From assembly GCF_900240275.1 (NCBI RefSeq), contig NZ_LT964761.1:1513389-1577388 (forward strand): a stretch of DNA of 64,000 bases, read 5' to 3'. Each line of letters opens with the position of its first letter. Within the stretch, counting starts at the first letter, position 1. Source of the stretch: [Lactobacillus] timonensis (GTDB taxonomy: Bacteria; Bacillota; Bacilli; Lactobacillales; Lactobacillaceae). A model generated the notes under the pieces. The model was given only the letters and a program-made list of their open reading frames with translations, ran no database searches and had not been told where the DNA came from. A program made the translations under genes and the position numbers. Of the stretch, positions 1 to 64,000 are shown piece by piece.

Positions 1-792
1 TTGAAGGAAGAAAGTCCGCAGGTCCTTCATATTGGCGGATCGGTCCGCGGTTTTGTTTACGAAAACGAAGACCACCAGCGGCAAATGACTTGTGCGCATA
101 TTCCTGCCGTGCGGGTAGACCACTATGCTTTTGGGACGGTAGTGGGGGTTCGCCGCAACCTCGGCGTCTTTGTCGACGTGGGCTTAACAAATAAGGATAT
201 GGTTGTTTCGCTGGATGATTTACCAGCAATGAAAACCCTTTGGCCGCAAAAGGGCGATCGCTTGATGATTTCCTTAAAGGTCGATGACCACGACCGTCTT
301 TGGGGGCAGTTAGCAACCCCCGATTTGTTCCAGGTCATTGCGCAGAAACCGCAGCGCCAACAGATGAACGCTAACGTGGAAGCCACGGTCACCCAGGTGA
401 AGTTAAATGGGACACACGTTATCACGGATACTTACCAACTGGGTTTTATTCACCCGAGTGAACGCGATGCAGAACCGCGTTTGGGACAGGTGTTGCGAGC
501 GCGAGTTATTGGTTTTTCTAATCACGGGGGACTGAATCTTTCTCTTAAACCACGGGGTTACCAGGCAATTGATGACGATTCGCAAATGATTCTGGCGATG
601 CTACACCATAGTGTTGATGGGACGATGCCGCTTAGTGATAAGTCATCACCGGCGGATATTAAAGCGCTTCTCGGTATTTCCAAGGGCCAGTTTAAACGGT
701 CAGTTGGCCACTTGCTGAAGGCAAAGTTAATCACCCAGCGTGGTGGTCAACTCCGGTTGGTCGGCAACCAGGAGGACCAGGAGCATGAGTAA
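1..792 (+). CDS. cvfB: CvfB-type S1-domain RNA-binding protein, 5' end probably cut
   Basis: The visible 263 residues match the CvfB/YitL family, RNA-binding regulators with S1-like OB folds and a C-terminal winged helix. An S1-like stretch near residues 40-80 contains GVFVDVGLTNKDMVV, a second follows around 120-180, and the last 60 residues (from PADIKALLGISKGQFKRSVG) look like the winged helix. Family members are usually somewhat longer (about 280-300 residues) and the first codon of the window is TTG with no visible ribosome site, so the true start probably lies outside. The stop overlaps the xerD start by 8 bases, as expected for a co-transcribed pair. Confidence 0.85.
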   Translation: MKEESPQVLHIGGSVRGFVYENEDHQRQMTCAHIPAVRVDHYAFGTVVGVRRNLGVFVDVGLTNKDMVVSLDDLPAMKTLWPQKGDRLMISLKVDDHDRLWGQLATPDLFQVIAQKPQRQQMNANVEATVTQVKLNGTHVITDTYQLGFIHPSERDAEPRLGQVLRARVIGFSNHGGLNLSLKPRGYQAIDDDSQMILAMLHHSVDGTMPLSDKSSPADIKALLGISKGQFKRSVGHLLKAKLITQRGGQLRLVGNQEDQEHE

Positions 793-1702
793 TGATCAGC
801 CGTTAAAAACCTTTTATGGCGACCAGTTAGGAGATTTTGCTAACTATCTGGCGGTTGAACGTAACTTATCGGCGAACACGGTGGACGCTTACCGGTCGGA
901 TTTGCGGTTAGCTGCAACCTATTGGCAGCAACACGGCATTAGTGACTGGCAACATGTTGACCGCTTTGCTGTCCTATCACTGCTGGCTAGCATGCAAAAC
1001 CAGGGACGGGCAGCGGAAACTGAATCGCGGATGGTTTCTTCACTGCGGCAGTTTTTCGACTACCTCTCACGCCAAGAGTTGATTAGTGAAAACCCGATGA
1101 AACTCGTTCAGTTACCAAAAGGGCGCCGAAAACTGCCAACGGTACTAAGCGAGTCGGAGGTTAGCCGACTGCTGGCTGTTCCAGATACGGGTACTCCCCT
1201 TGGTATCCGTGACCGGGCAATGTGGGAATTAATGTATGCCACTGGTGTTCGGGTGAGTGAATTAGTCAACCTGACGATGACGGAATTGCACTTAGCTGTT
1301 GGGTTGATCCAGCCGCGGGGGAAGGGCGACAAGGAGCGAATCATCCCCGTTGGCGACATTGCGAGTGACTGGGTGCAACGTTATTTAACACAGGTTCGTC
1401 CGCAATTATTAAAAAAGCAGTTTTCAACGGCGGTCTTTTTAAACGCCCATGGTCGTCAATTGACCCGTCAGGGAGTTTGGAAGAATTTAAAGCGAGACGT
1501 ATTGGCCGCAGGAATCACCAAGGATGTCACCCCGCATACGCTTCGCCATTCTTTTGCAACTCACTTGCTAGAGCATGGCGCAGACCTGCGGGTCGTTCAA
1601 GAATTGTTAGGTCATGCCGATATTGCTACTACGCAGATCTATACCCATGTTTCTAAGCAACGGTTGACCGCTGTTTATCAAAAATACCACCCGCGTGCTT
1701 AG
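785..1702 (+). CDS. xerD: Tyrosine recombinase XerD
   Basis: This 305-residue tyrosine recombinase has an N-terminal SAM-like core-binding domain (residues about 10-100) and a catalytic domain with TGVRVSEL (first Arg), HTLRHSFATHLL (His-x-x-Arg), LGHADIATTQIYTH (His and nucleophilic Tyr). XerD acts with XerC at dif to resolve chromosome dimers. The ATG at 785 was chosen because AGGAGGACCAGGAG precedes it and the protein then starts at the usual position; an upstream in-frame start at 740 would add 15 residues without a ribosome site. Its position upstream of ribT-scpA-scpB-rluB is the usual Firmicutes arrangement and supports XerD rather than XerC. Confidence 0.93.
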   Translation: MSNDQPLKTFYGDQLGDFANYLAVERNLSANTVDAYRSDLRLAATYWQQHGISDWQHVDRFAVLSLLASMQNQGRAAETESRMVSSLRQFFDYLSRQELISENPMKLVQLPKGRRKLPTVLSESEVSRLLAVPDTGTPLGIRDRAMWELMYATGVRVSELVNLTMTELHLAVGLIQPRGKGDKERIIPVGDIASDWVQRYLTQVRPQLLKKQFSTAVFLNAHGRQLTRQGVWKNLKRDVLAAGITKDVTPHTLRHSFATHLLEHGADLRVVQELLGHADIATTQIYTHVSKQRLTAVYQKYHPRA

Positions 1703-1726
1703 GATAGTAATAAAGAGGTGTTCAGG

Positions 1727-2128
1727 ATGTTAGTGAAGTACCGGAAGGATTACCAGAAAATAGTAATGGGACTATTATCGTTTATTCCGTCCTTAAATAA
1801 CGTCAAACGACTCCATGACGAGATTTTTTGGTCAACCGCTGATGACCACCCCATTTTTCTTTGGCAAACCCCTGAAGGGGGCCATTTTATCGGCGTCGTT
1901 ATCTTGGAAGTTGGGAATGACTATGTCTTGGTACGACGCTTGTCATTTACACCGAGCGAGCGGACAGGGCGAAATATTTACTCACTGTTGGACGCAGTTG
2001 CGGCGCGCTATCCGGATAAGCGGGTAGTTGGCACCTTAACTAACCAGGCATTAATCACTAACTGGGAGAAGGAATTGCATGAACGACAAACTAGTCATCG
2101 TGAAACACCCGTTTCAGCCGACGATTAA
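1727..2128 (+). CDS. ribT: RibT-like GNAT acetyltransferase
   Basis: This 133-residue protein resembles Bacillus RibT, a GNAT-fold protein found with riboflavin genes whose substrate is not firmly known. The N-terminal MLVKYRKDYQKIVMGLLSFI closely follows the RibT start, and the middle carries the strand-rich GNAT core with LVRRLSFTPSERTGRNIY as the acetyl-CoA-binding region. The ATG at 1727 is preceded by AGAGGTG at suitable distance; a GTG at 1718 overlaps that ribosome site. The 3' end overlaps scpA by 50 bases, so the two are probably translated together. No riboflavin biosynthesis genes are nearby, although ribU lies about 10 kb away. Confidence 0.75.
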   Translation: MLVKYRKDYQKIVMGLLSFIPSLNNVKRLHDEIFWSTADDHPIFLWQTPEGGHFIGVVILEVGNDYVLVRRLSFTPSERTGRNIYSLLDAVAARYPDKRVVGTLTNQALITNWEKELHERQTSHRETPVSADD

Positions 2129-2861
2129 ATTAGAAGACTTTGAAGGCCCCTTGGACCTCCTCCTCCACCTAATTCGTCAAAATGAGATGGACATTAAGGA
2201 TATTCAGGTGGCATTGATCACCAGCCAGTACATGGATTATCTGGCTTCGATGAAAAAGCACCGCTTAGAAGTTGCCGGAGACTATTTTGTTATGGCTGCT
2301 ACTTTAATGAGAATCAAGAGTGAAATGTTGCTACCTGCACCACCAGTAGATGATGAACCAGAAATGGAACCGGAAGACCCGCGGCAGGAACTGGTGGAAC
2401 AATTACTGGAATATCAGCGCTATAAGGATGCTGCTGCTAAGCTGAAGGATAAGGAAGAATTTCGCCAGCAAGAATTCAGCCGGGCGGCAATGGCGGTACC
2501 TGAGCAAATGATTAGTGCCAAAGTGGCGCCAGGAGTTAGTCTCAACCAGTTGCAAGCGGCATTTGAAAAAGTTGTTCAACGACATCAGCTGAAGCAACCG
2601 CTCGAAGAAACGGTCAGCCGAGAACGGGTCACTGTGGAGCAGCGTCTTCACGCAATCACCCAACAGTTGCAAGCGGGCCCGCAACGGTTTATTGACTTAT
2701 TTGAAGATGACATTAGTAAGGAAAACCTGGTGACGACGTTTATGGCTCTTTTGGATTTGTGCAAACATGGTCACGTCTTAGTCAGTCAGGCTAGCCCACT
2801 GGCTCCCCTAATCGTTCGTCTTTGTCCCAAGAAAGGAGAGCACCATGGCAGAGCAGAGTAA
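2079..2861 (+). CDS. scpA: Segregation and condensation protein A
   Basis: ScpA is the kleisin subunit of the bacterial SMC condensin; it bridges SMC heads and binds a ScpB dimer. The 260-residue protein carries the family hallmark FEGPLDLLLHLIRQNEMDI near the N-terminus, an acidic central linker (DDEPEMEPEDPRQEL), and a C-terminal winged-helix region (LVTTFMALLDLCKHGHVLV). The start lies within the end of ribT, with GGAGAAGGAATTGC just before the ATG. The last 17 bases overlap scpB, the standard coupled arrangement. Confidence 0.95.
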   Translation: MNDKLVIVKHPFQPTIKLEDFEGPLDLLLHLIRQNEMDIKDIQVALITSQYMDYLASMKKHRLEVAGDYFVMAATLMRIKSEMLLPAPPVDDEPEMEPEDPRQELVEQLLEYQRYKDAAAKLKDKEEFRQQEFSRAAMAVPEQMISAKVAPGVSLNQLQAAFEKVVQRHQLKQPLEETVSRERVTVEQRLHAITQQLQAGPQRFIDLFEDDISKENLVTTFMALLDLCKHGHVLVSQASPLAPLIVRLCPKKGEHHGRAE

Positions 2862-3477
2862 TTTAGCGGTCATTGAAGGACTGCTTTTTATCAGTGGTGA
2901 TGAGGGAATTACTCTCAGTGACCTGGCTAAACTGACCGGCTTTATGCGTCCAGCTGTCTCAACATTATTAGAACGGTTAAAGCAGAAGTATGAGCATGAT
3001 TCTGACTGTGCGCTAGTGCTGCTGAAATCAGGGAATACTTATCGATTAGCAACCAAGAGCCATCTTGCACCAGTGATTAAGCATTACTTTGAAGTACCAC
3101 TGACCGTTCCACTAACGAACGCTCTCCTTGAAGTGCTTGCCATTGTGGCCTATAAGCAACCAATTACGAGAGTTGAAATTGATGCCATTCGGGGAGTACA
3201 GAGTTCTGGTTCGCTTCAAAAATTGATCGTTCGCGGGTTGGTAACGACCAGTGGCCGGTTGGACGCGCCAGGCAGACCTTTTCAGTACGCAACCACGACG
3301 GCTTTTTTAGACTATTTTGGTCTGTCTTCGCTAAAAGAGCTGCCGCCACTAACTGAGCAGCTGACGACTGATGACCTTGATGGTGATATCTTTATGAGGG
3401 CACTGCAACGGAAGGAACAACAACGAGAACGAGAGGAAGAACAGGGCAATGGAAAGACTGCAAAAGGTAATGGCTGA
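2845..3477 (+). CDS. scpB: Segregation and condensation protein B
   Basis: ScpB is the dimeric winged-helix partner of ScpA in the SMC complex. The 210-residue protein has two winged-helix domains: residues 8-80 (IEGLLFISGDEGITLSDLAK) and about 90-165, with the conserved LAIVAYKQPITRVEIDAIRG. The tail is rich in Glu/Arg/Gln and probably disordered. GAAAGGAGAGCACC precedes the ATG. It overlaps both scpA (17 bases) and rluB (29 bases), consistent with one tightly packed operon. Confidence 0.95.
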   Translation: MAEQSNLAVIEGLLFISGDEGITLSDLAKLTGFMRPAVSTLLERLKQKYEHDSDCALVLLKSGNTYRLATKSHLAPVIKHYFEVPLTVPLTNALLEVLAIVAYKQPITRVEIDAIRGVQSSGSLQKLIVRGLVTTSGRLDAPGRPFQYATTTAFLDYFGLSSLKELPPLTEQLTTDDLDGDIFMRALQRKEQQREREEEQGNGKTAKGNG

Positions 3478-4165
3478 AGCTGGTGTGGCTTCACGGCGGC
3501 ACAGTGAACAAATTATTTTAGAAGGACGAGTGACCGTCAACGGTAAGAAGGTAACCACCTTAGGAACAAAGGTTGATGGCAATGATGTTGTGGCTGTGGA
3601 TGGTGTCCCGCTTCAAAAGGAGCAGCACGAGTATTTTCTCCTGAATAAGCCGCGGGGAGTTATTTCATCGGCTCATGATGAACACGGCCGCAAAACGGTA
3701 GTTGACTTGCTTAAAAAGGAGGGGATTGACGAACGAATTTACCCGGTGGGTCGGCTAGATTATGACACGACCGGGGCGCTACTGCTGACCAACGACGGGG
3801 ACCTGGCCAACAAGCTAATGCACCCACGTTTTGAAATCAATAAGACCTATATTGCCAAAGTTCGCGGTTTAGTTACTAACAACGACTTACGAACATTAAG
3901 GCGGGGAGTCAAGATTGATGGGAAAATGACGCGGGAGAGCCATCCACGACTGGTGGAAACAAACCGGGCTAAAAAAACGAGCCGGGTTAAAATTACGATT
4001 CACGAGGGACGCTACCACCAGGTGAAAAAGATGTTTGAAGCGGTTGGTCATCCGGTTATTAAACTTCACCGGGAAAGTTACGGCTTCTTAGACTTGTCAG
4101 GACTTGCCAGTGGTGAGTTTCGGCCGTTGCGGACTGCAGAAGTACGGGACCTTCGTGAGCTTTAG
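3449..4165 (+). CDS. rluB: Ribosomal large-subunit pseudouridine synthase RluB
   Basis: This enzyme of the RsuA/RluB family isomerises a uridine in 23S rRNA to pseudouridine. The 238-residue protein starts with an S4 RNA-binding domain (MAEAGVASRRHSEQIILEGR), followed by the catalytic domain with GRLDYDTTGALLLTNDGDL, whose first Asp is the catalytic residue, and GRYHQVKKMF near the C-terminus. Its length is usual for the family. It overlaps the end of scpB and is followed 18 bases later by the LacI-type regulator, so some read-through into that gene is possible. Confidence 0.92.
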   Translation: MERLQKVMAEAGVASRRHSEQIILEGRVTVNGKKVTTLGTKVDGNDVVAVDGVPLQKEQHEYFLLNKPRGVISSAHDEHGRKTVVDLLKKEGIDERIYPVGRLDYDTTGALLLTNDGDLANKLMHPRFEINKTYIAKVRGLVTNNDLRTLRRGVKIDGKMTRESHPRLVETNRAKKTSRVKITIHEGRYHQVKKMFEAVGHPVIKLHRESYGFLDLSGLASGEFRPLRTAEVRDLREL

Positions 4166-4183
4166 TTAGAGTGGTGAAAGTTA

Positions 4184-5104
4184 ATGAGCACCATTAAGGA
4201 TGTTGCCCGTCAAGCAGGTGTCTCGGTATCGACAGCTTCACGGGCATTAAATAATAATCCACGAATTAGTGACGCGACACGTCAACGGGTTCGCCAAGCT
4301 GCCGCTAAGTTGGGTTATCGTCTCAACTACGCCGCCAAAAACTTAACTAGTGGCAAGAGTAATATTGTCGGGTTGGTTTTCCCAGTCACCGAGGAAGGGG
4401 CATTTGCCAACCCTTTCCACCTGGACTTAATGCGGGGCGTTGCCGCTAAGTTAGCCCCGCACCATTATGAAATGGCGGTTGCCATCGGCCAAACGACGGA
4501 CGAATTGCTAAACCATGTGAAGTCACTGGTAGAAAACGCTAACGTGACAAAATTACTGGTGTTTTATTCGTTAAAAAAAGACCCGGTAATCGACTATTTA
4601 CGAAAACAGAATTTAGACTTCGTGATTATCGGCCAGCCGGGACAAGCAGGTGATCGTTTCGTTGACAGTGATAACCGCCTGGCAGGGTACCGGGGGACAG
4701 AATTGTTAATGAAACAAAAGGTTGTTAGTCGGCCGCTTTTTGTTAGTTCCGCGCAGCGTTGGCCATATGAGGAGCAAAGATTGGCTGGTTATCGACAACG
4801 GATGGAAGAATTGAGCCTGCCAGCACAGGAAGTAGCGATCGACAGTGTCCAAGAGGTTGATGCCCAAAAATTTGATTCTTTGATCGCTAGTGACGACGTC
4901 AATTACCTGCATTTTGTGACGACCCACCCGCAATTCTCGTCGTTACCTGCGCTTTGCTTTAATAATTCTCGTTTATTAGGCATGATCATGCCAGGAGTGA
5001 TGAAGGTCGACTTAGTGCCACGCTCCATTGGTAGTGCGGCAGTAGATTTACTTTTTGAGCCGGCGATTAATCATCGTTTAGTGGATTTCAAAATTATTGG
5101 CTGA
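4184..5104 (+). CDS. LacI/GalR-family regulator, probable maltose-operon repressor
   Basis: The N-terminal 50 residues are a canonical LacI helix-turn-helix (TIKDVARQAGVSVSTASRAL) followed by the hinge helix region (YAAKNLTSGKSNIVGLVF). The rest is a periplasmic-binding-protein-like sugar sensor. At 306 residues it is about 25-30 residues shorter than most family members. It lies directly upstream of a maltose transporter, maltose phosphorylase and beta-phosphoglucomutase, and a perfect palindromic operator with a LacI-type half site overlaps their promoter, so it is inferred to be a MalR-like repressor. A ribosome site GTGGTGAAAG precedes the ATG. The inducer is not visible from sequence. 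Confidence 0.85.
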   Translation: MSTIKDVARQAGVSVSTASRALNNNPRISDATRQRVRQAAAKLGYRLNYAAKNLTSGKSNIVGLVFPVTEEGAFANPFHLDLMRGVAAKLAPHHYEMAVAIGQTTDELLNHVKSLVENANVTKLLVFYSLKKDPVIDYLRKQNLDFVIIGQPGQAGDRFVDSDNRLAGYRGTELLMKQKVVSRPLFVSSAQRWPYEEQRLAGYRQRMEELSLPAQEVAIDSVQEVDAQKFDSLIASDDVNYLHFVTTHPQFSSLPALCFNNSRLLGMIMPGVMKVDLVPRSIGSAAVDLLFEPAINHRLVDFKIIG

Positions 5105-5119
5105 TAATAGCGGATTAGG

Positions 5120-5150
5120 GCTTGCTACTGAAAAGGTGGCAAGCTTTTTT
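5120..5150 (+). terminator. Intrinsic terminator after the LacI-type gene
   Basis: A 9-base-pair stem (GCTTGCTAC with GTGGCAAGC, one G-T pair) with a 7-base loop is followed by six T. It separates the regulator from the operator-promoter of the maltose genes. Confidence 0.8.
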
Positions 5151-5157
5151 ATTAAAA

Positions 5158-5199
5158 TTTGTGCAAACGGTTGCACAAATAGAAATATTCTGTTATATT
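5158..5199 (+). promoter_or_regulatory. LacI-type operator overlapping the promoter of the maltose genes
   Basis: TTTGTGCAA and TTGCACAAA form a perfect 9-base inverted repeat separated by ACGG (5158-5179). The right half site contains a -35-like TTGCAC (5171-5176), followed after 17 bases by a -10-like TATATT (5194-5199). A bound LacI-type protein would therefore block RNA polymerase. A degenerate cre-like sequence (TGAACCGCTTTCA, 5213-5225, one base shorter than consensus) lies just before the ribosome site and could allow CcpA control, but this is weak. Confidence 0.75.
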
Positions 5200-5239
5200 A
5201 TTGGCAATCAAATGAACCGCTTTCAAAGGAGTGTGCGTG

Positions 5240-6586
5240 ATGACTGAACAAACGGGACAACCAGCGGGGTTGCCAGTACTAAGCCAGCGTTTTATTTGGA
5301 TGATGAACTTTGGTTTTCTGGGTGTTCAAACTGCTTTTACCCTGCAAAGCTCACAAATGAGTCGGATTTTTCAGACGATCGGGGCTAATCCTAACAATCT
5401 TGGTTGGTTTTTCATTCTGCCGCCACTGGCAGGACTGATTGTTCAACCGCTAGTTGGTTATTATTCTGACCGGACGTGGCTTCCTAAACTTGGTGGGAGG
5501 CGTTTGCCTTACTTGATTTTGGGGACGATTGTGGCGGTGGTTGTGATGCTCTTGCTACCAAATTCTGGCAGCCTTGGCTTCGGTTACGGATCATTTGCTG
5601 CGCTATTGTTTGGGGCAATCACTGTTGCCTTATTGGACCTTTCGTCTAACGTGGCAATGCAACCGTTTAAAATGATGGTTGGCGACATGGTTAATGATAA
5701 TCAGAAAAGTTATGCTTACGGGATCCAGAGTTTTCTGTCTAACACCGGGGCAGTCCTAGCGGCAATCTTGCCGTTCCTCTTTACCTACTTCGGGATTCGT
5801 AATACTGACCAAAAGGGTGTTGTCCCGATGTCTGTCAAAGTCGCTTTTTACACCGGTGCCGCATTACTAGTGATTACCAGCCTCTTTACGATTAAAGAGG
5901 TCCACGAATATGATCCGCAAACATACGCTAAGTACCACGGTATTTCAGAAGAGGATAACGAAGAGGGCGGCAACATGTTCAAGTTGCTTAAAAATGCGCC
6001 CAAGGCTTTCTGGACTGTATCACTCGTTCAGTTGTTTAGCTGGTTTGCTTTTCAGTACCTGTGGACTTATTCAGTTGGTGCCATTGCAAAAAACGTTTGG
6101 CAGACGACCAATGTCACTTCTGCTGGCTACCAGGCAGCTGGTAACTGGTACGGGGTTTTAGCAGCGATTCAATCAATCGCAGCGGTTATCTGGTCGTACG
6201 TTTTAGCGAAGGTTCCGAATAAGTACCATAAGCTGGGCTATGCCGGTAGCTTACTGATCGGTGCCGTTGGTTTCTTATCAGTTTTCTTCGTCACTGATAA
6301 GTACCTGTTGATTCTCTCTTACGCCTTAGCTGGCGTTGCCTGGGCAGCCATGAATACTTATCCGTTGACGATTGTCACGAATGCCCTTAGCGGTAAACAC
6401 ATGGGGACTTACCTCGGATTATTCAACGGATCCATCTGTCTGCCGCAAATTGTTGCCTCTTTGCTGAGCTTTGCACTATTCCCGGCACTTGGCAACTCCC
6501 AGGCGCACATGTTTTTGGCAGCTGGAGTGGCAATGGTGCTGAGTGCAGTCTCGGTGATTACTATTCACGAAACTTATGTCCGTTAA
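5240..6586 (+). CDS. MFS sugar transporter, probable maltose uptake
   Basis: This 448-residue protein of the major facilitator superfamily is predicted to have about 12 transmembrane segments. It carries the GYYSDRTWLPKLGGRRLPY loop between segments 2 and 3, typical of sugar:cation symporters of the SLC45/MalT-like group. Co-location with maltose phosphorylase and beta-phosphoglucomutase implies uptake of intact maltose by proton symport. The ATG at 5240 sits 8 bases after AAGGAG; a GTG at 5231 overlaps that site. The gene is controlled by the operator immediately upstream. Substrate is inferred from context only. Confidence 0.82.
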   Translation: MTEQTGQPAGLPVLSQRFIWMMNFGFLGVQTAFTLQSSQMSRIFQTIGANPNNLGWFFILPPLAGLIVQPLVGYYSDRTWLPKLGGRRLPYLILGTIVAVVVMLLLPNSGSLGFGYGSFAALLFGAITVALLDLSSNVAMQPFKMMVGDMVNDNQKSYAYGIQSFLSNTGAVLAAILPFLFTYFGIRNTDQKGVVPMSVKVAFYTGAALLVITSLFTIKEVHEYDPQTYAKYHGISEEDNEEGGNMFKLLKNAPKAFWTVSLVQLFSWFAFQYLWTYSVGAIAKNVWQTTNVTSAGYQAAGNWYGVLAAIQSIAAVIWSYVLAKVPNKYHKLGYAGSLLIGAVGFLSVFFVTDKYLLILSYALAGVAWAAMNTYPLTIVTNALSGKHMGTYLGLFNGSICLPQIVASLLSFALFPALGNSQAHMFLAAGVAMVLSAVSVITIHETYVR

Positions 6587-6625
6587 TCCATGACAAAAAA
6601 GTAGTTAATCCATGACAAAAAAGTA
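6582..6625 (+). repeat. 22-base tandem duplication at the transporter stop codon
   Basis: The unit starting GTTAATCCATGACAAAAAAG (22 bases) occurs twice without a gap, at 6582-6603 and 6604-6625. The first copy contains the transporter stop codon TAA; the second ends just before the AAAGGAG ribosome site of the maltose phosphorylase gene. It looks like a recent slippage duplication that lengthened the intergenic region. Confidence 0.9.
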
Positions 6626-6639
6626 AAGGAGTAATTATT

Positions 6640-8895
6640 ATGAAACGAACTTTTGATATCTCACCATGGCACGTTAAGACAAGCCAATGGGCTCCAGAAG
6701 ACAAACGACTTCAGGAATCAATGACTAGTTTGGCCAACGAAAACCTGGGGATGCGTGGCTTTTATGAAGAAGGATATTCGGGAGACGAAACGCTCGAAGG
6801 GGTTTACCTCGGTGGTGTCTGGTTCCCTGATAAGACCCGTGTCGGTTGGTGGAAAAATGGTTACCCGAAATACTTTGGGAAGATGATCAACGCGGTGAAC
6901 TTCTTGAAGATGACAATTAAGGTCAATGGGGAACAATTAGACTTAGCCCACCAGCAACCGACTGACTTTAGCCTGGACCTTGATATGAAAAAAGGGACAT
7001 TTACCCGGATTTTTACTGTCGAGATTGGGCACGCTCAAGTCCAATTTTGTTTTGAACGTTTTGTTTCGATTGTCAATAAGGAATTAGTCGGCCAGCGGTT
7101 GACCATTAAAAACCTCAGCGACCAACCGGTTAAGCTGGCAGTTGAGACCCAAATTGATGCCGACGTTTATAACCAGGATTCTAACTACGATGAACAGTTC
7201 TGGAACGTGTTGGCCAGTGAGGTGGACGTCCACCATGCTCAACTGTTTTCACAAACTAAACCGAACCCGTTCGGTACTCCGCAGTTTACTGTGGGGATGA
7301 GGACCACAACGAAGACTGATTTGCCAGAACAAGGGCAGCAACAGACAGCTAAACTGGTTGGTAACCAGTTTGCTGGTGAGCTGGCGGCAGGCAAGTCCAC
7401 TGTGATTGAAAAGCGGTCGCTAGTTGCAACTTCACGGGATTTTGACAGCCAGGCAGCAATTGCAGAACACTTAACAGCCTTGGCTGACAAACTAGACGCT
7501 CAGTCATTTGATGACTTATTAGCTGCACATAGCAAGGCATGGGCCGACCGGTGGGCAAAGTCTGATGTGATTATTGAAGGAGATGATGCGGCACAGCAGG
7601 GGATTCGCTTCAACTTATTCCAACTCTTTTCAACCTACTACGGTAATGATTCACGACTTAATATTAGTCCAAAGGGCTTCACCGGTGAAAAGTACGGTGG
7701 TGCCACTTACTGGGACACCGAGGCTTACTGTCTCCCGGTTTATCTCGGCGTGGCTGATCAGGAGGTTGCCAAAAACCTGCTTAAGTATCGTTACCAGCAA
7801 TTAGATGGTGCTTACGTGAACGCCGCCCAGCAAGGCTTGGCAGGGGCACTGTTCCCAATGGTAACTTTCAACGGGATTGAATGTCACAATGAATGGGAAA
7901 TCACCTTCGAAGAAATTCACAGAAACGGGGACATTGCCTTCGCAATTTACAATTACACCCGCTATACCGGCGACAAGTCCTACGTCCTCCATGAGGGTGC
8001 CAAGGTCTTAGTAGAAATTTCTCGGTTCTGGGCCGACCGCGTTCACTATTCGCAGCGGAAGAACGCCTACATGCTACATGGTGTTACCGGACCAGATGAA
8101 TACGAGAACAACGCCAACAACAACTGGTATACAAACCTTCTTTGCCAGTGGACGTTGAAATACACGTTGGAAGTTTTGGCAGAGGTTGACGATCAGACGG
8201 CTAACCAGCTGGGGGTCAGTGCAGATGAAAAACATCGCTGGAAGGGTATTGTTGACAACATGTACCTGCCATATGATGCTGAGCGGGACATCTTTGTTGA
8301 GGATGATGACTTCTTAGACAAAGATCTCCAACCGGTGTCAGAAATTCCGGCAGACCAGTTGCCATTGAATCAGCATTGGTCCTGGGACAAGATCCTGCGT
8401 TCGCCATATATTAAGCAAGGTGACGTTATTCAGGGGATCTGGGATTTTATTGACGACTTCACACCGGAGCAAAAGGAACATAACTTTGACTTCTACGAGC
8501 AATACACCGTCCATGAGTCTTCACTGTCGAGTTCCATTTACTCAATAATTGCTGCTGACCTGGGTAAGGAAGACAAGGCGGTTGAACTGTACGAACGGTC
8601 AGCCCGGCTCGACCTCGACAATTACAACAACGACACGGTTGACGGGCTCCACATTACCTCGATGACTGGTAGCTGGTTAGATATTGTCCAGGGCTTCGCC
8701 GGAATGCGGGTTCGTAATGGCCAACTTCATTACGCACCGTTCTTACCGAAAAAATGGCAAGCCTACCAGTTCCGGCAGAGCTTCCGTGGCCGCGTGCTTG
8801 AAGTTCGCGTAGATCAGGTTGGCACTCACATTAAACTCGTTAGCGGTGAACCGCTGACTATCGATTTAGCTGGCAAAAACTTTGAATTAAAATAG
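6640..8895 (+). CDS. mapA: Maltose phosphorylase (glycoside hydrolase family 65)
   Basis: The enzyme splits maltose with phosphate into beta-glucose 1-phosphate and glucose in the cytoplasm. The 751-residue length, the order N-terminal beta-sandwich then (alpha/alpha)6 barrel, and key residues match the Lactobacillus brevis enzyme: Glu487 in TGPDEYEN is at the position of the catalytic acid and His671 in LHITSMTGSW at the position of the phosphate-binding His. AAAGGAG lies 9 bases before the ATG. The downstream beta-phosphoglucomutase handles the product, so a maltose-specific enzyme is more likely than a trehalose or kojibiose phosphorylase. Confidence 0.93.
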   Translation: MKRTFDISPWHVKTSQWAPEDKRLQESMTSLANENLGMRGFYEEGYSGDETLEGVYLGGVWFPDKTRVGWWKNGYPKYFGKMINAVNFLKMTIKVNGEQLDLAHQQPTDFSLDLDMKKGTFTRIFTVEIGHAQVQFCFERFVSIVNKELVGQRLTIKNLSDQPVKLAVETQIDADVYNQDSNYDEQFWNVLASEVDVHHAQLFSQTKPNPFGTPQFTVGMRTTTKTDLPEQGQQQTAKLVGNQFAGELAAGKSTVIEKRSLVATSRDFDSQAAIAEHLTALADKLDAQSFDDLLAAHSKAWADRWAKSDVIIEGDDAAQQGIRFNLFQLFSTYYGNDSRLNISPKGFTGEKYGGATYWDTEAYCLPVYLGVADQEVAKNLLKYRYQQLDGAYVNAAQQGLAGALFPMVTFNGIECHNEWEITFEEIHRNGDIAFAIYNYTRYTGDKSYVLHEGAKVLVEISRFWADRVHYSQRKNAYMLHGVTGPDEYENNANNNWYTNLLCQWTLKYTLEVLAEVDDQTANQLGVSADEKHRWKGIVDNMYLPYDAERDIFVEDDDFLDKDLQPVSEIPADQLPLNQHWSWDKILRSPYIKQGDVIQGIWDFIDDFTPEQKEHNFDFYEQYTVHESSLSSSIYSIIAADLGKEDKAVELYERSARLDLDNYNNDTVDGLHITSMTGSWLDIVQGFAGMRVRNGQLHYAPFLPKKWQAYQFRQSFRGRVLEVRVDQVGTHIKLVSGEPLTIDLAGKNFELK

Positions 8896-8907
8896 GGAGG
8901 GTTAACA

Positions 8908-9567
8908 ATGCAGTTTGATAAGATTCGCGGCTTTGCTTTCGACCTTGATGGTGTCATTGCCGATACTGCTCGTTTTCATGGTCAGGCTTGGCACCAAGTA
9001 GCTGACAAAGTGGGGACACCGTGGACCTCGCAACTGGCTGACGGACTCAAGGGTGTGTCCCGGATGGATTCGCTGGAAATGATTCTAAAAGCTGGCGGAC
9101 ACGAGAATGAGTACAGTCAGCAAGAAAAGGTGCAGTTGGCAACGGCCAAGAACGATAATTATCTGCGGTTGGTTGAAACCCTCACACCTGAGGACATTTT
9201 GCCGGGGATGAAGAGCTTTTTGGACGAGTTACGGGAAAAAGATTACCTGCTGGTATTGGCGTCAGCTTCTAAAAACGCCCCGAAAGTCTTGAAATACCTG
9301 CAGTTAAGTGATTACTTTATGGGGATCGTGGACCCGGCGGCCCTGTCACACAGTAAGCCAGACCCTGAAATTTACTTACGGGCGGCAGAACTGTTAAAGT
9401 TGCCGCCAGAAGAAGTGGCGGGGGTTGAAGACGCGCAAGCAGGCATTGAAGCAATCAATGGTGCTGGTGAACTGTCCATCGGTATCGGGAGAAGCTTAAC
9501 GGGTGCCGACGTTCGCTTTGATTCCACTGTTGATGTGACCCTGGAAAAATTGATGGAGTTAAAATAA
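8908..9567 (+). CDS. pgmB: Beta-phosphoglucomutase
   Basis: This HAD-superfamily enzyme converts beta-glucose 1-phosphate, the product of maltose phosphorylase, to glucose 6-phosphate. The 219-residue protein has the nucleophile motif FAFDLDGVIADTARFH near the N-terminus, a helical cap, LASASKNAP (motif II) and GVEDAQAGIEAI (motif IV Asp residues). It follows mapA by 12 bases, with AGGGAGGG as ribosome site, so the two are clearly co-transcribed and complete the maltose pathway. Confidence 0.93.
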   Translation: MQFDKIRGFAFDLDGVIADTARFHGQAWHQVADKVGTPWTSQLADGLKGVSRMDSLEMILKAGGHENEYSQQEKVQLATAKNDNYLRLVETLTPEDILPGMKSFLDELREKDYLLVLASASKNAPKVLKYLQLSDYFMGIVDPAALSHSKPDPEIYLRAAELLKLPPEEVAGVEDAQAGIEAINGAGELSIGIGRSLTGADVRFDSTVDVTLEKLMELK

Positions 9568-9613
9568 CAGTGTTAACGGTGATGCCGTTTCAACACGTCG
9601 GTAGATGAAAATG

Positions 9614-9654
9614 CCCGTAGCGCGTGGCTTTGCCAGGACGTTACGGGTATTTTT
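9614..9654 (+). terminator. Terminator of the maltose operon
   Basis: CCCGTAGCG pairs with CGTTACGGG (one G-T pair); the loop contains a smaller TGGC/GCCA hairpin. The stem is followed by TATTTTTAT, giving an intrinsic terminator about 45 bases after pgmB. Confidence 0.75.
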
Positions 9655-9764
9655 ATATTGGGAGTTAACTATTGACAACAATGTATATTGGTCACCACTG
9701 GGTTTTATGCAGTTTATTAAATTCAAGTTGGAGATGAATACCTAGTTATTGTCGTAATAGACTT

Positions 9765-10572
9765 TCAGTTAAAGCAGCGTTGCGAACCAATGAGACGCTG
9801 TTTTACTAAGTACTGCTTTAATCTTAGCAAGCCGGTTTTTAATTCACTAATCGAGTTGGTGGCTGAGAGTGATACCCGTAAGAATTGCTTATCAGGATTG
9901 GCAACGGTAGTAAAACGGTCTGAATGAAAGCAACGCAGGTGGAGTTTCAATAAGTCCTGCTCAATTTCCTTGCCTGTCTTTGCTGATCCGGTTAGCGGTA
10001 AGCGCCGGAAAAACGCCAGATTAGTAAGCTGGTTTTTGGGAGCCGCAGGGAAGATGGCATTAAATTGACGGTTCATTGCGGTGGCTGCCTGCAGCTTCTC
10101 TTGAATAATCTTGGCAGCAATTCCAGTTTGAATAGCAGTGGTGGCAATGGCTGCGTTTAGCGTGGACGTTTTAACACTGATATTAAAAAAGCTGTTTTCA
10201 ATCTGGGTGGTTGCTGTAGAAGGAAAAGCGAGGTAAGCAATTCTTAACCCTGAAGCAATCGTTTTTGACATACTGCAAACGTAAAATGTTTGTTGAGGTA
10301 ACAATTGGAAAAGTTTTGGTGGATGTTCTGAATTGTAATAGTTCAGAAAACTAAGGTAATCATCTTCAATTACTTGGAGCTTGAATCTTTTGGCAACTGT
10401 TGCAAGGTCTTGCCTGCGCTTTGTACTGATAATGGTTCCTGTCGGATTTTGATACTCAGGCATGAGGTAAAGTCCACTAATGTTGTTGATTTTACAGCTT
10501 CGTTCCAAATCAGCTGGCAGCATACCTTCATCGTTATTGGCAATGGCTACTAAACAAATGCCTAACATTTTT
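9765..10572 (-). pseudogene. MocR-type (GntR/aminotransferase) regulator, N-terminal half deleted
   Basis: About 270 residues of the PLP-dependent aminotransferase-like domain of a MocR regulator remain: GLYLMPEYQNPTG, the FYVCSMSKTIASGLRIAYL segment with the PLP lysine, and a normal C-terminus. The winged-helix DNA-binding domain and the first part of the aminotransferase fold are absent. Upstream of KMLGICLVAI the sequence abruptly becomes azlC sequence on the other strand, so a deletion has joined two formerly divergent genes near 10570. Without the DNA-binding domain it cannot act as a regulator. A TTG at 10601 could still start a truncated product, but I expect none. Confidence 0.8.
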
Positions 10573-10689
10573 GTCGGTTCAGTTGAATTTATTATTGGCA
10601 ATTTATTATTGCAGCATTTTCAACCGTTGACAGTACTGATCTTGACCCTCCTAGTTAACTCACGGCATATTTTTTATGGTATTACAATG

Positions 10690-11746
10690 TGGCAGATTGC
10701 AAGAAATAACTTGAACGAATTTAGTGACGTAGATTAAGCAAGAAGATCTCGATTGGTGTGTGCCAGTTAAGACATTTAAGTGGTCGGGAATTCAGATACC
10801 AATTAATTTGAACCAGCTGGCGATCGCTCAACTCTTCAATGGCTTGTCCCTTGGGAATAAACCGTCGCAAAACTCGATTACGGTTTTCATTACTACCGCG
10901 TTCATGTGGTGAATAAGCATGGGCAAAATAAACCGGAGTACCAGTTTGCCGTTCAATTGTCTGATAGTTAGCGAACTCTTTACCATGATCCACGGTCAGC
11001 GTCTTGAGCTTGTCTTGAAGTTGACTAGCTAGTTCAAGTACGGCTTGAGTCATGGACTGACTGTCGCGGCCATGGAGCCGTTTAACAATTGTCAGGCGAC
11101 TCTTACGCTCCACAAAAGTAGCCACAGCTTGACCTTTACGCTTGCCAGAAAGCACGGTATCAGCTTCAAAGTGGCCGAATTCCTGGCGAGTTTCGACTTT
11201 ATGAGAACGCTCCTCAATGGAGCGGCCGTGACTGAACGTACCACGCTTTTCTTTAGCACGATGACGACGCATTCCATGATCAGGCAAATCGGGTAACTGT
11301 ACATCAAGCCATCCTTGATCAATCCAGTTATAGACCGTCTTGTAGGCAATCCCCACCACATGGGCAACTTGTTCAGGGGACCACTTCTGGACTTGAATCT
11401 TTTCTTCGATCAAGTGTTTAAGGTTTTTAGTGAGCGAAGACTTCCGCCCCCGTTGACTAACCTTGCGTTCAAAGTCAGTTTGCGCTAGCTCAGCCCGGTA
11501 CTCACTATTTAGCCGGTGAAGTTCGTTAAAGACTGTGGTTTTACTAAAGCCTAAGTAATTAGCGATGTATCGTAAGGAACGTCCTTCATTATGAAACGTT
11601 TCAATGACAACGCGGTTCTGGAATGATAAAATAGTGGTGCCCATAAAGGTCCTTCTTTCTAATGGAATGTTGTGGTAGCACCATTAAAGACCTTGATGGG
11701 TTTTTCTGTCCACTTAAATGTTCAACTTAAATTTTACAATTTGCCA
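10690..11746 (-). mobile_element. IS30-family insertion sequence, 1057 bp
   Basis: Imperfect terminal inverted repeats begin TGGCAGATTGCAAG at the left and (reverse complement of the right end) TGGCAAATTGTAAA, and remain alignable to TTGAAC about 27 bases in. The element is flanked by the dinucleotide TG on both sides (10688-10689 and 11747-11748), consistent with the 2-3 base target duplications of IS30 members. It contains one transposase gene on the minus strand and interrupts azlC. Confidence 0.9.
10721..11644 (-). CDS. IS30-family transposase
   Basis: This intact 307-residue DDE transposase has an N-terminal helix-turn-helix (RSLRYIANYLGFSKTTVFNE), a second HTH-like part (WSPEQVAHVVGIAYKTVYNW), and an RNase H-fold domain with FEADTV (first Asp), LTVDHGKEF (second Asp) and SPHERGSNENRNRVLRRF (Glu). 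AGAAGGACCTTT precedes the ATG. Because the gene is intact and the inverted repeats are complete, the element may still be mobile. Confidence 0.93.
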   Translation of the reverse strand: MGTTILSFQNRVVIETFHNEGRSLRYIANYLGFSKTTVFNELHRLNSEYRAELAQTDFERKVSQRGRKSSLTKNLKHLIEEKIQVQKWSPEQVAHVVGIAYKTVYNWIDQGWLDVQLPDLPDHGMRRHRAKEKRGTFSHGRSIEERSHKVETRQEFGHFEADTVLSGKRKGQAVATFVERKSRLTIVKRLHGRDSQSMTQAVLELASQLQDKLKTLTVDHGKEFANYQTIERQTGTPVYFAHAYSPHERGSNENRNRVLRRFIPKGQAIEELSDRQLVQINWYLNSRPLKCLNWHTPIEIFLLNLRH

Positions 11747-12172
11747 TGTTAAAAAAATATTCAAATAGTGGCAGGCTCAAGCCTTTTTTGATTTATGGGA
11801 TGTGTGACGAATCTTTTTCGCTGAATGCTACTTTGAAAGTTCCCGTAAATTTGGATAAAAACTACGTTTACTTTTATGTCACCATTTTTAATTATTGTAG
11901 TTGGGTATTGGGTGCGGGACTCGGTGGGTTATTTGGCAGTCTGGTTCAACTAAACGTTCAGGGACTGGACTTTGTAATGACGGCTTTATTTATTGTGCTG
12001 TTCACCGAACAGCTAAAGTCCGTCCATTCACGACAAAACGCCTTTATCGGACTACTTATGACGGTGATTAGCCTAGTAGTCTGCGGTCCAGATACATTCT
12101 TGTTAATAACCCTTCTCTTGTTATTACTTATCTTTACAATCAGTTATTTCTGGAAGAAAGGGATGGTGAACA

Positions 12173-12499
12173 ATGACAATTAGCCAACAGATAATCTCAA
12201 TTGTAATTGCCGCAGTCGCAACAATGGCAACCCGTTTTCTTCCTTTTCTAATCTTTAATCGATCAGATTCAATGTCACCGTATCTGGAACAATTGGGCCG
12301 TTTTCTTCCTGCAGCCCTGATGGGTGTTCTGGTTGTCTATTGTTATCGGCACTTTTCACTCTTAGATCCGACGAAGGGGATAATCGCTCTTTTGGCCGGG
12401 CTGTTAACCCTGGGGCTTCACCTTTGGAAAGGCAACATGCCATTATCAATCTTAGTGGGAACGGGAACGTACATTGTTCTCCTTCATTGCTTTGGGTAA
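12173..12499 (+). CDS. azlD: AzlD-type branched-chain amino acid transport subunit
   Basis: This 108-residue, highly hydrophobic protein of the AzlD family has about four predicted transmembrane segments and the family-typical MATRFLPFLIF near the N-terminus. AzlD works only together with AzlC. Its ATG overlaps the end of azlC by 11 bases and uses the GGGATGG ribosome site inside it. Since azlC is split by an IS element and lacks its start, azlD is probably orphaned and poorly expressed, though its frame is intact. Confidence 0.85.
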   Translation: MTISQQIISIVIAAVATMATRFLPFLIFNRSDSMSPYLEQLGRFLPAALMGVLVVYCYRHFSLLDPTKGIIALLAGLLTLGLHLWKGNMPLSILVGTGTYIVLLHCFG

Positions 12500-12583
12500 C
12501 ACAAGGAAAGATGGTGTTCCGAACTGCGAAATGGTTGAGGTTAATTGTAAAGTATGCTATGGTTAAGGCAATTTTAATAGGTT

Positions 12584-12697
12584 TATCTTCAAGGCGGGGT
12601 GAAATTCCCGACCGGCGGTATAGCCCGCAACCCGCGTTCGCGGTAGAATCCGGTGAAATTCCGGGTGCCGACAGTAAAGTCTGGTATGCAGAAGATT
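12584..12697 (+). ncRNA. FMN riboswitch (RFN element)
   Basis: The conserved RFN core is complete: ATCTTCAAGGCGGGGTGAAA, CCCGACCGGCGGTA, AGCCCGC, ATCCGGTGAAATTCCGG, GCCGACAGT and the closing strand GCAGAAGAT, which pairs with ATCTTC at the start to form P1. It sits in the leader of ribU about 100 bases upstream of the start codon, with an intrinsic terminator after it, and should shut off the transporter gene when FMN is plentiful. Confidence 0.96.
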
Positions 12698-12725
12698 GCT
12701 AAATAATGGTTGAGATGGTCAACCT

Positions 12726-12757
12726 GGCGTCCTGAAGTATTTCGGGGCGCCTTTTTT
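12726..12757 (+). terminator. Riboswitch-controlled terminator upstream of ribU
   Basis: GGCGTCCTGAA pairs with TTTCGGGGCGCC (11 base pairs including two G-T pairs) around a short GTA-containing loop, followed by six T. Its place between the RFN aptamer and the ribU ribosome site indicates transcription attenuation. Confidence 0.85.
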
Positions 12758-12793
12758 AGCAAACCTGAAGATAACCTCAGGGAGGTTATTTTG

Positions 12794-13366
12794 ATGAAAA
12801 GCAAGTCGTCGTTGAAAACCCACCGTTTGGCTATTGTGGCCTGCCTGGGCGCCCTTAGTTTTATTTTGATGCTGTTTGAGTTCCCGGTAATTCCCGTTGT
12901 CCCGTACTTGAAAGTAGATTTTTCTAACGTCATTGTCTTGATTGCGACTCTCATTGACGGACCGCTAACTGGCCTGGCGGTGGCAGTGGTGAAAGCTGTC
13001 CTCCATGCGTTAGTTAATGGGTTGTCAGTAGGAACATTGTTGGGATCGTTTAGCGACCTTTTAGCAACAGTGGCGTTGTTGTTGCCATTTGGGTGGCTGA
13101 TGAAGGACAGTCACTCCCAGAAGCGTTTCTGGTTGAGCTCGTTAGTGGGTGTCTTGCTGATGACAGTTCTGATGGCACTGGCTAACTGGTGGGTTCTGAC
13201 ACCACTATATATGAAACTGTGGGCCTGGCAACCAACCTTACCGATTGTGAAACTAGTGGTTATGGGAGTAGTTCCTTTTAACCTGATAAAGGGACTTTTG
13301 TTAGTAGTCGTTACCGATCTCATTTATGTCCACTTGCCATCACGAGTGAGTGGGCGGCTGAAATAA
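12794..13366 (+). CDS. ribU: Riboflavin transporter RibU, ECF S-component
   Basis: RibU is the substrate-binding membrane subunit that works with the shared EcfA/EcfA'/EcfT module to import riboflavin. The 190-residue protein has about six hydrophobic segments and family landmarks FEFPVIPVVPYLKVDFSN and VKAVLHALVNG. The ATG at 12794 follows GGAGGTTATTTTG; upstream in-frame starts lie inside the terminator region. Control by the FMN riboswitch directly upstream confirms the substrate. No ECF ATPase genes lie in this window, so they must be encoded elsewhere. Confidence 0.94.
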   Translation: MKSKSSLKTHRLAIVACLGALSFILMLFEFPVIPVVPYLKVDFSNVIVLIATLIDGPLTGLAVAVVKAVLHALVNGLSVGTLLGSFSDLLATVALLLPFGWLMKDSHSQKRFWLSSLVGVLLMTVLMALANWWVLTPLYMKLWAWQPTLPIVKLVVMGVVPFNLIKGLLLVVVTDLIYVHLPSRVSGRLK

Positions 13367-13381
13367 GGCAGGAAAGTAAAA

Positions 13382-14428
13382 TTGCAGGGAAATTACTTAA
13401 TTAACTTAATCAGCCCCCGACCCCGGCGTTACCGGGTGATTGAGGGTACCTTGAAAGGGCGGCAAACGGTTGCCACCCTTTTTTGGGCTCAACAGTACCA
13501 GATTCAGGGGTGGTTCGGTTATCAGCGACAGCTTGCGCGCGCCCAATTTGATAATCAGTTAACAACATGGGCAAAAGCGGGGATTGTGGTACTTGATCAG
13601 CAAGCAAAAACGGTGACACTGACACCAACTGGTCAACAGCTGGCTGCTGAGTATCGCCGAGACCATTATTTACCGCAATGTGGCCACTTGTCCTGGTTAG
13701 TCAACACAAACCGGCTCGCCCAGCGGCTGCTGCTGGCGATTCAAGTTGCCAGTGAGTTCGCCCACCATAGCCACCGTTATTTACCACTAGACGTGTCAAC
13801 CGCAGAAATGGCAGCCGTCAAACAGTGGTTTTACACTTACCGGGAGTCGATAGTGTCTACCGTTGGTGAGGAATGCTACCAGTTAGGAGAGTCTTTAGCA
13901 AAGACTGATTCACGCTGGCCACAGTTATTTGTGTCACAACTAGTTGGCTGGCAAACGACTGGAATGTACGACCAACAGCTTCAGCGGAGTCTTCAAGTTA
14001 GTGCTGATAGTCTTTCGTTGATGAAGCACGATGTTTGGCTGGCAATTGCCAACCAGCTGAATGCCCACAATGACTGGTTGCTGACTATCCTCATTAAACC
14101 ACTACTACGTCGATCGCCGTTAAGTGCCAGTGCAGAGCAAACATTAACTGCTTACTTAGGCGGGATGCATATCCAGCAGATTAGCGAACGCCGTCATTTA
14201 AAGGTCACCACGATTCGCGAGCACTTATTGTCAGCGGCTATTCAACTGCCTGGAGTGCTCGATGCACGACAGTTGATTGGTCAACAGCGTTGGCGAGAAT
14301 TTAGGAGGCGCTATACGGGGCCGGTTGACCAATGGCACTGGGTTTCTAAAGATAATGAAGATCCTGCTGAATCTTTTTTTGCATTTCGTCTTTATCAAAT
14401 TGTGAGGAGTCAGCATATTGATGGATGA
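13382..14428 (+). CDS. YpbB-like helix-turn-helix protein paired with RecQ
   Basis: This 348-residue protein matches the YpbB family, encoded directly upstream of the short RecQ helicase (RecS) in Firmicutes. The C-terminal 100 residues hold the HTH_40-type domain (YLGGMHIQQISERRHLKVTTIREH), which in longer RecQ proteins is found at the C-terminus of the helicase itself. It may therefore supply a DNA-binding module to RecQ in trans; this is inference. A TTG start at 13382 follows GGCAGGAAAG. It overlaps recQ by 8 bases, supporting coupled expression. Confidence 0.75.
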   Translation: MQGNYLINLISPRPRRYRVIEGTLKGRQTVATLFWAQQYQIQGWFGYQRQLARAQFDNQLTTWAKAGIVVLDQQAKTVTLTPTGQQLAAEYRRDHYLPQCGHLSWLVNTNRLAQRLLLAIQVASEFAHHSHRYLPLDVSTAEMAAVKQWFYTYRESIVSTVGEECYQLGESLAKTDSRWPQLFVSQLVGWQTTGMYDQQLQRSLQVSADSLSLMKHDVWLAIANQLNAHNDWLLTILIKPLLRRSPLSASAEQTLTAYLGGMHIQQISERRHLKVTTIREHLLSAAIQLPGVLDARQLIGQQRWREFRRRYTGPVDQWHWVSKDNEDPAESFFAFRLYQIVRSQHIDG

Positions 14429-15893
14429 AAAACAACTCAAACACCTGTTGAAATCAGAATTTGGTTTTGACTATTTTCGCCCAGGTCAGCTGAAAACGAT
14501 TCAGACTCTGCTGGGCAACCACCACGCACTGGCCATTTTGCCCACTGGCTCCGGCAAAACGTTGATTTACCAGTTTATCAGTAAGGTCAAACCGGGGTTA
14601 GTATTGGTCATTTCACCGTTACTCTCGCTGATGCAAGACCAGCTTAACCGACTGCGATTGGACGGTGAGAAACGGGTGGCGGTGATTAGCTCACTGGTTG
14701 ACTTACGTGCTCGCCAGGAAGTGCTTGACCACTTAGCGGAATACCATTACCTCTTTTTGTCACCAGAAATGGTAACCAGTCCGCGGATTGAAGCTGCTTT
14801 GCGGCGTTGCCAGCTAGGTCTCGTGGTAATTGATGAGGCCCACTGCGTTGCGGAATGGGGCCCTGATTTTCGTCCCCATTACTTACTGTTAAAGCAGACG
14901 CTGGCAAACTTAGCTAACCCGTTAACCCTTATGCTTACCGCGACGGCAACCCCACGCATGGCAAAAGATATTATTAGCCGCCTTGGCTTTCGGGGAGGGG
15001 ATGTGCGTGTGATCCGGCAAAGTGTTGACCGGCCCAACATTATGCTGGCTGTCAAACAAGTCGCTAATGACCATGAAAAGCGTCTGGAACTGAAGCGGTT
15101 AGTGACTCGTTATGGTGATGGCGGAATTATTTATTTTTCTAGTCGAAAGCTGGCAACCCAGCTGGCGGAATGGCTTGCCCGGGAAGCAGGGATAATCGCT
15201 GCACCTTATCATGCGGGGATTGATTCTGTCGAGCGCTACCGGATTCAGCAACAGTTTATGACCAACCAGTTGCAGGTGATTTGCGCGACTAGTGCTTTTG
15301 GGATGGGGATTGATAAGGATGACGTCAGATATGTTATCCACTACCACCTCCCGAAAAGCTTGGAAGCCTACGTTCAGGAAATTGGCCGGGCAGGCCGCAA
15401 TGGCCAACAAGCACTAGCAGTGCTCCTTTATGCGCCGGGAGACGAGCAGTTGCCATTGGCCCTGAGTCGGGTTGAACTGCCATCAAACGAACTGATGCTG
15501 GACTACCAACACCACCAAATCAAAACTGATGAATTAGGGGAGTCAGGTGAACTATTGGCTTTTTACCTCGACCATGGCTGGCAGCCTACGCAAATCCGTC
15601 AGTTGTTTGAGCAGCGCTGGCGACTGGCAAAAAAACAAGTAGCCGCGATGAAGGACTACGCAACAGCAAATGCTTGTCGCCGTCAAATAATTAGTGAACA
15701 CTTTGGCGAACGACTAACACGAAAGCCTACCTGGTGCTGTAGTTTTGACGAACCTGATTGGGATCAGCATGTTCACTTACCCTCGATTAATGAGGAGAAA
15801 TCATCACAACAGCCAGTTAATGACTGGCGACAGCAGTTATCCTTGTTATTTAATTTTGTCGCTAAATCTGCTAGTGGTCTGGACAGTCACTAA
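14421..15893 (+). CDS. recQ: RecQ-family ATP-dependent DNA helicase (RecS type)
   Basis: This short RecQ helicase of about 490 residues has motif I PTGSGKTL, motif II IDEAHCVAEWG, TATATPRM (motif III), SAFGMGIDK and QEIGRAGRNGQ (motifs V and VI). A Cys-containing zinc-binding stretch follows at the C-terminus (NACRRQ, CCSFDEPDWDQH). It lacks the long RQC/HRDC tail of Escherichia coli RecQ; the upstream YpbB-like protein may replace part of it. The ATG at 14421 lies 11 bases after GAGGAG, and the in-frame TTG at 14418 has better spacing and could be the real start. Confidence 0.9.
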   Translation: MDEKQLKHLLKSEFGFDYFRPGQLKTIQTLLGNHHALAILPTGSGKTLIYQFISKVKPGLVLVISPLLSLMQDQLNRLRLDGEKRVAVISSLVDLRARQEVLDHLAEYHYLFLSPEMVTSPRIEAALRRCQLGLVVIDEAHCVAEWGPDFRPHYLLLKQTLANLANPLTLMLTATATPRMAKDIISRLGFRGGDVRVIRQSVDRPNIMLAVKQVANDHEKRLELKRLVTRYGDGGIIYFSSRKLATQLAEWLAREAGIIAAPYHAGIDSVERYRIQQQFMTNQLQVICATSAFGMGIDKDDVRYVIHYHLPKSLEAYVQEIGRAGRNGQQALAVLLYAPGDEQLPLALSRVELPSNELMLDYQHHQIKTDELGESGELLAFYLDHGWQPTQIRQLFEQRWRLAKKQVAAMKDYATANACRRQIISEHFGERLTRKPTWCCSFDEPDWDQHVHLPSINEEKSSQQPVNDWRQQLSLLFNFVAKSASGLDSH

Positions 15894-15942
15894 TTAGTTG
15901 CGATACAATTTTTAAGAGTATTTTGAAATGAGGAGGGTGCTT

Positions 15943-16485
15943 ATGAGCGAGAAACGCGAAGATCAGCACCAGCAAGATGAAAAGCTATGGGACAAGACCT
16001 TTACTCAGGATCCAAATATCGGTAGCGATGGTCACTTGTCACGGACAGAATATCGCAAGCGTAATTCTCATAACACGATGGTGACAACCATTTTGGTAAT
16101 TGTCATTATTGTCTTGGCGGCAGCACCAGTTCTTTACTGGATGAACCACCAGCAGTCGTTTAATCATCCGGTGCGGACCGAGAAAACGGCGAAAAGCAGC
16201 CACACGGCGAGTAAGCGAAAACAGTCATCTAGCCACAAGGAAAGCAAACGTCATCGCAAGCAATCCACTGCTAAATCCAGTAGTACTTCTAGTGAGTTGA
16301 ATAGCGAGGAATCAGCAAGCAGCAGTCATTCAACGGCTGGTGCCAAGTATACAACGGTGGAACAGGGTCAGGGTATCTACCGGGTTGCCGTGAACAACGG
16401 GTTGACCGTGGATGAATTGGCACGTTTGAATAATATCTCACCAAACGCTCAGCTTCATCCAGGTCAGCGTTTACGTGTGAAGTAA
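15943..16485 (+). CDS. Membrane-anchored LysM-domain protein
   Basis: This 180-residue protein has a charged N-terminal cytoplasmic part (residues 1-45), one transmembrane helix (VTTILVIVIIVLAAAPVLYW), a long Ser/Lys/His-rich spacer, and a C-terminal LysM domain of about 45 residues (YTTVEQGQGIYRVAVNNGLT to LHPGQRLRV). LysM domains bind N-acetylglucosamine in peptidoglycan, so the protein probably tethers the membrane to the wall. The ATG at 15943 follows AGGAGGGTGCTT; an ATG at 15928 overlaps the ribosome site. It precedes cmk by 12 bases, the usual Lactobacillales order. Confidence 0.85.
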   Translation: MSEKREDQHQQDEKLWDKTFTQDPNIGSDGHLSRTEYRKRNSHNTMVTTILVIVIIVLAAAPVLYWMNHQQSFNHPVRTEKTAKSSHTASKRKQSSSHKESKRHRKQSTAKSSSTSSELNSEESASSSHSTAGAKYTTVEQGQGIYRVAVNNGLTVDELARLNNISPNAQLHPGQRLRVK

Positions 16486-16497
16486 GGAGAATTAAGA

Positions 16498-17172
16498 TTG
16501 AACAAGCAAATTCAAGTAGCCATTGATGGACCGGCATCGTCGGGCAAAAGTACGGTTGCCAAGATTATCGCCAGTAAGCTGGGTTTAGTGTACTGTGATA
16601 CCGGTGCGATGTACCGGTCGGTAACGTGGGCCGCACTGGACCGCCAAGTAGACCTGGCTGATCAGCAGGCTGTTGCTAAACTGGCTTCGCAAATTAAGAT
16701 CAGTTTTCAACCCGGAACGCCAGACCAGCGTGTTTTTGTTGATGACGTAGAAGTGACTAAGCCTATCAGGGAAGCGGCAGTCAGCAGCAACGTTTCAACT
16801 GTCGCTGCCATCCCGGCTGTTCGTCAGGCCATGACTGACCAGCAGCGAGCAATTGCGTCTCGTGGTGGAATTATAATGGATGGCCGCGATATTGGGACAA
16901 CCGTTTTGCCAAATGCGCAAGTTAAAATTTTCCTAGTGGCGTCGGCTCATGAACGTGCTGTTCGCCGCTATAAGGAAAATGTTGCCAAGGGCCTGGACAG
17001 TCAGTCGTTAGCGGACATTGAAGCAGCGATTAAGCTTCGTGATCAAAAAGATTCGAGCCGGAAAGTATCACCACTGCGCAAGGCTGATGACGCGGTTGAG
17101 TTAGATACAACTTCATTGAGTATCGATGAGGTTGTTTCACGCATTTTATCGATTATCGAAAAAAGCAGGTAA
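16498..17172 (+). CDS. cmk: Cytidylate kinase
   Basis: Cytidylate kinase phosphorylates CMP and dCMP with ATP. The 224-residue protein has the P-loop AIDGPASSGKSTVAK at the N-terminus, the CMP-binding segments YCDTGAMYRSVTW and MDGRDIGTTVLP, and RDQKDSSRKVSPL in the lid region. It uses a TTG start 7 bases after AAGGAG. The gene order LysM protein-cmk-rpsA-der is conserved in related bacteria. Confidence 0.95.
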   Translation: MNKQIQVAIDGPASSGKSTVAKIIASKLGLVYCDTGAMYRSVTWAALDRQVDLADQQAVAKLASQIKISFQPGTPDQRVFVDDVEVTKPIREAAVSSNVSTVAAIPAVRQAMTDQQRAIASRGGIIMDGRDIGTTVLPNAQVKIFLVASAHERAVRRYKENVAKGLDSQSLADIEAAIKLRDQKDSSRKVSPLRKADDAVELDTTSLSIDEVVSRILSIIEKSR

Positions 17173-17208
17173 CAATTTAGTTAAATTGTAGTCATGACCA
17201 GCTTTTTC

Positions 17209-17217
17209 TGTTAGAAT
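17209..17217 (+). promoter_or_regulatory. Extended -10 promoter for rpsA
   Basis: TGTTAGAAT fits the extended -10 consensus (TG-n-TATAAT). It lies 38 bases upstream of the rpsA start, between cmk and rpsA. The nearest -35-like element (TTGTAG, 17186) is 20 bases away, so the extended TG would be needed. Confidence 0.45.
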
Positions 17218-17254
17218 ATCTATCAGAGTTGTGTTGCAAGGAGGATTTTTATTA

Positions 17255-18484
17255 ATGGCTGAAAACGAAAACAAAGACGCAATGCTTAAAGCGCTTGACA
17301 GCATCAAGCAAATCAAGATTGGTGATGTTGTTAAGGGTAAAGTACTGCAGATTGACGATGATCGTCAGGTAATTGTGGGCATTGAAGATGCCGGTGTTGA
17401 AGGTGTTGTTCCGGCAAAGGAACTGTCCTCAAAGCCAGTCGAAGACGTCAACGAAGCAGTGAAGAAGGGTGACGAACTGGACCTGGTTGTTATCGCTAAG
17501 ATCGGTAGCGACAAGGAAAACGGTTCTTACCTGTTGTCACACCGGCGCTTAGAAGCTCGCAAGGTTTGGGATGAACTGCAGGCTAAGTTTGATGCTGGTG
17601 AAACAATTACTGCCAAGGTTACCCAGGCTGTCAAGGGCGGTCTGGTTGTTAACGCTGGCGTTCGCGGCTTTGTTCCGGCCTCAATGATCACTGATCACTA
17701 TGTTGAAGATCTGAACCAATTCAAGGGTCAAGAACTTGAATTCAAGATCATCGAAATTGAACCGAGTGACAACCGTCTGATTCTTTCACACCGTGAAATT
17801 GTCAAGGCTCAACACGAAGAAGCTGCCAAGAAGATTTTTGCTGAATTAGCACCAGGTGACGTTGTCGAAGGTACTGTTGCCCGGATGACTAACTTCGGTG
17901 CATTCATTGACCTCGGTGGTGTTGACGGTCTGTGCCACGTTTCTGAAATTGCCTACGAACACGTTGACAAGCCTTCAGATGTTCTGAAGAGCGGTCAAAA
18001 GGTTAAGGTTAAGGTTCTGAATGTCGACCCAGAACGTGAACGGATCTCACTGTCTATTAAGCAGACCCTGCCTGGTCCATGGGACAACATCGAGGAAAAG
18101 GCACCAGTTGACTCTGTTTTGACGGGGACTGTTAAGCGCCTGACTAGCTTTGGTGCATTTGTTGAAGTTTTCCCAGGCGTTGAAGGTTTGGTTCACATTT
18201 CACAGATTTCACATAAGCACATTGCTACTCCAGCTGATGTGCTGACTCCAGGTGAAGAAGTCAAGGTTAAGGTATTGAACGTTGACCCTGAACGTCAACG
18301 CTTAGGCCTTTCAATCAAGGCTCTGCAAGAAAAGCCTGCTGGTGCTGAAGATAACGGCAACCACCGTCGTGGTGGCAACCGTCGTCCTCGTCGTCGCAGT
18401 TTTGCTGCAGATGCTCCTGAAGAAGAAAACGGCTTTACGCTTGGTGACCTGATCGGTGATGAACTGAAGAAGGCTGGCAAGTAA
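17255..18484 (+). CDS. rpsA: 30S ribosomal protein S1 homologue with four S1 domains
   Basis: The 409-residue protein has four S1 RNA-binding domains, at about residues 15-85, 105-170, 190-260 and 275-345, each with signatures like VVEGTVARMTNFGAFIDLGG and VKVKVLNVDPERERI. Gram-positive bacteria carry this shorter form in place of the six-domain E. coli S1; it is associated with mRNA binding at the ribosome. The tail is Arg-rich (RRGGNRRPRRR) and then acidic. The ATG at 17255 follows AAGGAGG; upstream in-frame starts overlap it. Codon use is strongly biased, consistent with high expression. Confidence 0.93.
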   Translation: MAENENKDAMLKALDSIKQIKIGDVVKGKVLQIDDDRQVIVGIEDAGVEGVVPAKELSSKPVEDVNEAVKKGDELDLVVIAKIGSDKENGSYLLSHRRLEARKVWDELQAKFDAGETITAKVTQAVKGGLVVNAGVRGFVPASMITDHYVEDLNQFKGQELEFKIIEIEPSDNRLILSHREIVKAQHEEAAKKIFAELAPGDVVEGTVARMTNFGAFIDLGGVDGLCHVSEIAYEHVDKPSDVLKSGQKVKVKVLNVDPERERISLSIKQTLPGPWDNIEEKAPVDSVLTGTVKRLTSFGAFVEVFPGVEGLVHISQISHKHIATPADVLTPGEEVKVKVLNVDPERQRLGLSIKALQEKPAGAEDNGNHRRGGNRRPRRRSFAADAPEEENGFTLGDLIGDELKKAGK

Positions 18485-18536
18485 TTAAGTGCCATCACGG
18501 ATTGACCGTTTTGCGTATTTAATTAAATTTTAAAGA

Positions 18537-18573
18537 GGGGTGCGGTGGACAATTGTTGCCGCACCCCTTTATT
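18537..18573 (+). terminator. Terminator between rpsA and der
   Basis: GGGGTGCGG pairs perfectly with CCGCACCCC around a loop containing CAATTG, followed by TTTATT. It ends rpsA transcription about 50 bases after the stop; der begins 35 bases further on. Confidence 0.8.
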
Positions 18574-18608
18574 GTGCTGGGTTTTTCATTATAGAAAGGA
18601 GAATCAGG

Positions 18609-19922
18609 ATGGCAGCTCCAGTTGTTGCGGTTGTTGGCCGCCCAAATGTTGGTAAATCGACCCTCTTTAACCGGATTGCCGGTGAACGTATTTCGATTGT
18701 TGAAGATACTCCTGGTGTAACTCGTGACCGGATTTACGCTCATGCCGAATGGCTTGGTAAGGAGTTTTCACTTATTGATACCGGCGGGATTGAAATTTCT
18801 GATCAGCCGATTTTAACGCAGATTCGCCAGCAAGCCGAAATTGCGATTGATGAAGCTGATGTGATTATTATGGTGACGGACATTGATACTGGCGTCACCG
18901 CTGCTGATGAGCAGGTGGCGAAGATTCTTTACCGTTCGGATAAGCCGGTCGTGTTAGCGGTTAACAAGGCCGATAATATCGCCCGGCGTAACGATGCCTA
19001 TGATTTTTATTCACTAGGCCTTGGTGAACCATACCCGGTATCGAGTGTTCACGGTGTTGGTATTGGGGACTTATTGGACGCCGTTGTCGATGACTTGCCA
19101 GAAGATAAACAACAGGCTCATGATCGTTCAATCCACTTGAGTTTAATTGGACGCCCAAATGTTGGGAAATCATCATTAGTTAACGCGATTCTGGGAGAAA
19201 ACCGGGTCATCGTCAGTGGTGTTGCCGGAACGACTCGTGATGCGGTCAATACGCATTTTACAGATGATCAGGGTCACGAGTTTACAATGATTGACACCGC
19301 CGGCATGAAGAAGAAGGGCAAGCTGTATGAGAACACCGAACGCTATGCCCTTATGCGGGCGATGCGAGCGATTGACGATTCGGACGTTGTCTTGGTAGTC
19401 CTGAACGCTGATGAGGGGATTCGTGAGCTAGATAAGCATATTGCCGGCTACGCTCATGAGGCGGGCAAAGGTGTAATCATTGTCGTTAATAAGTGGGACC
19501 TCTTGAAGGGCCATAAGCAGGAGACGATGATTGATTTCACTAACCTTATCCGTCAGGAATTTCAGTACTTATCGTATGCGCCAATCATTTTCGTTTCTGC
19601 TAAAACGAAGCAACGGTTAAACAAGCTGCCAGAGTTGGTGGCAACGGTTTATCAACATCATAACCGTCGTGTGCAGTCGTCGACGCTGAATGATGTTCTC
19701 GTCGATGCGTTGGCTGCTAACCCGACACCGACAGTTAACGGGCGTCGTCTGCGCGTTTACTATATGACTCAGGTAGCAGTTGCCCCGCCAACGTTTGTTG
19801 TTTTTGTTAATGATCCGGAACTAATGCATTTTTCTTATCTTCGCTACCTAGAAAATAAGATTCGCGATGCCTTTGACTTCACGGGGACACCAATTAAGAT
19901 CATTAAACGCCATCGACAGTAA
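18609..19922 (+). CDS. der: Ribosome-assembly GTPase Der (EngA)
   Basis: Der has two tandem GTPase domains and a C-terminal KH-like domain and is needed for 50S subunit maturation. The 437-residue protein shows [11 protein letters not shown] near residue 10 and [11 protein letters not shown] near residue 184, with DTGGIE and DTAGM as switch II motifs and NKAD/NKWD as G4. The ATG at 18609 follows AAAGGAGAATCAGG and gives the usual [13 protein letters not shown] start. An in-frame start upstream would run through the preceding terminator. Confidence 0.96.
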
Positions 19923-20120
19923 AAAGTGACGGACCGTTGTCCAAAATATTGATAAAAAGGACGAAAAAGCCGCCTAAACCGCTTGCGAACAGCGTTTTAC
20001 TATGATAATCTAAATCATGAAATGATACGACTTTTCGTTATTGTTTCGTTAATTTTGGACCACTCAAAATTAACTGAGCACAGCCGTGAATAAATACGGC
20101 AGATGTGGGAGGTGAAAGTA

Positions 20121-20396
20121 ATGGCAAACAAGGCAGAACTGGTGAACAACGTTGCAACTGCAACTGGTCTGACTAAGAAGGACGCTACTGCTGCTGTTGA
20201 TGCAGTATTTAGTTCAATCCAGGCATCACTGGCTAAGGGTGAAAAGGTTCAACTTATCGGTTTCGGTAACTTTGAAGTACGTCACCGTGCAGCTCGTAAG
20301 GGCCGCAACCCACAGACTGGTAAAGAAATCCAGATTCCTGCAAGCAAGGTTCCGGCATTCAAACCGGGCAAGGCTTTGAAGGACGCCGTTAAGTAA
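20121..20396 (+). CDS. hup: DNA-binding protein HU
   Basis: HU is a small dimeric nucleoid protein that bends DNA. The 91-residue protein follows the family throughout: [20 protein letters not shown] at the N-terminus, the dimer core, [20 protein letters not shown], and the DNA-gripping arm ending in [14 protein letters not shown]. The ATG at 20121 follows GGGAGGTGAAAGTA. It is monocistronic, with a strong terminator behind it. Codon use suggests high expression. Confidence 0.97.
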
Positions 20397-20414
20397 TTAA
20401 CGTCGACATTACTG

Positions 20415-20445
20415 AAGTGATGGTCACTAGGACCATCACTTTTTT
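20415..20445 (+). terminator. Terminator of hup
   Basis: AAGTGATGGTC pairs perfectly with GACCATCACTT around ACTAG and runs directly into TTTTTT. It starts 18 bases after the stop codon. Confidence 0.92.
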
Positions 20446-20464
20446 ATTTGATGAGAGCCTTTCA

Positions 20465-20493
20465 TTGGGCTTTAACCATATTTTTGGTAAAAT
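20465..20493 (+). promoter_or_regulatory. Promoter of the TPR protein gene
   Basis: TTGGGC and TAAAAT are separated by 17 bases and lie 30 bases upstream of the GTG start, just after the hup terminator. Confidence 0.5.
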
Positions 20494-20523
20494 ACTGCTG
20501 GATTAATGAAAGGGGTTCTGACA

Positions 20524-21780
20524 GTGACATATTCCGCACAAGTGCTCAAAGAAATTGATGATGGCCATTTGAAGAAAGCCTACCAGCTGTTGGCCAAGGC
20601 TTTAGAAAGCGACGATGACGAAACGCTCTTTAACCTTGCTGGCGAATTAACGGCGCTTGGCTTGACGGACAAAGCCGGGGAACTTTATCGCTTATTACTG
20701 AAGCGGTACCCGGATGAAGATCAGTTGAAGACTGCACTGGCTGAGATAGCGATCGATGATGGAGATAACGACCAAGCGCTGCAATATTTGAACCAGGTGA
20801 AGCCATCATCACCAGCTTACGTTCAAGCCTTGTTAGTGGCGGCGGACCTATACCAAACAGAGGGTGAAGTGGAAGTCTGTGAGAGCAAGCTCCTGGAGGC
20901 ATATCAGCAAGCTCCACAAGAGCCGGCTGTCCTGTTCGCCTGTGCTGAATATTATTACCTCGTTGGTAATTTTGAACGGGCAATTCCCTTTTATTTCGCC
21001 CTGATTCAACTCGGTATAACAAACTTTTCTGCAGTTGACCTAGCTGGTAGACTGGCAATGTGCTATGCACAGCGTGGTCATTACGAGCAGGCGCTCGGTT
21101 ATTTTAAACAGGTCGCACCTACAGCAATGACTAGCGACTTGCGTTTTCAAACTGGGATGACTCAATTACACTTAAAGCAGTTTGAACAGGCGGGCAAAAC
21201 ACTCCGCCAATTGATTGAAGACGACCCACAGTATACGAGTGCATACGAGCAACTAGCGACGGTTTACCAGCAGGAACATAAATTAGACCAGGCGCTGAAA
21301 ACCCTTCAGGAAGGGTTAGGAATGGATGAGTACAATGAGCAGCTTTTTGTCCATGCTGGACAACTGGCTAGCCGGCTCGGCAATAGAAAGTTAGCAGAAA
21401 GTTACTTTGCACAAGCTCACCAGTTAGCTCCAGATAACGTTACCGTTGCGCTGGCTTACAGTAATTACTTGTTGCAAGCGGGGCAGTATCAGCCGAACTT
21501 GGAACTGCTTAAACCATTAGTTAATGCCGAAGAAGTTGACCCGCAGGTAGAATGGAATATGGCGCGGTCTTATTATGGGCTGGACAAATTAAAGGCTGCT
21601 GCTCCTTATTTTCAAGCAGCAGCTCCGCTGTTAAAAGACGACTCGCAATTTCTTCATGATTATGCCCAGTGGGCAAGGGCTGCCGGTGACTTGACCACTC
21701 TTAAGAGTGTCTTGCAGCGTTACTTGCAATTAGAACCAACCGACAGTGAAATGGCGGAACTCTTTGATGAATTGAACTGA
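20524..21780 (+). CDS. Tetratricopeptide-repeat protein (YpiA-like)
   Basis: The 418-residue, all-helical protein is made of about 11-12 TPR-like 34-residue repeats, for example ELTALGLTDKAGELYRLLLK, ACAEYYYLVGNFERAIPFYF and LATVYQQEHKLDQALKTL. TPR proteins are scaffolds; the partner is unknown. Related proteins follow hup in lactobacilli. GTG at 20524 is chosen because AAAGGGG lies 8 bases before it; an ATG at 20506 precedes the ribosome site. No signal peptide or membrane segment is visible, so it is cytoplasmic. Confidence 0.85.
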   Translation: MTYSAQVLKEIDDGHLKKAYQLLAKALESDDDETLFNLAGELTALGLTDKAGELYRLLLKRYPDEDQLKTALAEIAIDDGDNDQALQYLNQVKPSSPAYVQALLVAADLYQTEGEVEVCESKLLEAYQQAPQEPAVLFACAEYYYLVGNFERAIPFYFALIQLGITNFSAVDLAGRLAMCYAQRGHYEQALGYFKQVAPTAMTSDLRFQTGMTQLHLKQFEQAGKTLRQLIEDDPQYTSAYEQLATVYQQEHKLDQALKTLQEGLGMDEYNEQLFVHAGQLASRLGNRKLAESYFAQAHQLAPDNVTVALAYSNYLLQAGQYQPNLELLKPLVNAEEVDPQVEWNMARSYYGLDKLKAAAPYFQAAAPLLKDDSQFLHDYAQWARAAGDLTTLKSVLQRYLQLEPTDSEMAELFDELN

Positions 21781-21792
21781 TAACAATAAAAA

Positions 21793-21828
21793 GCAGCCTT
21801 CGGATAATAACGGAGGCTGCCTTTCTTT
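21793..21828. terminator. Terminator between convergent genes
   Basis: GCAGCCTTCG pairs with CGGAGGCTGC (one G-T pair), followed by CTTTCTTT on the plus strand and preceded by an A-rich run (AATAAAAA), so it can work for both the TPR gene and the convergent recombinase-like gene whose stop codon it touches. Confidence 0.7.
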
Positions 21829-22657
21829 ATTCCTGCTGATTTACTAGTAAACGCTGATAGTAGAGGAGGGAAGCAGGAGTAAGATTTAGTTTTCTCATAA
21901 TGACACTGTTTGGTTGTCCTTCAAGTGTCCTTAGTTTGTTAAGGAGGTAGTCCTGGTGTAGTTTGGTCGGTGATAAGTCCATTCCTAAGTACCGTTCGTC
22001 ACTGTGAAGGTACTTGTGAAGGGCAGAATTAGAAAGACGTGGGTTAGCTAGGTCAGCCCGCTGTTTCAAAAACAGGTCATCACATTGCTGTTTGTCAACC
22101 AACGGCTGGTGAAAAGCGGCAAAGGAAGTCCAAAATTGTTTTTCCCCACTAACGACCGGTGTTAATTGGCGACATGATTTGACGAATCCAGGTTGGAGAA
22201 ACTCACCGACGGTAAAACCATGAGCGAGCAGCAATAATGTCAGCCTAGTATAGAAGCTGACTTGCTGGTCAGCGAGAATTCGCGGTAATTTATTGAGCCA
22301 TTCACGGTTGCGAAGCTTGTTAGTAGGTTTGACTGCCTTGCCATGGAGGGGGAGCGTTGGGTAGTGATCGATTAAATGGTTTTCAAACAGGTAAGTGAAG
22401 TAACGGTTTAACTGGGCAAGTGTTTTATTGTGGGAGTTTAAAGTGATTTTTCGCTGTTCTCGAAGATAGTTAAGGTAGGCTCGCAGGTCAGTAGTGGAGA
22501 CAGAGTTAAGCGAATCGGTCAGGGCTTCTGGACGATTAGCGGACAAAAAAGTCAGCAGCTGGTGGATTGTCTGACCATAAGAATCGATAGTCGAAGCGGC
22601 GAGCCCCTGGTTGGTAAGGAACGTAGTGAATCCTTGTTTAGCGGGATAGGAAGACAT
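21827..22657 (-). CDS. Degenerate Xer-like recombinase homologue, catalytic residues lost
   Basis: This 276-residue protein has the layout of a tyrosine recombinase. Residues about 5-110 form a core-binding domain (FLTNQGLAASTIDSYGQTIH, LNSHNKTLAQLNRYFTYLFE). The rest aligns with the catalytic domain but without its residues: the first Arg position reads LAHGFTVGEF instead of TGxRVSE, and the His-x-x-Arg region reads LHQDYLLNKLRTLEGQ. A Tyr remains near the end (ASLLYYQRL). It is therefore predicted to bind DNA but not to cut it. The frame is intact and GAGGTTAACC precedes the ATG, so it seems maintained and is not obviously decayed. Its role is unknown. Confidence 0.7.
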   Translation of the reverse strand: MSSYPAKQGFTTFLTNQGLAASTIDSYGQTIHQLLTFLSANRPEALTDSLNSVSTTDLRAYLNYLREQRKITLNSHNKTLAQLNRYFTYLFENHLIDHYPTLPLHGKAVKPTNKLRNREWLNKLPRILADQQVSFYTRLTLLLLAHGFTVGEFLQPGFVKSCRQLTPVVSGEKQFWTSFAAFHQPLVDKQQCDDLFLKQRADLANPRLSNSALHKYLHSDERYLGMDLSPTKLHQDYLLNKLRTLEGQPNSVIMRKLNLTPASLLYYQRLLVNQQE

Positions 22658-22785
22658 GGTTAACCTCTTTTATAAAAAGTAATTATTTACCTTAACTTAG
22701 CACAAAATAACAAACCCTTCAACACTAACAATCAACGCCGGCTTTTGCTAAAATGGAACCGACAATTAATGAGAGGGGCGTAAAA

Positions 22786-24009
22786 ATGGGATCGACTATG
22801 GTAATCAAACAATTACCCGCGATTTTTGAACCGGCCCGGCCAGTCTTACAGCGAATTGAAAATGCAGGCTATCAAGCTTACTTTGTGGGTGGCTGTGTTC
22901 GTGACACGATTCTTGGGGACCATATTCATGATATCGATATCGCGACAAGTGCCTATCCAAGCGAAATCAAGTCGCTTTTTAAACGAACGGTCGATACTGG
23001 AATTCAGCACGGAACAGTGATGGTCTTAGATCACGGAACTGGTTATGAAATTACGACTTTTCGAACCGAGAGTGGGTACCAGGATTTTCGACGACCAGAC
23101 AAGGTAACCTTTGTCCGTTCACTTGCAGATGACCTCAAACGACGCGACTTTACGATCAACGCTCTTGCCTTACGCGAAAATGGTGAGGTAATTGACTTGT
23201 TCAACGGGTTAACTGATCTAAAAAAACACGTTATTCGTGCCGTTGGCAAGGCAGACCAACGTTTTCACGAAGACGCTTTACGAATGATGCGGGCAGTCCG
23301 TTTTGCCAGCAAACTCGATTTTGATATTGACGCGATGACCCTGCATGGAATTGCTGACAATGCTCAATTACTCAGTAAAATTGCTGTTGAACGTATCCAG
23401 GTAGAAATGGAAAAACTGCTCCTTGGTCAAAACCCGCCTGCAGGTTTAGTTGCGATGGTGCAAACTGAACTTTACCGTTACTGTCCCGGCTTATCCAATG
23501 CCAAGACTGCCCTCACTCAATTGACACTGATGAGGAATTGGCAATTAAGCAATGCCACTCAAGCCTGGGGAACGTTGGCAGTTGCACTGGGACTTAATAG
23601 TCATTCGAGCCGGACTTTCCTAAAACAATGGAAACTGTCGAACCAGCTAATTGAGAGTGTTCAAACCTGCTTGCCGGCTGTCTCTGCCATTAAAGCAAGG
23701 TCGGTTTCAGCTGAGATTCTCTATCGGTGTGGTCGTGATGGGGTAATCAACGCTAACCAAATTGCCGCTGTCTTCGGCTGGGATCTCCCGGTACAGGAAC
23801 TACTTGATCATTATCAACAGTTGCCCATTAAAAATAGTAAAGAATTGGCAATAACTGGCGGCGACCTGATTAAAAAAGGGCTGATGACTCCTGGGCCAGA
23901 CCTCGGTAAAACATTGAAATGGGTTGAAAAAGCGGTAGTTAACCAGCAGGTGGAAAACCGTCCAGAAAAAATTATAATGGCAATTCGCCAGCGGAAAGAG
24001 GAATTATAA
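22786..24009 (+). CDS. cca: CCA tRNA nucleotidyltransferase
   Basis: The enzyme adds or repairs the 3' CCA of tRNAs. The 407-residue class II protein has the nucleotidyltransferase motif VGGCVRDTILG followed by HDIDIATSA (two catalytic Asp), the RRDFTINAL motif, and RFHEDALRMMRAVRFASKLD. The ATG at 22786 lies 7 bases after GAGAGGGG; the ATG at 22753 precedes that site. It overlaps the ABC-F gene by one base (TAATG), so they are translationally coupled. Confidence 0.94.
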   Translation: MGSTMVIKQLPAIFEPARPVLQRIENAGYQAYFVGGCVRDTILGDHIHDIDIATSAYPSEIKSLFKRTVDTGIQHGTVMVLDHGTGYEITTFRTESGYQDFRRPDKVTFVRSLADDLKRRDFTINALALRENGEVIDLFNGLTDLKKHVIRAVGKADQRFHEDALRMMRAVRFASKLDFDIDAMTLHGIADNAQLLSKIAVERIQVEMEKLLLGQNPPAGLVAMVQTELYRYCPGLSNAKTALTQLTLMRNWQLSNATQAWGTLAVALGLNSHSSRTFLKQWKLSNQLIESVQTCLPAVSAIKARSVSAEILYRCGRDGVINANQIAAVFGWDLPVQELLDHYQQLPIKNSKELAITGGDLIKKGLMTPGPDLGKTLKWVEKAVVNQQVENRPEKIIMAIRQRKEEL

Positions 24010-25904
24010 TGCAGATGCTTCGTGCTGATGACCTGACGAGTACTTATGGAGAAAAAACACTCTTTGACCATATCTCTTTTCTGATCAAAGAACACGACCG
24101 AATTGGCCTCATCGGGGTGAACGGTAGTGGCAAGACATCGTTGCTTAACGTTATTAGTGGCCATACTAGTGCAGAAGAAGGTAATATCGACCATCCACAT
24201 GACTACACGATTGGCTACCTTGAGCAGCAGCCACCACTGGATCCTGAGAAAAGAATTATTGACGCGGTTTTAGCTGGGGGCCAACCACTCTTTCGTTTAA
24301 TTCGCCAATACGAGAACTTGGTCGGCAACTTTAGTGGGACCACGGAAGAAAATGACCGCTTGGCAGTCCTCCAACGGCAGATGGACCAGCAAGATGCCTG
24401 GGAAGTTCAGAGTCGGGTGGAAACTGTTTTGACTCAGCTGAAAATCAAGGACATGGGGGTCAAAATTGGTGAAATGTCAGGTGGCCAGCAAAAACGAGTG
24501 GGACTCGCCCAGGTTCTTATTCAGCAACCGGACCTATTATTGCTTGACGAACCGACCAATCAGTTGGACATTGACTCCATCGTTTGGCTGCAAGACTACC
24601 TTGCCAAGTACCGGGGGGCTGTCATGATTGTTACCCATGACCGTTACTTCTTGGACCAGGTGGCTAACCAGATTTGGGAACTGTCCTTTGGCAAGCTTTA
24701 CAAATATGACGGTAATTACCAGGACTACGTGGCAGAAAAAGCGGCACGCGAGGAGCGGGAAACGACCGCGGAGCATAAGCGTCAGCAACTGTATAAACAC
24801 GAATTGGCCTGGATGAAGAAGGGAGCCAAAGCCCGTTCTACTAAGCAGAAGGGGCGGATCAATCGATTCCATGAACTTTCCCAAACGGTAGGAACCTTAC
24901 GAACGGAGGATAAGCTCGATATTGGTCTGGGATCGACTCGCTTGGGCCACGATGTTTTGGAATTGAAGGATGCTAGTCTGAAGGTTGGTTCGCACAACAT
25001 TTTCCAGCACTTTAACTTACTGATTGAAGCTGGCGAGCGTTTGGGTATCAGTGGTAATAATGGGGCCGGAAAAAGTAGCCTGCTGAACGTTTTAGCAGGC
25101 CGGTTGCCATTAGACGGTGGCACCCTTAAGGTTGGTGAAACTGTTAAGATTGGTTATTACACCCAACAGACCGAGCCAATTGACGAAGATAAACGGGTGA
25201 TTAACTACCTAAGCGAAGTAGCTGAAACGATTTATGACGACCAGGGGCAAAAGATTAGTGTTACTCAGTTGCTAGAACGGTTCTTGTTTCCACGGTTTAT
25301 GCACGGAACGCTCATTCGAAAACTATCCGGTGGTGAAAAACGGCGGCTTTATTTGCTCAAAATACTGATGCAACAGCCTAATGTGCTACTACTAGACGAA
25401 CCAACTAACGATCTTGATATCAGTACGTTAACTGTCCTGGAAGACTATCTTGATCACTTTGCTGGGACTGTAATTACGGTTTCACATGACCGCTACTTTT
25501 TGGATAAGGTAGCGGACCAGCTCCTGATTTTTCAAGGAAATGGTCAAATCCAACCGGCAACTGGATTATTTACTGATTACCTGAAAAATGCAGCTGACCA
25601 ACTGAGCCGTCAGCGGAAGCCACAGCAGAAAACAAAACAGAAACAAGCCAAACTGCAATCAACCAAAGCAGCAAAACATAAGCTGACTTATAAAGAACAG
25701 GTGGAGTGGCGCGGTCTGGAGCCTGCTATTGAAAAGCTTGATCAGCGGAGCAGTGAGCTTAATGACGAGATGGCAGCCAACGGCGACAACTACGAGAAAC
25801 TGGCCGAGTTGCAAAAAGAACTTGACGAGGTCAATGCTGAAAACGATAGAAAGATGGCACGTTGGGAGTACTTAAGCCAATTTGTCGATGATGACAAAAT
25901 TTAG
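24009..25904 (+). CDS. ABC-F ATPase (Uup/YfmR type)
   Basis: The 631-residue soluble protein has two ABC ATPase domains without membrane segments: Walker [10 protein letters not shown] near residue 38 and GNNGAGKSS near 350, with signatures MSGGQQKR and LSGGEKRR and Walker [10 protein letters not shown] twice. The linker with [19 protein letters not shown] and the C-terminal coiled coil (about 550-631, [17 protein letters not shown]) match Uup/YfmR members of the ABC-F family, which act on ribosomes to relieve stalls. It is unlikely to be an antibiotic-resistance ABC-F given its housekeeping neighbours cca and thyA. Confidence 0.88.
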
Positions 25905-25918
25905 GGGGGGGAAATACC

Positions 25919-26881
25919 GTGACTATTAATGATAATGAACAACAATACCTTAACCTGGCACGTGAGGTGTTAGAACATGGCCACCAAAAGGATGATCGGA
26001 CTGGTACTGGTACGAAGTCGATTTTTGGTTATCAAATGCGGTTTAACCTCCAACAAGGATTTCCGTTACTAACTACCAAGAAAGTACCATTCGGCTTAAT
26101 TAAAAGTGAGCTGTTATGGTTTCTAAGGGGGGATAGCAATATTCGTTTTCTCCTCGAACATCATAACCACATTTGGGATGAATGGGCCTTTCAACGGTGG
26201 GTAGAAAGTGATGAATATACCGGTCCAGATATGACAGACTTTGGTCGACGGTCACTGAAGGACCCAGATTTCAACCAGCTTTATCGCCAGCAAAAAAACG
26301 AGTTTTGTCAACGAATTCTTGATGATGATCAATTTGCTAAGAAATACGGCGAACTGGGAAATATTTATGGTAAGCAGTGGCGCCACTGGAAGACTAGTAA
26401 TGGTCACTTTATTGACCAGCTGGGTAACGTTATTGAACAAATTAAGACGAACCCATTCTCACGTCGGTTGATCGTTTCAGCTTGGAATCCTGAGGACGTT
26501 CCAACGATGGCTTTGCCACCTTGCCACACCATGTTTCAATTCTACGTCAACGATAACAAGTTAAGTTGTCAGTTATACCAGCGCAGTGCAGACATCTTCT
26601 TAGGGGTTCCCTTTAATATCGCAAGTTATGCGCTACTGACCCACCTGATTGCCCACCAGTGCGGATTACAGGTTGGCGACTTTATTCATACTTTGGGAGA
26701 CGCGCACATTTATAATAATCACTTTGAGCAGGTGCGTACTCAACTCTCCCGGACACCGCACCGCGCGCCAAAGCTAATTTTGCCTGATCAGCCGAAAGCC
26801 ATTGATCAATACGGAATGTCAGATATCCAGCTGATTGATTATACACACGAGCCGGCGATCAAAGCACCGGTAGCCGTGTAA
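25919..26881 (+). CDS. thyA: Thymidylate synthase
   Basis: ThyA methylates dUMP to dTMP using methylene-tetrahydrofolate. The 320-residue enzyme has the long small-domain insertion known from the Lactobacillus casei enzyme (around residues 90-140) and the active-site Cys in [13 protein letters not shown], plus [20 protein letters not shown]. It uses a GTG start after the unusually G-rich ribosome site GGGGGGGAAATACC. dfrA follows within 15 bases, giving the usual thyA-dfrA pair that couples dTMP synthesis with folate recycling. Confidence 0.96.
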
Positions 26882-26896
26882 CCTGGGGGTATGTTG

Positions 26897-27394
26897 ATGA
26901 TTAACCTAATTTGGGCCGAGGCAGCTAACGGAGTCATTGGCCAAAATGGAATGATGCCCTGGCATTCACACGAAGATATGGTTCACTTTCGACAACTAAC
27001 GATGGGGCATCCAGTACTAATGGGGTGGAACACCTTTAAGTCCCTCGGTAGCAAACCACTACCCAACAGAAAAAACCTGATTTTAACCCACCGTAAATCA
27101 CTGCCAGGAGATGTCACTCCAGTCTCTTTACAAGACATTCAACGACTTGCAGGGCACTCAAGTGATGAATTGTTTGTGATTGGCGGGGCTAGCGTTTACC
27201 GGCAACTCCTGCCATTTGCAACGCAACTTTATCGAACTGTGATTAAGGGAAGCTATTCCGGAGAAACAAAAATGCCACCGATCAATTATGATCAGTGGCA
27301 ATTAGTAGATAGCAAGACTGTCGTTGCTCAAAAGAGTGAAGAACCCGACTGTACATTTCAACTTTGGCAGCGTTTAAACGAAGAAAAGAACTGA
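26897..27394 (+). CDS. dfrA: Dihydrofolate reductase
   Basis: The enzyme reduces dihydrofolate made by ThyA. The 165-residue protein has IWAEAANGVIGQNGMMPWH at the N-terminus (NADPH and folate site), GHPVLMGWNTFKSLG and FVIGGASVYRQLLPFATQLY. The ATG at 26897 is 7 bases after GGGGG; an ATG at 26891 is too close to that site. The 3' end overlaps the convergent hemolysin III-like gene by 21 bases. Confidence 0.95.
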   Translation: MINLIWAEAANGVIGQNGMMPWHSHEDMVHFRQLTMGHPVLMGWNTFKSLGSKPLPNRKNLILTHRKSLPGDVTPVSLQDIQRLAGHSSDELFVIGGASVYRQLLPFATQLYRTVIKGSYSGETKMPPINYDQWQLVDSKTVVAQKSEEPDCTFQLWQRLNEEKN

Positions 27395-28039
27395 AAAATA
27401 AATTAGTGCGGTTCCGGCAAGGACGAAGAAGTGCCAAATAAGGTGGGTATAGCGTGTCGGAAAGCTGTAGAGCACGGCACCAATTGAGAAAGTAATTCCC
27501 CCTGCTAACAAGAGGAGAAAGCCAGTGGAGCCAAGTGAGTGCCATAATTGTGGCGCGCAGGTCATGCAGAGCCAGCCCATTAAGACATACAAAAGGGTGG
27601 ACCACTTGCTTTTTTTCTTGAGCCAAATGCTTTTGTAAACCACCCCAATGACTGCTAGTCCCCAAATAATGCCGAATAACGTCCAACCACGCCAGCCACC
27701 AATAGCGACGAGGCAAAAGGGAGTGTAGGAACCAGCAATTAAAAGGTAAATCATATCGTGATCAAAAATTTGAAAGACATGAGCCGCCCTGGTAAAAACT
27801 AATGAATGAAAGAGTGTGGAGGATAAGTAAAATAGCACCATAATCGCCCCATAAATGGCAAAGGTAGTAACCCGCATTGGGCCTCCGCCTGACTTCACAG
27901 TTTTTACTATCAGCAAGACTAAGCCGGCAATGGATAAGCCAACGCCAATCCCGTGACTAATGGCGTTGCCAATTTCAATCCAGAGAGTTGTTTTGCTTAT
28001 TTTCTTCCGTCCGCCTTCAACTTCTGCCCTTGTCATCAT
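27374..28039 (-). CDS. Hemolysin III / PAQR-family membrane protein
   Basis: The 221-residue protein has seven hydrophobic segments and the PAQR/hemolysin III motifs: EIGNAISHGIGVGLS in the first segment region, SSTLFHSL in the middle, and THLIWHFFVLAGT near the end, which supply the Ser, Asp/His and His residues of the metal site. Despite the name, most family members have no shown toxin role; the related eukaryotic proteins are receptors or ceramidases. AGAGGAGAAATAT precedes the ATG. Confidence 0.88.
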   Translation of the reverse strand: MMTRAEVEGGRKKISKTTLWIEIGNAISHGIGVGLSIAGLVLLIVKTVKSGGGPMRVTTFAIYGAIMVLFYLSSTLFHSLVFTRAAHVFQIFDHDMIYLLIAGSYTPFCLVAIGGWRGWTLFGIIWGLAVIGVVYKSIWLKKKSKWSTLLYVLMGWLCMTCAPQLWHSLGSTGFLLLLAGGITFSIGAVLYSFPTRYTHLIWHFFVLAGTALIYFSVLFFV

Positions 28040-28141
28040 ATATTTCTCCTCTCAAAGTAGTCATGAAATCTCTGCCTAGTTCTGTTATACTAAGCGAAGA
28101 GTTGTTAACCAAAAACGAACCTAGTCTCAACATTTAATTTG

Positions 28142-28158
28142 CTAGTCTTAAAGACTAG
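28142..28158. promoter_or_regulatory. Palindrome between hemolysin III-like gene and degV
   Basis: CTAGTCTT and AAGACTAG form a perfect 8-base inverted repeat with one A between them. It lies in the 174-base divergent intergenic region and has no T-run, so it is more like a protein-binding site than a terminator. The binding protein is unknown. Confidence 0.5.
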
Positions 28159-28213
28159 TTAACGTTTTTAGTAAGTATATCATCAAATTAATTACATCGG
28201 AAGTGTATTGTTC

Positions 28214-29056
28214 ATGTCAAAAACCAAAATTGTTGTCGATTCTTCCGCCGGTTTAACTGCTGAGGAAGTTAAAAAGTATGATATTACGGTTGTTCCGCTC
28301 TCGGTTATGATTGACGGTACTATCTATGTTGAAGGCGAAACAATCACTAACGACCAGTTTCCAGAAATGATGGCTAACGCCAAGTCTTTGCCTCAGACAT
28401 CACAACCGCCAATTGGTAAGTTTGTCGATGCTTTTGACCGCCTGGGAGAAGATGGTAGTGAGGTCTTGTGCGTTACCATGATGGCGGCAATTAGTGGCAC
28501 TGTTCACGCTGCTGAGCAAGCTGCCACCATGTCGAAAACAAAGGTAACCGTATATGATTCTGGCACTACCGACCGTGGGATGGCCTTTCAGGTGATTGAA
28601 GCAGCTAAAACTCTTGAAAACGGGGGCAGTGTTGACGAAGCCGTCGCAAAGATGAAGGATGTCCTTGCTAAGTCCAAGCTATACTTGGCCATTGATAAGT
28701 TAGATAACCTTGTGAAAGGTGGCCGTATTAGCAAATTTGCTGGTGCTTTATCCAACTTCTTGAACATCAAAATTATGTTAGAAGTAAGCGATCGCGACCT
28801 TCATGTCAAGATGAAGGGGCGGGGCAAAAAGGCTATGCATCGTGAATGGGATAAGCTGGTTGATGAAATGGCTAATGGTCCAAAGGTGAAGGCAATTGGC
28901 ATTTCACACGTCGACGCACCAAAAGAGGTTGAACGACTGAAAGAGAAGATTTCGGCAATCTTCCCGAACATTCCGATCGTTGTTCGCGAAACCGTTCCAA
29001 TTATTGCAACGCACACCGGTCTCGGTGCTTGTTGCCTCTTATACTACACTGAATAA
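28214..29056 (+). CDS. DegV-family fatty-acid-binding protein
   Basis: DegV/FakB proteins bind a fatty acid and present it to the kinase FakA for incorporation into phospholipids. The 280-residue protein has IVVDSSAGLTAEEV at the N-terminus, LPQTSQPPIGKF with the lipid-contact Thr/Ser, and DKLDNLVKGGRISKFAGAL. The ATG at 28214 was chosen although the ribosome site (GGAAGTG) is weak; a TTG at 28208 is worse placed. It is monocistronic, with a terminator behind it. Confidence 0.9.
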   Translation: MSKTKIVVDSSAGLTAEEVKKYDITVVPLSVMIDGTIYVEGETITNDQFPEMMANAKSLPQTSQPPIGKFVDAFDRLGEDGSEVLCVTMMAAISGTVHAAEQAATMSKTKVTVYDSGTTDRGMAFQVIEAAKTLENGGSVDEAVAKMKDVLAKSKLYLAIDKLDNLVKGGRISKFAGALSNFLNIKIMLEVSDRDLHVKMKGRGKKAMHREWDKLVDEMANGPKVKAIGISHVDAPKEVERLKEKISAIFPNIPIVVRETVPIIATHTGLGACCLLYYTE

Positions 29057-29065
29057 ATAATAAGG

Positions 29066-29104
29066 CTGCGTTCAACTCATTCGAGATGACGCAGTTTTAT
29101 TTAT
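29066..29104 (+). terminator. Terminator of degV
   Basis: CTGCGTTCA pairs with TGACGCAG, with one bulged base, and the inner CTC/GAG extends the hairpin. TTTTATTTAT follows. Confidence 0.65.
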
Positions 29105-29117
29105 CTGGGGTGAAAAA

Positions 29118-30050
29118 TTGAAAAAATTACGTAACTGGGCTTTTCTGATCGTCATCATTTTGCTCACAATTTCTGCAGGCTACTGGTACCACTTAAACCA
29201 AAAATCTAGCCCAACGACACCTGTTCGACATGAACGCGTGATGAAAAAAGAAGTAAACTTAGTGGCTATTGGTGACTCATTGACATATGGTCAAGGTGAT
29301 GAGAGCAAAAATGGTGGTTATGTCGGGATCATTAAGCAAAAAATTAAACAACGCTATCATACACAAGTGAACACTGTTAACTACGGGGTTAGTGGTGACC
29401 GCTCGGATCAAATATTGGACCGGATTAATAAGCAAAAAAAGATTCGTAATGATATAAAGCATGCCGATGTGATAACTATGACGGTAGGTGGCAATGATTT
29501 AATGCAGACCTTGCAAAAAGAAATTGCAGAGAATCAACAAGATGAAATCACTTCTGCTGTTAATAAAGCAGGGCAGACCTACCAACAAAAGCTAGTCAGG
29601 TTATTTACCGTGATTCGCCGTCAAAATCACCAGGCGCCGATCTTTGTTGTCAGCATTTATAATCCTGTTTATGCTTACTTTGCTAACGTTACTGTTATCA
29701 GCCGCTCAGTTGCTCAATGGAACAAAATAACCGAACAAACTGTTAGTCAAACTGACAATACCTATTTCGTCGACATCAATCACTTAATGTCGTATGGCCA
29801 GTACAAAACCAGTAAACAGCGGCAGCAACTAATTGATGAAGACCAAAAAAATGGCAGTAATACCTTAAACCAGAAACAAGTAATTGCCATCCAAAAACAC
29901 GATAAGAAAAACCTCAATCAGTACATTTCTCCTGAGGATAATTTCCATCCAAACCACAAGGGTTATGAAGCAATTGCGAAAAAACTTTTCGCATCCATGA
30001 AAAAACATAATGCTTGGTTATACCAAACAAAAAGGAGCTCAAAGCATTGA
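29118..30050 (+). CDS. SGNH/GDSL-family lipase-like protein, membrane anchored
   Basis: The 310-residue protein has an N-terminal transmembrane anchor (FLIVIILLTISAGYWYHL), then an extracellular SGNH hydrolase domain: block I VAIGDSLTYGQGD with the nucleophilic Ser, block III TMTVGGNDL, and block V DNFHPNHKGYEAIA with Asp and His. It resembles Bacillus YpmR. The substrate is unknown; acetyl or acyl esters at the cell surface are possible. It starts with TTG after GGGGTGAAA and overlaps the YpmS-like gene by 4 bases, matching the ypmR-ypmS order in Bacillus. Confidence 0.88.
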   Translation: MKKLRNWAFLIVIILLTISAGYWYHLNQKSSPTTPVRHERVMKKEVNLVAIGDSLTYGQGDESKNGGYVGIIKQKIKQRYHTQVNTVNYGVSGDRSDQILDRINKQKKIRNDIKHADVITMTVGGNDLMQTLQKEIAENQQDEITSAVNKAGQTYQQKLVRLFTVIRRQNHQAPIFVVSIYNPVYAYFANVTVISRSVAQWNKITEQTVSQTDNTYFVDINHLMSYGQYKTSKQRQQLIDEDQKNGSNTLNQKQVIAIQKHDKKNLNQYISPEDNFHPNHKGYEAIAKKLFASMKKHNAWLYQTKRSSKH

Positions 30051-30670
30051 AGAAAGAGAATCTCAGAAAAATTAACTGGTGGAAGTGGGCTTTTATTACA
30101 CTAGCTGCAGTTATTGTTATTGCCATCGCAACTTTTTTTCACGCGGCTAGTGCACCAGTTCCACAAACAACAACTGGACAGGCGGCTTATGCAAAAACTG
30201 ATAATTCTGTACAAATTGACCTGACTCGCCAGCAACTTAATGCTTTATCCGCCAACTACCTTGCCCAATTCCTCCGGCAGAGTAAAATTAAGTATCGTTT
30301 TATTGTTGGTCCCAAATACGCAACAATTATCGGCAAAACTAAGTTTTTGGGAGCCAACATTCAGTTTTCGCTCAACCTCATTCCACAGCATCTAGCCAAC
30401 GGTAACGTGTTACTTAAAGCCGCAGGACTAAACGTTGGGCGCTTAAACGTGCCGGTTGGCTTTGTGATGGGATTTATCGCGAAACAGTATAAGTTGCCTA
30501 ACTGGGTTACGGTTAACGCTAAGAAGCACACAATTCTTCTTGACTTAAACAAGTACAGTCGTCATAAGCAACTTCATTATTCGATGGAAAAAATTGATAT
30601 GGCAAATGGTCGGTTCCAGATGAAACTTTCTATTCCTAACAATACAAAGGAGATACCAAATGTTCCGTGA
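30047..30670 (+). CDS. YpmS-like DUF2140 membrane protein
   Basis: The 207-residue protein has one N-terminal transmembrane helix (WAFITLAAVIVIAIATFF) and an extracellular beta-rich DUF2140 domain. Its function is unknown; the fold resembles tubular lipid-binding domains, and the link to an SGNH hydrolase suggests a role at the cell surface. TTG at 30047 follows AAAGGAG by 9 bases and overlaps the lipase stop. An in-frame start at 30014 lies inside the lipase gene. Confidence 0.8.
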   Translation: MKKENLRKINWWKWAFITLAAVIVIAIATFFHAASAPVPQTTTGQAAYAKTDNSVQIDLTRQQLNALSANYLAQFLRQSKIKYRFIVGPKYATIIGKTKFLGANIQFSLNLIPQHLANGNVLLKAAGLNVGRLNVPVGFVMGFIAKQYKLPNWVTVNAKKHTILLDLNKYSRHKQLHYSMEKIDMANGRFQMKLSIPNNTKEIPNVP

Positions 30671-30884
30671 TAGTTTTTATCATTTTCTGATGACTCAGCG
30701 TCAGCCAGATAACCCGACACCGGTTGAACAGTTTGCCAATAATGCTTTTTTAGATACCTCTTTTCCAAAGCAGTCTCAAGATTTTGACGAAATCTCTCAT
30801 TATTTAGAAGAAAATGCTGATTACTTACCAACGATGACCATTTTTGATTCTGCCTGGCAGATGTATCTTGATAAGATGAACTAG
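30660..30884 (+). CDS. YozE-like SAM-fold protein (DUF1250)
   Basis: This 74-residue acidic protein matches the YozE_SAM_like family: FRDSFYHFLMTQRQPDN at the start and ISHYLEENADYLPTMTIFDSAWQMYL at the end. It is a small sterile-alpha-motif-like helical bundle of unknown function. The ATG overlaps the YpmS-like gene by 11 bases and follows AAGGAGATACCAA. It completes a lipase-ypmS-yozE operon that leads into rbgA. Confidence 0.85.
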   Translation: MFRDSFYHFLMTQRQPDNPTPVEQFANNAFLDTSFPKQSQDFDEISHYLEENADYLPTMTIFDSAWQMYLDKMN

Positions 30885-30895
30885 GAGGTTATAAC

Positions 30896-31762
30896 ATGCC
30901 CATTATCCAATGGTTTCCTGGCCATATGGCAAAGGCCTTACGACTAATTAGAGAACAAATGCCGTCCGTGGACATTGTTTTTGAGTTGGTAGATGCTCGT
31001 CTACCTTATTCTTCACAGAACCCGGAAGTGGCAACCGCAGCTGGTAATAAACCACGCTTATTAATACTGACGAAGGCCGACCTGGCTGACCCAACAGAAA
31101 CCAAGCAGTGGTTACAATATTTTCATGACCATCATCAGCCAGCATTAGCACTGGATTCGCGGGCAGACAGGATTAAAAAACAAGTCACTGCCCAGGCTAA
31201 GCAAATCCTGTCTACGAAATTGGCGGCTGAACAGGCTAAGGGAATGAAGAAACGAGCAATTCGTGCAATGTGCGTGGGAGTGCCAAATGTCGGTAAGTCA
31301 ACGTTTCTCAACCACCTCGTTGGTAAGAACATCGCTGCTACTGGTAATCGGCCTGGCATCACAACAGGCCAACAGTGGTTACGATCTTCCGCTGACCTAG
31401 AATTATTGGACACCCCAGGTGTGCTGTGGCCAAAGTTTGCCACCCAGAAACAGGGAACCCAACTGGCAGCTACCGGCGCTATTAAAGATGGTATCTATGC
31501 TGTTGATGACGTTGCGCTGTTTGCACTAGCTTTTCTTCGCCAACACCATAAGACAGCATTGGCTGATCGTTACCATCTGACCCCGAACGAATTGACCCCT
31601 TCGGTCAGCGACCCTGACTTGTTAATGACCATTACTGCTACAATGGGCTTTCGTGATGATTATGAACGGGGAAGTGAGCGTCTGCTCCGGGAACTAAGAA
31701 AGGGTAAGTTTGGCCGTTTCACTTTAGAAACACCATTGGAAGTTGAGATTAATCATGACTAG
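30896..31762 (+). CDS. rbgA: Ribosome-assembly GTPase RbgA (YlqF)
   Basis: RbgA is a circularly permuted GTPase needed for late 50S assembly. The order of motifs is permuted as expected: G4 (LTKADL, residue about 60) precedes G1 ([12 protein letters not shown], about 129) and G3 ([10 protein letters not shown], about 172). The N-terminal [15 protein letters not shown], with the catalytic His, is typical. GGAGGTTATAAC precedes the ATG. It overlaps rnhB by 8 bases, the conserved rbgA-rnhB pair of Firmicutes. Confidence 0.96.
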
Positions 31763-32534
31763 TAAACCAACCGTTAAACAAGTCCGTCAACTTTTCTCAA
31801 TGGTGAAAAACAGCGACGACGAATTGTTTGAGTCTTATGCTGATGATCCGCGTAGTGGGGTGCAGAAGATTATCGCACAAACTCGGCGCCGTTTAGCTCG
31901 CCAAATGGCTGCACAAACCGCGTTTACTCAACGGTTTCGTTTTGAAAAAGAGTTGTGGCAGAAAGGCTGCCGCTATGTGGCTGGGGTGGATGAAGTTGGC
32001 CGTGGACCGCTTGCCGGACCGGTTGTTACTTGTGCAGTAATTTTAGACGACCACTTTGACCTGGTTGGCGTTACCGATTCAAAACAGCTCACTGCTCATG
32101 AACGTGAACAACTTTATCTGAAAATCGTTGATGAAGCGATTGAGGTCAGTATTGCGGTTAATGATGCACCAACAATTGACCGCTTAAATATCTATGCGGC
32201 TACTCAGCAAGCAATGATTCGCGCTGTTAATCAGCTTCATCACCGACCCGAACACTTAATTGTTGATGCTGTTCCGCTTAAAATAAACATTCCCCAGACT
32301 ACCCTTATTAAAGGTGATCAGAAAAGTATTAGCGTAGCGGCGGCAAGCATTGTTGCCAAAGAATACCGGGACCACCTAATGAAGGACTATGACCGGGTCT
32401 ACCCTGGTTATGATTTTGCAAACAATATGGGTTATGGAACAGCAAAACACCTAGCCGGATTAGCCAGACTGGGGGCAACACCAATTCACCGTCGTTCTTT
32501 TTCCCCGGTTGCTAAAATAATTTCAAAAAAATAA
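31755..32534 (+). CDS. rnhB: Ribonuclease HII
   Basis: RNase HII removes ribonucleotides and RNA primers from DNA. The 259-residue protein has an N-terminal extension of about 70 residues usual in Firmicutes, then the catalytic core with [15 protein letters not shown] (first Asp and Glu), VTDSKQL and LIVDAVPL (Asp). The ATG at 31755 follows GGAAG; a TTG at 31743 overlaps that site. It ends at a hairpin that also holds the dprA ribosome site. Confidence 0.95.
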
Positions 32535-32539
32535 AGTAT

Positions 32540-32597
32540 AAATTCCTCCTCTTTTCCGTATCTTATTTATAGGGAAAACTAAGGAGGAATTTTTTTG
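32540..32597 (+). promoter_or_regulatory. Terminator-like hairpin enclosing the dprA ribosome site
   Basis: AAATTCCTCC (32540-32549) pairs perfectly with GGAGGAATTT (32583-32592); inside it TTTTCC pairs with GGAAAA. The 3' arm contains the dprA ribosome site GGAGG and is followed by a T-run from which the TTG start codon emerges. The same element can therefore end rnhB transcription and hide the dprA ribosome site in read-through transcripts. Confidence 0.75.
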
Positions 32598-33467
32598 ATT
32601 TCACAAAAGCAGCAAGAACGTGACTTTATTGTGCGCTTAGCCCTCGTTGAGAAACTGGGACCGGTTAGCAGGTTTAAACTGTGGCGATTGGCTCATGAAG
32701 CAGGTGTCTTTGATTTTGAAAAGCTATTTGAACAGTATAGCGTCAATTCCCGCATTACGAAGATTGTTAAAGAACAGTGTCAACGAATTGAATTTGACTT
32801 GACGTTTGAGTATTTTCGCCACTCTTACCCGTTTATTACGATCATTGACGACGATTACCCGCCACTGCTCAAGGAAACTGCTTGTCCGCCCATTTTAATT
32901 TATTATTATGGGTCACCGTCTATCCTCAAAAGCAAAACGCTGGCAGTTGTTGGTTCAAGGCGGATGACAAAATATGGCAACAAGATCATTAATGCGTTGG
33001 TGCCACCGGTTGTGAATGCTGGCGTCACAATTGTCAGTGGCTTAGCCCGCGGGGTGGATTCGACTGCCCAACGAGTAGCGTTAGAATGCGGCGGGAAGGT
33101 CGTCGGTGTTATCGGTTGTGGCCTTACCCAAACCTATCCTAAGGAAAACCGTGATTTACAAGATGAGATCATGAGGGCTGGATTACTGCTGAGTGAATAT
33201 CCGATTGGGACACCGCCTTATCCACACCATTTTCCGGAACGTAACCGAATTATTGCCGGAGTTTGCCATACCTGTCTGGTAGTCGAAAGTGCCCAAAAAA
33301 GTGGTACTTTAATTACTGCTAATATCGCTTTACGAGAAAACCGTAATGTGTGTGCGGTACCCGGGCCAATCGATGTTTCATCTTCTGTTGGCTGTAATGA
33401 ACTTATAGAAATTGGTGCACGGCCAATTCTCAAACCATCAGATTTACTTGATGAATTAGATACCTAA
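32595..33467 (+). CDS. dprA: DNA processing protein DprA
   Basis: DprA loads RecA onto incoming single-stranded DNA during natural transformation. The 290-residue protein has the Rossmann-fold DNA_processg_A domain with VVGSRRMTKYGNKIIN, VSGLARGVDSTAQRVAL, VIGCGLTQTYPKENRDL and SGTLITANIALRENRNVCAVPG. It uses a TTG start inside the T-run of the preceding hairpin, after AAGGAGGAATTTT. Together with the EndA-like nuclease at the right end it suggests that DNA uptake genes are kept. Confidence 0.95.
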   Translation: MISQKQQERDFIVRLALVEKLGPVSRFKLWRLAHEAGVFDFEKLFEQYSVNSRITKIVKEQCQRIEFDLTFEYFRHSYPFITIIDDDYPPLLKETACPPILIYYYGSPSILKSKTLAVVGSRRMTKYGNKIINALVPPVVNAGVTIVSGLARGVDSTAQRVALECGGKVVGVIGCGLTQTYPKENRDLQDEIMRAGLLLSEYPIGTPPYPHHFPERNRIIAGVCHTCLVVESAQKSGTLITANIALRENRNVCAVPGPIDVSSSVGCNELIEIGARPILKPSDLLDELDT

Positions 33468-33515
33468 TAAGCTTCTGAGGTTACTTATCTGGTCCTATAT
33501 ATAGTAGAAACTCGT

Positions 33516-33544
33516 TTGACATTATTTCAACAATGCAATATCCT
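33516..33544 (+). promoter_or_regulatory. Promoter of topA
   Basis: A perfect -35 TTGACA (33516-33521) and TATCCT (33539-33544) are separated by 17 bases, about 70 bases upstream of the topA ATG. Confidence 0.65.
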
Positions 33545-33616
33545 GTTTCATGAGTCCCTTGGTAACTCTTAAGAAGAGGTTTATCAAGACAATTTGATTT
33601 GATGAGGAGCCTTTAA

Positions 33617-35722
33617 ATGGCAGCCAGTAAAACTAAGAAAAGTCGTAAAAGAAAAAGTAATACACGTAAGTTAGTGATTGTTGAATCACCATCCAAGGCT
33701 AAAACCATCGGTAAGTACCTGGGTCGTACCTACAAAGTGGTAGCTAGCTTAGGTCATGTTCGTGACTTGCCGAAGAGTCGTATGGGGGTCGACGTTGACC
33801 ATGACTATCAACCAGAATACATCTCTATTCGCGGGAAAGGACCAGTCATCAAGGAACTGCGTGCTGATGCTAAAAACGCTAAGGCAGTTTATCTTGCATC
33901 AGACCCCGACCGGGAAGGGGAGGCAATTGCTTGGCACGTCTCTAACCTACTAAAACTTGATCCGGCAGAAAAAAATCGGGTAACCTTTAATGAAATCACT
34001 AAGGATGCTGTCAAAGAATCGTTTAAGCAGCCACGAACGATCAACATGGACCTGGTGGATGCCCAACAGGCACGCCGGGTCTTAGACCGACTCGTTGGTT
34101 ATTCCATCAGCCCAATTCTTTGGAAAAAAGTTAAACGTGGTCTGAGTGCAGGCCGTGTCCAATCAGTAGCCTTAAATTTGATTATCCAACGTGAAAATGA
34201 GATCCGGAACTTCAAGCCCGAAGAATACTGGACGATTGACGCCGATTTTGTCAAGGATAACGAAGAATTTGCTGCTAGCTTTTATGGTGTGAACGGAAAA
34301 AAAGTTAAATTAAAGAATAATCAAGATGTACAGCGGGTGTTAGGGCAACTCGATAGGGCTGCCGATTTTGACATTACGGCTGTTAACCGAAAGGAACGCC
34401 GCCGGATGCCACAACCACCGTTTACGACGTCCACTCTGCAACAGGCAGCCAACCGTCGTCTGAATTTCCGTACAAGAAAAACGATGATGGCAGCTCAGCA
34501 ACTTTACGAAGGTATCGATATTGGCAAGGGAGCAGCTGTCGGGTTGATCACTTATATGCGAACCGATTCCACACGAATCGCGTCAGTTGCTAAACACGCG
34601 GCCTCACAGTTCATTCATGATAACTACGGCGCCGAATATGCTGCCACCAAACCAGTCAAGGGCAAACTACAAGAAGGCGCTCAGGATGCTCACGAAGCGA
34701 TTCGCCCCACTGCAGTCACCCGGACACCAGCAGCAATGAAAAAATTTTTGACAAACGATCAATACAAGCTCTATAACCTCATTTGGTCACGATTTGTCGC
34801 TAGTCAAATGACTCCGCAGCTAATTGATACGATGAGCGTCAAAATTGTCCAAAATAGCGTTGAATTCCGGGCAAATGGCTCCAAAGTCAAGTTCCCAGGA
34901 TTTACCAAGGTTTACCATCAGGGGAAAGAAAAAGATAATCTCTTACCAGACCTGCAAGTCGATGACCGCGTACAGTTAGTTAAAGATGATCCAGCCCAAC
35001 ATTTTACTCAACCACCAGCAAGGTATACCGAAGCTGCTCTAGTCCATACTTTGGAAGCCAACGGGGTTGGACGGCCATCTACTTATGCGCCAACGCTTGA
35101 TACCATTCAGCGGCGATACTACGTCCGTGAAGTTAGTCGTCATTTTGAACCAACAGAGCTTGGCGAGATCGTCAATAAAATTATTGAAAAACAATTTCCG
35201 GAAATTGTCGACGTTAAGTTCACTGCCGATGTGGAAGAGCACCTTGACCAAATTGAAGAAGGAAAACGTAACTGGGTCGAAGTTGTTGATCAATTCTTCC
35301 AGCCTTTTGAAAAAGAGGTTAATGCAGCCGAAAAACAAGTCGATAAGATTGAAATGCGTGACCAGCTTGCCGGTATGAATTGTGATATTTGTGGGGCGCC
35401 GATGGTAATTAAGATGGGGCGCTACGGGAAGTTTTATGCTTGTTCGCGTTTTCCAAAGTGTCGCAATACTAAGGCAATTGTTAAGGATACGGGGATTGCT
35501 TGTCCCAAGTGTGGTAAGGGAACCGTGGTTGAGCGAAAGTCAAAACGCAACCGCGTCTTCTACGGCTGCTCTCGTTACCCAGATTGTGACTTCGTTTCTT
35601 GGGATAAGCCAATTGGTCGTTCCTGTCCAAAGGATGGTCATTTCCTCGTTGAAAAGAAACTCAAGGGTGGCAAGCAGGTTGTCTGTCCAAATGGTGACTA
35701 TAAAGAACCAGTACAAAAATAG
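33617..35722 (+). CDS. topA: DNA topoisomerase I
   Basis: This type IA topoisomerase relaxes negative supercoils. The 701-residue protein has the TOPRIM domain at the N-terminus ([31 protein letters not shown]), the active-site Tyr in [14 protein letters not shown], and three C-terminal zinc-ribbon-like modules ([46 protein letters not shown]), the last with fewer Cys. GATGAGGAGCC precedes the ATG. Usually trmFO and xerC follow; here xerC follows directly. Confidence 0.96.
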
Positions 35723-35730
35723 TCATTTTG

Positions 35731-35762
35731 GCCCTGCTTTCTGCTGAAAGGAGGGCTTTTTT
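35731..35762 (+). promoter_or_regulatory. Terminator-like hairpin enclosing the xerC ribosome site
   Basis: GCCCTGCTTTC pairs with GAAAGGAGGGC (10 pairs, one mismatch) around TGCT, followed by six T. The 3' arm carries the xerC ribosome site AAAGGAGGG, and the T-run ends in the TTG start codon. The layout is the same as that in front of dprA, although the sequences differ. Confidence 0.75.
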
Positions 35763-36972
35763 GTCCAAAGATTTTAGTATTAAGGAGCTTGTTGGTCGCT
35801 CCAAACTTAGTCAGAGTGAAAAACAACAACTACTTCATACTGCCAAGAAATTTCAACAGTTTTACGAGGTGACTGGTAGTTTTCCGGGATGGGAACACTT
35901 AACGAGTAACGAGTTGGCAGTTTTCGTTGAAAGTCTTAATCAGTCTGGTCAACCGAAAAAGAAAATTAATCAGATGGTCACCCAACTGGAACAGCTAGGC
36001 GAATTACTGGTCGCTAACCAGCGATTAGCTAGCAATCCACTCACTTTTACTGCGCTCTATGTTAATTACCTAAAGAGTGAACGTCGATATTCGGATGACA
36101 CCGTAATTGCTTATCGTGAGGACCTAAAAGCTTTTCAGCAATTTCTTGATAACAATGATGGTTTTCGCGGCTGGACTGCGGTGGATCATTTAGACGTACA
36201 AGTCTATCTCACTCATCTTCATGACCAGCAAGATGCCGAAAGTACAGTTTCACGGAAGGTTTCGAGTCTCCGTTCTTTCTTTAATTTTCTGATTTTGAAT
36301 CACCTAACGACAAAGAATCCGTTTGATGACGTTCAAATTAAAAAACATTCCCGCGCCTTACCACGGTATTTCTACGAACCCGAAATGACCGCTCTTTTCA
36401 AGGCAGCAGATGGAGATGGTAAACCACTGGATTATCGTAACCGGGCCGTCTTAGAACTTCTCTATGATACTGGCATGCGGGTCAGTGAGTGCGCCAACCT
36501 AACTCTGTCACAAATTGATAACGACGTTAAAATGATCTTAATTGAAGGGAAGGGGGGCAAACAGCGTTACGTTCCTTTTGGCCACTTTGTTACCCAGGCG
36601 CTTGATAACTACTACCACTACTGCCGAACACCATTAATGGATCAGTACCACCAGGACCACCAGTATGTTTTCATCAATAATCGAGGAAAACCAATTACTA
36701 GTGGCGGCATTGAGTACCTTCTTAAACAGGTCATGAAACGCAGCACGCTAACTGGTACTATTCATCCCCACATGCTTCGTCATTCATTTGCCACCCACTT
36801 ATTAGACCGGGGTGCAGATATCCGCAGTGTTCAGGAATTACTAGGCCATTCGAGTCTTAGTACCACACAAATTTATACCCATATTACTAAAGAAAACTTG
36901 CAAAAAAACTACCGGCAGTTCTTTCCACGAGCCCAAGAAGGAGGTAATTCTCATGATTACGATCAAAAATGA
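35761..36972 (+). CDS. xerC: Tyrosine recombinase XerC with a duplicated core-binding domain
   Basis: The C-terminal 300 residues are a normal XerC: TGMRVSEC, HPHMLRHSFATHLL and LGHSSLSTTQIYTH contain all catalytic residues. The protein has about 403 residues, roughly 100 more than usual. The extra N-terminal part resembles the core-binding domain that follows it: two 66-residue stretches, both containing FQQF, a GW pair and a final NP, align without gaps with 16 identities. TTG at 35761 lies 5 bases after AAAGGAGGG. The 3' end overlaps the epimerase gene by 20 bases. Confidence 0.88.
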   Translation: MSKDFSIKELVGRSKLSQSEKQQLLHTAKKFQQFYEVTGSFPGWEHLTSNELAVFVESLNQSGQPKKKINQMVTQLEQLGELLVANQRLASNPLTFTALYVNYLKSERRYSDDTVIAYREDLKAFQQFLDNNDGFRGWTAVDHLDVQVYLTHLHDQQDAESTVSRKVSSLRSFFNFLILNHLTTKNPFDDVQIKKHSRALPRYFYEPEMTALFKAADGDGKPLDYRNRAVLELLYDTGMRVSECANLTLSQIDNDVKMILIEGKGGKQRYVPFGHFVTQALDNYYHYCRTPLMDQYHQDHQYVFINNRGKPITSGGIEYLLKQVMKRSTLTGTIHPHMLRHSFATHLLDRGADIRSVQELLGHSSLSTTQIYTHITKENLQKNYRQFFPRAQEGGNSHDYDQK

Positions 36973-37828
36973 ACAACTAACAGTTAAAATCAACCAGCTT
37001 GGAGCCGAATTGCATAGTATTAAAAGAACTGGTATTGCTCACGAATACATGTGGCAAGGTGATCAGCGTAGCTGGAATCGGCAAGCACCAATTCTTTTTC
37101 CCTTTGTTGGTCGCCTAAAAAATAATCAGTATTGTTTTGAGGGACGGACTTACCACCAAACACAACACGGCTTTGCCCGCGATTGTCGTTTTATCATCGT
37201 CAAACAGTTCGCGGATGAAGTGTGGTTACGGTTGACTGACACTACCAGTACTCGTTTAGTCTACCCATTCTCCTTCTCACTAACTGTTAAGTACAAGTTA
37301 TCGGGACCGCGGTTGATTGTTTCGTACCATGTTGATAATCCTGACACTAAGCCACTGCTTTATGCAATTGGTGCTCACCCCGGTTTCAATGTTCCGTTCA
37401 GCAATGACCTTGCCTTTGAAAATGTCGACTTAACAGTATCGCCAGCAGCGGTTTACCCCCAAATCAAGCTTATTGGCCCGTACAACGACATCCAGCATCC
37501 AGGATCTATTGATTTGCGTTCACCACACCAGCTTAACCATCGGGACTTTAATCAGGACGCGCTAATCCTAGTGACAAATTACAAGTCACTGACGGTCACG
37601 TTAAGCGAACCATCAAGCGGCCATGGTGTTCATGTTCGCCTGAACCAAACACCGTTTGTTGGCATTTGGTCGTCATATCCGCAAACGGGTAACTTCGTTT
37701 GCGTGGAACCATGGTGGGGCATTGCCGACAACCTTCATGCCGATGGCCAACTGGTTCATAAAAATGTTATGCACCGCCTTGCTGGTGGTCACCACAATAA
37801 TCATTCGTTTAGCATTGAACCATTCTAA
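36953..37828 (+). CDS. Aldose 1-epimerase-like protein (LacX type)
   Basis: The 291-residue protein belongs to the galactose mutarotase fold family, nearest the LacX group: residues from LGAELHSIKRTGIAHEYMWQ, then LFPFVGRLKNNQY, HGFARDCRF, IGAHPGFNVPF with the His, and VCVEPWWG with a Glu in the expected catalytic place. It probably interconverts alpha and beta anomers of a sugar or sugar phosphate; the substrate is unknown. AAGGAGGTAATTCTC precedes the ATG, and it overlaps xerC by 20 bases. Confidence 0.85.
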   Translation: MITIKNEQLTVKINQLGAELHSIKRTGIAHEYMWQGDQRSWNRQAPILFPFVGRLKNNQYCFEGRTYHQTQHGFARDCRFIIVKQFADEVWLRLTDTTSTRLVYPFSFSLTVKYKLSGPRLIVSYHVDNPDTKPLLYAIGAHPGFNVPFSNDLAFENVDLTVSPAAVYPQIKLIGPYNDIQHPGSIDLRSPHQLNHRDFNQDALILVTNYKSLTVTLSEPSSGHGVHVRLNQTPFVGIWSSYPQTGNFVCVEPWWGIADNLHADGQLVHKNVMHRLAGGHHNNHSFSIEPF

Positions 37829-37861
37829 GTTCACAAAAAAGCAGAAAATGACTAAATTAAA

Positions 37862-37908
37862 ACGGCCCTAATGCGTTCTGTGAAAACAGAAGGCGGGGCC
37901 GTCTTTGC
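37862..37908. terminator. Terminator between epimerase and plsY
   Basis: ACGGCCC pairs with GGGCCGT, with an inner TTCTGT/ACAGAA hairpin, followed by CTTTG and preceded by an A-rich stretch. It lies between two convergent genes and may serve both. Confidence 0.65.
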
Positions 37909-37936
37909 TTCTTTCAATATCTCATTGAGGATAAAT

Positions 37937-38551
37937 TTAGGATTCACGATGATGCTTAAGGTAGTAAAGCAATCCGAAATGGACGAGTGATTCGCGACCA
38001 TGAATAATTCGCTGAATGTTGCTTCGGTGGCGCCATAAGACTAGAACAGTCAGTAGGCCAGCAATGGTTGACAAAATGATGTCATGTTCACAAAGGGCAA
38101 TAACCAGTACGGATGTGATGCCGATCATACTTGCAGCGCTGGCCATACTGGTTAGTAAGAGGACGCCAATAAAAATTGACGCCGCCACTAAAAACAAGGG
38201 TGGATTATATGCCAATAGGATCCCAGCACTGGTGGCGACTGCTTTACCACCATGAAAATGATCGAATAGCGAAAAACTGTGGCCAAGTGAAGCAAAGACC
38301 CCAATTAATAAGGGGTTAATTGATGAGTGAAAGAAGTAGGGCTGGCTGGCAGCCAGTGTTCCTTTCAAAACATCCATTGTCAACACGATTATTCCAGCTT
38401 TTACCCCGAGTTCACGAAAAGCATTGGTCGTCCCAATATTGCCGCTACCCATTTTAGAAATATCTTTACCATACATCAATTCACCAACCCATAAACCGGA
38501 GGGAATTGATCCGAGTAGGTAAGCGATGATAATCATCAAGCCTGTTTTCAT
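37937..38551 (-). CDS. plsY: Glycerol-3-phosphate acyltransferase PlsY
   Basis: PlsY transfers an acyl group from acyl phosphate to glycerol 3-phosphate, the first step of phospholipid synthesis. The 204-residue membrane protein has about five segments and the three conserved loops: YLLGSIPSGLWVG near the start, GSGNIGTTNAFRELG, and LGHSFSLFDHFHGGKAVATS. AAAAGGAGTTTATT precedes the ATG. It is divergent from parE, a conserved arrangement in Firmicutes. Confidence 0.95.
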   Translation of the reverse strand: MKTGLMIIIAYLLGSIPSGLWVGELMYGKDISKMGSGNIGTTNAFRELGVKAGIIVLTMDVLKGTLAASQPYFFHSSINPLLIGVFASLGHSFSLFDHFHGGKAVATSAGILLAYNPPLFLVAASIFIGVLLLTSMASAASMIGITSVLVIALCEHDIILSTIAGLLTVLVLWRHRSNIQRIIHGRESLVHFGLLYYLKHHRES

Positions 38552-38614
38552 AATAAACTCCTTTTCAATAACGGTTTTATCATATCATGGGCAACCAGAG
38601 ATAACCACTCTGGT

Positions 38615-38643
38615 TTGCGACTTACTAAAATATTGAGTAAAAT
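38615..38643 (+). promoter_or_regulatory. Promoter of parE-parC
   Basis: TTGCGA and TAAAAT are separated by 17 bases, about 65 bases upstream of the parE GTG start, in the plsY-parE divergent region. Confidence 0.55.
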
Positions 38644-38709
38644 AAATGAGTATGTCTGCCTTGTACCAACGAGGCAGTAATTTTCAGACAATTATTAGGG
38701 GGAATTGTT

Positions 38710-40755
38710 GTGAGCAAGTATGATGCCTCGTCAATTCGCATTTTAAAGGGGCTTGAAGCGGTCAGAAAACGACCAGGAATGTACATTGGCTCCACTGATG
38801 CCCGTGGACTTCACCACCTGGTTTATGAGATCGTGGATAACGCAGTCGACGAGGCGCTATCGGGATTCGGTGACGAAATCTTAGTAACAATTGGCGCTGA
38901 TAACTCCATCACCGTCCAAGACCACGGCCGTGGGATGCCAGTTGGCATGCATGCTAGTGGAAAACCAACCCCCGAAGTCATTATGACTGTCCTTCACGCC
39001 GGTGGTAAATTTGGGCAAGACGATGGTTACAAAACTTCTGGCGGCCTCCACGGGGTCGGAGCATCTGTTGTCAACGCCTTGTCGACTCACCTCACACTGA
39101 CGATCGTCCGCGACCATGTTCGCTATCAAGAGAAATTTGCTAATGGTGGACATCCAGTTGGCACACTCAAAAAGCTCGGGAAAACGCGTGATGATAATGG
39201 AACAACCGTTAGTTTCAAACCTGACCCGACAGTTTTTACGACGACCACTTTTGACTTTAATACCTTAGCCAAGCGTCTTCGCGAGTCAGCCTTCCTTTTA
39301 AAGGGAATTAAAATTGTTCTTGAAGACCAACGTCCAGGCCAAGCACAAACCCAAGTTTATCAGTATGATGACGGAATCAAGGAATTTGTCGCTTACTTAA
39401 ATGAAGATAAAGATGTCCTAGGAAAAACAATGTACTTTGACGGCAAGGAAGATGGGGTAGAAGTTGAAGTAGCGGCTCAGTATAATGATGGCTACTCGGA
39501 GACGGTCCTTTCCTTTGTCAACAACGTTCGTACTCCTGATGGCGGAACACATGAGGCCGGTTTTCGTAGCGGTTGGACCAAGACCTTTAACGATTACGCC
39601 CGCAAAGTGGGATTGCTTAAAAAACGTGACAAAAACCTGGAAGGATCAGATGTCCGCGAAGGGTTAACCGCAGTCATCTCAGTCCGTATTCCAGAACGAT
39701 TGCTCCAATTTGAAGGACAAACGAAAGATAAGCTTGGCACACCAGAGGCCCGGCGAATTGTCGATTCAATCGTCAGCGATCAATTGTCCTACGAACTAAT
39801 GGAAAATGGTGACGAAGCTCAGGATCTGATTCGCAAGGCTTTGCGAGCACGCCAAGCGCGGGTGGCAGCCCGCAAAGCCCGCGACCTCTCCCGCGGCAAG
39901 CGGAAGGGACGTAAGGAACGCAACCTTTCCGGCAAGTTAACCCCTGCTCAGTCAAAGAACGCTAAGAAAAATGAGCTCTTTCTGGTGGAAGGTGACTCTG
40001 CCGGTGGGTCAGCCAAGCAGGGGCGCGATCGCAAGTTCCAGGCGATTCTGCCCTTACGAGGCAAGGTGTTGAATACTGAAAAGGCAAAGCTGGACGATGT
40101 TTTAAAGAATGAAGAGCTCAACACGATCATCTACACAGTCGGCGCGGGTGCGGGTGCTGATTTCAACATTAAAGATGCTAATTACGATAAAATTATCATC
40201 ATGACTGATGCGGATGATGACGGTGCCCATATTCAAATCCTGTTGCTGACTTTCTTCTACAAGTACATGCGGCCAATGATTGAAGCGGGTCGTGTTTACA
40301 TCGCTCTGCCACCACTGTACCGTTTGCAAAGAGGCCGTGGTGACCATACAACCATCCAATATGCCTGGACTAACGAAGAGCTGACTAAACTGACTAGCCA
40401 CGGTCACGGTGGTAGTCTGCAACGGTTCAAGGGTCTTGGTGAAATGAACGCCGACCAGCTATGGCAAACAACGATGAATCCTGCGTCGAGGACGCTGATT
40501 CGGGTGCGGATTGAAGACGCTGCCGAAGCGGAAAAACGGATTACCACGCTGATGGGGGACAAGGTGGCTCCACGTCGAAAGTGGATTGACAGCCACGTCC
40601 AATTTACCCTCAATGATGAGGAAAGCGACCAGCTAGTCGAAAATAAGGGAAAGTTGCAAAAGAAAAGACAATCATCAGCAAAGCAATCACATCCCCAGTC
40701 TGGTGGCAAAGATTTAACAGCTGAAAGCAATGGTCAACTAGACCTAGATTTGTAA
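38710..40755 (+). CDS. parE: Topoisomerase IV subunit B
   Basis: ParE is the ATPase subunit of topoisomerase IV, which decatenates daughter chromosomes. The 681-residue protein has the GHKL ATPase site (YEIVDNAVDEALSGFG, DHGRGMPVG, GGLHGVGASVVNALS), the TOPRIM domain (LFLVEGDSAGGSAKQGRD, MTDADDDGAHIQ) and a C-terminal tail rich in Lys/Gln. A GTG start follows GGGGGAATTGTT. It precedes parC by 18 bases; gene position next to plsY supports parE rather than gyrB. Confidence 0.95.
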   Translation: MSKYDASSIRILKGLEAVRKRPGMYIGSTDARGLHHLVYEIVDNAVDEALSGFGDEILVTIGADNSITVQDHGRGMPVGMHASGKPTPEVIMTVLHAGGKFGQDDGYKTSGGLHGVGASVVNALSTHLTLTIVRDHVRYQEKFANGGHPVGTLKKLGKTRDDNGTTVSFKPDPTVFTTTTFDFNTLAKRLRESAFLLKGIKIVLEDQRPGQAQTQVYQYDDGIKEFVAYLNEDKDVLGKTMYFDGKEDGVEVEVAAQYNDGYSETVLSFVNNVRTPDGGTHEAGFRSGWTKTFNDYARKVGLLKKRDKNLEGSDVREGLTAVISVRIPERLLQFEGQTKDKLGTPEARRIVDSIVSDQLSYELMENGDEAQDLIRKALRARQARVAARKARDLSRGKRKGRKERNLSGKLTPAQSKNAKKNELFLVEGDSAGGSAKQGRDRKFQAILPLRGKVLNTEKAKLDDVLKNEELNTIIYTVGAGAGADFNIKDANYDKIIIMTDADDDGAHIQILLLTFFYKYMRPMIEAGRVYIALPPLYRLQRGRGDHTTIQYAWTNEELTKLTSHGHGGSLQRFKGLGEMNADQLWQTTMNPASRTLIRVRIEDAAEAEKRITTLMGDKVAPRRKWIDSHVQFTLNDEESDQLVENKGKLQKKRQSSAKQSHPQSGGKDLTAESNGQLDLDL

Positions 40756-40773
40756 AAGAGGGGGACGACAAAC

Positions 40774-43245
40774 TTGACCACGGCAAAAATTAGGGAAGAA
40801 ACACTTGAGCAGTTGATGGGCGACCGTTTTGGCCGTTATTCAAAATCCATTATTCAAGAGCGGGCTCTTCCAGATATTCGTGACGGGCTGAAGCCGGTCC
40901 AGCGGCGAATTCTGTTTGCTATGAATAAGGATGGCAATACCTACGATAAGGGCTTTCGTAAGTCAGCTAAGTCCGTTGGTAACGTCATGGGTAATTTTCA
41001 CCCCCATGGGGACAGTTCGATTTATGAAGCCCTGGTACGGATGAGCCAGGATTGGAAACTGCGGGAACCATTAATTGAAATGCACGGTAATAACGGGTCA
41101 ATGGACGGGGACCCAGCTGCTGCCATGCGTTATACAGAGGCCCGTCTTAGTAAAATCGCGGGGTTAATGCTCCAGGATATCGACAAAGACACTGTCGATA
41201 TGACGTTAAACTTTGACGATACAGAAAAAGAACCGACGGTCCTCCCGGCACGTTTCCCTAACTTACTGGTTAACGGTGCCACAGGGATCTCTGCTGGTTA
41301 TGCCACCGAAATTCCACCGCACAATTTAGCGGAAGTCATTGACGCACTGGACTACCTTCTAGACCACCCCCAGGCAACGCTGAATGATTTAATGAAATTT
41401 ATCCCCGGACCAGATTTTCCCACCGGCGGGATCGTCCAGGGATTAGAGGGCATCAAGGAAGCTTACGAAAATGGCCGTGGACGAATTGTTGTCCGGGCTA
41501 AAACCGAGATTGTCAGTCTTCGTGGTGGCAAGCAACAAATCAACATCAGTGAAATTCCTTATGAAGTCAACAAAGCGCAGCTGGTCAAACGGATAGACGA
41601 CTTACGGATTAACCGGAAGGTCGAAGGGATCGCTGAAGTCCGTGACGAAACTGACCGGACAGGTTTGCGAATCGCCGTCGAACTAAAGCGAAACGTTGAT
41701 GCTCAAGGCATCCTCAACTACCTATTTAAAAACACTGACCTGCAGATCAACTACAACTTCAACATGGTTGCCATTGATGAAATGCGCCCCCAGCGCGTTG
41801 GTTTGAAACGATTTTTAAGTGCCTACCTGGCATTTCAAAAGGAAATCATTACCCGGCGGACCAAGTTTGAGTTGAACCGGGCCAATAAACGGTTACACAT
41901 TGTTGAAGGGTTGATTAAGGCCCTGTCGATTTTAGACCAGGTAATCAAGACCATCCGCGGCAGCAAAAACCGTCGGGATGCAAAGCAAAATTTAGTATCC
42001 CAGTACGCTTTCACTGCTGACCAAGCAGAGGCAATTGTTACCTTACAACTGTACCGGTTAACTAATACTGATGTTACTCAGTTAGAAAATGAGAAGAAAC
42101 AGTTAAGTTCGCAAATCAGTAAATACCACCAAATCTTGGAACAGCCGGCCAAGTTAAATGCCGTCTTGCGGCGGGAAATGCAGTCGGTAAAGAAAGCATT
42201 TGGTAACCCGCGGCGGACAAAGATTGAAGCCCACGTTCAAAAATTGACCGTCGCAACGACCGTCACTGTTCCGGATGAACAAGTGGTTGTCATGGTTTCA
42301 CGATTTGGTTACATCAAACGGAGCAGTTTACGTTCCTTCAACGCTTCGGCGATTAATGATGATGGCTTGCGTGAGGACGATTATCCAATCCTCATCAAGG
42401 AAACTTCGACGCTTAACCACCTCTTTATGTTCACTAACCTTGGCAACCTGATTTACCGGCCAGTTCACGAATTAGCGGACACGAGGTGGAAGGATATGGG
42501 TGAGCACCTTTCACAAACGGTCGGCCTTGCTGAAGATGAAATGATCATTCAAGCTTTTACCTTCGCGGACTTAAAGCAGCAGGGGAGTTTCATCATGGCT
42601 ACGACTGATGGCCAGGTTAAGCGAACCAGTTTTAGTGACTACAAACCCGGTTCTCGTTACAAGACCCACGCGACGAAGTACATCAAGCTTAAATCAGCTG
42701 ATGCTGAGGTCGTTAACGTTGAATATTACGAGCCAACAGCAAAGAAAGAGCAGTCAGTGGTGCTTGCTAGTCGCCAGGGATATGCCCTCCGTTTCGATAT
42801 TGCTGAAGTTTCACCAACTGGCGCCCGGACCGCAGGTGTTCGTGGTATTAATCTCAAAGAAGACGATATCTTAAGCGCGATGACAATCGTCGATGATGAG
42901 TCACTTCTTGCCGTCGTAACCCAACGGGGAGCTTTCAAATTGATGAAGGCCAATGAATTAGAGCTCGGTTCACGGGCTCGGCGGGGGAACCTGATTCTCC
43001 GTCGCTTGAAGAAGAACCCTCATGAAGTCGCCGGCTTAACTTCGTATCCAGCAGACTATGATGGCAAATTAGAGATCATTACCGACCGTCCACAAATCGT
43101 TGAAGTGGCAGTGGCCGACCACCACGTCAGTGTTGCCCAGTCTAATGGAATGTTTGTTGTGGATACGGATTCACAGGGAACACCGGTTTGGATTCGCCAG
43201 CAACTCACTGCAGTTGACGGTGCTGAACAGCCGCAAAATAATTGA
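40774..43245 (+). CDS. parC: Topoisomerase IV subunit A
   Basis: ParC is the DNA-cleaving subunit of topoisomerase IV. The 823-residue protein has the catalytic Tyr120 in AAAMRYTEARL and the quinolone-determining region HPHGDSSIYEA with Ser81 and Glu85 in place, so no classic resistance substitution is visible. A C-terminal beta-pinwheel of GyrA-box-like repeats occupies roughly residues 500-800. It starts with TTG after AGAGGGGGACGACAAAC and forms an operon with parE. Confidence 0.95.
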   Translation: MTTAKIREETLEQLMGDRFGRYSKSIIQERALPDIRDGLKPVQRRILFAMNKDGNTYDKGFRKSAKSVGNVMGNFHPHGDSSIYEALVRMSQDWKLREPLIEMHGNNGSMDGDPAAAMRYTEARLSKIAGLMLQDIDKDTVDMTLNFDDTEKEPTVLPARFPNLLVNGATGISAGYATEIPPHNLAEVIDALDYLLDHPQATLNDLMKFIPGPDFPTGGIVQGLEGIKEAYENGRGRIVVRAKTEIVSLRGGKQQINISEIPYEVNKAQLVKRIDDLRINRKVEGIAEVRDETDRTGLRIAVELKRNVDAQGILNYLFKNTDLQINYNFNMVAIDEMRPQRVGLKRFLSAYLAFQKEIITRRTKFELNRANKRLHIVEGLIKALSILDQVIKTIRGSKNRRDAKQNLVSQYAFTADQAEAIVTLQLYRLTNTDVTQLENEKKQLSSQISKYHQILEQPAKLNAVLRREMQSVKKAFGNPRRTKIEAHVQKLTVATTVTVPDEQVVVMVSRFGYIKRSSLRSFNASAINDDGLREDDYPILIKETSTLNHLFMFTNLGNLIYRPVHELADTRWKDMGEHLSQTVGLAEDEMIIQAFTFADLKQQGSFIMATTDGQVKRTSFSDYKPGSRYKTHATKYIKLKSADAEVVNVEYYEPTAKKEQSVVLASRQGYALRFDIAEVSPTGARTAGVRGINLKEDDILSAMTIVDDESLLAVVTQRGAFKLMKANELELGSRARRGNLILRRLKKNPHEVAGLTSYPADYDGKLEIITDRPQIVEVAVADHHVSVAQSNGMFVVDTDSQGTPVWIRQQLTAVDGAEQPQNN

Positions 43246-43332
43246 TTTCGAATGTTAATTTTGTGATAAAATGAGGATACGATGAAATTTTGGCAGGAAA
43301 GACCTGCTATTCTTCAAGGGGGAACTTGCAAG

Positions 43333-44265
43333 ATGAGTAAGGAATTAGTATTTGGGCACCAAAGTCCTGACACAGATGCAATTACGGCAGCAATTGCTTA
43401 TTCGTACTACCAAAACCAACTGGGATATGAAACTGAGCCTGTTGCCCTTGGTGAGCCAAATGATGAAACCAGGTATGCACTGGATCACTTCAACATGAAG
43501 GCACCACGGGTCGTTAAGACCGTTGCTAACGAAGTGGACAAGGTAATGTTGGTTGACCACAATGAACCACAGCAAAGTGCACCAGATATTGATAAGGTCA
43601 CTGTTACTCACGTTGTTGACCACCACCGGATCGCTAACTTTAATACTGCTCAACCGCTGTATTACACTGCTCGTCCTTACGGGTGTGTCAGCACCATTTT
43701 GACTGAAATGTTCCAACAAAAGCACATCGATATTCCGGCTAACCTGGCCGGCATGATGCTGTCCGCAATCATTTCAGACACTTTACTGCTGAAGTCACCA
43801 ACGACGACGGACCACGACCGGGAAGCTGTTAAGTACCTGGCCAAGGTCGCTAACGTGGATTATGAGGAATATGGCTTGGCTATGCTCAAGGCTGGCACTA
43901 ATATTGCAAAGCGCTCTGACATGGATATCGTTGAAGGAGATGCTAAGTCCTTTACACTGGGTGGTAAGAGCGTTCGTATCGGTCAAGTCAATACTGTTGA
44001 CCTTGATGATGTCTTTGCTCGTCAAGCGGACCTCGAAAAGACGATGCACAGTGAAATGGATAAGAATAACTATGACCTGTTTATCCTCATCGTAACAAAC
44101 ATCTTAAACAGTGATTCTGATTTGCTGGTTACGGGCGAACCTACCGACGTGGTTGAAAAGGCCTTTGGCAAGAAGCTCAGTGATCAACACCGGATGAACC
44201 TGCCAGGAGTTGTTTCACGGAAGAAGCAAGTGGTTCCTCCATTGACGGACGCCTTTGAAGGATAA
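43333..44265 (+). CDS. ppaC: Manganese-dependent inorganic pyrophosphatase
   Basis: This family II pyrophosphatase of the DHH superfamily hydrolyses pyrophosphate to drive biosynthesis. The 310-residue protein has [17 protein letters not shown] (His and two Asp), [21 protein letters not shown] (DHH) and, in the C-terminal domain, [12 protein letters not shown] with the substrate-binding SRKKQ. The ATG at 43333 was chosen with GGGGGAA 8 bases before it. It is monocistronic and ends at a strong terminator. Confidence 0.95.
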
Positions 44266-44287
44266 TTTCTTGATCATATAAAATACA

Positions 44288-44330
44288 AAACACAGGTGGC
44301 TGGTTATCGGCCATCCTGTGTTTATTTTTA
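44288..44330 (+). terminator. Terminator of ppaC
   Basis: AAACACAGG pairs perfectly with CCTGTGTTT, and an inner GGC/GCC extends the hairpin; TATTTTTA follows. Confidence 0.85.
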
Positions 44331-44393
44331 GTAGTGTCGGCTTTTCATTTCAGATTATGACGAAAACACAGATGAGGGTAGGGCAGAGGTGAC

Positions 44394-44433
44394 TTTACCT
44401 TACACAGCAATTCACTTATAATAACACATGTGT
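44394..44433 (+). promoter_or_regulatory. Promoter with adjoining palindrome upstream of the pyridoxal kinase gene
   Basis: TTTACC and a perfect TATAAT (44417-44422) are 17 bases apart. A perfect 10-base palindrome ACACATGTGT (44424-44433) begins one base after the -10 element, where the transcription start would be, and is a candidate repressor site. Confidence 0.55.
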
Positions 44434-44458
44434 AATAAAAAAGATTTGGGGTGATGGT

Positions 44459-45289
44459 ATGAAGGCAACTGCGGTAGTTGAAGATTTTTCCGCCCTGGGT
44501 ACCATCTCATCGGTAGCAGCAATGAATGTTCTTCACGGAATGGGGATTACCACTGCTGTGCTACCAGCAATGTTTTTGTCATCATCCACGGAAGGGTTTG
44601 GAACACCTGTCAAAATGACAGCAAGCAGCTGGTTTAGAAAAACCGTTGCCCACTTGCAAACTGTCAGGCACTTAGAGCTTGATTCTGCACTCATCGGTTA
44701 TCTCGGGACAACAGGGGCAATTGCAGAAGTAGCTGCCCTCGCCACTCATAACAACTGGCAAACGCTGCTCGTCGACCCCGTAATGGGAGACAATGGTCGC
44801 TTGTATGACGGTTTTTCTCCTGATTATCCAGCTAAAATGATGACGCTAGCAAAATTGTCCACGGTAATAACCCCTAACTGGACAGAATTACAGCTGCTAA
44901 TTGGTGAAAAGCCAGTCAAGAGCGATGAGTCTGACCAGGCTATTGCTAACGCTGTTAATAAAATTCGGCAAAAGGGGGTTGAGAGCACGATCGTCCTAAC
45001 AGGAATCCATCGTCAGGGAAAAATTGGTTCCTTGACCTTCCTTCGACATGAAACCACACCATTTTTTGCCGGGAATGAACCATTCCCTGGTCACTTCTAT
45101 GGTACCGGCGATACATTCGCTGCACTATTAGTTGGTTATCTTCAGCAGGGGTTATCGTTGGTTGCTGCTGTTACTAAATCAACCGTAGCAATTCAAATTG
45201 CAGTAGCGGAAACGGCGGAGATTTCCCAAGCCGACCGGGTCTACGGAATGAAAACCCGTCGCTTATTAAATTACTTAACAAATACTTAA
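44459..45289 (+). CDS. Pyridoxal kinase-like (PdxK/PdxY family) protein
   Basis: This 276-residue ribokinase-fold protein phosphorylates vitamin B6 vitamers or a related alcohol. VVEDFSALGTISSVAAMNVL is at the N-terminus, VDPVMGDNGRLYDGF and ITPNWTELQLLIG in the middle, and FYGTGDTFAALLVGYL holds the catalytic Asp of the GTGD anion hole. An ECF transporter S-component follows within 35 bases, which suggests vitamin B6 salvage. TTGGGGTGATGGT precedes the ATG. Confidence 0.85.
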   Translation: MKATAVVEDFSALGTISSVAAMNVLHGMGITTAVLPAMFLSSSTEGFGTPVKMTASSWFRKTVAHLQTVRHLELDSALIGYLGTTGAIAEVAALATHNNWQTLLVDPVMGDNGRLYDGFSPDYPAKMMTLAKLSTVITPNWTELQLLIGEKPVKSDESDQAIANAVNKIRQKGVESTIVLTGIHRQGKIGSLTFLRHETTPFFAGNEPFPGHFYGTGDTFAALLVGYLQQGLSLVAAVTKSTVAIQIAVAETAEISQADRVYGMKTRRLLNYLTNT

Positions 45290-45323
45290 TAACTGGTGAA
45301 AAAATTCATGAAAGGCTTGATTA

Positions 45324-45818
45324 ATGTTGCGTAGAAATAATAACAACCTTCAGAAAACAGTCTTTGGGGCGTTACTAATTGCCATTAGTGTCGTGCTCGG
45401 CCGGCTCGTTTTGATTCCCATTCCGATGACGAAGGGAAATATTAATCTGTGTGACCTTGGAATCTTCATCGGTTCACTGTTACTGGGTCCATGGTATGGC
45501 TTAGTAATTGGCGGCTTTAGTGGGATGCTTCTTGATTTATTTTCCGGATATACCCAGTACATGTTATTTTCCTTTATTGCGCACGGACTTGAAGGTTTTG
45601 CTGCTGGATGGTTCTATCAGAAAACCAAAAATAAAGGCTTGGCGCTTAGTATCGGTGTTTTCTTGATGGTGGCTAGTTACTTTTTTGCAGACTGGTACTT
45701 ATCTAAAACATTGTTAACTGGACTTTTGAGCATTGGAACAAACCTAATCCAGGGAATCGTTGGCGCAATCGTCGCGGTAATGGTTGAAAGATTACTAGAA
45801 AAACGTCTGCACTTGTAA
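45324..45818 (+). CDS. ECF transporter S-component, probable vitamin B6 uptake
   Basis: The 164-residue protein has about five or six hydrophobic segments and the ECF S-component pattern FGALLIAISVVLGRLVLIPI and GPWYGLVIGGFSGMLLDLFS. S-components capture a vitamin and dock on the shared ECF module. Its neighbour is a pyridoxal kinase-like gene, so it may be of the PdxU type; the substrate is inferred only from this. The ribosome site (AAAGG) is weak, and the gene lies 34 bases after the kinase gene, so the two are co-transcribed. Confidence 0.78.
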   Translation: MLRRNNNNLQKTVFGALLIAISVVLGRLVLIPIPMTKGNINLCDLGIFIGSLLLGPWYGLVIGGFSGMLLDLFSGYTQYMLFSFIAHGLEGFAAGWFYQKTKNKGLALSIGVFLMVASYFFADWYLSKTLLTGLLSIGTNLIQGIVGAIVAVMVERLLEKRLHL

Positions 45819-46177
45819 AATGAGGCTCCCACGGTGGAGGGGGTCTTCTTTTCTTTTAACTATTACTTTGAATAATATATATTATGTAAACTAGAAACCG
45901 AAAACAATAAACTATCCATTAATCCCCCCCTAATAATTCCTCCAACTCTCTCCTTGGATTATTAACTATCTCGTCAAGTATTCTTATTAATCTAAACTAA
46001 GAAGAATGATTAGCTTTCTTTTTCAATTATAAGAAGCTGATAATACTTTGCTAAGAAATTGAAAGAGTACTAGCTTTTTGCGGATTAGTTAGATACAATG
46101 ATAATCGAAAAGGCAGTTAACGCTTACTATTAAGCAACTAGCCTTATTATTATCTTTATTGGAAAGGATGAGCGGAT
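45819..46177. other. AT-rich intergenic stretch
   Basis: No gene is recognisable here. A weak GGCTCC-type hairpin follows the ECF gene and could be its terminator. Near the right end, TTGCGG and GATAAT (46078-46105) are 16 bases apart and are a possible promoter for the microprotein gene at 46178. Confidence 0.4.
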
Positions 46178-46285
46178 ATGATGTCAGCTCTTAGCAACTT
46201 CATTGCTGTTGTTAGTCTTATTGCGTTGGTAATCGCGTCGTTGGCATACCCAATGCTTCATCAATTCCATGTTCAACAGCACTAA
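46178..46285 (+). CDS. 35-residue single-pass membrane microprotein
   Basis: ATG at 46178 opens a 35-codon frame that encodes a hydrophobic helix (FIAVVSLIALVIASLAYPML) followed by a short polar tail ending HVQQH. GGAAAGGA lies about 9 bases before the ATG, and a candidate promoter lies about 75 bases upstream. The original terminator (now split by the IS3 element) begins about 70 bases after the stop, so the gene looks like a complete transcription unit. It matches no small-protein family that I recognise; it is not an Fst-type toxin. Function unknown. Confidence 0.55.
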   Translation: MMSALSNFIAVVSLIALVIASLAYPMLHQFHVQQH

Positions 46286-46378
46286 TTCGTTGTTTCCTTA
46301 TTATTTTATTGTTGCTAACAGTGGACGTTGATTGTCAGTAACAATATCACTATAAAACCGCGCTCCATTATTGAAGTG

Positions 46379-46423
46379 CCCTAGAATTGTTAGACACGAA
46401 TCTAACAATTCTGGGGTATTTTT
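46379..46423 (+). terminator. IS3 end hairpin blocking read-through into the transposase
   Basis: A 16-base-pair stem (46379-46394 with 46401-46416, including one G-T pair) with a CACGAA loop is followed by TATTTTT and directly by the orfA ATG. It acts as an intrinsic terminator, and its GGGG arm is also the only ribosome-site-like sequence for orfA. Confidence 0.8.
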
Positions 46424-46957
46424 ATGTCTAAATATTCATATCAATTTAAAGTTAGAGCAGTTCAAGACTACTTGAACAAAAGTCATGACTATTCATTAGT
46501 TTGTCAGAAATATGGCATTTCTTCCAACCATAGCTTAATGGCATGGGTACAGGATGTTCAAGCATGTGGTTATGAGAGTTTGGCTCCCAAGAGGAGCCAT
46601 CGTATTTATTCACTTGATTATAAACTTCAGGTAATCACTTACTACCGTACTCACGAGTTAAGCATAGATAAAGTAGCTGCGAAATTTAATTTGAATCGCA
46701 CACAAGTTTATTCATGGTATCGTAAATATAAAAATGAAGGGATCGTCGGCCTTCGGTCAAAGCCTAAGGGTCGACCAGCTAAAACTATGAACAAACATAA
46801 AACGATTAACAAATATAAAATCAAGCCTACTAAAGAAGAACAATATAGGCAAAAAATTGCCGATCTGGAAGCTAAGATCGCCGATCAAGAAATGGAGATC
46901 GACATCTTAAAAAAATTACAAGCCCTAAGACAGCAGCGCGGAAAGAACAAGCACTAG
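46424..46957 (+). CDS. IS3-family transposase OrfA
   Basis: The 177-residue protein has two helix-turn-helix parts (residues 1-60, QDYLNKSHDYSLVCQKYGIS, and 65-115, YYRTHELSIDKVAAKFNLN) and a C-terminal coiled coil (QKIADLEAKIADQEMEIDIL). It binds the element ends. An A7 run at 46909-46915 near the end allows a -1 frameshift that fuses it to OrfB, giving the active transposase. Confidence 0.93.
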   Translation: MSKYSYQFKVRAVQDYLNKSHDYSLVCQKYGISSNHSLMAWVQDVQACGYESLAPKRSHRIYSLDYKLQVITYYRTHELSIDKVAAKFNLNRTQVYSWYRKYKNEGIVGLRSKPKGRPAKTMNKHKTINKYKIKPTKEEQYRQKIADLEAKIADQEMEIDILKKLQALRQQRGKNKH

Positions 46958-46995
46958 CGATCCAAGATCTTAGGGCTAAGTACCCATTATCTAAG

Positions 46996-47802
46996 TTGTT
47001 AACATATTTTGGTATTCCACGATCCACCTTCTATGAACGTCTTAAAGCCGCAAAGCGTATCGATAAGTATCATCAGGTAAAGCAGGAAATTGCGAAGCAA
47101 TTTAAACGTAGTCAGGAAACCTACGGTTATCGCCGAATTTGGTATTGTCTCATCAAGAAAGGCTTCACATATTGTCAAGAAACAGTGCGTCGATTAATGA
47201 CTAGCATGGGATTAAAGGTAACTGTGTACTCAGCCAAGAGTCACTATCATTCATATCGTGGTCATGTGGGCAAGGTTGCCCCTAATTACTTACATCAGCA
47301 ATTTAATGCACAAAAAGCATATCAAGTTCTACATACAGATATCACACAAATTTCTATTAATGAACAGGTCAAAGGCTATTTATCACCAGTCATTGATGAG
47401 GCCAGTGGTGCCGTGGTCGCTTACGCGACCTCAACTCATCCTAATATGAAATTAGTTAGCACTATGTTGGCAAGTTTATTTAATAAACTGCCACAACGTA
47501 GTAACTCCATCATGCATTCAGATCAAGGATGGCAGTATCAACACCACTTGTATCAAATTTTATTACGTCAACACGGAATTACTCAGTCGATGTCCCGTAA
47601 AGGAAATTGCTTAGATAACTCACCAGCCGAAAGCTTTTTTAACTTGAAACGTGAGTGTTTGAATCGGATAAAGATCACTTCATTTCAGCAATTTAAAACT
47701 GTCATTGAGCAATACATCTATTGGTACAACAACGTACGAATTTCAGCAAATAAAAAAGGAATGACACCGAATCAATATATTCGATATCATTCCAATCTTT
47801 AA
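46996..47802 (+). CDS. IS3-family transposase OrfB (DDE domain)
   Basis: The 268 residues from the first ATG hold the rve-type catalytic core: LHTDITQI (first Asp), MHSDQGWQYQH (second Asp) and NSPAESFFNLKRE (Glu). The open frame extends upstream to about 46910 (through ARKEQALAIQDLRAKYPLS), so the natural product is the OrfAB fusion made by -1 frameshifting at the A7 run. The frame is intact, so the element could be active. Confidence 0.93.
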   Translation: MLTYFGIPRSTFYERLKAAKRIDKYHQVKQEIAKQFKRSQETYGYRRIWYCLIKKGFTYCQETVRRLMTSMGLKVTVYSAKSHYHSYRGHVGKVAPNYLHQQFNAQKAYQVLHTDITQISINEQVKGYLSPVIDEASGAVVAYATSTHPNMKLVSTMLASLFNKLPQRSNSIMHSDQGWQYQHHLYQILLRQHGITQSMSRKGNCLDNSPAESFFNLKRECLNRIKITSFQQFKTVIEQYIYWYNNVRISANKKGMTPNQYIRYHSNL

Positions 47803-47872
47803 AAGTTAGTAAAGTGTCCAACTTTTTTATAGCACTTCATTATCAGGGCGCGGTTTTTTATCATCTAAATTT

Positions 47873-48370
47873 TTAGGCGTACTCATGAGCTAACTTGGCA
47901 CAGGCAGCAGCAACAATTGCCCCTAGCAGGTCATCCAAAAAGGTATTAACGTGTTGTTTGTCTTCATCAAATTTTTTGATTAAACCATATTTGACCCGGT
48001 CAAGGTAACCAAAGTTAGTGGAACCAATGGTCCCGTAGATATTTGCAATCTGTAGTGCCAGCACTTCGTCCACACCAAAGACACCAGCATCGTTACGGAT
48101 GATTGATAGGAGTGGTTCCTTTAGCTTTTTTTCTTCGGCCAACCGGTCTAATTCGAGGCCAACCATAACATTGTTCATCAATTCACGTTTATGCATTTCG
48201 TTAATAAGGACGCGTGCACACTTTTCGACGGTAAGCTCGGGAATGTAATCAATTTCCATTTTGTGAACGATCTTTGCTAGGTCATGCAGCGTAATACCTC
48301 GTTTATTAAATTCATCAATAATGAATTGGTATGCCTTCGTATCTGGGTATTTAAAACCTTTATTTTGCAT
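47873..48370 (-). CDS. pgpA: Phosphatidylglycerophosphatase A-like protein
   Basis: PgpA removes phosphate from phosphatidylglycerol phosphate. The 165-residue protein matches the Firmicutes PgpA/YutG-type domain: residues 85-165 contain NDAGVFGVDEVLALQIANIYGT and HVNTFLDDLLGAIVAAACAKL, with conserved Asp and Asn. Firmicutes members are soluble-looking compared with the E. coli enzyme. GGAGGCAGGAATT precedes the ATG. Its terminator is the split hairpin, so its transcripts may now run into the IS3 element. Confidence 0.82.
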   Translation of the reverse strand: MQNKGFKYPDTKAYQFIIDEFNKRGITLHDLAKIVHKMEIDYIPELTVEKCARVLINEMHKRELMNNVMVGLELDRLAEEKKLKEPLLSIIRNDAGVFGVDEVLALQIANIYGTIGSTNFGYLDRVKYGLIKKFDEDKQHVNTFLDDLLGAIVAAACAKLAHEYA

Positions 48371-48498
48371 AATTCCTGCCTCCGTTTTCTTAAATATTAA
48401 GTTAAAATTTTACTCCTCTTCACTCTTTTTCGCCAATTATTTCAATTGCTACTGTTATAATAATTAACAGCACTCTTTTTTGAGAGAAGGTAATTAAA

Positions 48499-49365
48499 AT
48501 CTTATATAAAGCAGCACTTGTCTTAGAAGGCGGTGCCTTACGTGGGCAGTATACCGCTGGCGTTGTTGACAGCTTTTTGGCAAACGGAATTGAATTTGAC
48601 TGTGTGATTGGCGTTTCTGCTGGCGCCTTGTGTGGCGCTAATTTTGTTTCCAAACAGTTTGGCCGCGTGACCAACGTTAACACTGGTTACCGTCACCGTC
48701 GTGATTACATTTCCATGACCAGGATGTTTAAAAAAGAAAGCATCATTAACCTCGACTTTCTATTTGCTGACCATGGCTGGGACTGGCACCAATTTGACGA
48801 ACGAGCATACCAACGGTCCGCCTCTAATTTCATTATTGTTGCCACTTCATTGGCTACTGGAAAAGCAGTTACGTTTGCAAAACCGACAGGCGAGGACCTC
48901 ATTACCGCTTTGAAGGCCTCTTCTTCGATTCCATTTATTGGTGATCCACAAAAAACTAGTAAGGGTGAATGTTTAGATGGCGGTGTGGCAGATTCGATCC
49001 CGTACGATCTTGCCTTACAACAAGGATTTGACAAAATGATTATCGTTCGTACAAGGGACGCCAGTTTCCGCAAAAAACCTTCTTCACACTTCGAGAAAAT
49101 GACGTACCGACGAGTTTACAAAGACTACCCTGCCTTTATTCAGACGGGGATTAACCGCCCTCTCGTTTACAACCAACAGGTGAGCGGCGTTGCAGACCTG
49201 GTTCGGGATGGAAAGGCATTATGCATTGCCCCACAGCAACCGGTTAAGGTTAGCCGTCTCGAATACAATACGAAGAAATTAACTACTCTTTACTTGCAAG
49301 GGAGAAAGGATGGTCAATCACAAACAAAAGCCATTCGTAAGTTCCTTGCTGATAAAGCGTATTAA
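48499..49365 (+). CDS. Patatin-like phospholipase, apparent ATC start
   Basis: The patatin hydrolase motifs are complete: EGGALRGQYTAG (oxyanion loop), IGVSAGALCG (nucleophilic Ser in G-x-S-x-G) and LDGGVADSIP (Asp of the dyad). Homology begins at LYKAALVLEGG, but the first ATG/GTG/TTG in frame, TTG 48577, would delete the oxyanion loop. GAGAAGG lies exactly 8 bases before an ATC codon at 48499, and an in-frame TGA lies at 48481, so ATC (or ATT at 48493) appears to be the start. This gives 288 residues, the usual length. Acyl substrate unknown. Confidence 0.78.
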   Translation: MLYKAALVLEGGALRGQYTAGVVDSFLANGIEFDCVIGVSAGALCGANFVSKQFGRVTNVNTGYRHRRDYISMTRMFKKESIINLDFLFADHGWDWHQFDERAYQRSASNFIIVATSLATGKAVTFAKPTGEDLITALKASSSIPFIGDPQKTSKGECLDGGVADSIPYDLALQQGFDKMIIVRTRDASFRKKPSSHFEKMTYRRVYKDYPAFIQTGINRPLVYNQQVSGVADLVRDGKALCIAPQQPVKVSRLEYNTKKLTTLYLQGRKDGQSQTKAIRKFLADKAY

Positions 49366-50222
49366 TTATCCCAAATGTCTGCAGCTACCTCTTTTAAGAT
49401 TGCCTTTTTTTGGTGTAGCTGGAAATGGGTAGTGTTAGCGTATGTCCGTTCGTGATAAGTAGATCCCATTTTCTTAACTACTAACCTCATCATTTGCGAT
49501 TGAACATGGGGGACAGAACCATCTGTCTGGTCATTTTTTCCTTCTTTACTACCTAGTAAGTTAAAGATTTCTGGTTGATTATGATTGGCTTGCATCAAAC
49601 TAGCACCACGTAATAGTTGCTTGAAATTGTGGTCAGTACTCTTGTGTAAGAGGTGTAAGCCAAACCTTGTTTTGGTCCCAAAACTTTCATCAACCGGTAC
49701 GCCAAGCAAAACAACTTTTTGGTATTTGATCTCTTTCTGCAACCGAGGAGAACAGAAAACGGCATTAGCCCACTCACTACCGCCATAAGAATGAGCAATA
49801 ACGTTAAGTTTATCAACGTGATAACGATCATGAAGCATTGTTAAAACTGCGGTTAACTGCTTGGTCTGCGGATTATAGGTCGGGGTATAATTCCATACAT
49901 ATAATAACTGGATTAACTGGTTGGGACGATTAGCGTCAAGGTGTCCATGAACAAGACATTTCCCATTTGGCAAAACCCAGATGGTCATAACTTTTTGGGC
50001 AATTTTTTGCTGATAATAGGTAGTGATTAAGCGGTGATATGTCGGTGTACCCCCACCCCACCCTGAAATTAATAAGGTTGGGGTATTTGATTTTTGAACC
50101 CCTGCTGCGAAGTGGTTAAGCCTATTCGACCGACTACCACTAATCATGATCAATTGCCCACATAATAGTAAAACCACCACAATTGCCAGTAATCTTACTC
50201 CATATTTTCCCACTTTATTCAT
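49362..50222 (-). CDS. DUF915 alpha/beta hydrolase, surface-anchored
   Basis: The 286-residue protein has an N-terminal membrane anchor or signal (LLAIVVVLLLCGQLIMISG) and the DUF915 alpha/beta hydrolase domain common in lactobacilli. Nucleophile motif is AHSYGGSEW, with LLISGWGGGTPTY forming the oxyanion region and a His in NTTHFQLH near the end. It probably works outside the membrane on an unknown ester. The ATG follows GGGGCCGGAAGA. It converges on the patatin gene with a 4-base overlap. Confidence 0.85.
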   Translation of the reverse strand: MNKVGKYGVRLLAIVVVLLLCGQLIMISGSRSNRLNHFAAGVQKSNTPTLLISGWGGGTPTYHRLITTYYQQKIAQKVMTIWVLPNGKCLVHGHLDANRPNQLIQLLYVWNYTPTYNPQTKQLTAVLTMLHDRYHVDKLNVIAHSYGGSEWANAVFCSPRLQKEIKYQKVVLLGVPVDESFGTKTRFGLHLLHKSTDHNFKQLLRGASLMQANHNQPEIFNLLGSKEGKNDQTDGSVPHVQSQMMRLVVKKMGSTYHERTYANTTHFQLHQKKAILKEVAADIWDN

Positions 50223-50359
50223 TCTTCCGGCCCCTTTTGTTCTTGCCCTTTATTATATCGCTACATAACGATTATTAGCTAGCTAAAGAGGCTAATAGTT
50301 GTCTTCCTTGTTGTTTTCCTGATATAATATTAACCATTGAGTGAAAGGTGGTGAAGAAA

Positions 50360-50686
50360 ATGGTACTCTTTCATAAGGCTTTCTGGCTTATCTTAGCGCT
50401 AGTGCTATTTATTTGCGGTATTGTGGGACTATTGTTACCAATCATTCCGCAAGTACCATTTTTCTTTGGCGCGGCCTGGTCACTAACCAAGGCATCTTCA
50501 CGCTTTGAAAACTGGCTACATCGCCAGCGATGGTACCAACAGACTGTTGAGCAGTTGCTTGTCTGGAAACGCCGCTGGGCCAAACGAACTGACAATTTCC
50601 TTCGCCAACGTCAAATTAACTGGCAGTGGTTAACTCGCCAGTGGCAAGTGGAACCAGTTCGAATTAATAAAGATGATCAAAAATAA
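50360..50686 (+). CDS. DUF454 (YbaN-like) membrane protein
   Basis: The 108-residue protein has one or two N-terminal hydrophobic segments (FWLILALVLFICGIVGLLLP) and the DUF454 pattern IIPQVPFFFGAAWSLTKASSR followed by a basic, Trp-rich tail. The function of the family is unknown. The ATG at 50360 follows AAAGGTGG by 8 bases; GTG codons at 50348 and 50351 overlap that site. It shares a bidirectional terminator with the convergent PLD-AAA gene. Confidence 0.8.
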   Translation: MVLFHKAFWLILALVLFICGIVGLLLPIIPQVPFFFGAAWSLTKASSRFENWLHRQRWYQQTVEQLLVWKRRWAKRTDNFLRQRQINWQWLTRQWQVEPVRINKDDQK

Positions 50687-50697
50687 TTAAACAATTA

Positions 50698-50738
50698 CAA
50701 AAAAGCAGAGCGATTTGAATGGATCGCTCTGCTTTTAT
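50698..50738. terminator. Bidirectional terminator
   Basis: AAAAGCAGAGCGAT pairs perfectly with ATCGCTCTGCTTTT around TTGAATGG, with A- and T-runs on either side. It ends both the DUF454 gene and the convergent PLD-AAA gene. Confidence 0.9.
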
Positions 50739-53080
50739 TATCCAAATAGTCGGGCAAAGAAACCGCGACGCTTTTTTGGCTTACCATCGTCTCCTTGTTC
50801 ATGATCGTCGGGTGACCCTTGTTCTTTCTTATCGGCATATGGGTTTTCTTCGCCAATCCACCGGAAAAACTCTGGTGCTTTAATCTCCGCAAACTTGCCT
50901 GTTTTACCGGTAACACCATCTACACAAATTTCAACTGGTAAAGCGTTTCGGTATTCTTCCATACTGTTCTCACCACCAAATCCGTTAAAACTACTAAGTT
51001 TGGCCATATCGAACAGTAAACTTTGCTTTTCTTTGCGGTAAACAAAATCATCAGGCTGGGTAATATAGAGTTTTGCCCACTTGCTCCGCGCCGTTTCACG
51101 AAAGTCATCACAGATGGCATCAGCAAAATAATTAGGTAACTCCATCCCCGCTTCATGGTAGTAATCTTTAAAAATTAAACGAGTATTTGCTAAGAAGTCA
51201 AGTCGGCCAGTCGATTCATTAAAGATTCGCCAAGCCGTTTGGTCATCTTCTAGTAAGTTGGCCATCCGAATAACAAAGTCTTGGAATAAGTTGTTATTGA
51301 GGGTTTTTCTAACATTGAAGATGTACTTATTAGCTTCCCCCTTCTTGCTATCGTCGATCACTTTATCAATTTGCAGATAATACGACCGTCGTGCTGTTTC
51401 ACGCACCATTGTAAAACCAGAGTTATAGTTGGTTGTCCCAATGAGCGGAGCAATTGCCCGCGGGTGGTTCACAACTTCGTTCATGGTGTCCACAACCAAG
51501 TGTCGGCTATACTGTGGCTGTTGGAAAAAGTAGGGATCAATTTCATCAACCAAGACCGGGTAACAACTACCTTGTTTCATGTAGTTCTCTAAAGCCTGAA
51601 CGGTCTTAGCCTTCCGTTGAGCGGTACTAGATGGATAGATGGTCCCAAAATCAATCAATGACTTATCAGTATTCCAAGTCAGCTGGTTGATCATCCGCAA
51701 AAGGGTTGATTTGCCAGAACCGGCCGTTGCCCCTAAAAACAGAAAATTTGGGACATCGTTACCGTCTTCTGCATTCAAACTAGTTTTTTGACGGATTTCC
51801 CAAAGGAAAGGAGCAGTAAAACTATATAAAATCGCTTCGAAGAACCGCTTTCCATAGTCAGGATTATAATCAACGACAAATTGTTGGTAGCCCTTCATGA
51901 TGTTATCAATGGCCTGTAAGCCCTCTTTAATAGTGGACTGATTAGCTTTCTCACCAAACGGCAAGGGAAAATTACCAGTCTGACTAGGGGTAAACAAGCC
52001 CGTAATGTGCCGCGCCAAATTGCGCTCCATTGGCCGGTCGTACAGATAGGTCGCGTACTTTTTCTCTACTGCCTGCTCTTCTTCAGTTAATGGCGATTGC
52101 AGTGCCCGGTGCACATTGTTCATGATTTGCTGTTTTGCCTTAATCTTCGGGTGAGCCGCACGTGGTGAAACCGACTCCTTCTGCAAATTAAGCAGAATAT
52201 CATCTTGTTGGATCTGACGCCGTTTCTTTTCCTTATCAGCAGTGCGGTTAACTGTTGCATCACGCATAAAGCGCGGGTAATTGGCGCTAACGATATGCTT
52301 TTCAATTTGTTGCGGAATATCAGCTGTCAAGACGTTAGTCAACGTATCTTCAGCGATTGCATCGGCAGTGCTATTGTCGAGAATGACAACGTTGCTGCCC
52401 CGCCCATTTTTATGACTTTCACTCAGTTGGTGAGAGGCTGCCCGAAGGAGGCTTTCCGCAAAATAAGGAATAACAACAGGCCGGATATCCGTTTTAAAGT
52501 GAACCATCATGCTATCAAACAAGGGACTGTCATCAAAAACCAAAACTTCTTCAAAGCGGTTTTGGGCATCCGTGAAGGCCTGCTTAGTTAAGTTAGCAGA
52601 GGTAATAATAACACGCTGCTCGTGATTATCAGGGTTACTTAACAGGTAAAAACGTGAATGAATCACCTGCGTCGGTGCTATTTCGATCGACAAAATATTG
52701 CCCAATGCGGCCAGTTGTAGTTGACCACTAAGTTCCTGGAAAAGCCGTGTCGGTTGCTTATCCCCAATTGTGCGCATTGCCTCTACAAGGGCGACTTTCG
52801 TTGATAACTCGGCCGCACTGTAATTTTCTGCCAGTTGTTCGGAACCAAGAACTAGCTCAATTTTAACGAAGTCAGCTAGGTAGCGGTTAATAAAGTCAGC
52901 AGACAAGTCACCGCACACACCAACAAGCTGGCTGTATTTCTCACTGTCAAATAATTCGCTAATCGACATTTTGGTACTTTGTTGATTATAAATGACGTGA
53001 ATTCGCCTGATTGTATCACCAACTTGTTTGGCTTTTTGTTGATGTTGTTTTTTCTTTGACCGCTTCTTTTGGTCTGCCAT
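50738..53080 (-). CDS. PLD-nuclease-like domain fused to an AAA-type ATPase
   Basis: I do not recognise a named family for this 780-residue protein. The N-terminus is very Lys/Gln-rich. Residues about 60-200 look like one phospholipase-D-type (HKD) half: HSRFYLL near residue 140, then IITSANLTKQAF and FEEVLVFDDS, with Arg in place of the usual Lys. Residues about 430-620 form a P-loop ATPase with GATAGSGKSTLLRMI (Walker A, about 450) and PVLVDEIDPYF (Walker B, about 510), and IGTTNYNSG as a sensor-1-like segment. The tail is acidic and then ends KPKKRRGFFARLFG. It has its own promoter and terminators. A nucleic-acid or lipid target is possible; neither is shown. Confidence 0.75.
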   Translation of the reverse strand: MADQKKRSKKKQHQQKAKQVGDTIRRIHVIYNQQSTKMSISELFDSEKYSQLVGVCGDLSADFINRYLADFVKIELVLGSEQLAENYSAAELSTKVALVEAMRTIGDKQPTRLFQELSGQLQLAALGNILSIEIAPTQVIHSRFYLLSNPDNHEQRVIITSANLTKQAFTDAQNRFEEVLVFDDSPLFDSMMVHFKTDIRPVVIPYFAESLLRAASHQLSESHKNGRGSNVVILDNSTADAIAEDTLTNVLTADIPQQIEKHIVSANYPRFMRDATVNRTADKEKKRRQIQQDDILLNLQKESVSPRAAHPKIKAKQQIMNNVHRALQSPLTEEEQAVEKKYATYLYDRPMERNLARHITGLFTPSQTGNFPLPFGEKANQSTIKEGLQAIDNIMKGYQQFVVDYNPDYGKRFFEAILYSFTAPFLWEIRQKTSLNAEDGNDVPNFLFLGATAGSGKSTLLRMINQLTWNTDKSLIDFGTIYPSSTAQRKAKTVQALENYMKQGSCYPVLVDEIDPYFFQQPQYSRHLVVDTMNEVVNHPRAIAPLIGTTNYNSGFTMVRETARRSYYLQIDKVIDDSKKGEANKYIFNVRKTLNNNLFQDFVIRMANLLEDDQTAWRIFNESTGRLDFLANTRLIFKDYYHEAGMELPNYFADAICDDFRETARSKWAKLYITQPDDFVYRKEKQSLLFDMAKLSSFNGFGGENSMEEYRNALPVEICVDGVTGKTGKFAEIKAPEFFRWIGEENPYADKKEQGSPDDHEQGDDGKPKKRRGFFARLFG

Positions 53081-53115
53081 CTTATTAAACCCTCCAGCTA
53101 GATATACGTATCATT

Positions 53116-53124
53116 ATTATAACA
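53116..53124 (-). promoter_or_regulatory. Extended -10 promoter of the PLD-AAA gene
   Basis: On the minus strand TGTTATAAT gives a perfect extended -10 (TG-n-TATAAT), about 35 bases before the start codon, whose ribosome site is GGAGGG. There is no good -35. Confidence 0.6.
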
Positions 53125-53135
53125 CTCCATTAATA

Positions 53136-53179
53136 ACAAATAGGCTTCCACCTTCTGGGATCTCAGAAGAGTGAAAGCC
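53136..53179 (-). terminator. Terminator of the tpiA-fba-phosphoglycerate mutase operon
   Basis: On the minus strand GGCTTTCACTCTTCTG pairs imperfectly with CAGAAGGTGGAAGCC around a short loop, followed by TATTTGTTAT. It separates the operon from the PLD-AAA gene. Confidence 0.65.
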
Positions 53180-53226
53180 AATATTATACTGTTTCGTTAG
53201 TTTTTTCTAATTATCTTTCCAGTTGG

Positions 53227-53880
53227 TTATAGGTGTTTGCTATTGTAAGCCGCAATCCGCGGTCGACCTTCATTCATAACTAGTTTCATCATCTCACCGT
53301 TATCAAGGTTCGGGTAAGTGCGGGTCCCATCAATCCGACTTGCTAAGTACTGAATAATAGAGCCGTGAGTCGCCACAATTACTCTTTTTTGATCGCCGAG
53401 TTGCTCAAAAAGATTCATCATCTCTGCTACTCGTTGATTTAATTCTTTACTGCCCTCGGCAAGGTGCGCAGGATCTGCCTCTTTTAGCAGGTCGTGCGAC
53501 TTTTCAACCCCAAATTCTGCTACAAGTTGACCAATCCGACGAAAACGCTTGTTGCCCAGCCTGCTGGCCCAAATAGCGCCTTCCTCGTTACTGTGACCCT
53601 CAAAGGACCCGTAAAAAACCTCACGGAACAACGATTTAGCAACAGGAATTTTATTTGGTGTGTAGTTATTTTGGGCAATCATAATTTTAGCAGTATCGAT
53701 TGCCCGCTTCATGTCACTAGAAAAAAGATAATCAACCTTTAGTGCAGCCAGTGTCTGACCAATATTGGCAGCATCTGCTTCACCTTGTTCAGTTAACGGT
53801 GTATCCGACCACCCCTGCAATCGTGCAAAACAGTTGAAGTACGTTTGACCATGTCGAATCAAATAAATGGTAGTTGCCAT
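53227..53880 (-). CDS. Histidine phosphatase / phosphoglycerate mutase family protein
   Basis: The 217-residue protein has the RHG motif YLIRHGQTYFN with the phospho-accepting His, LQGWSDTPLTEQGEADA, a central Glu in REVFYGSFEGHSNEEGA and ATHGSIIQYL with the second His. Members are cofactor-dependent mutases or broad phosphatases, and sequence alone does not separate them. It is the last gene of a three-gene operon with fba- and tpiA-like genes (16-base gap), so a role in triose or sugar-phosphate metabolism is plausible. Confidence 0.85.
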   Translation of the reverse strand: MATTIYLIRHGQTYFNCFARLQGWSDTPLTEQGEADAANIGQTLAALKVDYLFSSDMKRAIDTAKIMIAQNNYTPNKIPVAKSLFREVFYGSFEGHSNEEGAIWASRLGNKRFRRIGQLVAEFGVEKSHDLLKEADPAHLAEGSKELNQRVAEMMNLFEQLGDQKRVIVATHGSIIQYLASRIDGTRTYPNLDNGEMMKLVMNEGRPRIAAYNSKHL

Positions 53881-53896
53881 TGTTTATCCCTTCACA

Positions 53897-54793
53897 TTAA
53901 CCAATGGCTACTTGTGCAGCCCTAATCTCATTAACAGACGGGGTCTTCAGCCAGGAAATCATTTCCTTCATCGAAGACGTAATGGCTTCAGTACCCGGCA
54001 GCAGCAACTTACGGGGGTCATAACCCTTGTGGACCTTATCCAAGTCATGTCCTTCCTCAATGTAGCGGCGGGTGGCTTGCTGAAAGGCTAGCTGGAATTC
54101 GGTATTAATGTTGACCTTACTAATTCCCAAGGCAATTGCCTTTTCGACCTGATTGCGCGGAATTCCGGAACCCCCATGAAGGACTAGTGGGATGCTGATA
54201 GCATGGGCAATCTGCTCTAAGCGGGTAAAGTTCAGTCCTTTCCAGTCTGCAGGATAGATTCCATGAATGTTGCCGATACCGCAAGCTAATTTATCAACAC
54301 CCAGTTGGGCAAAGCGGATAGCATCTTCAACTGACGCCAGCTCGCCGCTGGTAGCATCACGGTTTTCACCAATTTTACCAATTTCTGCTTCGACAGAAAT
54401 GTTTCTTGCATGGGCCAACTGAACAATTTCTTTCGTCTTTTGATAGTTTTCCTCATTTGGCAGCTTATGCCCGTCAAACATAACTGACGGGTAGCCGAGT
54501 TTAATACACTCCAACGCTGCCGCGTAATCACCATGATCAAGGTGAAGAATGACTGGGACATTAACTCCTAGCGAGTCAATTTGGTCCTCAACCATATCCT
54601 TAACAAACTTATAGCCACCCATGTAACGCGAAGCCCCCATGGAAACTTGGACTAACACCGGAGTCTGAGTTTCTTGTGCGCCCTTTAGAATTGCCCGGGT
54701 CCATTCCAGATTGTTAATGTTATAGGCTCCGATGGCATAGTGGTTTGCCCTGGCATCTGCAAAAAGATCGTTACCATTTACTAAATTAGCCAT
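53897..54793 (-). CDS. fba: Class II fructose/tagatose-bisphosphate aldolase family
   Basis: This zinc aldolase of about 298 residues splits a ketose 1,6-bisphosphate into dihydroxyacetone phosphate and glyceraldehyde 3-phosphate. HLDHGDYAAALECIK contains the catalytic Asp and a zinc His, GNIHGIYPADWKGL and LHGGSGIPRNQV the other zinc His residues, and NINTEFQLAF the phosphate site. Fructose, tagatose and other substrates cannot be told apart here. The ATG at 54793 follows GGAGGAAAAAATA. It lies 33 bases after the tpiA-like gene. An obligate heterofermenter would not need it for glycolysis, so a special pathway is possible. Confidence 0.85.
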   Translation of the reverse strand: MANLVNGNDLFADARANHYAIGAYNINNLEWTRAILKGAQETQTPVLVQVSMGASRYMGGYKFVKDMVEDQIDSLGVNVPVILHLDHGDYAAALECIKLGYPSVMFDGHKLPNEENYQKTKEIVQLAHARNISVEAEIGKIGENRDATSGELASVEDAIRFAQLGVDKLACGIGNIHGIYPADWKGLNFTRLEQIAHAISIPLVLHGGSGIPRNQVEKAIALGISKVNINTEFQLAFQQATRRYIEEGHDLDKVHKGYDPRKLLLPGTEAITSSMKEMISWLKTPSVNEIRAAQVAIG

Positions 54794-54826
54794 TATTTTT
54801 TCCTCCATTGTTTACTAAGTTAATCC

Positions 54827-55603
54827 CTACATCACTTGTGCTAGAGCCATTTGTTGGTAGTTCATCATCTGAATGAAACTATCGGCGTCCAAACTTGCAC
54901 GGCCAATCAGCACACCGTCAATATCTGGAGCCGCCATTAATAACCGAATATTGTTCGGGTTAACACTGCCACCATAAAGAATTCGAACTTGATTGGCAAT
55001 CTGGCTACCATAACGTTGACCAATTTCCTGACGTAGAAGATGACAGCCATGCTCAGCTGTTTCAAGATCGGCATGTTTGCCGGTACCAATCGCATCAGTC
55101 GGCTCAAAGGAAAAAACAATCCTTGTCACTTGACTCACCGGCACCCCTGTCAAAACGTTATCTAACTGACGAAAAATGCTATAACAGCTGTTATGCTGGC
55201 CAACCATCTTTTGTTCACCGTTGGTGCAAACGATCGGTCTTACGCCTTCACGAAGTGCTGTTAACAACTTTTGGTTAATGGTGCGATTTGATTCCTTAAA
55301 AATCTCACGACGCTCAGCGTGGCCCAGCATCACATAGTTGACACCCATTGCTGCCAGATCACGAACGCTAATCTCCCCAGTATATGCACCATTACACTTA
55401 CTTGCCGCATTCTGCCCAATAATTTGCAACGGCGTTTGAGAAACTGCCTTCATCATTGGGTAAATGGCAAAAGCCTGTGGCGCAATACCAACTTCCTCTC
55501 GGTCATAGTCTGGAAGTTCGTCAAGAATTTGGTGGAGAAAGGTCAGCGCCTCATCCACGTTCTTATTCATCTTCCAGTTGGCAACTATTAACGGTTTCCG
55601 CAT
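54827..55603 (-). CDS. tpiA: Divergent triosephosphate isomerase-like protein
   Basis: The catalytic residues of a TIM are present: VANWKMN (Lys), LGHAERREIF (His) and EPTDAIGTGKHAD (Glu), and LYGGSVNPNN closes the phosphate site. Several usually invariant places differ: Ala for Ser in GHSERR, Asp for Trp before AIGTGK, and VCTNGE in place of a CVGE-type motif. This suggests a paralogue with a specialised substrate, rather than the glycolytic enzyme. ATG at 55603 is used; TTG at 55609 is 6 bases upstream and equally possible given the GGGGTGA site. First gene of the fba operon. Confidence 0.82.
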   Translation of the reverse strand: MRKPLIVANWKMNKNVDEALTFLHQILDELPDYDREEVGIAPQAFAIYPMMKAVSQTPLQIIGQNAASKCNGAYTGEISVRDLAAMGVNYVMLGHAERREIFKESNRTINQKLLTALREGVRPIVCTNGEQKMVGQHNSCYSIFRQLDNVLTGVPVSQVTRIVFSFEPTDAIGTGKHADLETAEHGCHLLRQEIGQRYGSQIANQVRILYGGSVNPNNIRLLMAAPDIDGVLIGRASLDADSFIQMMNYQQMALAQVM

Positions 55604-55609
55604 TTTCAA

Positions 55610-56171
55610 GTTTCACCCCATTGGACTCTTTTACACAGTCTTTTCAAATCGGTCTACTTAATGAATAACAATTAAGCTGGCCATTGCCAACCTATTATCA
55701 CGTATTGTTATTCTTTAGTATTCACGTGGGAAAATCATTAATGCTGACTGATTAATTGAAATCTATTATTTAACCAAGCCAACAACCGTAGTATAAGTGT
55801 TGCTAATTAATAAGTCAAAGCAATTTATGACATAAACCACAATTAGCAAAAATTTGCTATGCATAAATATACTAAAATAATTAAACGGGTGTTTATTTAT
55901 GACGAGGTGTATCCTTAGTCTTTATTATAATTGGTATAGTCATACTTTTGGAGGAATTCTGGTTATTTCTGTTAACAAGACGATTGGTCACCGTCGCTAA
56001 ACTAGACCAATTATCTTAATGACAATTATTAAGCTGTCTCCTATATTCAGTAAATATTAACTATACCATTTCGTAAAAATTTTCTTAAGGTGTCCTTATT
56101 GGTGCAATTTTCGTTAGAACCAATCCGTAAACCATTTTGCAAAAAATTAAAAATTATGGTTTAAGAGTAAT
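55610..56171. other. AT-rich intergenic region upstream of the tpiA operon
   Basis: I see no convincing gene in these 560 bases. A 33-codon frame starting at about 55900 has no ribosome site. ATTGGTC (55983-55989) and GACCAAT (56005-56011) form an inverted repeat without a T-run. The promoter of the tpiA operon should lie here but no clear -35/-10 pair was found. Confidence 0.4.
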
Positions 56172-56198
56172 AAAAAACCCAGGCGAACCACTCGCCTG
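56172..56198 (-). terminator. Terminator of the Ntn/AAA operon
   Basis: On the minus strand CAGGCGA pairs perfectly with TCGCCTG around a 5-base loop, followed by GGTTTTTTATTA. It lies 14 bases after the AAA gene stop. Confidence 0.9.
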
Positions 56199-56211
56199 AG
56201 ATGATCGTCAT

Positions 56212-58101
56212 TTACTTTAATTCATCGCCATTTAATAACGGAAGTGTTGAATCACTACCTAACGAAAAATCATGCCATAAGTCTTTAGGAATTTCCCCCT
56301 GTGAAAGTGATTCATTGCCTTGTTTGGCGTTATGATCATCATGCACAGAACCACCAAAAGCTTTTTGAATATCGTCAGACCAAATCTCATCTAACGGGTG
56401 CTCCTCATTTTGCCCGGTATCAACCGCTATTTGACGCAGCAACTGATCGTTACGGTTTCTGATCCAGCGACCATTACTGTGGTCATTGCTACTTTGATAC
56501 TGCTCGCTTACCAACTGCTCGTAGAGTTTCTCCGTTCTCGGCGAATCGAAATGCATTTGTTGCTGTTGCAGCTGCAAGCGGCCAATAGCGATGATTTCAT
56601 CAACACTATAATCATCAAACGTGAAAACATTGGGAACCCGTGAAGACATCCCTGGGTTCTGCTGTAATAGCTTTTTCATATCCTCAGTATAGCCAGCAAA
56701 GATGATCATAAGTTCTTCTCGGTGGTCTTCCATATACTTCATGATGGTATCAAGCGCTTCACGACCAAAGGTGTCATCGTTTCCATGCACCAGGTCGTAA
56801 GCTTCGTCAATAAACAGCATCCCCCCGGTAGCTTCTTCGAGGACCTTCCGGGTTTGTTTGGCAGTCTGGCCAACGTAACCAGCGACTAGCTGTGTGCGAT
56901 CAACTTCAACATACTTATCAGTTGGCAAAATTCCTTCTTCAAACATAATCTTGCCGACCAGCCGAGCGACCGTTGTCTTACCGGTCCCTGGGTTACCCTC
57001 AAAAAGTGAATGAAAAGAACTCGACACTGTCTTCATTCCGTGCTCCTGCCGACGCTTATTCATTAACGCCATCTGAATAAAGGTATTCACCTGTTCCTTT
57101 ACCCGGGTTAAGCCAATGAGTTGCTTCAGTTTCTTCAGGGCAGCGTGATCATTAGTCCTAACAGCTGATGACTGGGAAGTCAATGAACCCTCTTCACCTG
57201 CCAGAGAATTGCTGCCGCGCTGGACATTTCCAGTTACCTGGCAATTCTTCACTGATACCTGACTGTCCACCGCTTCAATCCATGGCTGATAGTTAAGTCT
57301 CTTTTCAGCTAGCGAACCAGTTAATTGTGAGTGATCGACGACCAGCGGCGTAATTGACTTTGGCAATGTTACCGGGAAATGCAAATTATCCGCAATCATT
57401 CTTGAGTTTAGCAGGTAACAAAGACATCGTTTTGTAGACAAACGATCTTGATGATTATCTGCTACTTGATAAGGCAGATAATGTTGAGTCTCATGCACGG
57501 AAAAACTAAGGTTTTGACTAACAATATTCCACTCGCCAGCAACGGACAGAGTGCCCACTTCAACTTGGTCCAGTACAAGGTTGCCACTACTTCCCTTGGG
57601 CAAATTGATAATCATTAGGTTACTTTGGCGAATAACTCCCGTAACGTCAGTGGCCATTTTAATGGCACCACCAAAATCACGGTAAAAAACTGTCGAAGAT
57701 TTCATCACAAGGTTAGCACCCTGGTCACAGCCTATAGCCGTCTGCTCCAGCGGACCGGTTAGCGAATCAGGGTCTCTAATAAAAGTAACATGATCAACCG
57801 TTGCCGTTGCTCCTTTTAAGACACTGACGTTAATTTGACGGTTATTAACCATCACCAAGTTTGTCAACTTCAAACTAGTTTCAGTCCCCAGCTCACCAAT
57901 AAGATAAACGTTGTCATCGTCATTATCGTTAGGATTATCGTCGGCGATACCTGTGATACTGCCGTTAAATGTGTAAACCGTCTTTTCTGAATCTGGATGG
58001 GGAACATTATAAAATCCCGGGGCCAAATTAATCTCGCCCGTTCCCCGGGCAAAGGCAGCCTCGAAGTCTGGTTGGTTATCAATTACATTTTTATCGACCA
58101 T
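56212..58101 (-). CDS. Beta-helix-like domain fused to a CbbX/SpoVK-type AAA+ ATPase
   Basis: The 629-residue protein starts like a pectate-lyase-type beta-helix (FEAAFARGTGEINLAPGFY), and residues about 30-290 are a series of short hydrophobic strands such as LTNLVMVNNRQINVSVLKG. Residues about 325-580 are a CbbX/SpoVK/EccA-type AAA+ domain: EGNPGTGKTTVARLV (Walker A, near 368), GGMLFIDEAYDL (Walker B), IIFAGYTEDM (sensor 1) and NPGMSSRVPNVFTF (arginine finger). CbbX-type ATPases remodel other proteins. The gene follows the second Ntn-type gene by 12 bases (ribosome site AGGAGG), so it probably supplies the ATP-driven part of a complex with those proteins. Confidence 0.85.
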   Translation of the reverse strand: MVDKNVIDNQPDFEAAFARGTGEINLAPGFYNVPHPDSEKTVYTFNGSITGIADDNPNDNDDDNVYLIGELGTETSLKLTNLVMVNNRQINVSVLKGATATVDHVTFIRDPDSLTGPLEQTAIGCDQGANLVMKSSTVFYRDFGGAIKMATDVTGVIRQSNLMIINLPKGSSGNLVLDQVEVGTLSVAGEWNIVSQNLSFSVHETQHYLPYQVADNHQDRLSTKRCLCYLLNSRMIADNLHFPVTLPKSITPLVVDHSQLTGSLAEKRLNYQPWIEAVDSQVSVKNCQVTGNVQRGSNSLAGEEGSLTSQSSAVRTNDHAALKKLKQLIGLTRVKEQVNTFIQMALMNKRRQEHGMKTVSSSFHSLFEGNPGTGKTTVARLVGKIMFEEGILPTDKYVEVDRTQLVAGYVGQTAKQTRKVLEEATGGMLFIDEAYDLVHGNDDTFGREALDTIMKYMEDHREELMIIFAGYTEDMKKLLQQNPGMSSRVPNVFTFDDYSVDEIIAIGRLQLQQQQMHFDSPRTEKLYEQLVSEQYQSSNDHSNGRWIRNRNDQLLRQIAVDTGQNEEHPLDEIWSDDIQKAFGGSVHDDHNAKQGNESLSQGEIPKDLWHDFSLGSDSTLPLLNGDELK

Positions 58102-58113
58102 CCATCATACCTC

Positions 58114-59427
58114 CTACATCCCGTGCTGTAATCGCAGCTGCCAGCCAAGATTTTCCCGGCTATTGGGATCAAAATACTGCTTCTTTTGGATCCAAACGGG
58201 ACCATCATTGGGTGTGATGGCCAAAACATCAATTGGTCCACCAACAGTCGCAAAGTGATCACCGTTATACTGGCGTTCAAAACTTGTCACCTTAATCATA
58301 GTCTCAGCAATCTCTGCCAGTTCAGGAATGTTTAACATGGCAATTTCGGATTCAAAGGGGGCCCCGTAAGTGTTGTAAAAGTATTCAGCTAGTTGCTGGT
58401 TAATTTGATTTTTCACATCAACAGGTAAATCAGTTTTATGCATGACGGTGTCCGTCAATTGACCATAAATATCATCACTGACACCAAAACGAAGAGTATT
58501 AGCTACGTCAGTTTGTGCGAATGGCAGAAAAAGGTTCCTAATTGGCACCCCCACCTGGTTAAGCTGTCCAATCTGGTCAATTTTTTCCCGCTTAAATACA
58601 GGATGAGAGCCAACACTGCCATACAAATGAAGCTGCTCAACTACTGGACAGTCATCATCTTGACCGTAACCAGCAATTACGATGCCTGATTCACCATTCC
58701 CCTTCCACTGCCCAGTACTGAGGCCGGCGAAGATGATGATATAGATAGCATGCAACCAAATTCCCTGCAATTGCTCATCAAAGAGGTTATGATAATTGTT
58801 ATCACCATTCAATTTTAAGCCAACTTGTTGAGCCTGCTCTTTCATCATTTTAACAACCAGCCCTTCCCGATCGGGATGAGCTGGGTCAACTGTCAACAGC
58901 AACTGCTGATAATCAGTAATAAACTGATGCTCAGAGTATCCGTTAGTGGCCAATTGATGATTAGCCGCTTTTGCATAGTTCTTGGCAGAATTCGTCAAAC
59001 TCTGTTTAATAAACAAGGCAACTTCATCACTATTACGGTCTTGATATTGAAAATCTTGGCAAAGCGTATAAGTTAGCGATGAAACAACCCGGTTCACTGT
59101 TGAGCGTTGATCAGTCACCGGTAAATTCACCAAAGGCTCGTTCACCAAGTAATGGAGAAATGCTTCTTGATAGTCGCTGAGGTGGGACAGCCTTTGGCTA
59201 CCAACTTGTTGCCGGTAGTGTTGAACCAACACGCTCCAGGGAGTTCCTTCGAATGAAGCATTGCCATACATCATCAGACCAACATAGTGCTGCCAATCCA
59301 ATGTATATAGTTTCTGGGCTGAATCATAGATTGCTTGAACCTGACCGGTATAATCCGTCTCACTCACGGCACTATCTGCCGCCAGCACAATCCCAGCTTG
59401 GTTGCCGATTCCGATCTCTGCAGTCAT
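58114..59427 (-). CDS. Proteasome-like Ntn-hydrolase protein, catalytic triad present
   Basis: The first 60 residues read like a 20S proteasome beta subunit: TAEIGIGNQAGIVLAADSAV, then QKLYTLDWQHYVGLMMYG. If the initiator Met is removed, Thr is residue 1, Asp of AADS is residue 17 and Lys of QKLY is residue 38 (proteasome Lys33 plus a 5-residue insertion), the classic triad. Further strands include SGIVIAGYGQDDD and VGGPIDVLAITPNDGPVW near the C-terminus. At 437 residues it is twice the size of HslV or a proteasome subunit, with an inserted helical region. The start overlaps the previous gene (ATGA), after GGGAGGAG. Protease or other Ntn activity is inferred. Confidence 0.72.
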   Translation of the reverse strand: MTAEIGIGNQAGIVLAADSAVSETDYTGQVQAIYDSAQKLYTLDWQHYVGLMMYGNASFEGTPWSVLVQHYRQQVGSQRLSHLSDYQEAFLHYLVNEPLVNLPVTDQRSTVNRVVSSLTYTLCQDFQYQDRNSDEVALFIKQSLTNSAKNYAKAANHQLATNGYSEHQFITDYQQLLLTVDPAHPDREGLVVKMMKEQAQQVGLKLNGDNNYHNLFDEQLQGIWLHAIYIIIFAGLSTGQWKGNGESGIVIAGYGQDDDCPVVEQLHLYGSVGSHPVFKREKIDQIGQLNQVGVPIRNLFLPFAQTDVANTLRFGVSDDIYGQLTDTVMHKTDLPVDVKNQINQQLAEYFYNTYGAPFESEIAMLNIPELAEIAETMIKVTSFERQYNGDHFATVGGPIDVLAITPNDGPVWIQKKQYFDPNSRENLGWQLRLQHGM

Positions 59428-60653
59428 TGCTTCGCTCCTCCCTCATTTAATGCAGCCTGACGATAAACCCACACCGGTCCATCTTGAAAAGTAATCGTCA
59501 TCGTCTCAATATCGCCACCTACTCCTGCGTTGCGGAATGAGTAACGTGCGACAAAGCTATTTGCTTCTACCATTGTTCTTGACATCTGCGCTAATTCAGC
59601 TGGGCTGAGATTAACAATCGTTTGCCTAATGCCAGCGGTATGATTGTCCATCGCCTGCCTGACAGTTCTGAGTACCCGTTGCTGGTCGGTTAACTGCATT
59701 CCCTTGTCAGCAATAATTCGGGCAATTTGTTGAAATGACACCTCGGCCATCCCTTGTTGCAGTAATTCAGCACCAACCGATTGGCGGGTATAAGTCGAAA
59801 CGGCTTTAAACAGCTGATTATGATCCTGATCAATTCGTTCAACTTCACCAGTTTTTGCCAATAGCCTTCCCAAAAAGCCATAAAGGTTAACGAGCTGGCA
59901 ACTACCAAATGCTTCACCTCCGCCAAGGCCAACGAAGTAAATAGAAGCATAGTTTTGCCTAATATCAGTGGTTAAGATGGTGCGAATAGCCTCAAACAGG
60001 CGTGGATAAATACTCGAGAAGACACTTCTCTGACCCTGGGCAGACTCCTGGCTTGGCATTAGCAATTGCTTGGCAAAGACCCCACCATTGGTGTTGTTGC
60101 CATAACTAGCATATTCTTTCACCCATTCGTTAATAATAGCCGAAATAGGTTGCTGATACTTTTCAATAAATTGCTGGCGGTCCAGTACAAAAATTGGCTG
60201 ATTCTGTCTACTCTGCTGCCATTGCTGACAAATCTTATCCACCGCCTGGTTAATAACTGCTTCAAAAGATTGCTGCTCGCGGCTGGCCTGTTGCAGCTGC
60301 ATATAGTTATTAAACAAGTTTTCTAAGATTAATCGCACATTGTCACGCAGATACCACTGTTCCCCTAGCCCGCTCTGTTTGCTATTAAGAAAGGCAATAA
60401 AAGAAGACGAATAATCAGTTAGTTTGTTTAATGGCTGTGTCCCTAACTGATCCGCAAAACGCTGAATCAGTAGCTCGACGGGGATGTTCATAAACTTATC
60501 AATTCCTGTCGACACAGCAACCACCTTATGCTTCCTACCAAGTGGGAACAGTCTGTTAATTCCGCGATATTCTTCCCCGCTAGTGCTTGCTTCCATTGTA
60601 TCCATTGAAACAGCGATTCCCCGCTGATTCGCTAAAATAAAACCAGATGCCAT
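59424..60653 (-). CDS. Proteasome-like Ntn-hydrolase paralogue, catalytic residues altered
   Basis: The 409-residue protein is a clear paralogue of the next gene product. The N-terminus ASGFILANQRGIAVSMDT matches strand by strand; VELLIQRFADQLGTQPLNKL parallels VLVQHYRQQVGSQRLSHL, and VGGDIETMTITFQDGPVW near the end parallels VGGPIDVLAITPNDGPVW. But after Met removal residue 1 is Ala (Ser is second) and the Lys33 position is Arg (INRLFPLG), so it is probably inactive. It may be a structural partner, like alpha subunits in the 20S proteasome. AAAAGGGGGAAATT precedes the ATG. Confidence 0.7.
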   Translation of the reverse strand: MASGFILANQRGIAVSMDTMEASTSGEEYRGINRLFPLGRKHKVVAVSTGIDKFMNIPVELLIQRFADQLGTQPLNKLTDYSSSFIAFLNSKQSGLGEQWYLRDNVRLILENLFNNYMQLQQASREQQSFEAVINQAVDKICQQWQQSRQNQPIFVLDRQQFIEKYQQPISAIINEWVKEYASYGNNTNGGVFAKQLLMPSQESAQGQRSVFSSIYPRLFEAIRTILTTDIRQNYASIYFVGLGGGEAFGSCQLVNLYGFLGRLLAKTGEVERIDQDHNQLFKAVSTYTRQSVGAELLQQGMAEVSFQQIARIIADKGMQLTDQQRVLRTVRQAMDNHTAGIRQTIVNLSPAELAQMSRTMVEANSFVARYSFRNAGVGGDIETMTITFQDGPVWVYRQAALNEGGAKQ

Positions 60654-60709
60654 AATTTCCCCCTTTTAAACATTATTAGTTTACTACAGTTGCCAAGCCA
60701 AACAAGCGG

Positions 60710-61561
60710 TTACCGTTTAAACCAACCGAAAATGCCGCGATGACGTCGCTGTTCTACTGTTGCTGCAGTCAGCTTGGTAATGGCCTCGGTTAACTTGGCC
60801 TGGTTCTTAAGTTCCTGCTCATGGCGGGCATCTTGGCTAGTCTGGTAATGCTGAAGCAGCGTATCACTATTCAACCACTTATCGAAGTTCGCAACGTTGA
60901 CGATAAAGCCGGTACTAGTGTACTGGTAACTATTATGATATTTCCGTGGCAGATAGTAGAAATAGCGGTTCATCATCGAACCATTGTTGCGACTTGTCCG
61001 GTCCGACACCTTATTGAAAAGGTGCTTATTAATTTGGGCCATTAACTGGCCCTCTTGTTTGACAAAGGTAATGTCGGTGCCAACATCCGCCTGGTTGACC
61101 AACATTGTCCAGTCATTGCGGCCCATAGAAATTGAATAATCATAGTTATCCTGGAAATACTCTTCCACTTGGTCAAACATCTCAAACTGATTCAATGCCT
61201 TTTTAAGCACACTCTTAATTGGGAAGAGAAAGTCTTTTTCAACCTTTTGTTCGTCTTCGGTAGAAACGTTGGCAAACTCATAGTTTCTTTTACCAAAGAC
61301 ACCACCATCGAGAAAATTACCACTGCCATTCAGATGGGCCGCTAGCCGTTTGCCAAAGGAATCCTTACCGTTATCACTCAGCCCTAAAATGAGCGTCACC
61401 CGCGAATAGCGAGGCAATAAATACTTCTCAATAAAACTAACTGATGACAGAAACGAAACGCCGCGAAATTCAGTAGCCGTCTTTAGTCGTGTCTCGGTGT
61501 ATTCCCAAAAGTCAGCATTTTGGTGCAGTTGTTGTTGCGGGCGAGCAAGAATATATAACAT
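60710..61561 (-). CDS. Uncharacterised 283-residue protein of the Ntn/AAA operon
   Basis: I do not recognise this protein. It begins MLYILARPQQQLHQNADFWE, is predicted to be soluble and mostly mixed alpha/beta, and has LILGLSDNGKDSFGKRLAAH near residue 55, which resembles a P-loop but lacks the final Ser/Thr of the motif. The last third is helical, and the C-terminus, EQRRHRGIFGWFKR, is basic and aromatic like the tail of the PLD-AAA protein. ATG at 61561 follows GGAGGAG; a TTG at 61576 overlaps that site. It is the first gene of the operon, 56 bases before the Ntn paralogues. Confidence 0.7.
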   Translation of the reverse strand: MLYILARPQQQLHQNADFWEYTETRLKTATEFRGVSFLSSVSFIEKYLLPRYSRVTLILGLSDNGKDSFGKRLAAHLNGSGNFLDGGVFGKRNYEFANVSTEDEQKVEKDFLFPIKSVLKKALNQFEMFDQVEEYFQDNYDYSISMGRNDWTMLVNQADVGTDITFVKQEGQLMAQINKHLFNKVSDRTSRNNGSMMNRYFYYLPRKYHNSYQYTSTGFIVNVANFDKWLNSDTLLQHYQTSQDARHEQELKNQAKLTEAITKLTAATVEQRRHRGIFGWFKR

Positions 61562-61642
61562 GATGCTCCTCCTCAATTCCCCTTTATTTTAATAGAAATA
61601 ATGAACAATTGCATTGGTTACCGTCACCCATTGATGATAAAC

Positions 61643-61670
61643 AAAAACCCAGCGGATAATCGCCGCTGGG
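61643..61670 (-). terminator. Terminator of the GNAT gene
   Basis: On the minus strand CCCAGCGG pairs perfectly with CCGCTGGG around a short loop, followed by TTTTTGTTT. It insulates the GNAT gene from the Ntn/AAA operon. Confidence 0.9.
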
Positions 61671-61682
61671 CTAAAGGATAGA

Positions 61683-62138
61683 TTAAAGAGTTAATTGATA
61701 GTCAAGCCAGTCATGATTTTCTTGGCCGCCCTGTTTTTTGTAGAATTCCTGGGCCTTCTTGTTCCATGGTGCGCAGGTCCACTTAATGACACCACACCCA
61801 TGGTCACGACCAACCTGTTTAAGTGCATCCATTAATTTAGTTCCCAGGTGCTGTCCACGGGCGCTTTCATCAATAAATAGTTCCTTCATATAAATATCTG
61901 CACGATCCTGGGCAGTATATGGAAGGAAGTAGTAAACCAGCATCCCTTTTACCTGTCCATCAACAGTTGCTACTAGGCAGTGGAACTTTGGCGGAACAGT
62001 TTCAAAAGCATCGCGAACAATCGTTTCCTCAGTAATGGCAAAGCTGTCAATATAATGCTCATATTCGGCTAAGCCCTTCATTAACGGGTAAGTCTGCGAA
62101 ATTTCATTCCTTTTCATTTCGTGAACATCAACAGTCAT
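61683..62138 (-). CDS. GNAT acetyltransferase, diamine-acetyltransferase-like
   Basis: The 151-residue GNAT protein resembles the spermidine/spermine (SSAT) and thialysine acetyltransferase group: LMKGLAEYEHYIDSF at the N-terminus, IYMKELFIDESARGQHLGTKLM with the acetyl-CoA loop (R/Q-x-x-G-x-G/L pattern), and CAPWNKKAQEFYKKQG near the C-terminus. A polyamine or amino acid substrate is possible. GAAAGGAAGC precedes the ATG. It lies alone between its terminator and the MFS pseudogene. Confidence 0.85.
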   Translation of the reverse strand: MTVDVHEMKRNEISQTYPLMKGLAEYEHYIDSFAITEETIVRDAFETVPPKFHCLVATVDGQVKGMLVYYFLPYTAQDRADIYMKELFIDESARGQHLGTKLMDALKQVGRDHGCGVIKWTCAPWNKKAQEFYKKQGGQENHDWLDYQLTL

Positions 62139-62241
62139 TATAAAGCTTCCTTTCGTAATTGGACGACGTATAAAATGTCAATGATATTGTTGACAATTCA
62201 ACAATGTCACTCTAAGCAAATTGTTGTAAGTGCAATATTAT

Positions 62242-63431
62242 TTAATTTTCTATCCTCGCATGATGAAAAAACTCTCGGCGATCGGTGTGGAAGAACTGGG
62301 CGATTACTAATGCCAAAATAAGGATAGCAAAGCAGGTCAAAAAGCCGGCCTGGATCCCCTGTCGTGATGTCCCGAGATACACATGTTGACCATTGCCACA
62401 ACGAAGGCTGTCCCAAAGAGGTCCACTGCCAAACCATAAGTTACCATCCAGCGAATTGGAAAACGATCAAATAACTTACCGCTAACTGGTGAGAGAATCC
62501 CCGTAATCCCCGTGGACAAGGCTCCCGGTAAAATCACTAATCCAGAAATAAATGGGCTCTTTCACATGACGTTTTGTACCAGCAGCGATAATAAGATAGT
62601 TATTGCCATACATCGTTGATACCAGTAAGCAATTGACAATGACTGCCAAGGTAAATTGAGCATGGCGAAAGATCCGCAAGTTGACAAACGGATGATTACT
62701 GTGCCACTGCGCACCAACAAAAATAATTAAAAAAAGCAAACCAATGAAGAGAGCGCCAGCAACTGACCAACTGGCAAATGCCATCGTTCCAAACTCAGAA
62801 AACCCATTTAATAAAAATCAAAGGCTGAGACTACACGTGACTAACCCGCAGTAATTAAACTGCGGATGTTGCTTAGTCTGCAGGTGCGGCATAAAAATCA
62901 ATGACAATACCATGGTGAGGATGATAAACGGCAGGACAAGCAAAAACAGATACCGCCAGGAGAAAAAGTCTAAGATCAACCCTGCCACGGAGGGCCCAAT
63001 AATCGGTGAAAAATTGAATGCCAAACCAACTAGCCCCATCAATGCCCCCTGGTGACCGTCACTGGCAAACTCCATCACTAAGACATTAACAAGTGGCATC
63101 ATAATACCGGAACCCACTGCTCATACCATCCGTCCACAGACAATCAGCTGAAAGGTCGGTGCCATCGCACCCATAATTGTTCCCACACCGAAATTTGCCG
63201 TGAAACCGACAAACAGGTTTTTATATGAATACTTCTTAATGAGGTAAGCACTAACTGGTATCATCAAGGCATTCACCAGCATGTAACCGTTACTAACCCG
63301 TGCAGAGGATAAGTCAAACTGGCGTATTAACGTTGGTAAAGCGATATTCATCATCGTTGAACACATAATTCCAAAAATGTGCCAAGGATCATGATGCTTA
63401 ACACAAACTTTTGTTTTATTGTCACTATCAT
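62242..63431 (-). pseudogene. DHA2-type multidrug MFS transporter, decayed
   Basis: Pieces of a DHA2 (14-segment) efflux protein can be read in order but in different frames: IALPTLIRQFDLSSARVSNG, then GSGIMMPLVNVLVMEFASDG, then LPGALSTGITGILSPVSGKL. Defects include a frameshift in a T-run close to the start (about 63385), in-frame TGA codons at about 63121 and 62818, and further frameshifts near 62560 and 62400. Reading continues to a TAA at 62242. The gene is non-functional, but the sequence is still clearly recognisable, so the decay is fairly recent. Confidence 0.88.
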
Positions 63432-63494
63432 TTCTCTACTCTTATAAAATTACCTATAGATTAGAATACGGGTATCAGCTGCAATCGCAAGTGT

Positions 63495-63526
63495 AAAAAA
63501 TACCCTTCTTAACTAAGTAAGAAGAG
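63495..63526 (-). terminator. Terminator of the EndA-like nuclease gene
   Basis: On the minus strand CTCTTCTTA pairs with TAAGAAGGG (one mismatch at the base), followed by TATTTTTTAC. It starts about 10 bases after the nuclease stop codon. Confidence 0.65.
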
Positions 63527-63536
63527 TGTGATCTCT

Positions 63537-64000
63537 TTAGCGCTGCGTTACCCTGCCGGTTTGGTAATTAATATTGATGTTACGTTGCACATTCGGGACA
63601 AAGACATTGAACTGCAGGGAACCATCAGCTGCTTTCGCTTCGATATGGGCACCGGATGGGACAGGATTATTGTCATTATAAATATCTGTTACCCGGTAGC
63701 GCACCTTTACTCCCTGATCAAGCTTTCGCCGAACCAGCCCTTCGTAGTAATTTTGTCCCATCGAACGACTACTCCGAGCTTCATTCGCCCAGGCTGTCTG
63801 GGTGGCAATATTTTGGGGGTTGGACTCAGAAGCGTTAAAGTGAGGCAAGCCGCCAACGAGGGCGTATCCTAATAAATGTCCGCGGTCATAAGCATGACCG
63901 TAACCACCAGTCAGGTGTGATGCTTGTTCAAAGCCAGCCGGTTTCCAACTGCTAGCCCCGTTACCAGTTGATTGACGGTTACGGTACTGGCGAGTAGCAC
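63537..64000 (-). CDS. endA: EndA-like DNA/RNA non-specific endonuclease, 5' end outside the window
   Basis: The frame stays open to the right edge, giving 154 residues of the C-terminal part. It contains [15 protein letters not shown], the beta-beta-alpha-metal motif with the catalytic His, followed by [19 protein letters not shown] with the metal-binding Asn, as in streptococcal EndA. EndA-type nucleases are membrane-anchored and degrade one strand of DNA during uptake; free or secreted members serve in nutrition. The N-terminal anchor or signal would lie beyond 64000, so localisation cannot be judged. Confidence 0.88.

Follow-up and report, generated by a model that had tools for sequence, protein, structure and literature searches.

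To our knowledge, two forms of proteasome-type protease have an AAA+ motor, the 20S proteasome and HslUV. The chamber of the 20S proteasome is gated by its inactive subunits and fed by an ATPase; AAA+ proteins of the CbbX clade act by remodeling a dedicated enzyme. For docking tails, the HbYX rule is the yardstick. A 2021 survey added 22 further proteasome homologues, and in the available part of that paper, an AAA+ partner is reported for none of them (PMC8665760). The same survey places the group PMI-4 in Firmicutes, other phyla, archaea, and phages, as far as its available text goes (Fuchs, Alva, and Lupas 2021, PMC8665760). On the side of the ATPase, the characterized members of the SpoVK/CbbX/EccA clade are presented as dedicated chaperones and not as protease partners, and evidence that the clade associates with peptidases was lacking, according to the available part of the paper (PMC10659427). 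The locus examined here, in a window of 64,000 nucleotides (the whole stretch of DNA that was analyzed), and a second one in genome G070, from another genus of the same family, are an exception to both statements as they stand in those parts of the two papers: proteasome homologues occur with an AAA+ gene, and an ATPase of the chaperone clade occurs with peptidase-like genes. No published account of this gene combination was found in the literature searched.

The four open reading frames that the preliminary description had located on the minus strand of the window, in a genome of 1.68 Mb, were all confirmed (Table 1). The reading frames of NtnA and NtnB share 4 nt, the gap between NtnB and the AAA+ gene is 12 nt, and a terminator-like hairpin follows; NtnA, NtnB, and the AAA+ gene form a single tight unit closed by this hairpin. 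The single operon proposed earlier therefore holds for these three genes, and the membership of gene 1 is uncertain because the 56-nt gap between it and NtnA contains one weak promoter-like match (9/12). Terminator-like sites across the region numbered 10, against a shuffle mean of 6.0 (SD, 2.2), and the 17 promoter-like matches were not above those in shuffles (13.1; SD, 3.8). Another terminator-like hairpin, at 61672-61646, lies 3' of the upstream GNAT gene, so that the unit begins inside the stretch 61561-56212.

Table 1. Positions of the features of the window locus and of the second cassette (G070)
Feature	Position	Strand	Description
Gene 1 (window)	61561-60710	minus	283 aa with ATG 61561 as the start (the open frame extends to an upstream TTG)
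NtnA (window)	60653-59424	minus	409 aa; proteasome-like family, paralogue without the Thr
NtnB (window)	59427-58114	minus	437 aa; proteasome-like N-terminal nucleophile hydrolase with two helical insertions
AAA+ protein (window)	58101-56212	minus	629 aa; AAA+ domain of the SpoVK/EccA/CbbX clade
Terminator-like hairpin (window)	56200-56178	minus	3' of the AAA+ gene; 10-pair stem and T run
Thr-less Ntn (G070)	L022 12896-11862	same as AAA+ and Thr Ntn	Catalytic positions A/D/K
AAA+ protein (G070)	L022 11862-10255	one strand	SpoVK, 3.1e-53; EccA, 4.9e-53
Thr Ntn (G070)	L022 10251-8956	one strand	Catalytic positions T/D/K

Gene 1 looks like a shortened ATPase. Over residues 96-279, it is similar to the C-terminal part of a Ligilactobacillus salivarius plasmid PLD-like/ATPase protein (37% over 202 residues), whose gene adjoins a Fic gene, and residues 58-103 resemble the P-loop region of the same protein; 10 plasmid records matched gene 1. 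A 780-aa protein encoded in the window at 53080-50738 is a distant relative of the L. salivarius protein (23% over 720 columns), and gene 1 itself gave no match to it. Since gene 1 is absent from the cassette of G070, we rejected the view that its core membership is proven, and the earlier account of it as a member of the system is not borne out. The unit is flanked here by a TPI-aldolase-PGM cluster. This cluster was present without the unit in G038, and in five other genomes, a TPI homologue was present and the cluster was absent from the stretch read. In G032, which belongs to another species of the genus, 33 residues of NtnA were found at 79% identity, with nothing else of the unit within the 16-kb stretch read. 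The cluster without the unit in G038, the rarity of the unit among genomes (see below), and the remnant in G032 show that the three-gene unit is accessory.

NtnB is a proteasome homologue. Its catalytic residues are T2 after Met (Thr1), D18 (Asp17), and K39 (Lys33), and all three are invariant in a 15-row alignment of the NtnB family. In an 80-row alignment, the nucleophile position was occupied by T in 76 rows, S in 3, and A in 1, the Asp 16 residues further on was found in 80/80, and the position of the Lys was K in 79/80 and R in 1/80. In a profile search of the PDB, the best three matches were proteasome beta chains (whole-sequence E, 0.0059), with Thr1 falling on T2, GGMIDVAVITRKDGY aligned to GGPIDVAVISKGDGF of the NtnB family, and a second colinear block near the C terminus; neither aligned block reached significance by itself, and the next matches (E, 0.010 to 0.013) were cullins and designed helical proteins, matched probably through the helical insertion. 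An AlphaFold2 model of NtnB, made with the 80-row alignment as input, had a mean pLDDT of 88.6 and a pTM of 0.87. In order, it has strands at 4-56, helices at 64-75 and 83-96 (H2), a helical insertion from 98 to about 238, four strands (247-304), four helices (306-387) where two are expected, two strands, and a final helix; the assignment of the helices is our own. The predicted order of strands and helices in NtnB agrees with that expected of an Ntn two-sheet sandwich.

NtnA is a paralogue of NtnB, as had been suggested, with 25% identity over NtnB residues 7-418 (E, 1.1e-16). It has Ala at the nucleophile position and Arg at the Lys33 equivalent, and retains the Asp17 equivalent; the sole A and the sole R in the 80-row alignment are those of NtnA. 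The N-terminal signature of proteasome beta subunits, earlier assigned to both Ntn proteins, thus applies to NtnB and fails in NtnA at the Ala and the Arg. NtnA begins at the first strand (MASGFILANQ), and no alpha-type N-terminal helical extension was found in it. Given its clear homology to NtnB and the lost catalytic residues, NtnA is an inactive-looking paralogue and, judged by these residues, probably a noncatalytic subunit.

Neither Ntn protein had a Pfam family at an E of <0.01 or an NCBIfam family at <0.1. PF00227 was not reached by the window proteins, nor anywhere in their own genome at an E of up to 0.001, and it was matched in 10/14 control genomes. Among 80 family members, 7 reached PF00227 (best E, 0.00024), and every other Pfam family was reached by 1. 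The family phrog_5990, annotated as of unknown function, was matched by NtnB (7e-64) and by NtnA (2.7e-22), and NtnA had an additional 15-bit match to a different phrog. With NtnB as the query, tblastn returned 10 plasmid records and 13 phage records. A single-protein scan of one-genome-per-species contigs gave no relative; a 15-member profile then gave 481 relatives among 533 candidate stretches from these contigs and 158 among 184 from viral contigs, and the best 80 of the 481 and the best 80 of the 158 were carried forward. Archaeal relatives were present among the best 80 of the 481. The family, which has relatives in phages, plasmids, archaea, and many phyla, is not special to lactobacilli. 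In a wider redundant set of 236 matches, the 226 with a start recognized by pattern had T in 214, S in 4, and A in 8, all 8 being copies of the NtnA of the window, and the Thr-less protein of G070 is among the 10 omitted rows, as are fragments. PMI-3 and PMI-4 both have insertions after H1/H2 and between H3/H4, and in the available part of the survey, only PMI-4 of these two is listed with phages and Firmicutes (PMC8665760). The model of NtnB has predicted insertions in both places (98-238 and the helices at 306-387). Because of these insertions and the presence in phages and Firmicutes, the Ntn family is very probably PMI-4, as judged from the published description of that group.

The AAA+ protein belongs, by its sequence matches, to the SpoVK/EccA/CbbX clade, which agrees with its earlier description as a CbbX-type ATPase. 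The AAA+ domain, at about 322-562, matched SpoVK (TIGR02881; E, 1.6e-75), EccA (1.3e-59), and CbbX (3.2e-56) in NCBIfam. All three scores were under the curated equivalog cutoffs (253.5 versus 422.95 bits for SpoVK, 190.7 versus 459.25 for CbbX, and 202.2 versus 466.65 for EccA), and the protein was rejected as any of the three proper. Its motifs are GNPGTGKTT, LFIDEA, AGYT (GY in sensor 1), and GRWIRN, with Walker A and B intact. A putative aromatic pore loop, assigned by us, reads GYVG in the window protein and KWVG in that of G070. No known docking tail was seen at the end of either protein (NGDELK and WQIGG, respectively). Residues 1-310 make up a variable N-terminal region, of which about 300 residues had no Pfam or NCBIfam match up to an E of 1. 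Double-AAA+ relatives with long N-terminal parts were found in L. salivarius (L019), a viral contig (L238), and Streptomyces (L021), and the Streptomyces genes among them are annotated as right-handed beta-helix proteins. By analogy, the N-terminal region of the AAA+ protein may be a beta-helix; a beta-helix is mentioned for EccA in the available part of a recent paper (Delerue et al. 2023, PMC10659427).

The cassette of G070 has the same three kinds of genes on one strand. Its Thr-less Ntn gene overlaps the AAA+ gene by 1 nt, and the AAA+ and Thr Ntn genes are 3 nt apart. The order differs, being NtnA-NtnB-AAA+ in the window and Thr-less Ntn-AAA+-Thr Ntn in G070. Between the two cassettes, the Thr-less proteins are 23% identical, the AAA+ proteins 26%, and the Thr proteins 25%, and this wide divergence indicates that the linkage of the three genes has been kept. 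In a 44-row tree, all four proteins of the two pairs were on one side of a branch with a support of 88/96, subject to a long-branch warning. The two Thr-less proteins were not joined to each other in this tree, which leaves a single shared origin of the A/B split unsupported. On the same strand, 3' of the cassette, are genes for a 670-aa helicase-like protein and then an 874-aa protein, with overlaps or 3-nt gaps; these two genes match the PADLOC candidates PDC-M16A (2.2e-82) and PDC-M16B (2.4e-12).

An Ntn gene was present in 226 of 234 sources. The AAA+ gene accompanied it in 9, each of them a view of the window's genome (G000) or of G070. The other 217/226 (151 distinct Ntn sequences) showed no such AAA+ gene in the DNA examined, although only 133 of the 217 extend 2 kb or more on each side of the gene and a neighbor could be hidden in the rest, and some were short views of G000 or G070. 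We therefore rejected a link of the whole Ntn family to this AAA+ protein; the survey of gene neighborhoods for conserved linkage that had been proposed shows linkage where the three genes recur together in a second genus and gives none in the 217 sources. Among 102 representative single Ntn genes, 57 had no codirectional neighbor within 150 bp, 42 had one upstream, and 4 had one downstream (one gene has both), and the largest neighbor family had 4 members. Lone relatives of NtnB evidently do without a neighboring ATPase of the SpoVK/EccA/CbbX kind. Genomes with any match numbered 2/50 in the genus, 2/396 in the family (or 3/378 at an E of up to 0.01), 16/395 in the order, 10/398 in the class, 5/199 in the phylum, and 1/26 in the genus of G070, in overlapping sets searched with mixed queries and with the own genome counted where drawn. 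The adjacent pair was found in these searches only in the window's genome and G070. Weak matches in G1272, G1252, and G1169 resemble other, shorter proteasome homologues, with no such AAA+ gene nearby.

Further searches gave no new cassette. NtnA matched 2 plasmid and 7 phage records, all already among those of NtnB, and the Thr Ntn of G070 matched 9 plasmid records, all among the 10 of NtnB (6 inspected), and had no match in viral contigs. The N-terminal part of the G070 AAA+ protein had no match in plasmids, and that of L238 matched only itself in viral contigs. A two-row AAA+ profile matched 2/396 candidate stretches from viral contigs, and the DNA examined of both had no Ntn gene. With PDC-M16A as the lead, 3/149 genomes were found (E, about 1e-21 to 1e-22), with no Ntn gene in the short stretches examined.

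Relatives of NtnB are almost all single genes, many of them on phages, satellites, and plasmids; the settings seen include satellite phages, phages, and positions next to an integrase-like gene. All four rhizobial loci opened had multiubiquitin and ThiF genes within a few kilobases, three of the four being closely alike and hence not independent. In PADLOC, NtnB and gene 1 had no match, NtnA had a 17.2-bit match to JetC3 (E, 0.00021), and the matches of the AAA+ protein were generic, the best being IetA (35.8 bits; E, 1.5e-9). With no convincing model match, the window genes were rejected as a known or candidate PADLOC antiphage system. The mobile settings of the relatives, the multiubiquitin/ThiF loci of rhizobia, and the PDC-M16 genes in G070 nevertheless suggest conflict or defense, and the unit would most likely have been acquired horizontally and serve an accessory role in conflicts with mobile elements.

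At two divergent loci, an active and an inactive Ntn protein occur together with an ATPase of the same clade, and this argues for a single machine. The features read from the DNA are the homologies, the nucleophile lost in NtnA and kept in NtnB, the intact Walker motifs, the tight spacing, and the recurrence. It is fairly probable that the three proteins work as one complex, and we lean toward one machine made of the catalytic NtnB, its Thr-less partner NtnA, and a dedicated AAA+ ATPase. NtnA and NtnB would form a hetero-oligomer, in which NtnA may be structural or gating, like the alpha subunits of the 20S proteasome. The N-terminal region of the AAA+ protein would recruit a narrow set of substrates, and the AAA+ ring, by means of the putative pore loop, would pull the substrate or the Ntn complex and thereby present the substrate to the Thr1 site or open that site. 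The chances of a hydrolytic (proteolytic) output are even, and threading of a substrate and CbbX-like activation of the Ntn complex appear about equally likely; the chamber of Ntn subunits, fed by the ATPase, that the preliminary description put forward is still a hypothesis. Counted against one machine are the presence of the set in only two genomes, the lone relatives without such an ATPase, the weak PDB matches, the tree in which the Thr-less proteins are not joined, the lack of a known docking tail in both AAA+ proteins, the want of a fitting PADLOC model for the Ntn genes of the window, and the insertions of NtnB, since such insertions may hinder, or be incompatible with, stacked rings according to the available part of the survey (PMC8665760). 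The same predicted insertions, after H1/H2 and around H3/H4, would suit an AAA+ protein that acts as a CbbX-like chaperone and assembles or reactivates the Ntn enzyme, in this case a hydrolase or ligase specific for a single target and no general protease, with no unfolding and feeding. Two published descriptions, in their available parts, are also consistent with this, that of the clade as dedicated chaperones with peptidase associations not evidenced (PMC10659427) and that of the wider Ntn family as including the ligase connectase and nonring forms (PMC8665760). However, in both cassettes the ATPase motifs are complete and a putative pore loop with an aromatic residue is kept, as in threading ATPases, and the 20S proteasome also has an inactive second subunit; we regard a chaperone of this kind as somewhat unlikely.

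The genes could also be mere neighbors in a defense or mobile island, acting apart, with NtnA as a decaying duplicate. The single, often mobile, relatives of NtnB, the 33-residue remnant of NtnA in another species, and the different gene order in the two cassettes all fit such neighbors. Yet the same three kinds of genes overlap or abut in two divergent cassettes, and neither Thr-less copy has an interruption in its open frame although the two are only 23% identical, so that they look old and maintained; independent action is thus improbable. A part in a type VII secretion-like apparatus, in which the AAA+ protein would be an EccA-type chaperone, would agree with EccA being its second-best NCBIfam match and with a Streptomyces relative that adjoins an S8 peptidase and EccCa, but it is very unlikely, as no secretion gene was present among the 11 neighboring proteins scanned. 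To an ordinary variant of HslUV or of the 20S proteasome we give almost no credence: the PDB profile matches place the proteins in the same superfamily, but PF00227, found in most of the control genomes, was matched neither by them nor in their genome, the AAA+ protein is nearest to SpoVK/EccA/CbbX and not to HslU, PAN, or Mpa, and NtnA lacks the alpha-type extension. HslUV or 20S proper was rejected on the same PF00227 and AAA+ results.

The single machine that we favor may be compared with several known systems. It shares with the 20S proteasome and PAN/Mpa the combination of active and inactive homologous subunits with an AAA+ ATPase, but the Ntn group and the AAA+ clade are different ones, and both the alpha-type extension and a known docking tail are missing. 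With HslUV, it has in common a bacterial Ntn hydrolase gene accompanied by an AAA+ gene, whereas HslV rings are homo-oligomeric and compact in the available part of the survey (PMC8665760) and HslU falls in another AAA+ clade. The SpoVK/CbbX/EccA chaperones have an AAA+ domain of the same clade and a variable N-terminal region, but peptidase association in that clade is without evidence in the available text (PMC10659427), and the neighbors here are peptidase-like. PDC-M16, a PADLOC candidate only, matches with its A and B models the two genes after the G070 cassette and nothing at the window locus. PMI-4 agrees in its Thr1/Asp17/Lys33 core, in having insertions at both sites (after H1/H2 and between H3/H4), and in a broad spread that includes phages; a Thr-less paralogue and an AAA+ gene are the differences here, the published homologues having no AAA+ interactor in the available part of the survey (PMC8665760). 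The locus is a way to ask what the large, often mobile, uncharacterized PMI-4 family does, and as a small and laboratory-tractable system, it could show how a pair of active and inactive subunits and a motor get assembled anew. We tentatively raise the possibility, short of an even chance, that it represents a third proteasome-type machine with an AAA+ partner, a mobile conflict system in lactobacilli that would have arisen independently of 20S-PAN/Mpa and HslUV from a PMI-4-type catalytic subunit, a dead paralogue in an alpha-like role, and an ATPase of the SpoVK/CbbX/EccA clade.

A search of the timonensis genome with the Pfam proteasome model PF00227 gave zero matches at E values of up to 0.001, and the same model was positive in 10 of 14 control genomes. 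Therefore, no HslV-like gene was seen by this model in the genome that carries the unit.

Features of the window outside the unit are given in the table. The 780-aa protein is a distant relative of the same L. salivarius protein that is resembled by the 283-aa ORF, an uncertain member of the unit. The IS3-type transposase pair lies within the lowest-GC 2-kb block of the window (GC of 0.37). A membrane-transporter-like reading frame, recognized by eye, appears as several pieces over different ORFs. In another species of the genus, a 33-residue remnant of NtnA, the Thr-less paralogue, was found with 79% identity; the flanking genes of the window were absent from the stretch carrying this remnant.

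Lone Ntn genes were located near the end of satellite phages, behind a phage lysin, next to lysis genes, or amid structural genes across the seven satellite-phage and phage loci tabulated, and at a further locus, L013, the lone gene adjoined an ORF that resembled an integrase when read by eye. All of these positions are cargo-like. Relatives of the AAA+ protein with two SpoVK/CbbX-type AAA+ domains and a long N-terminal part were found at three loci.

Features and their locations
Feature	Location	Description
780-aa protein	window 50738-53080	PLD-like N-terminal part and ATPase domain, both below Pfam cutoffs
IS3-type transposase pair	window 46424-47802	HTH and rve domains; ~8 kb from the unit
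Transporter-like frame (by eye)	window 62207-63366	
NtnA remnant	L237:7945-8043 (G032)	
Helicase-like (SLFN-g3/RecD2-like) and DUF7017 proteins	L022:4343-8963	match PADLOC defense candidates PDC-M16A and PDC-M16B
Lone Ntn genes	L006, L007, L027	Streptococcus satellite phages
Lone Ntn genes	L008, L009, L010, L026	phages
Double-AAA+ protein	L019	L. salivarius megaplasmid
Double-AAA+ protein	L238	viral contig end, next to integrase-like ORF (by eye)
Double-AAA+ protein	L021	Streptomyces, next to S8 peptidase and EccCa

The second cassette, from another genus of the family, shares one operon with the genes matching the two PADLOC candidates. On Mesorhizobium and Rhizobium plasmids, multiubiquitin and ThiF E1 genes were present a few kilobases from a lone PMI-4-like Ntn gene (L023, L024, L025, and L028), with an E2 domain also detected in L024 and a ClpP-like gene in all three Rhizobium loci. 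In all four rhizobial loci examined (three further rhizobial matches stand outside this count), the proteasome homologue lies close to a bacterial ubiquitin-like operon.
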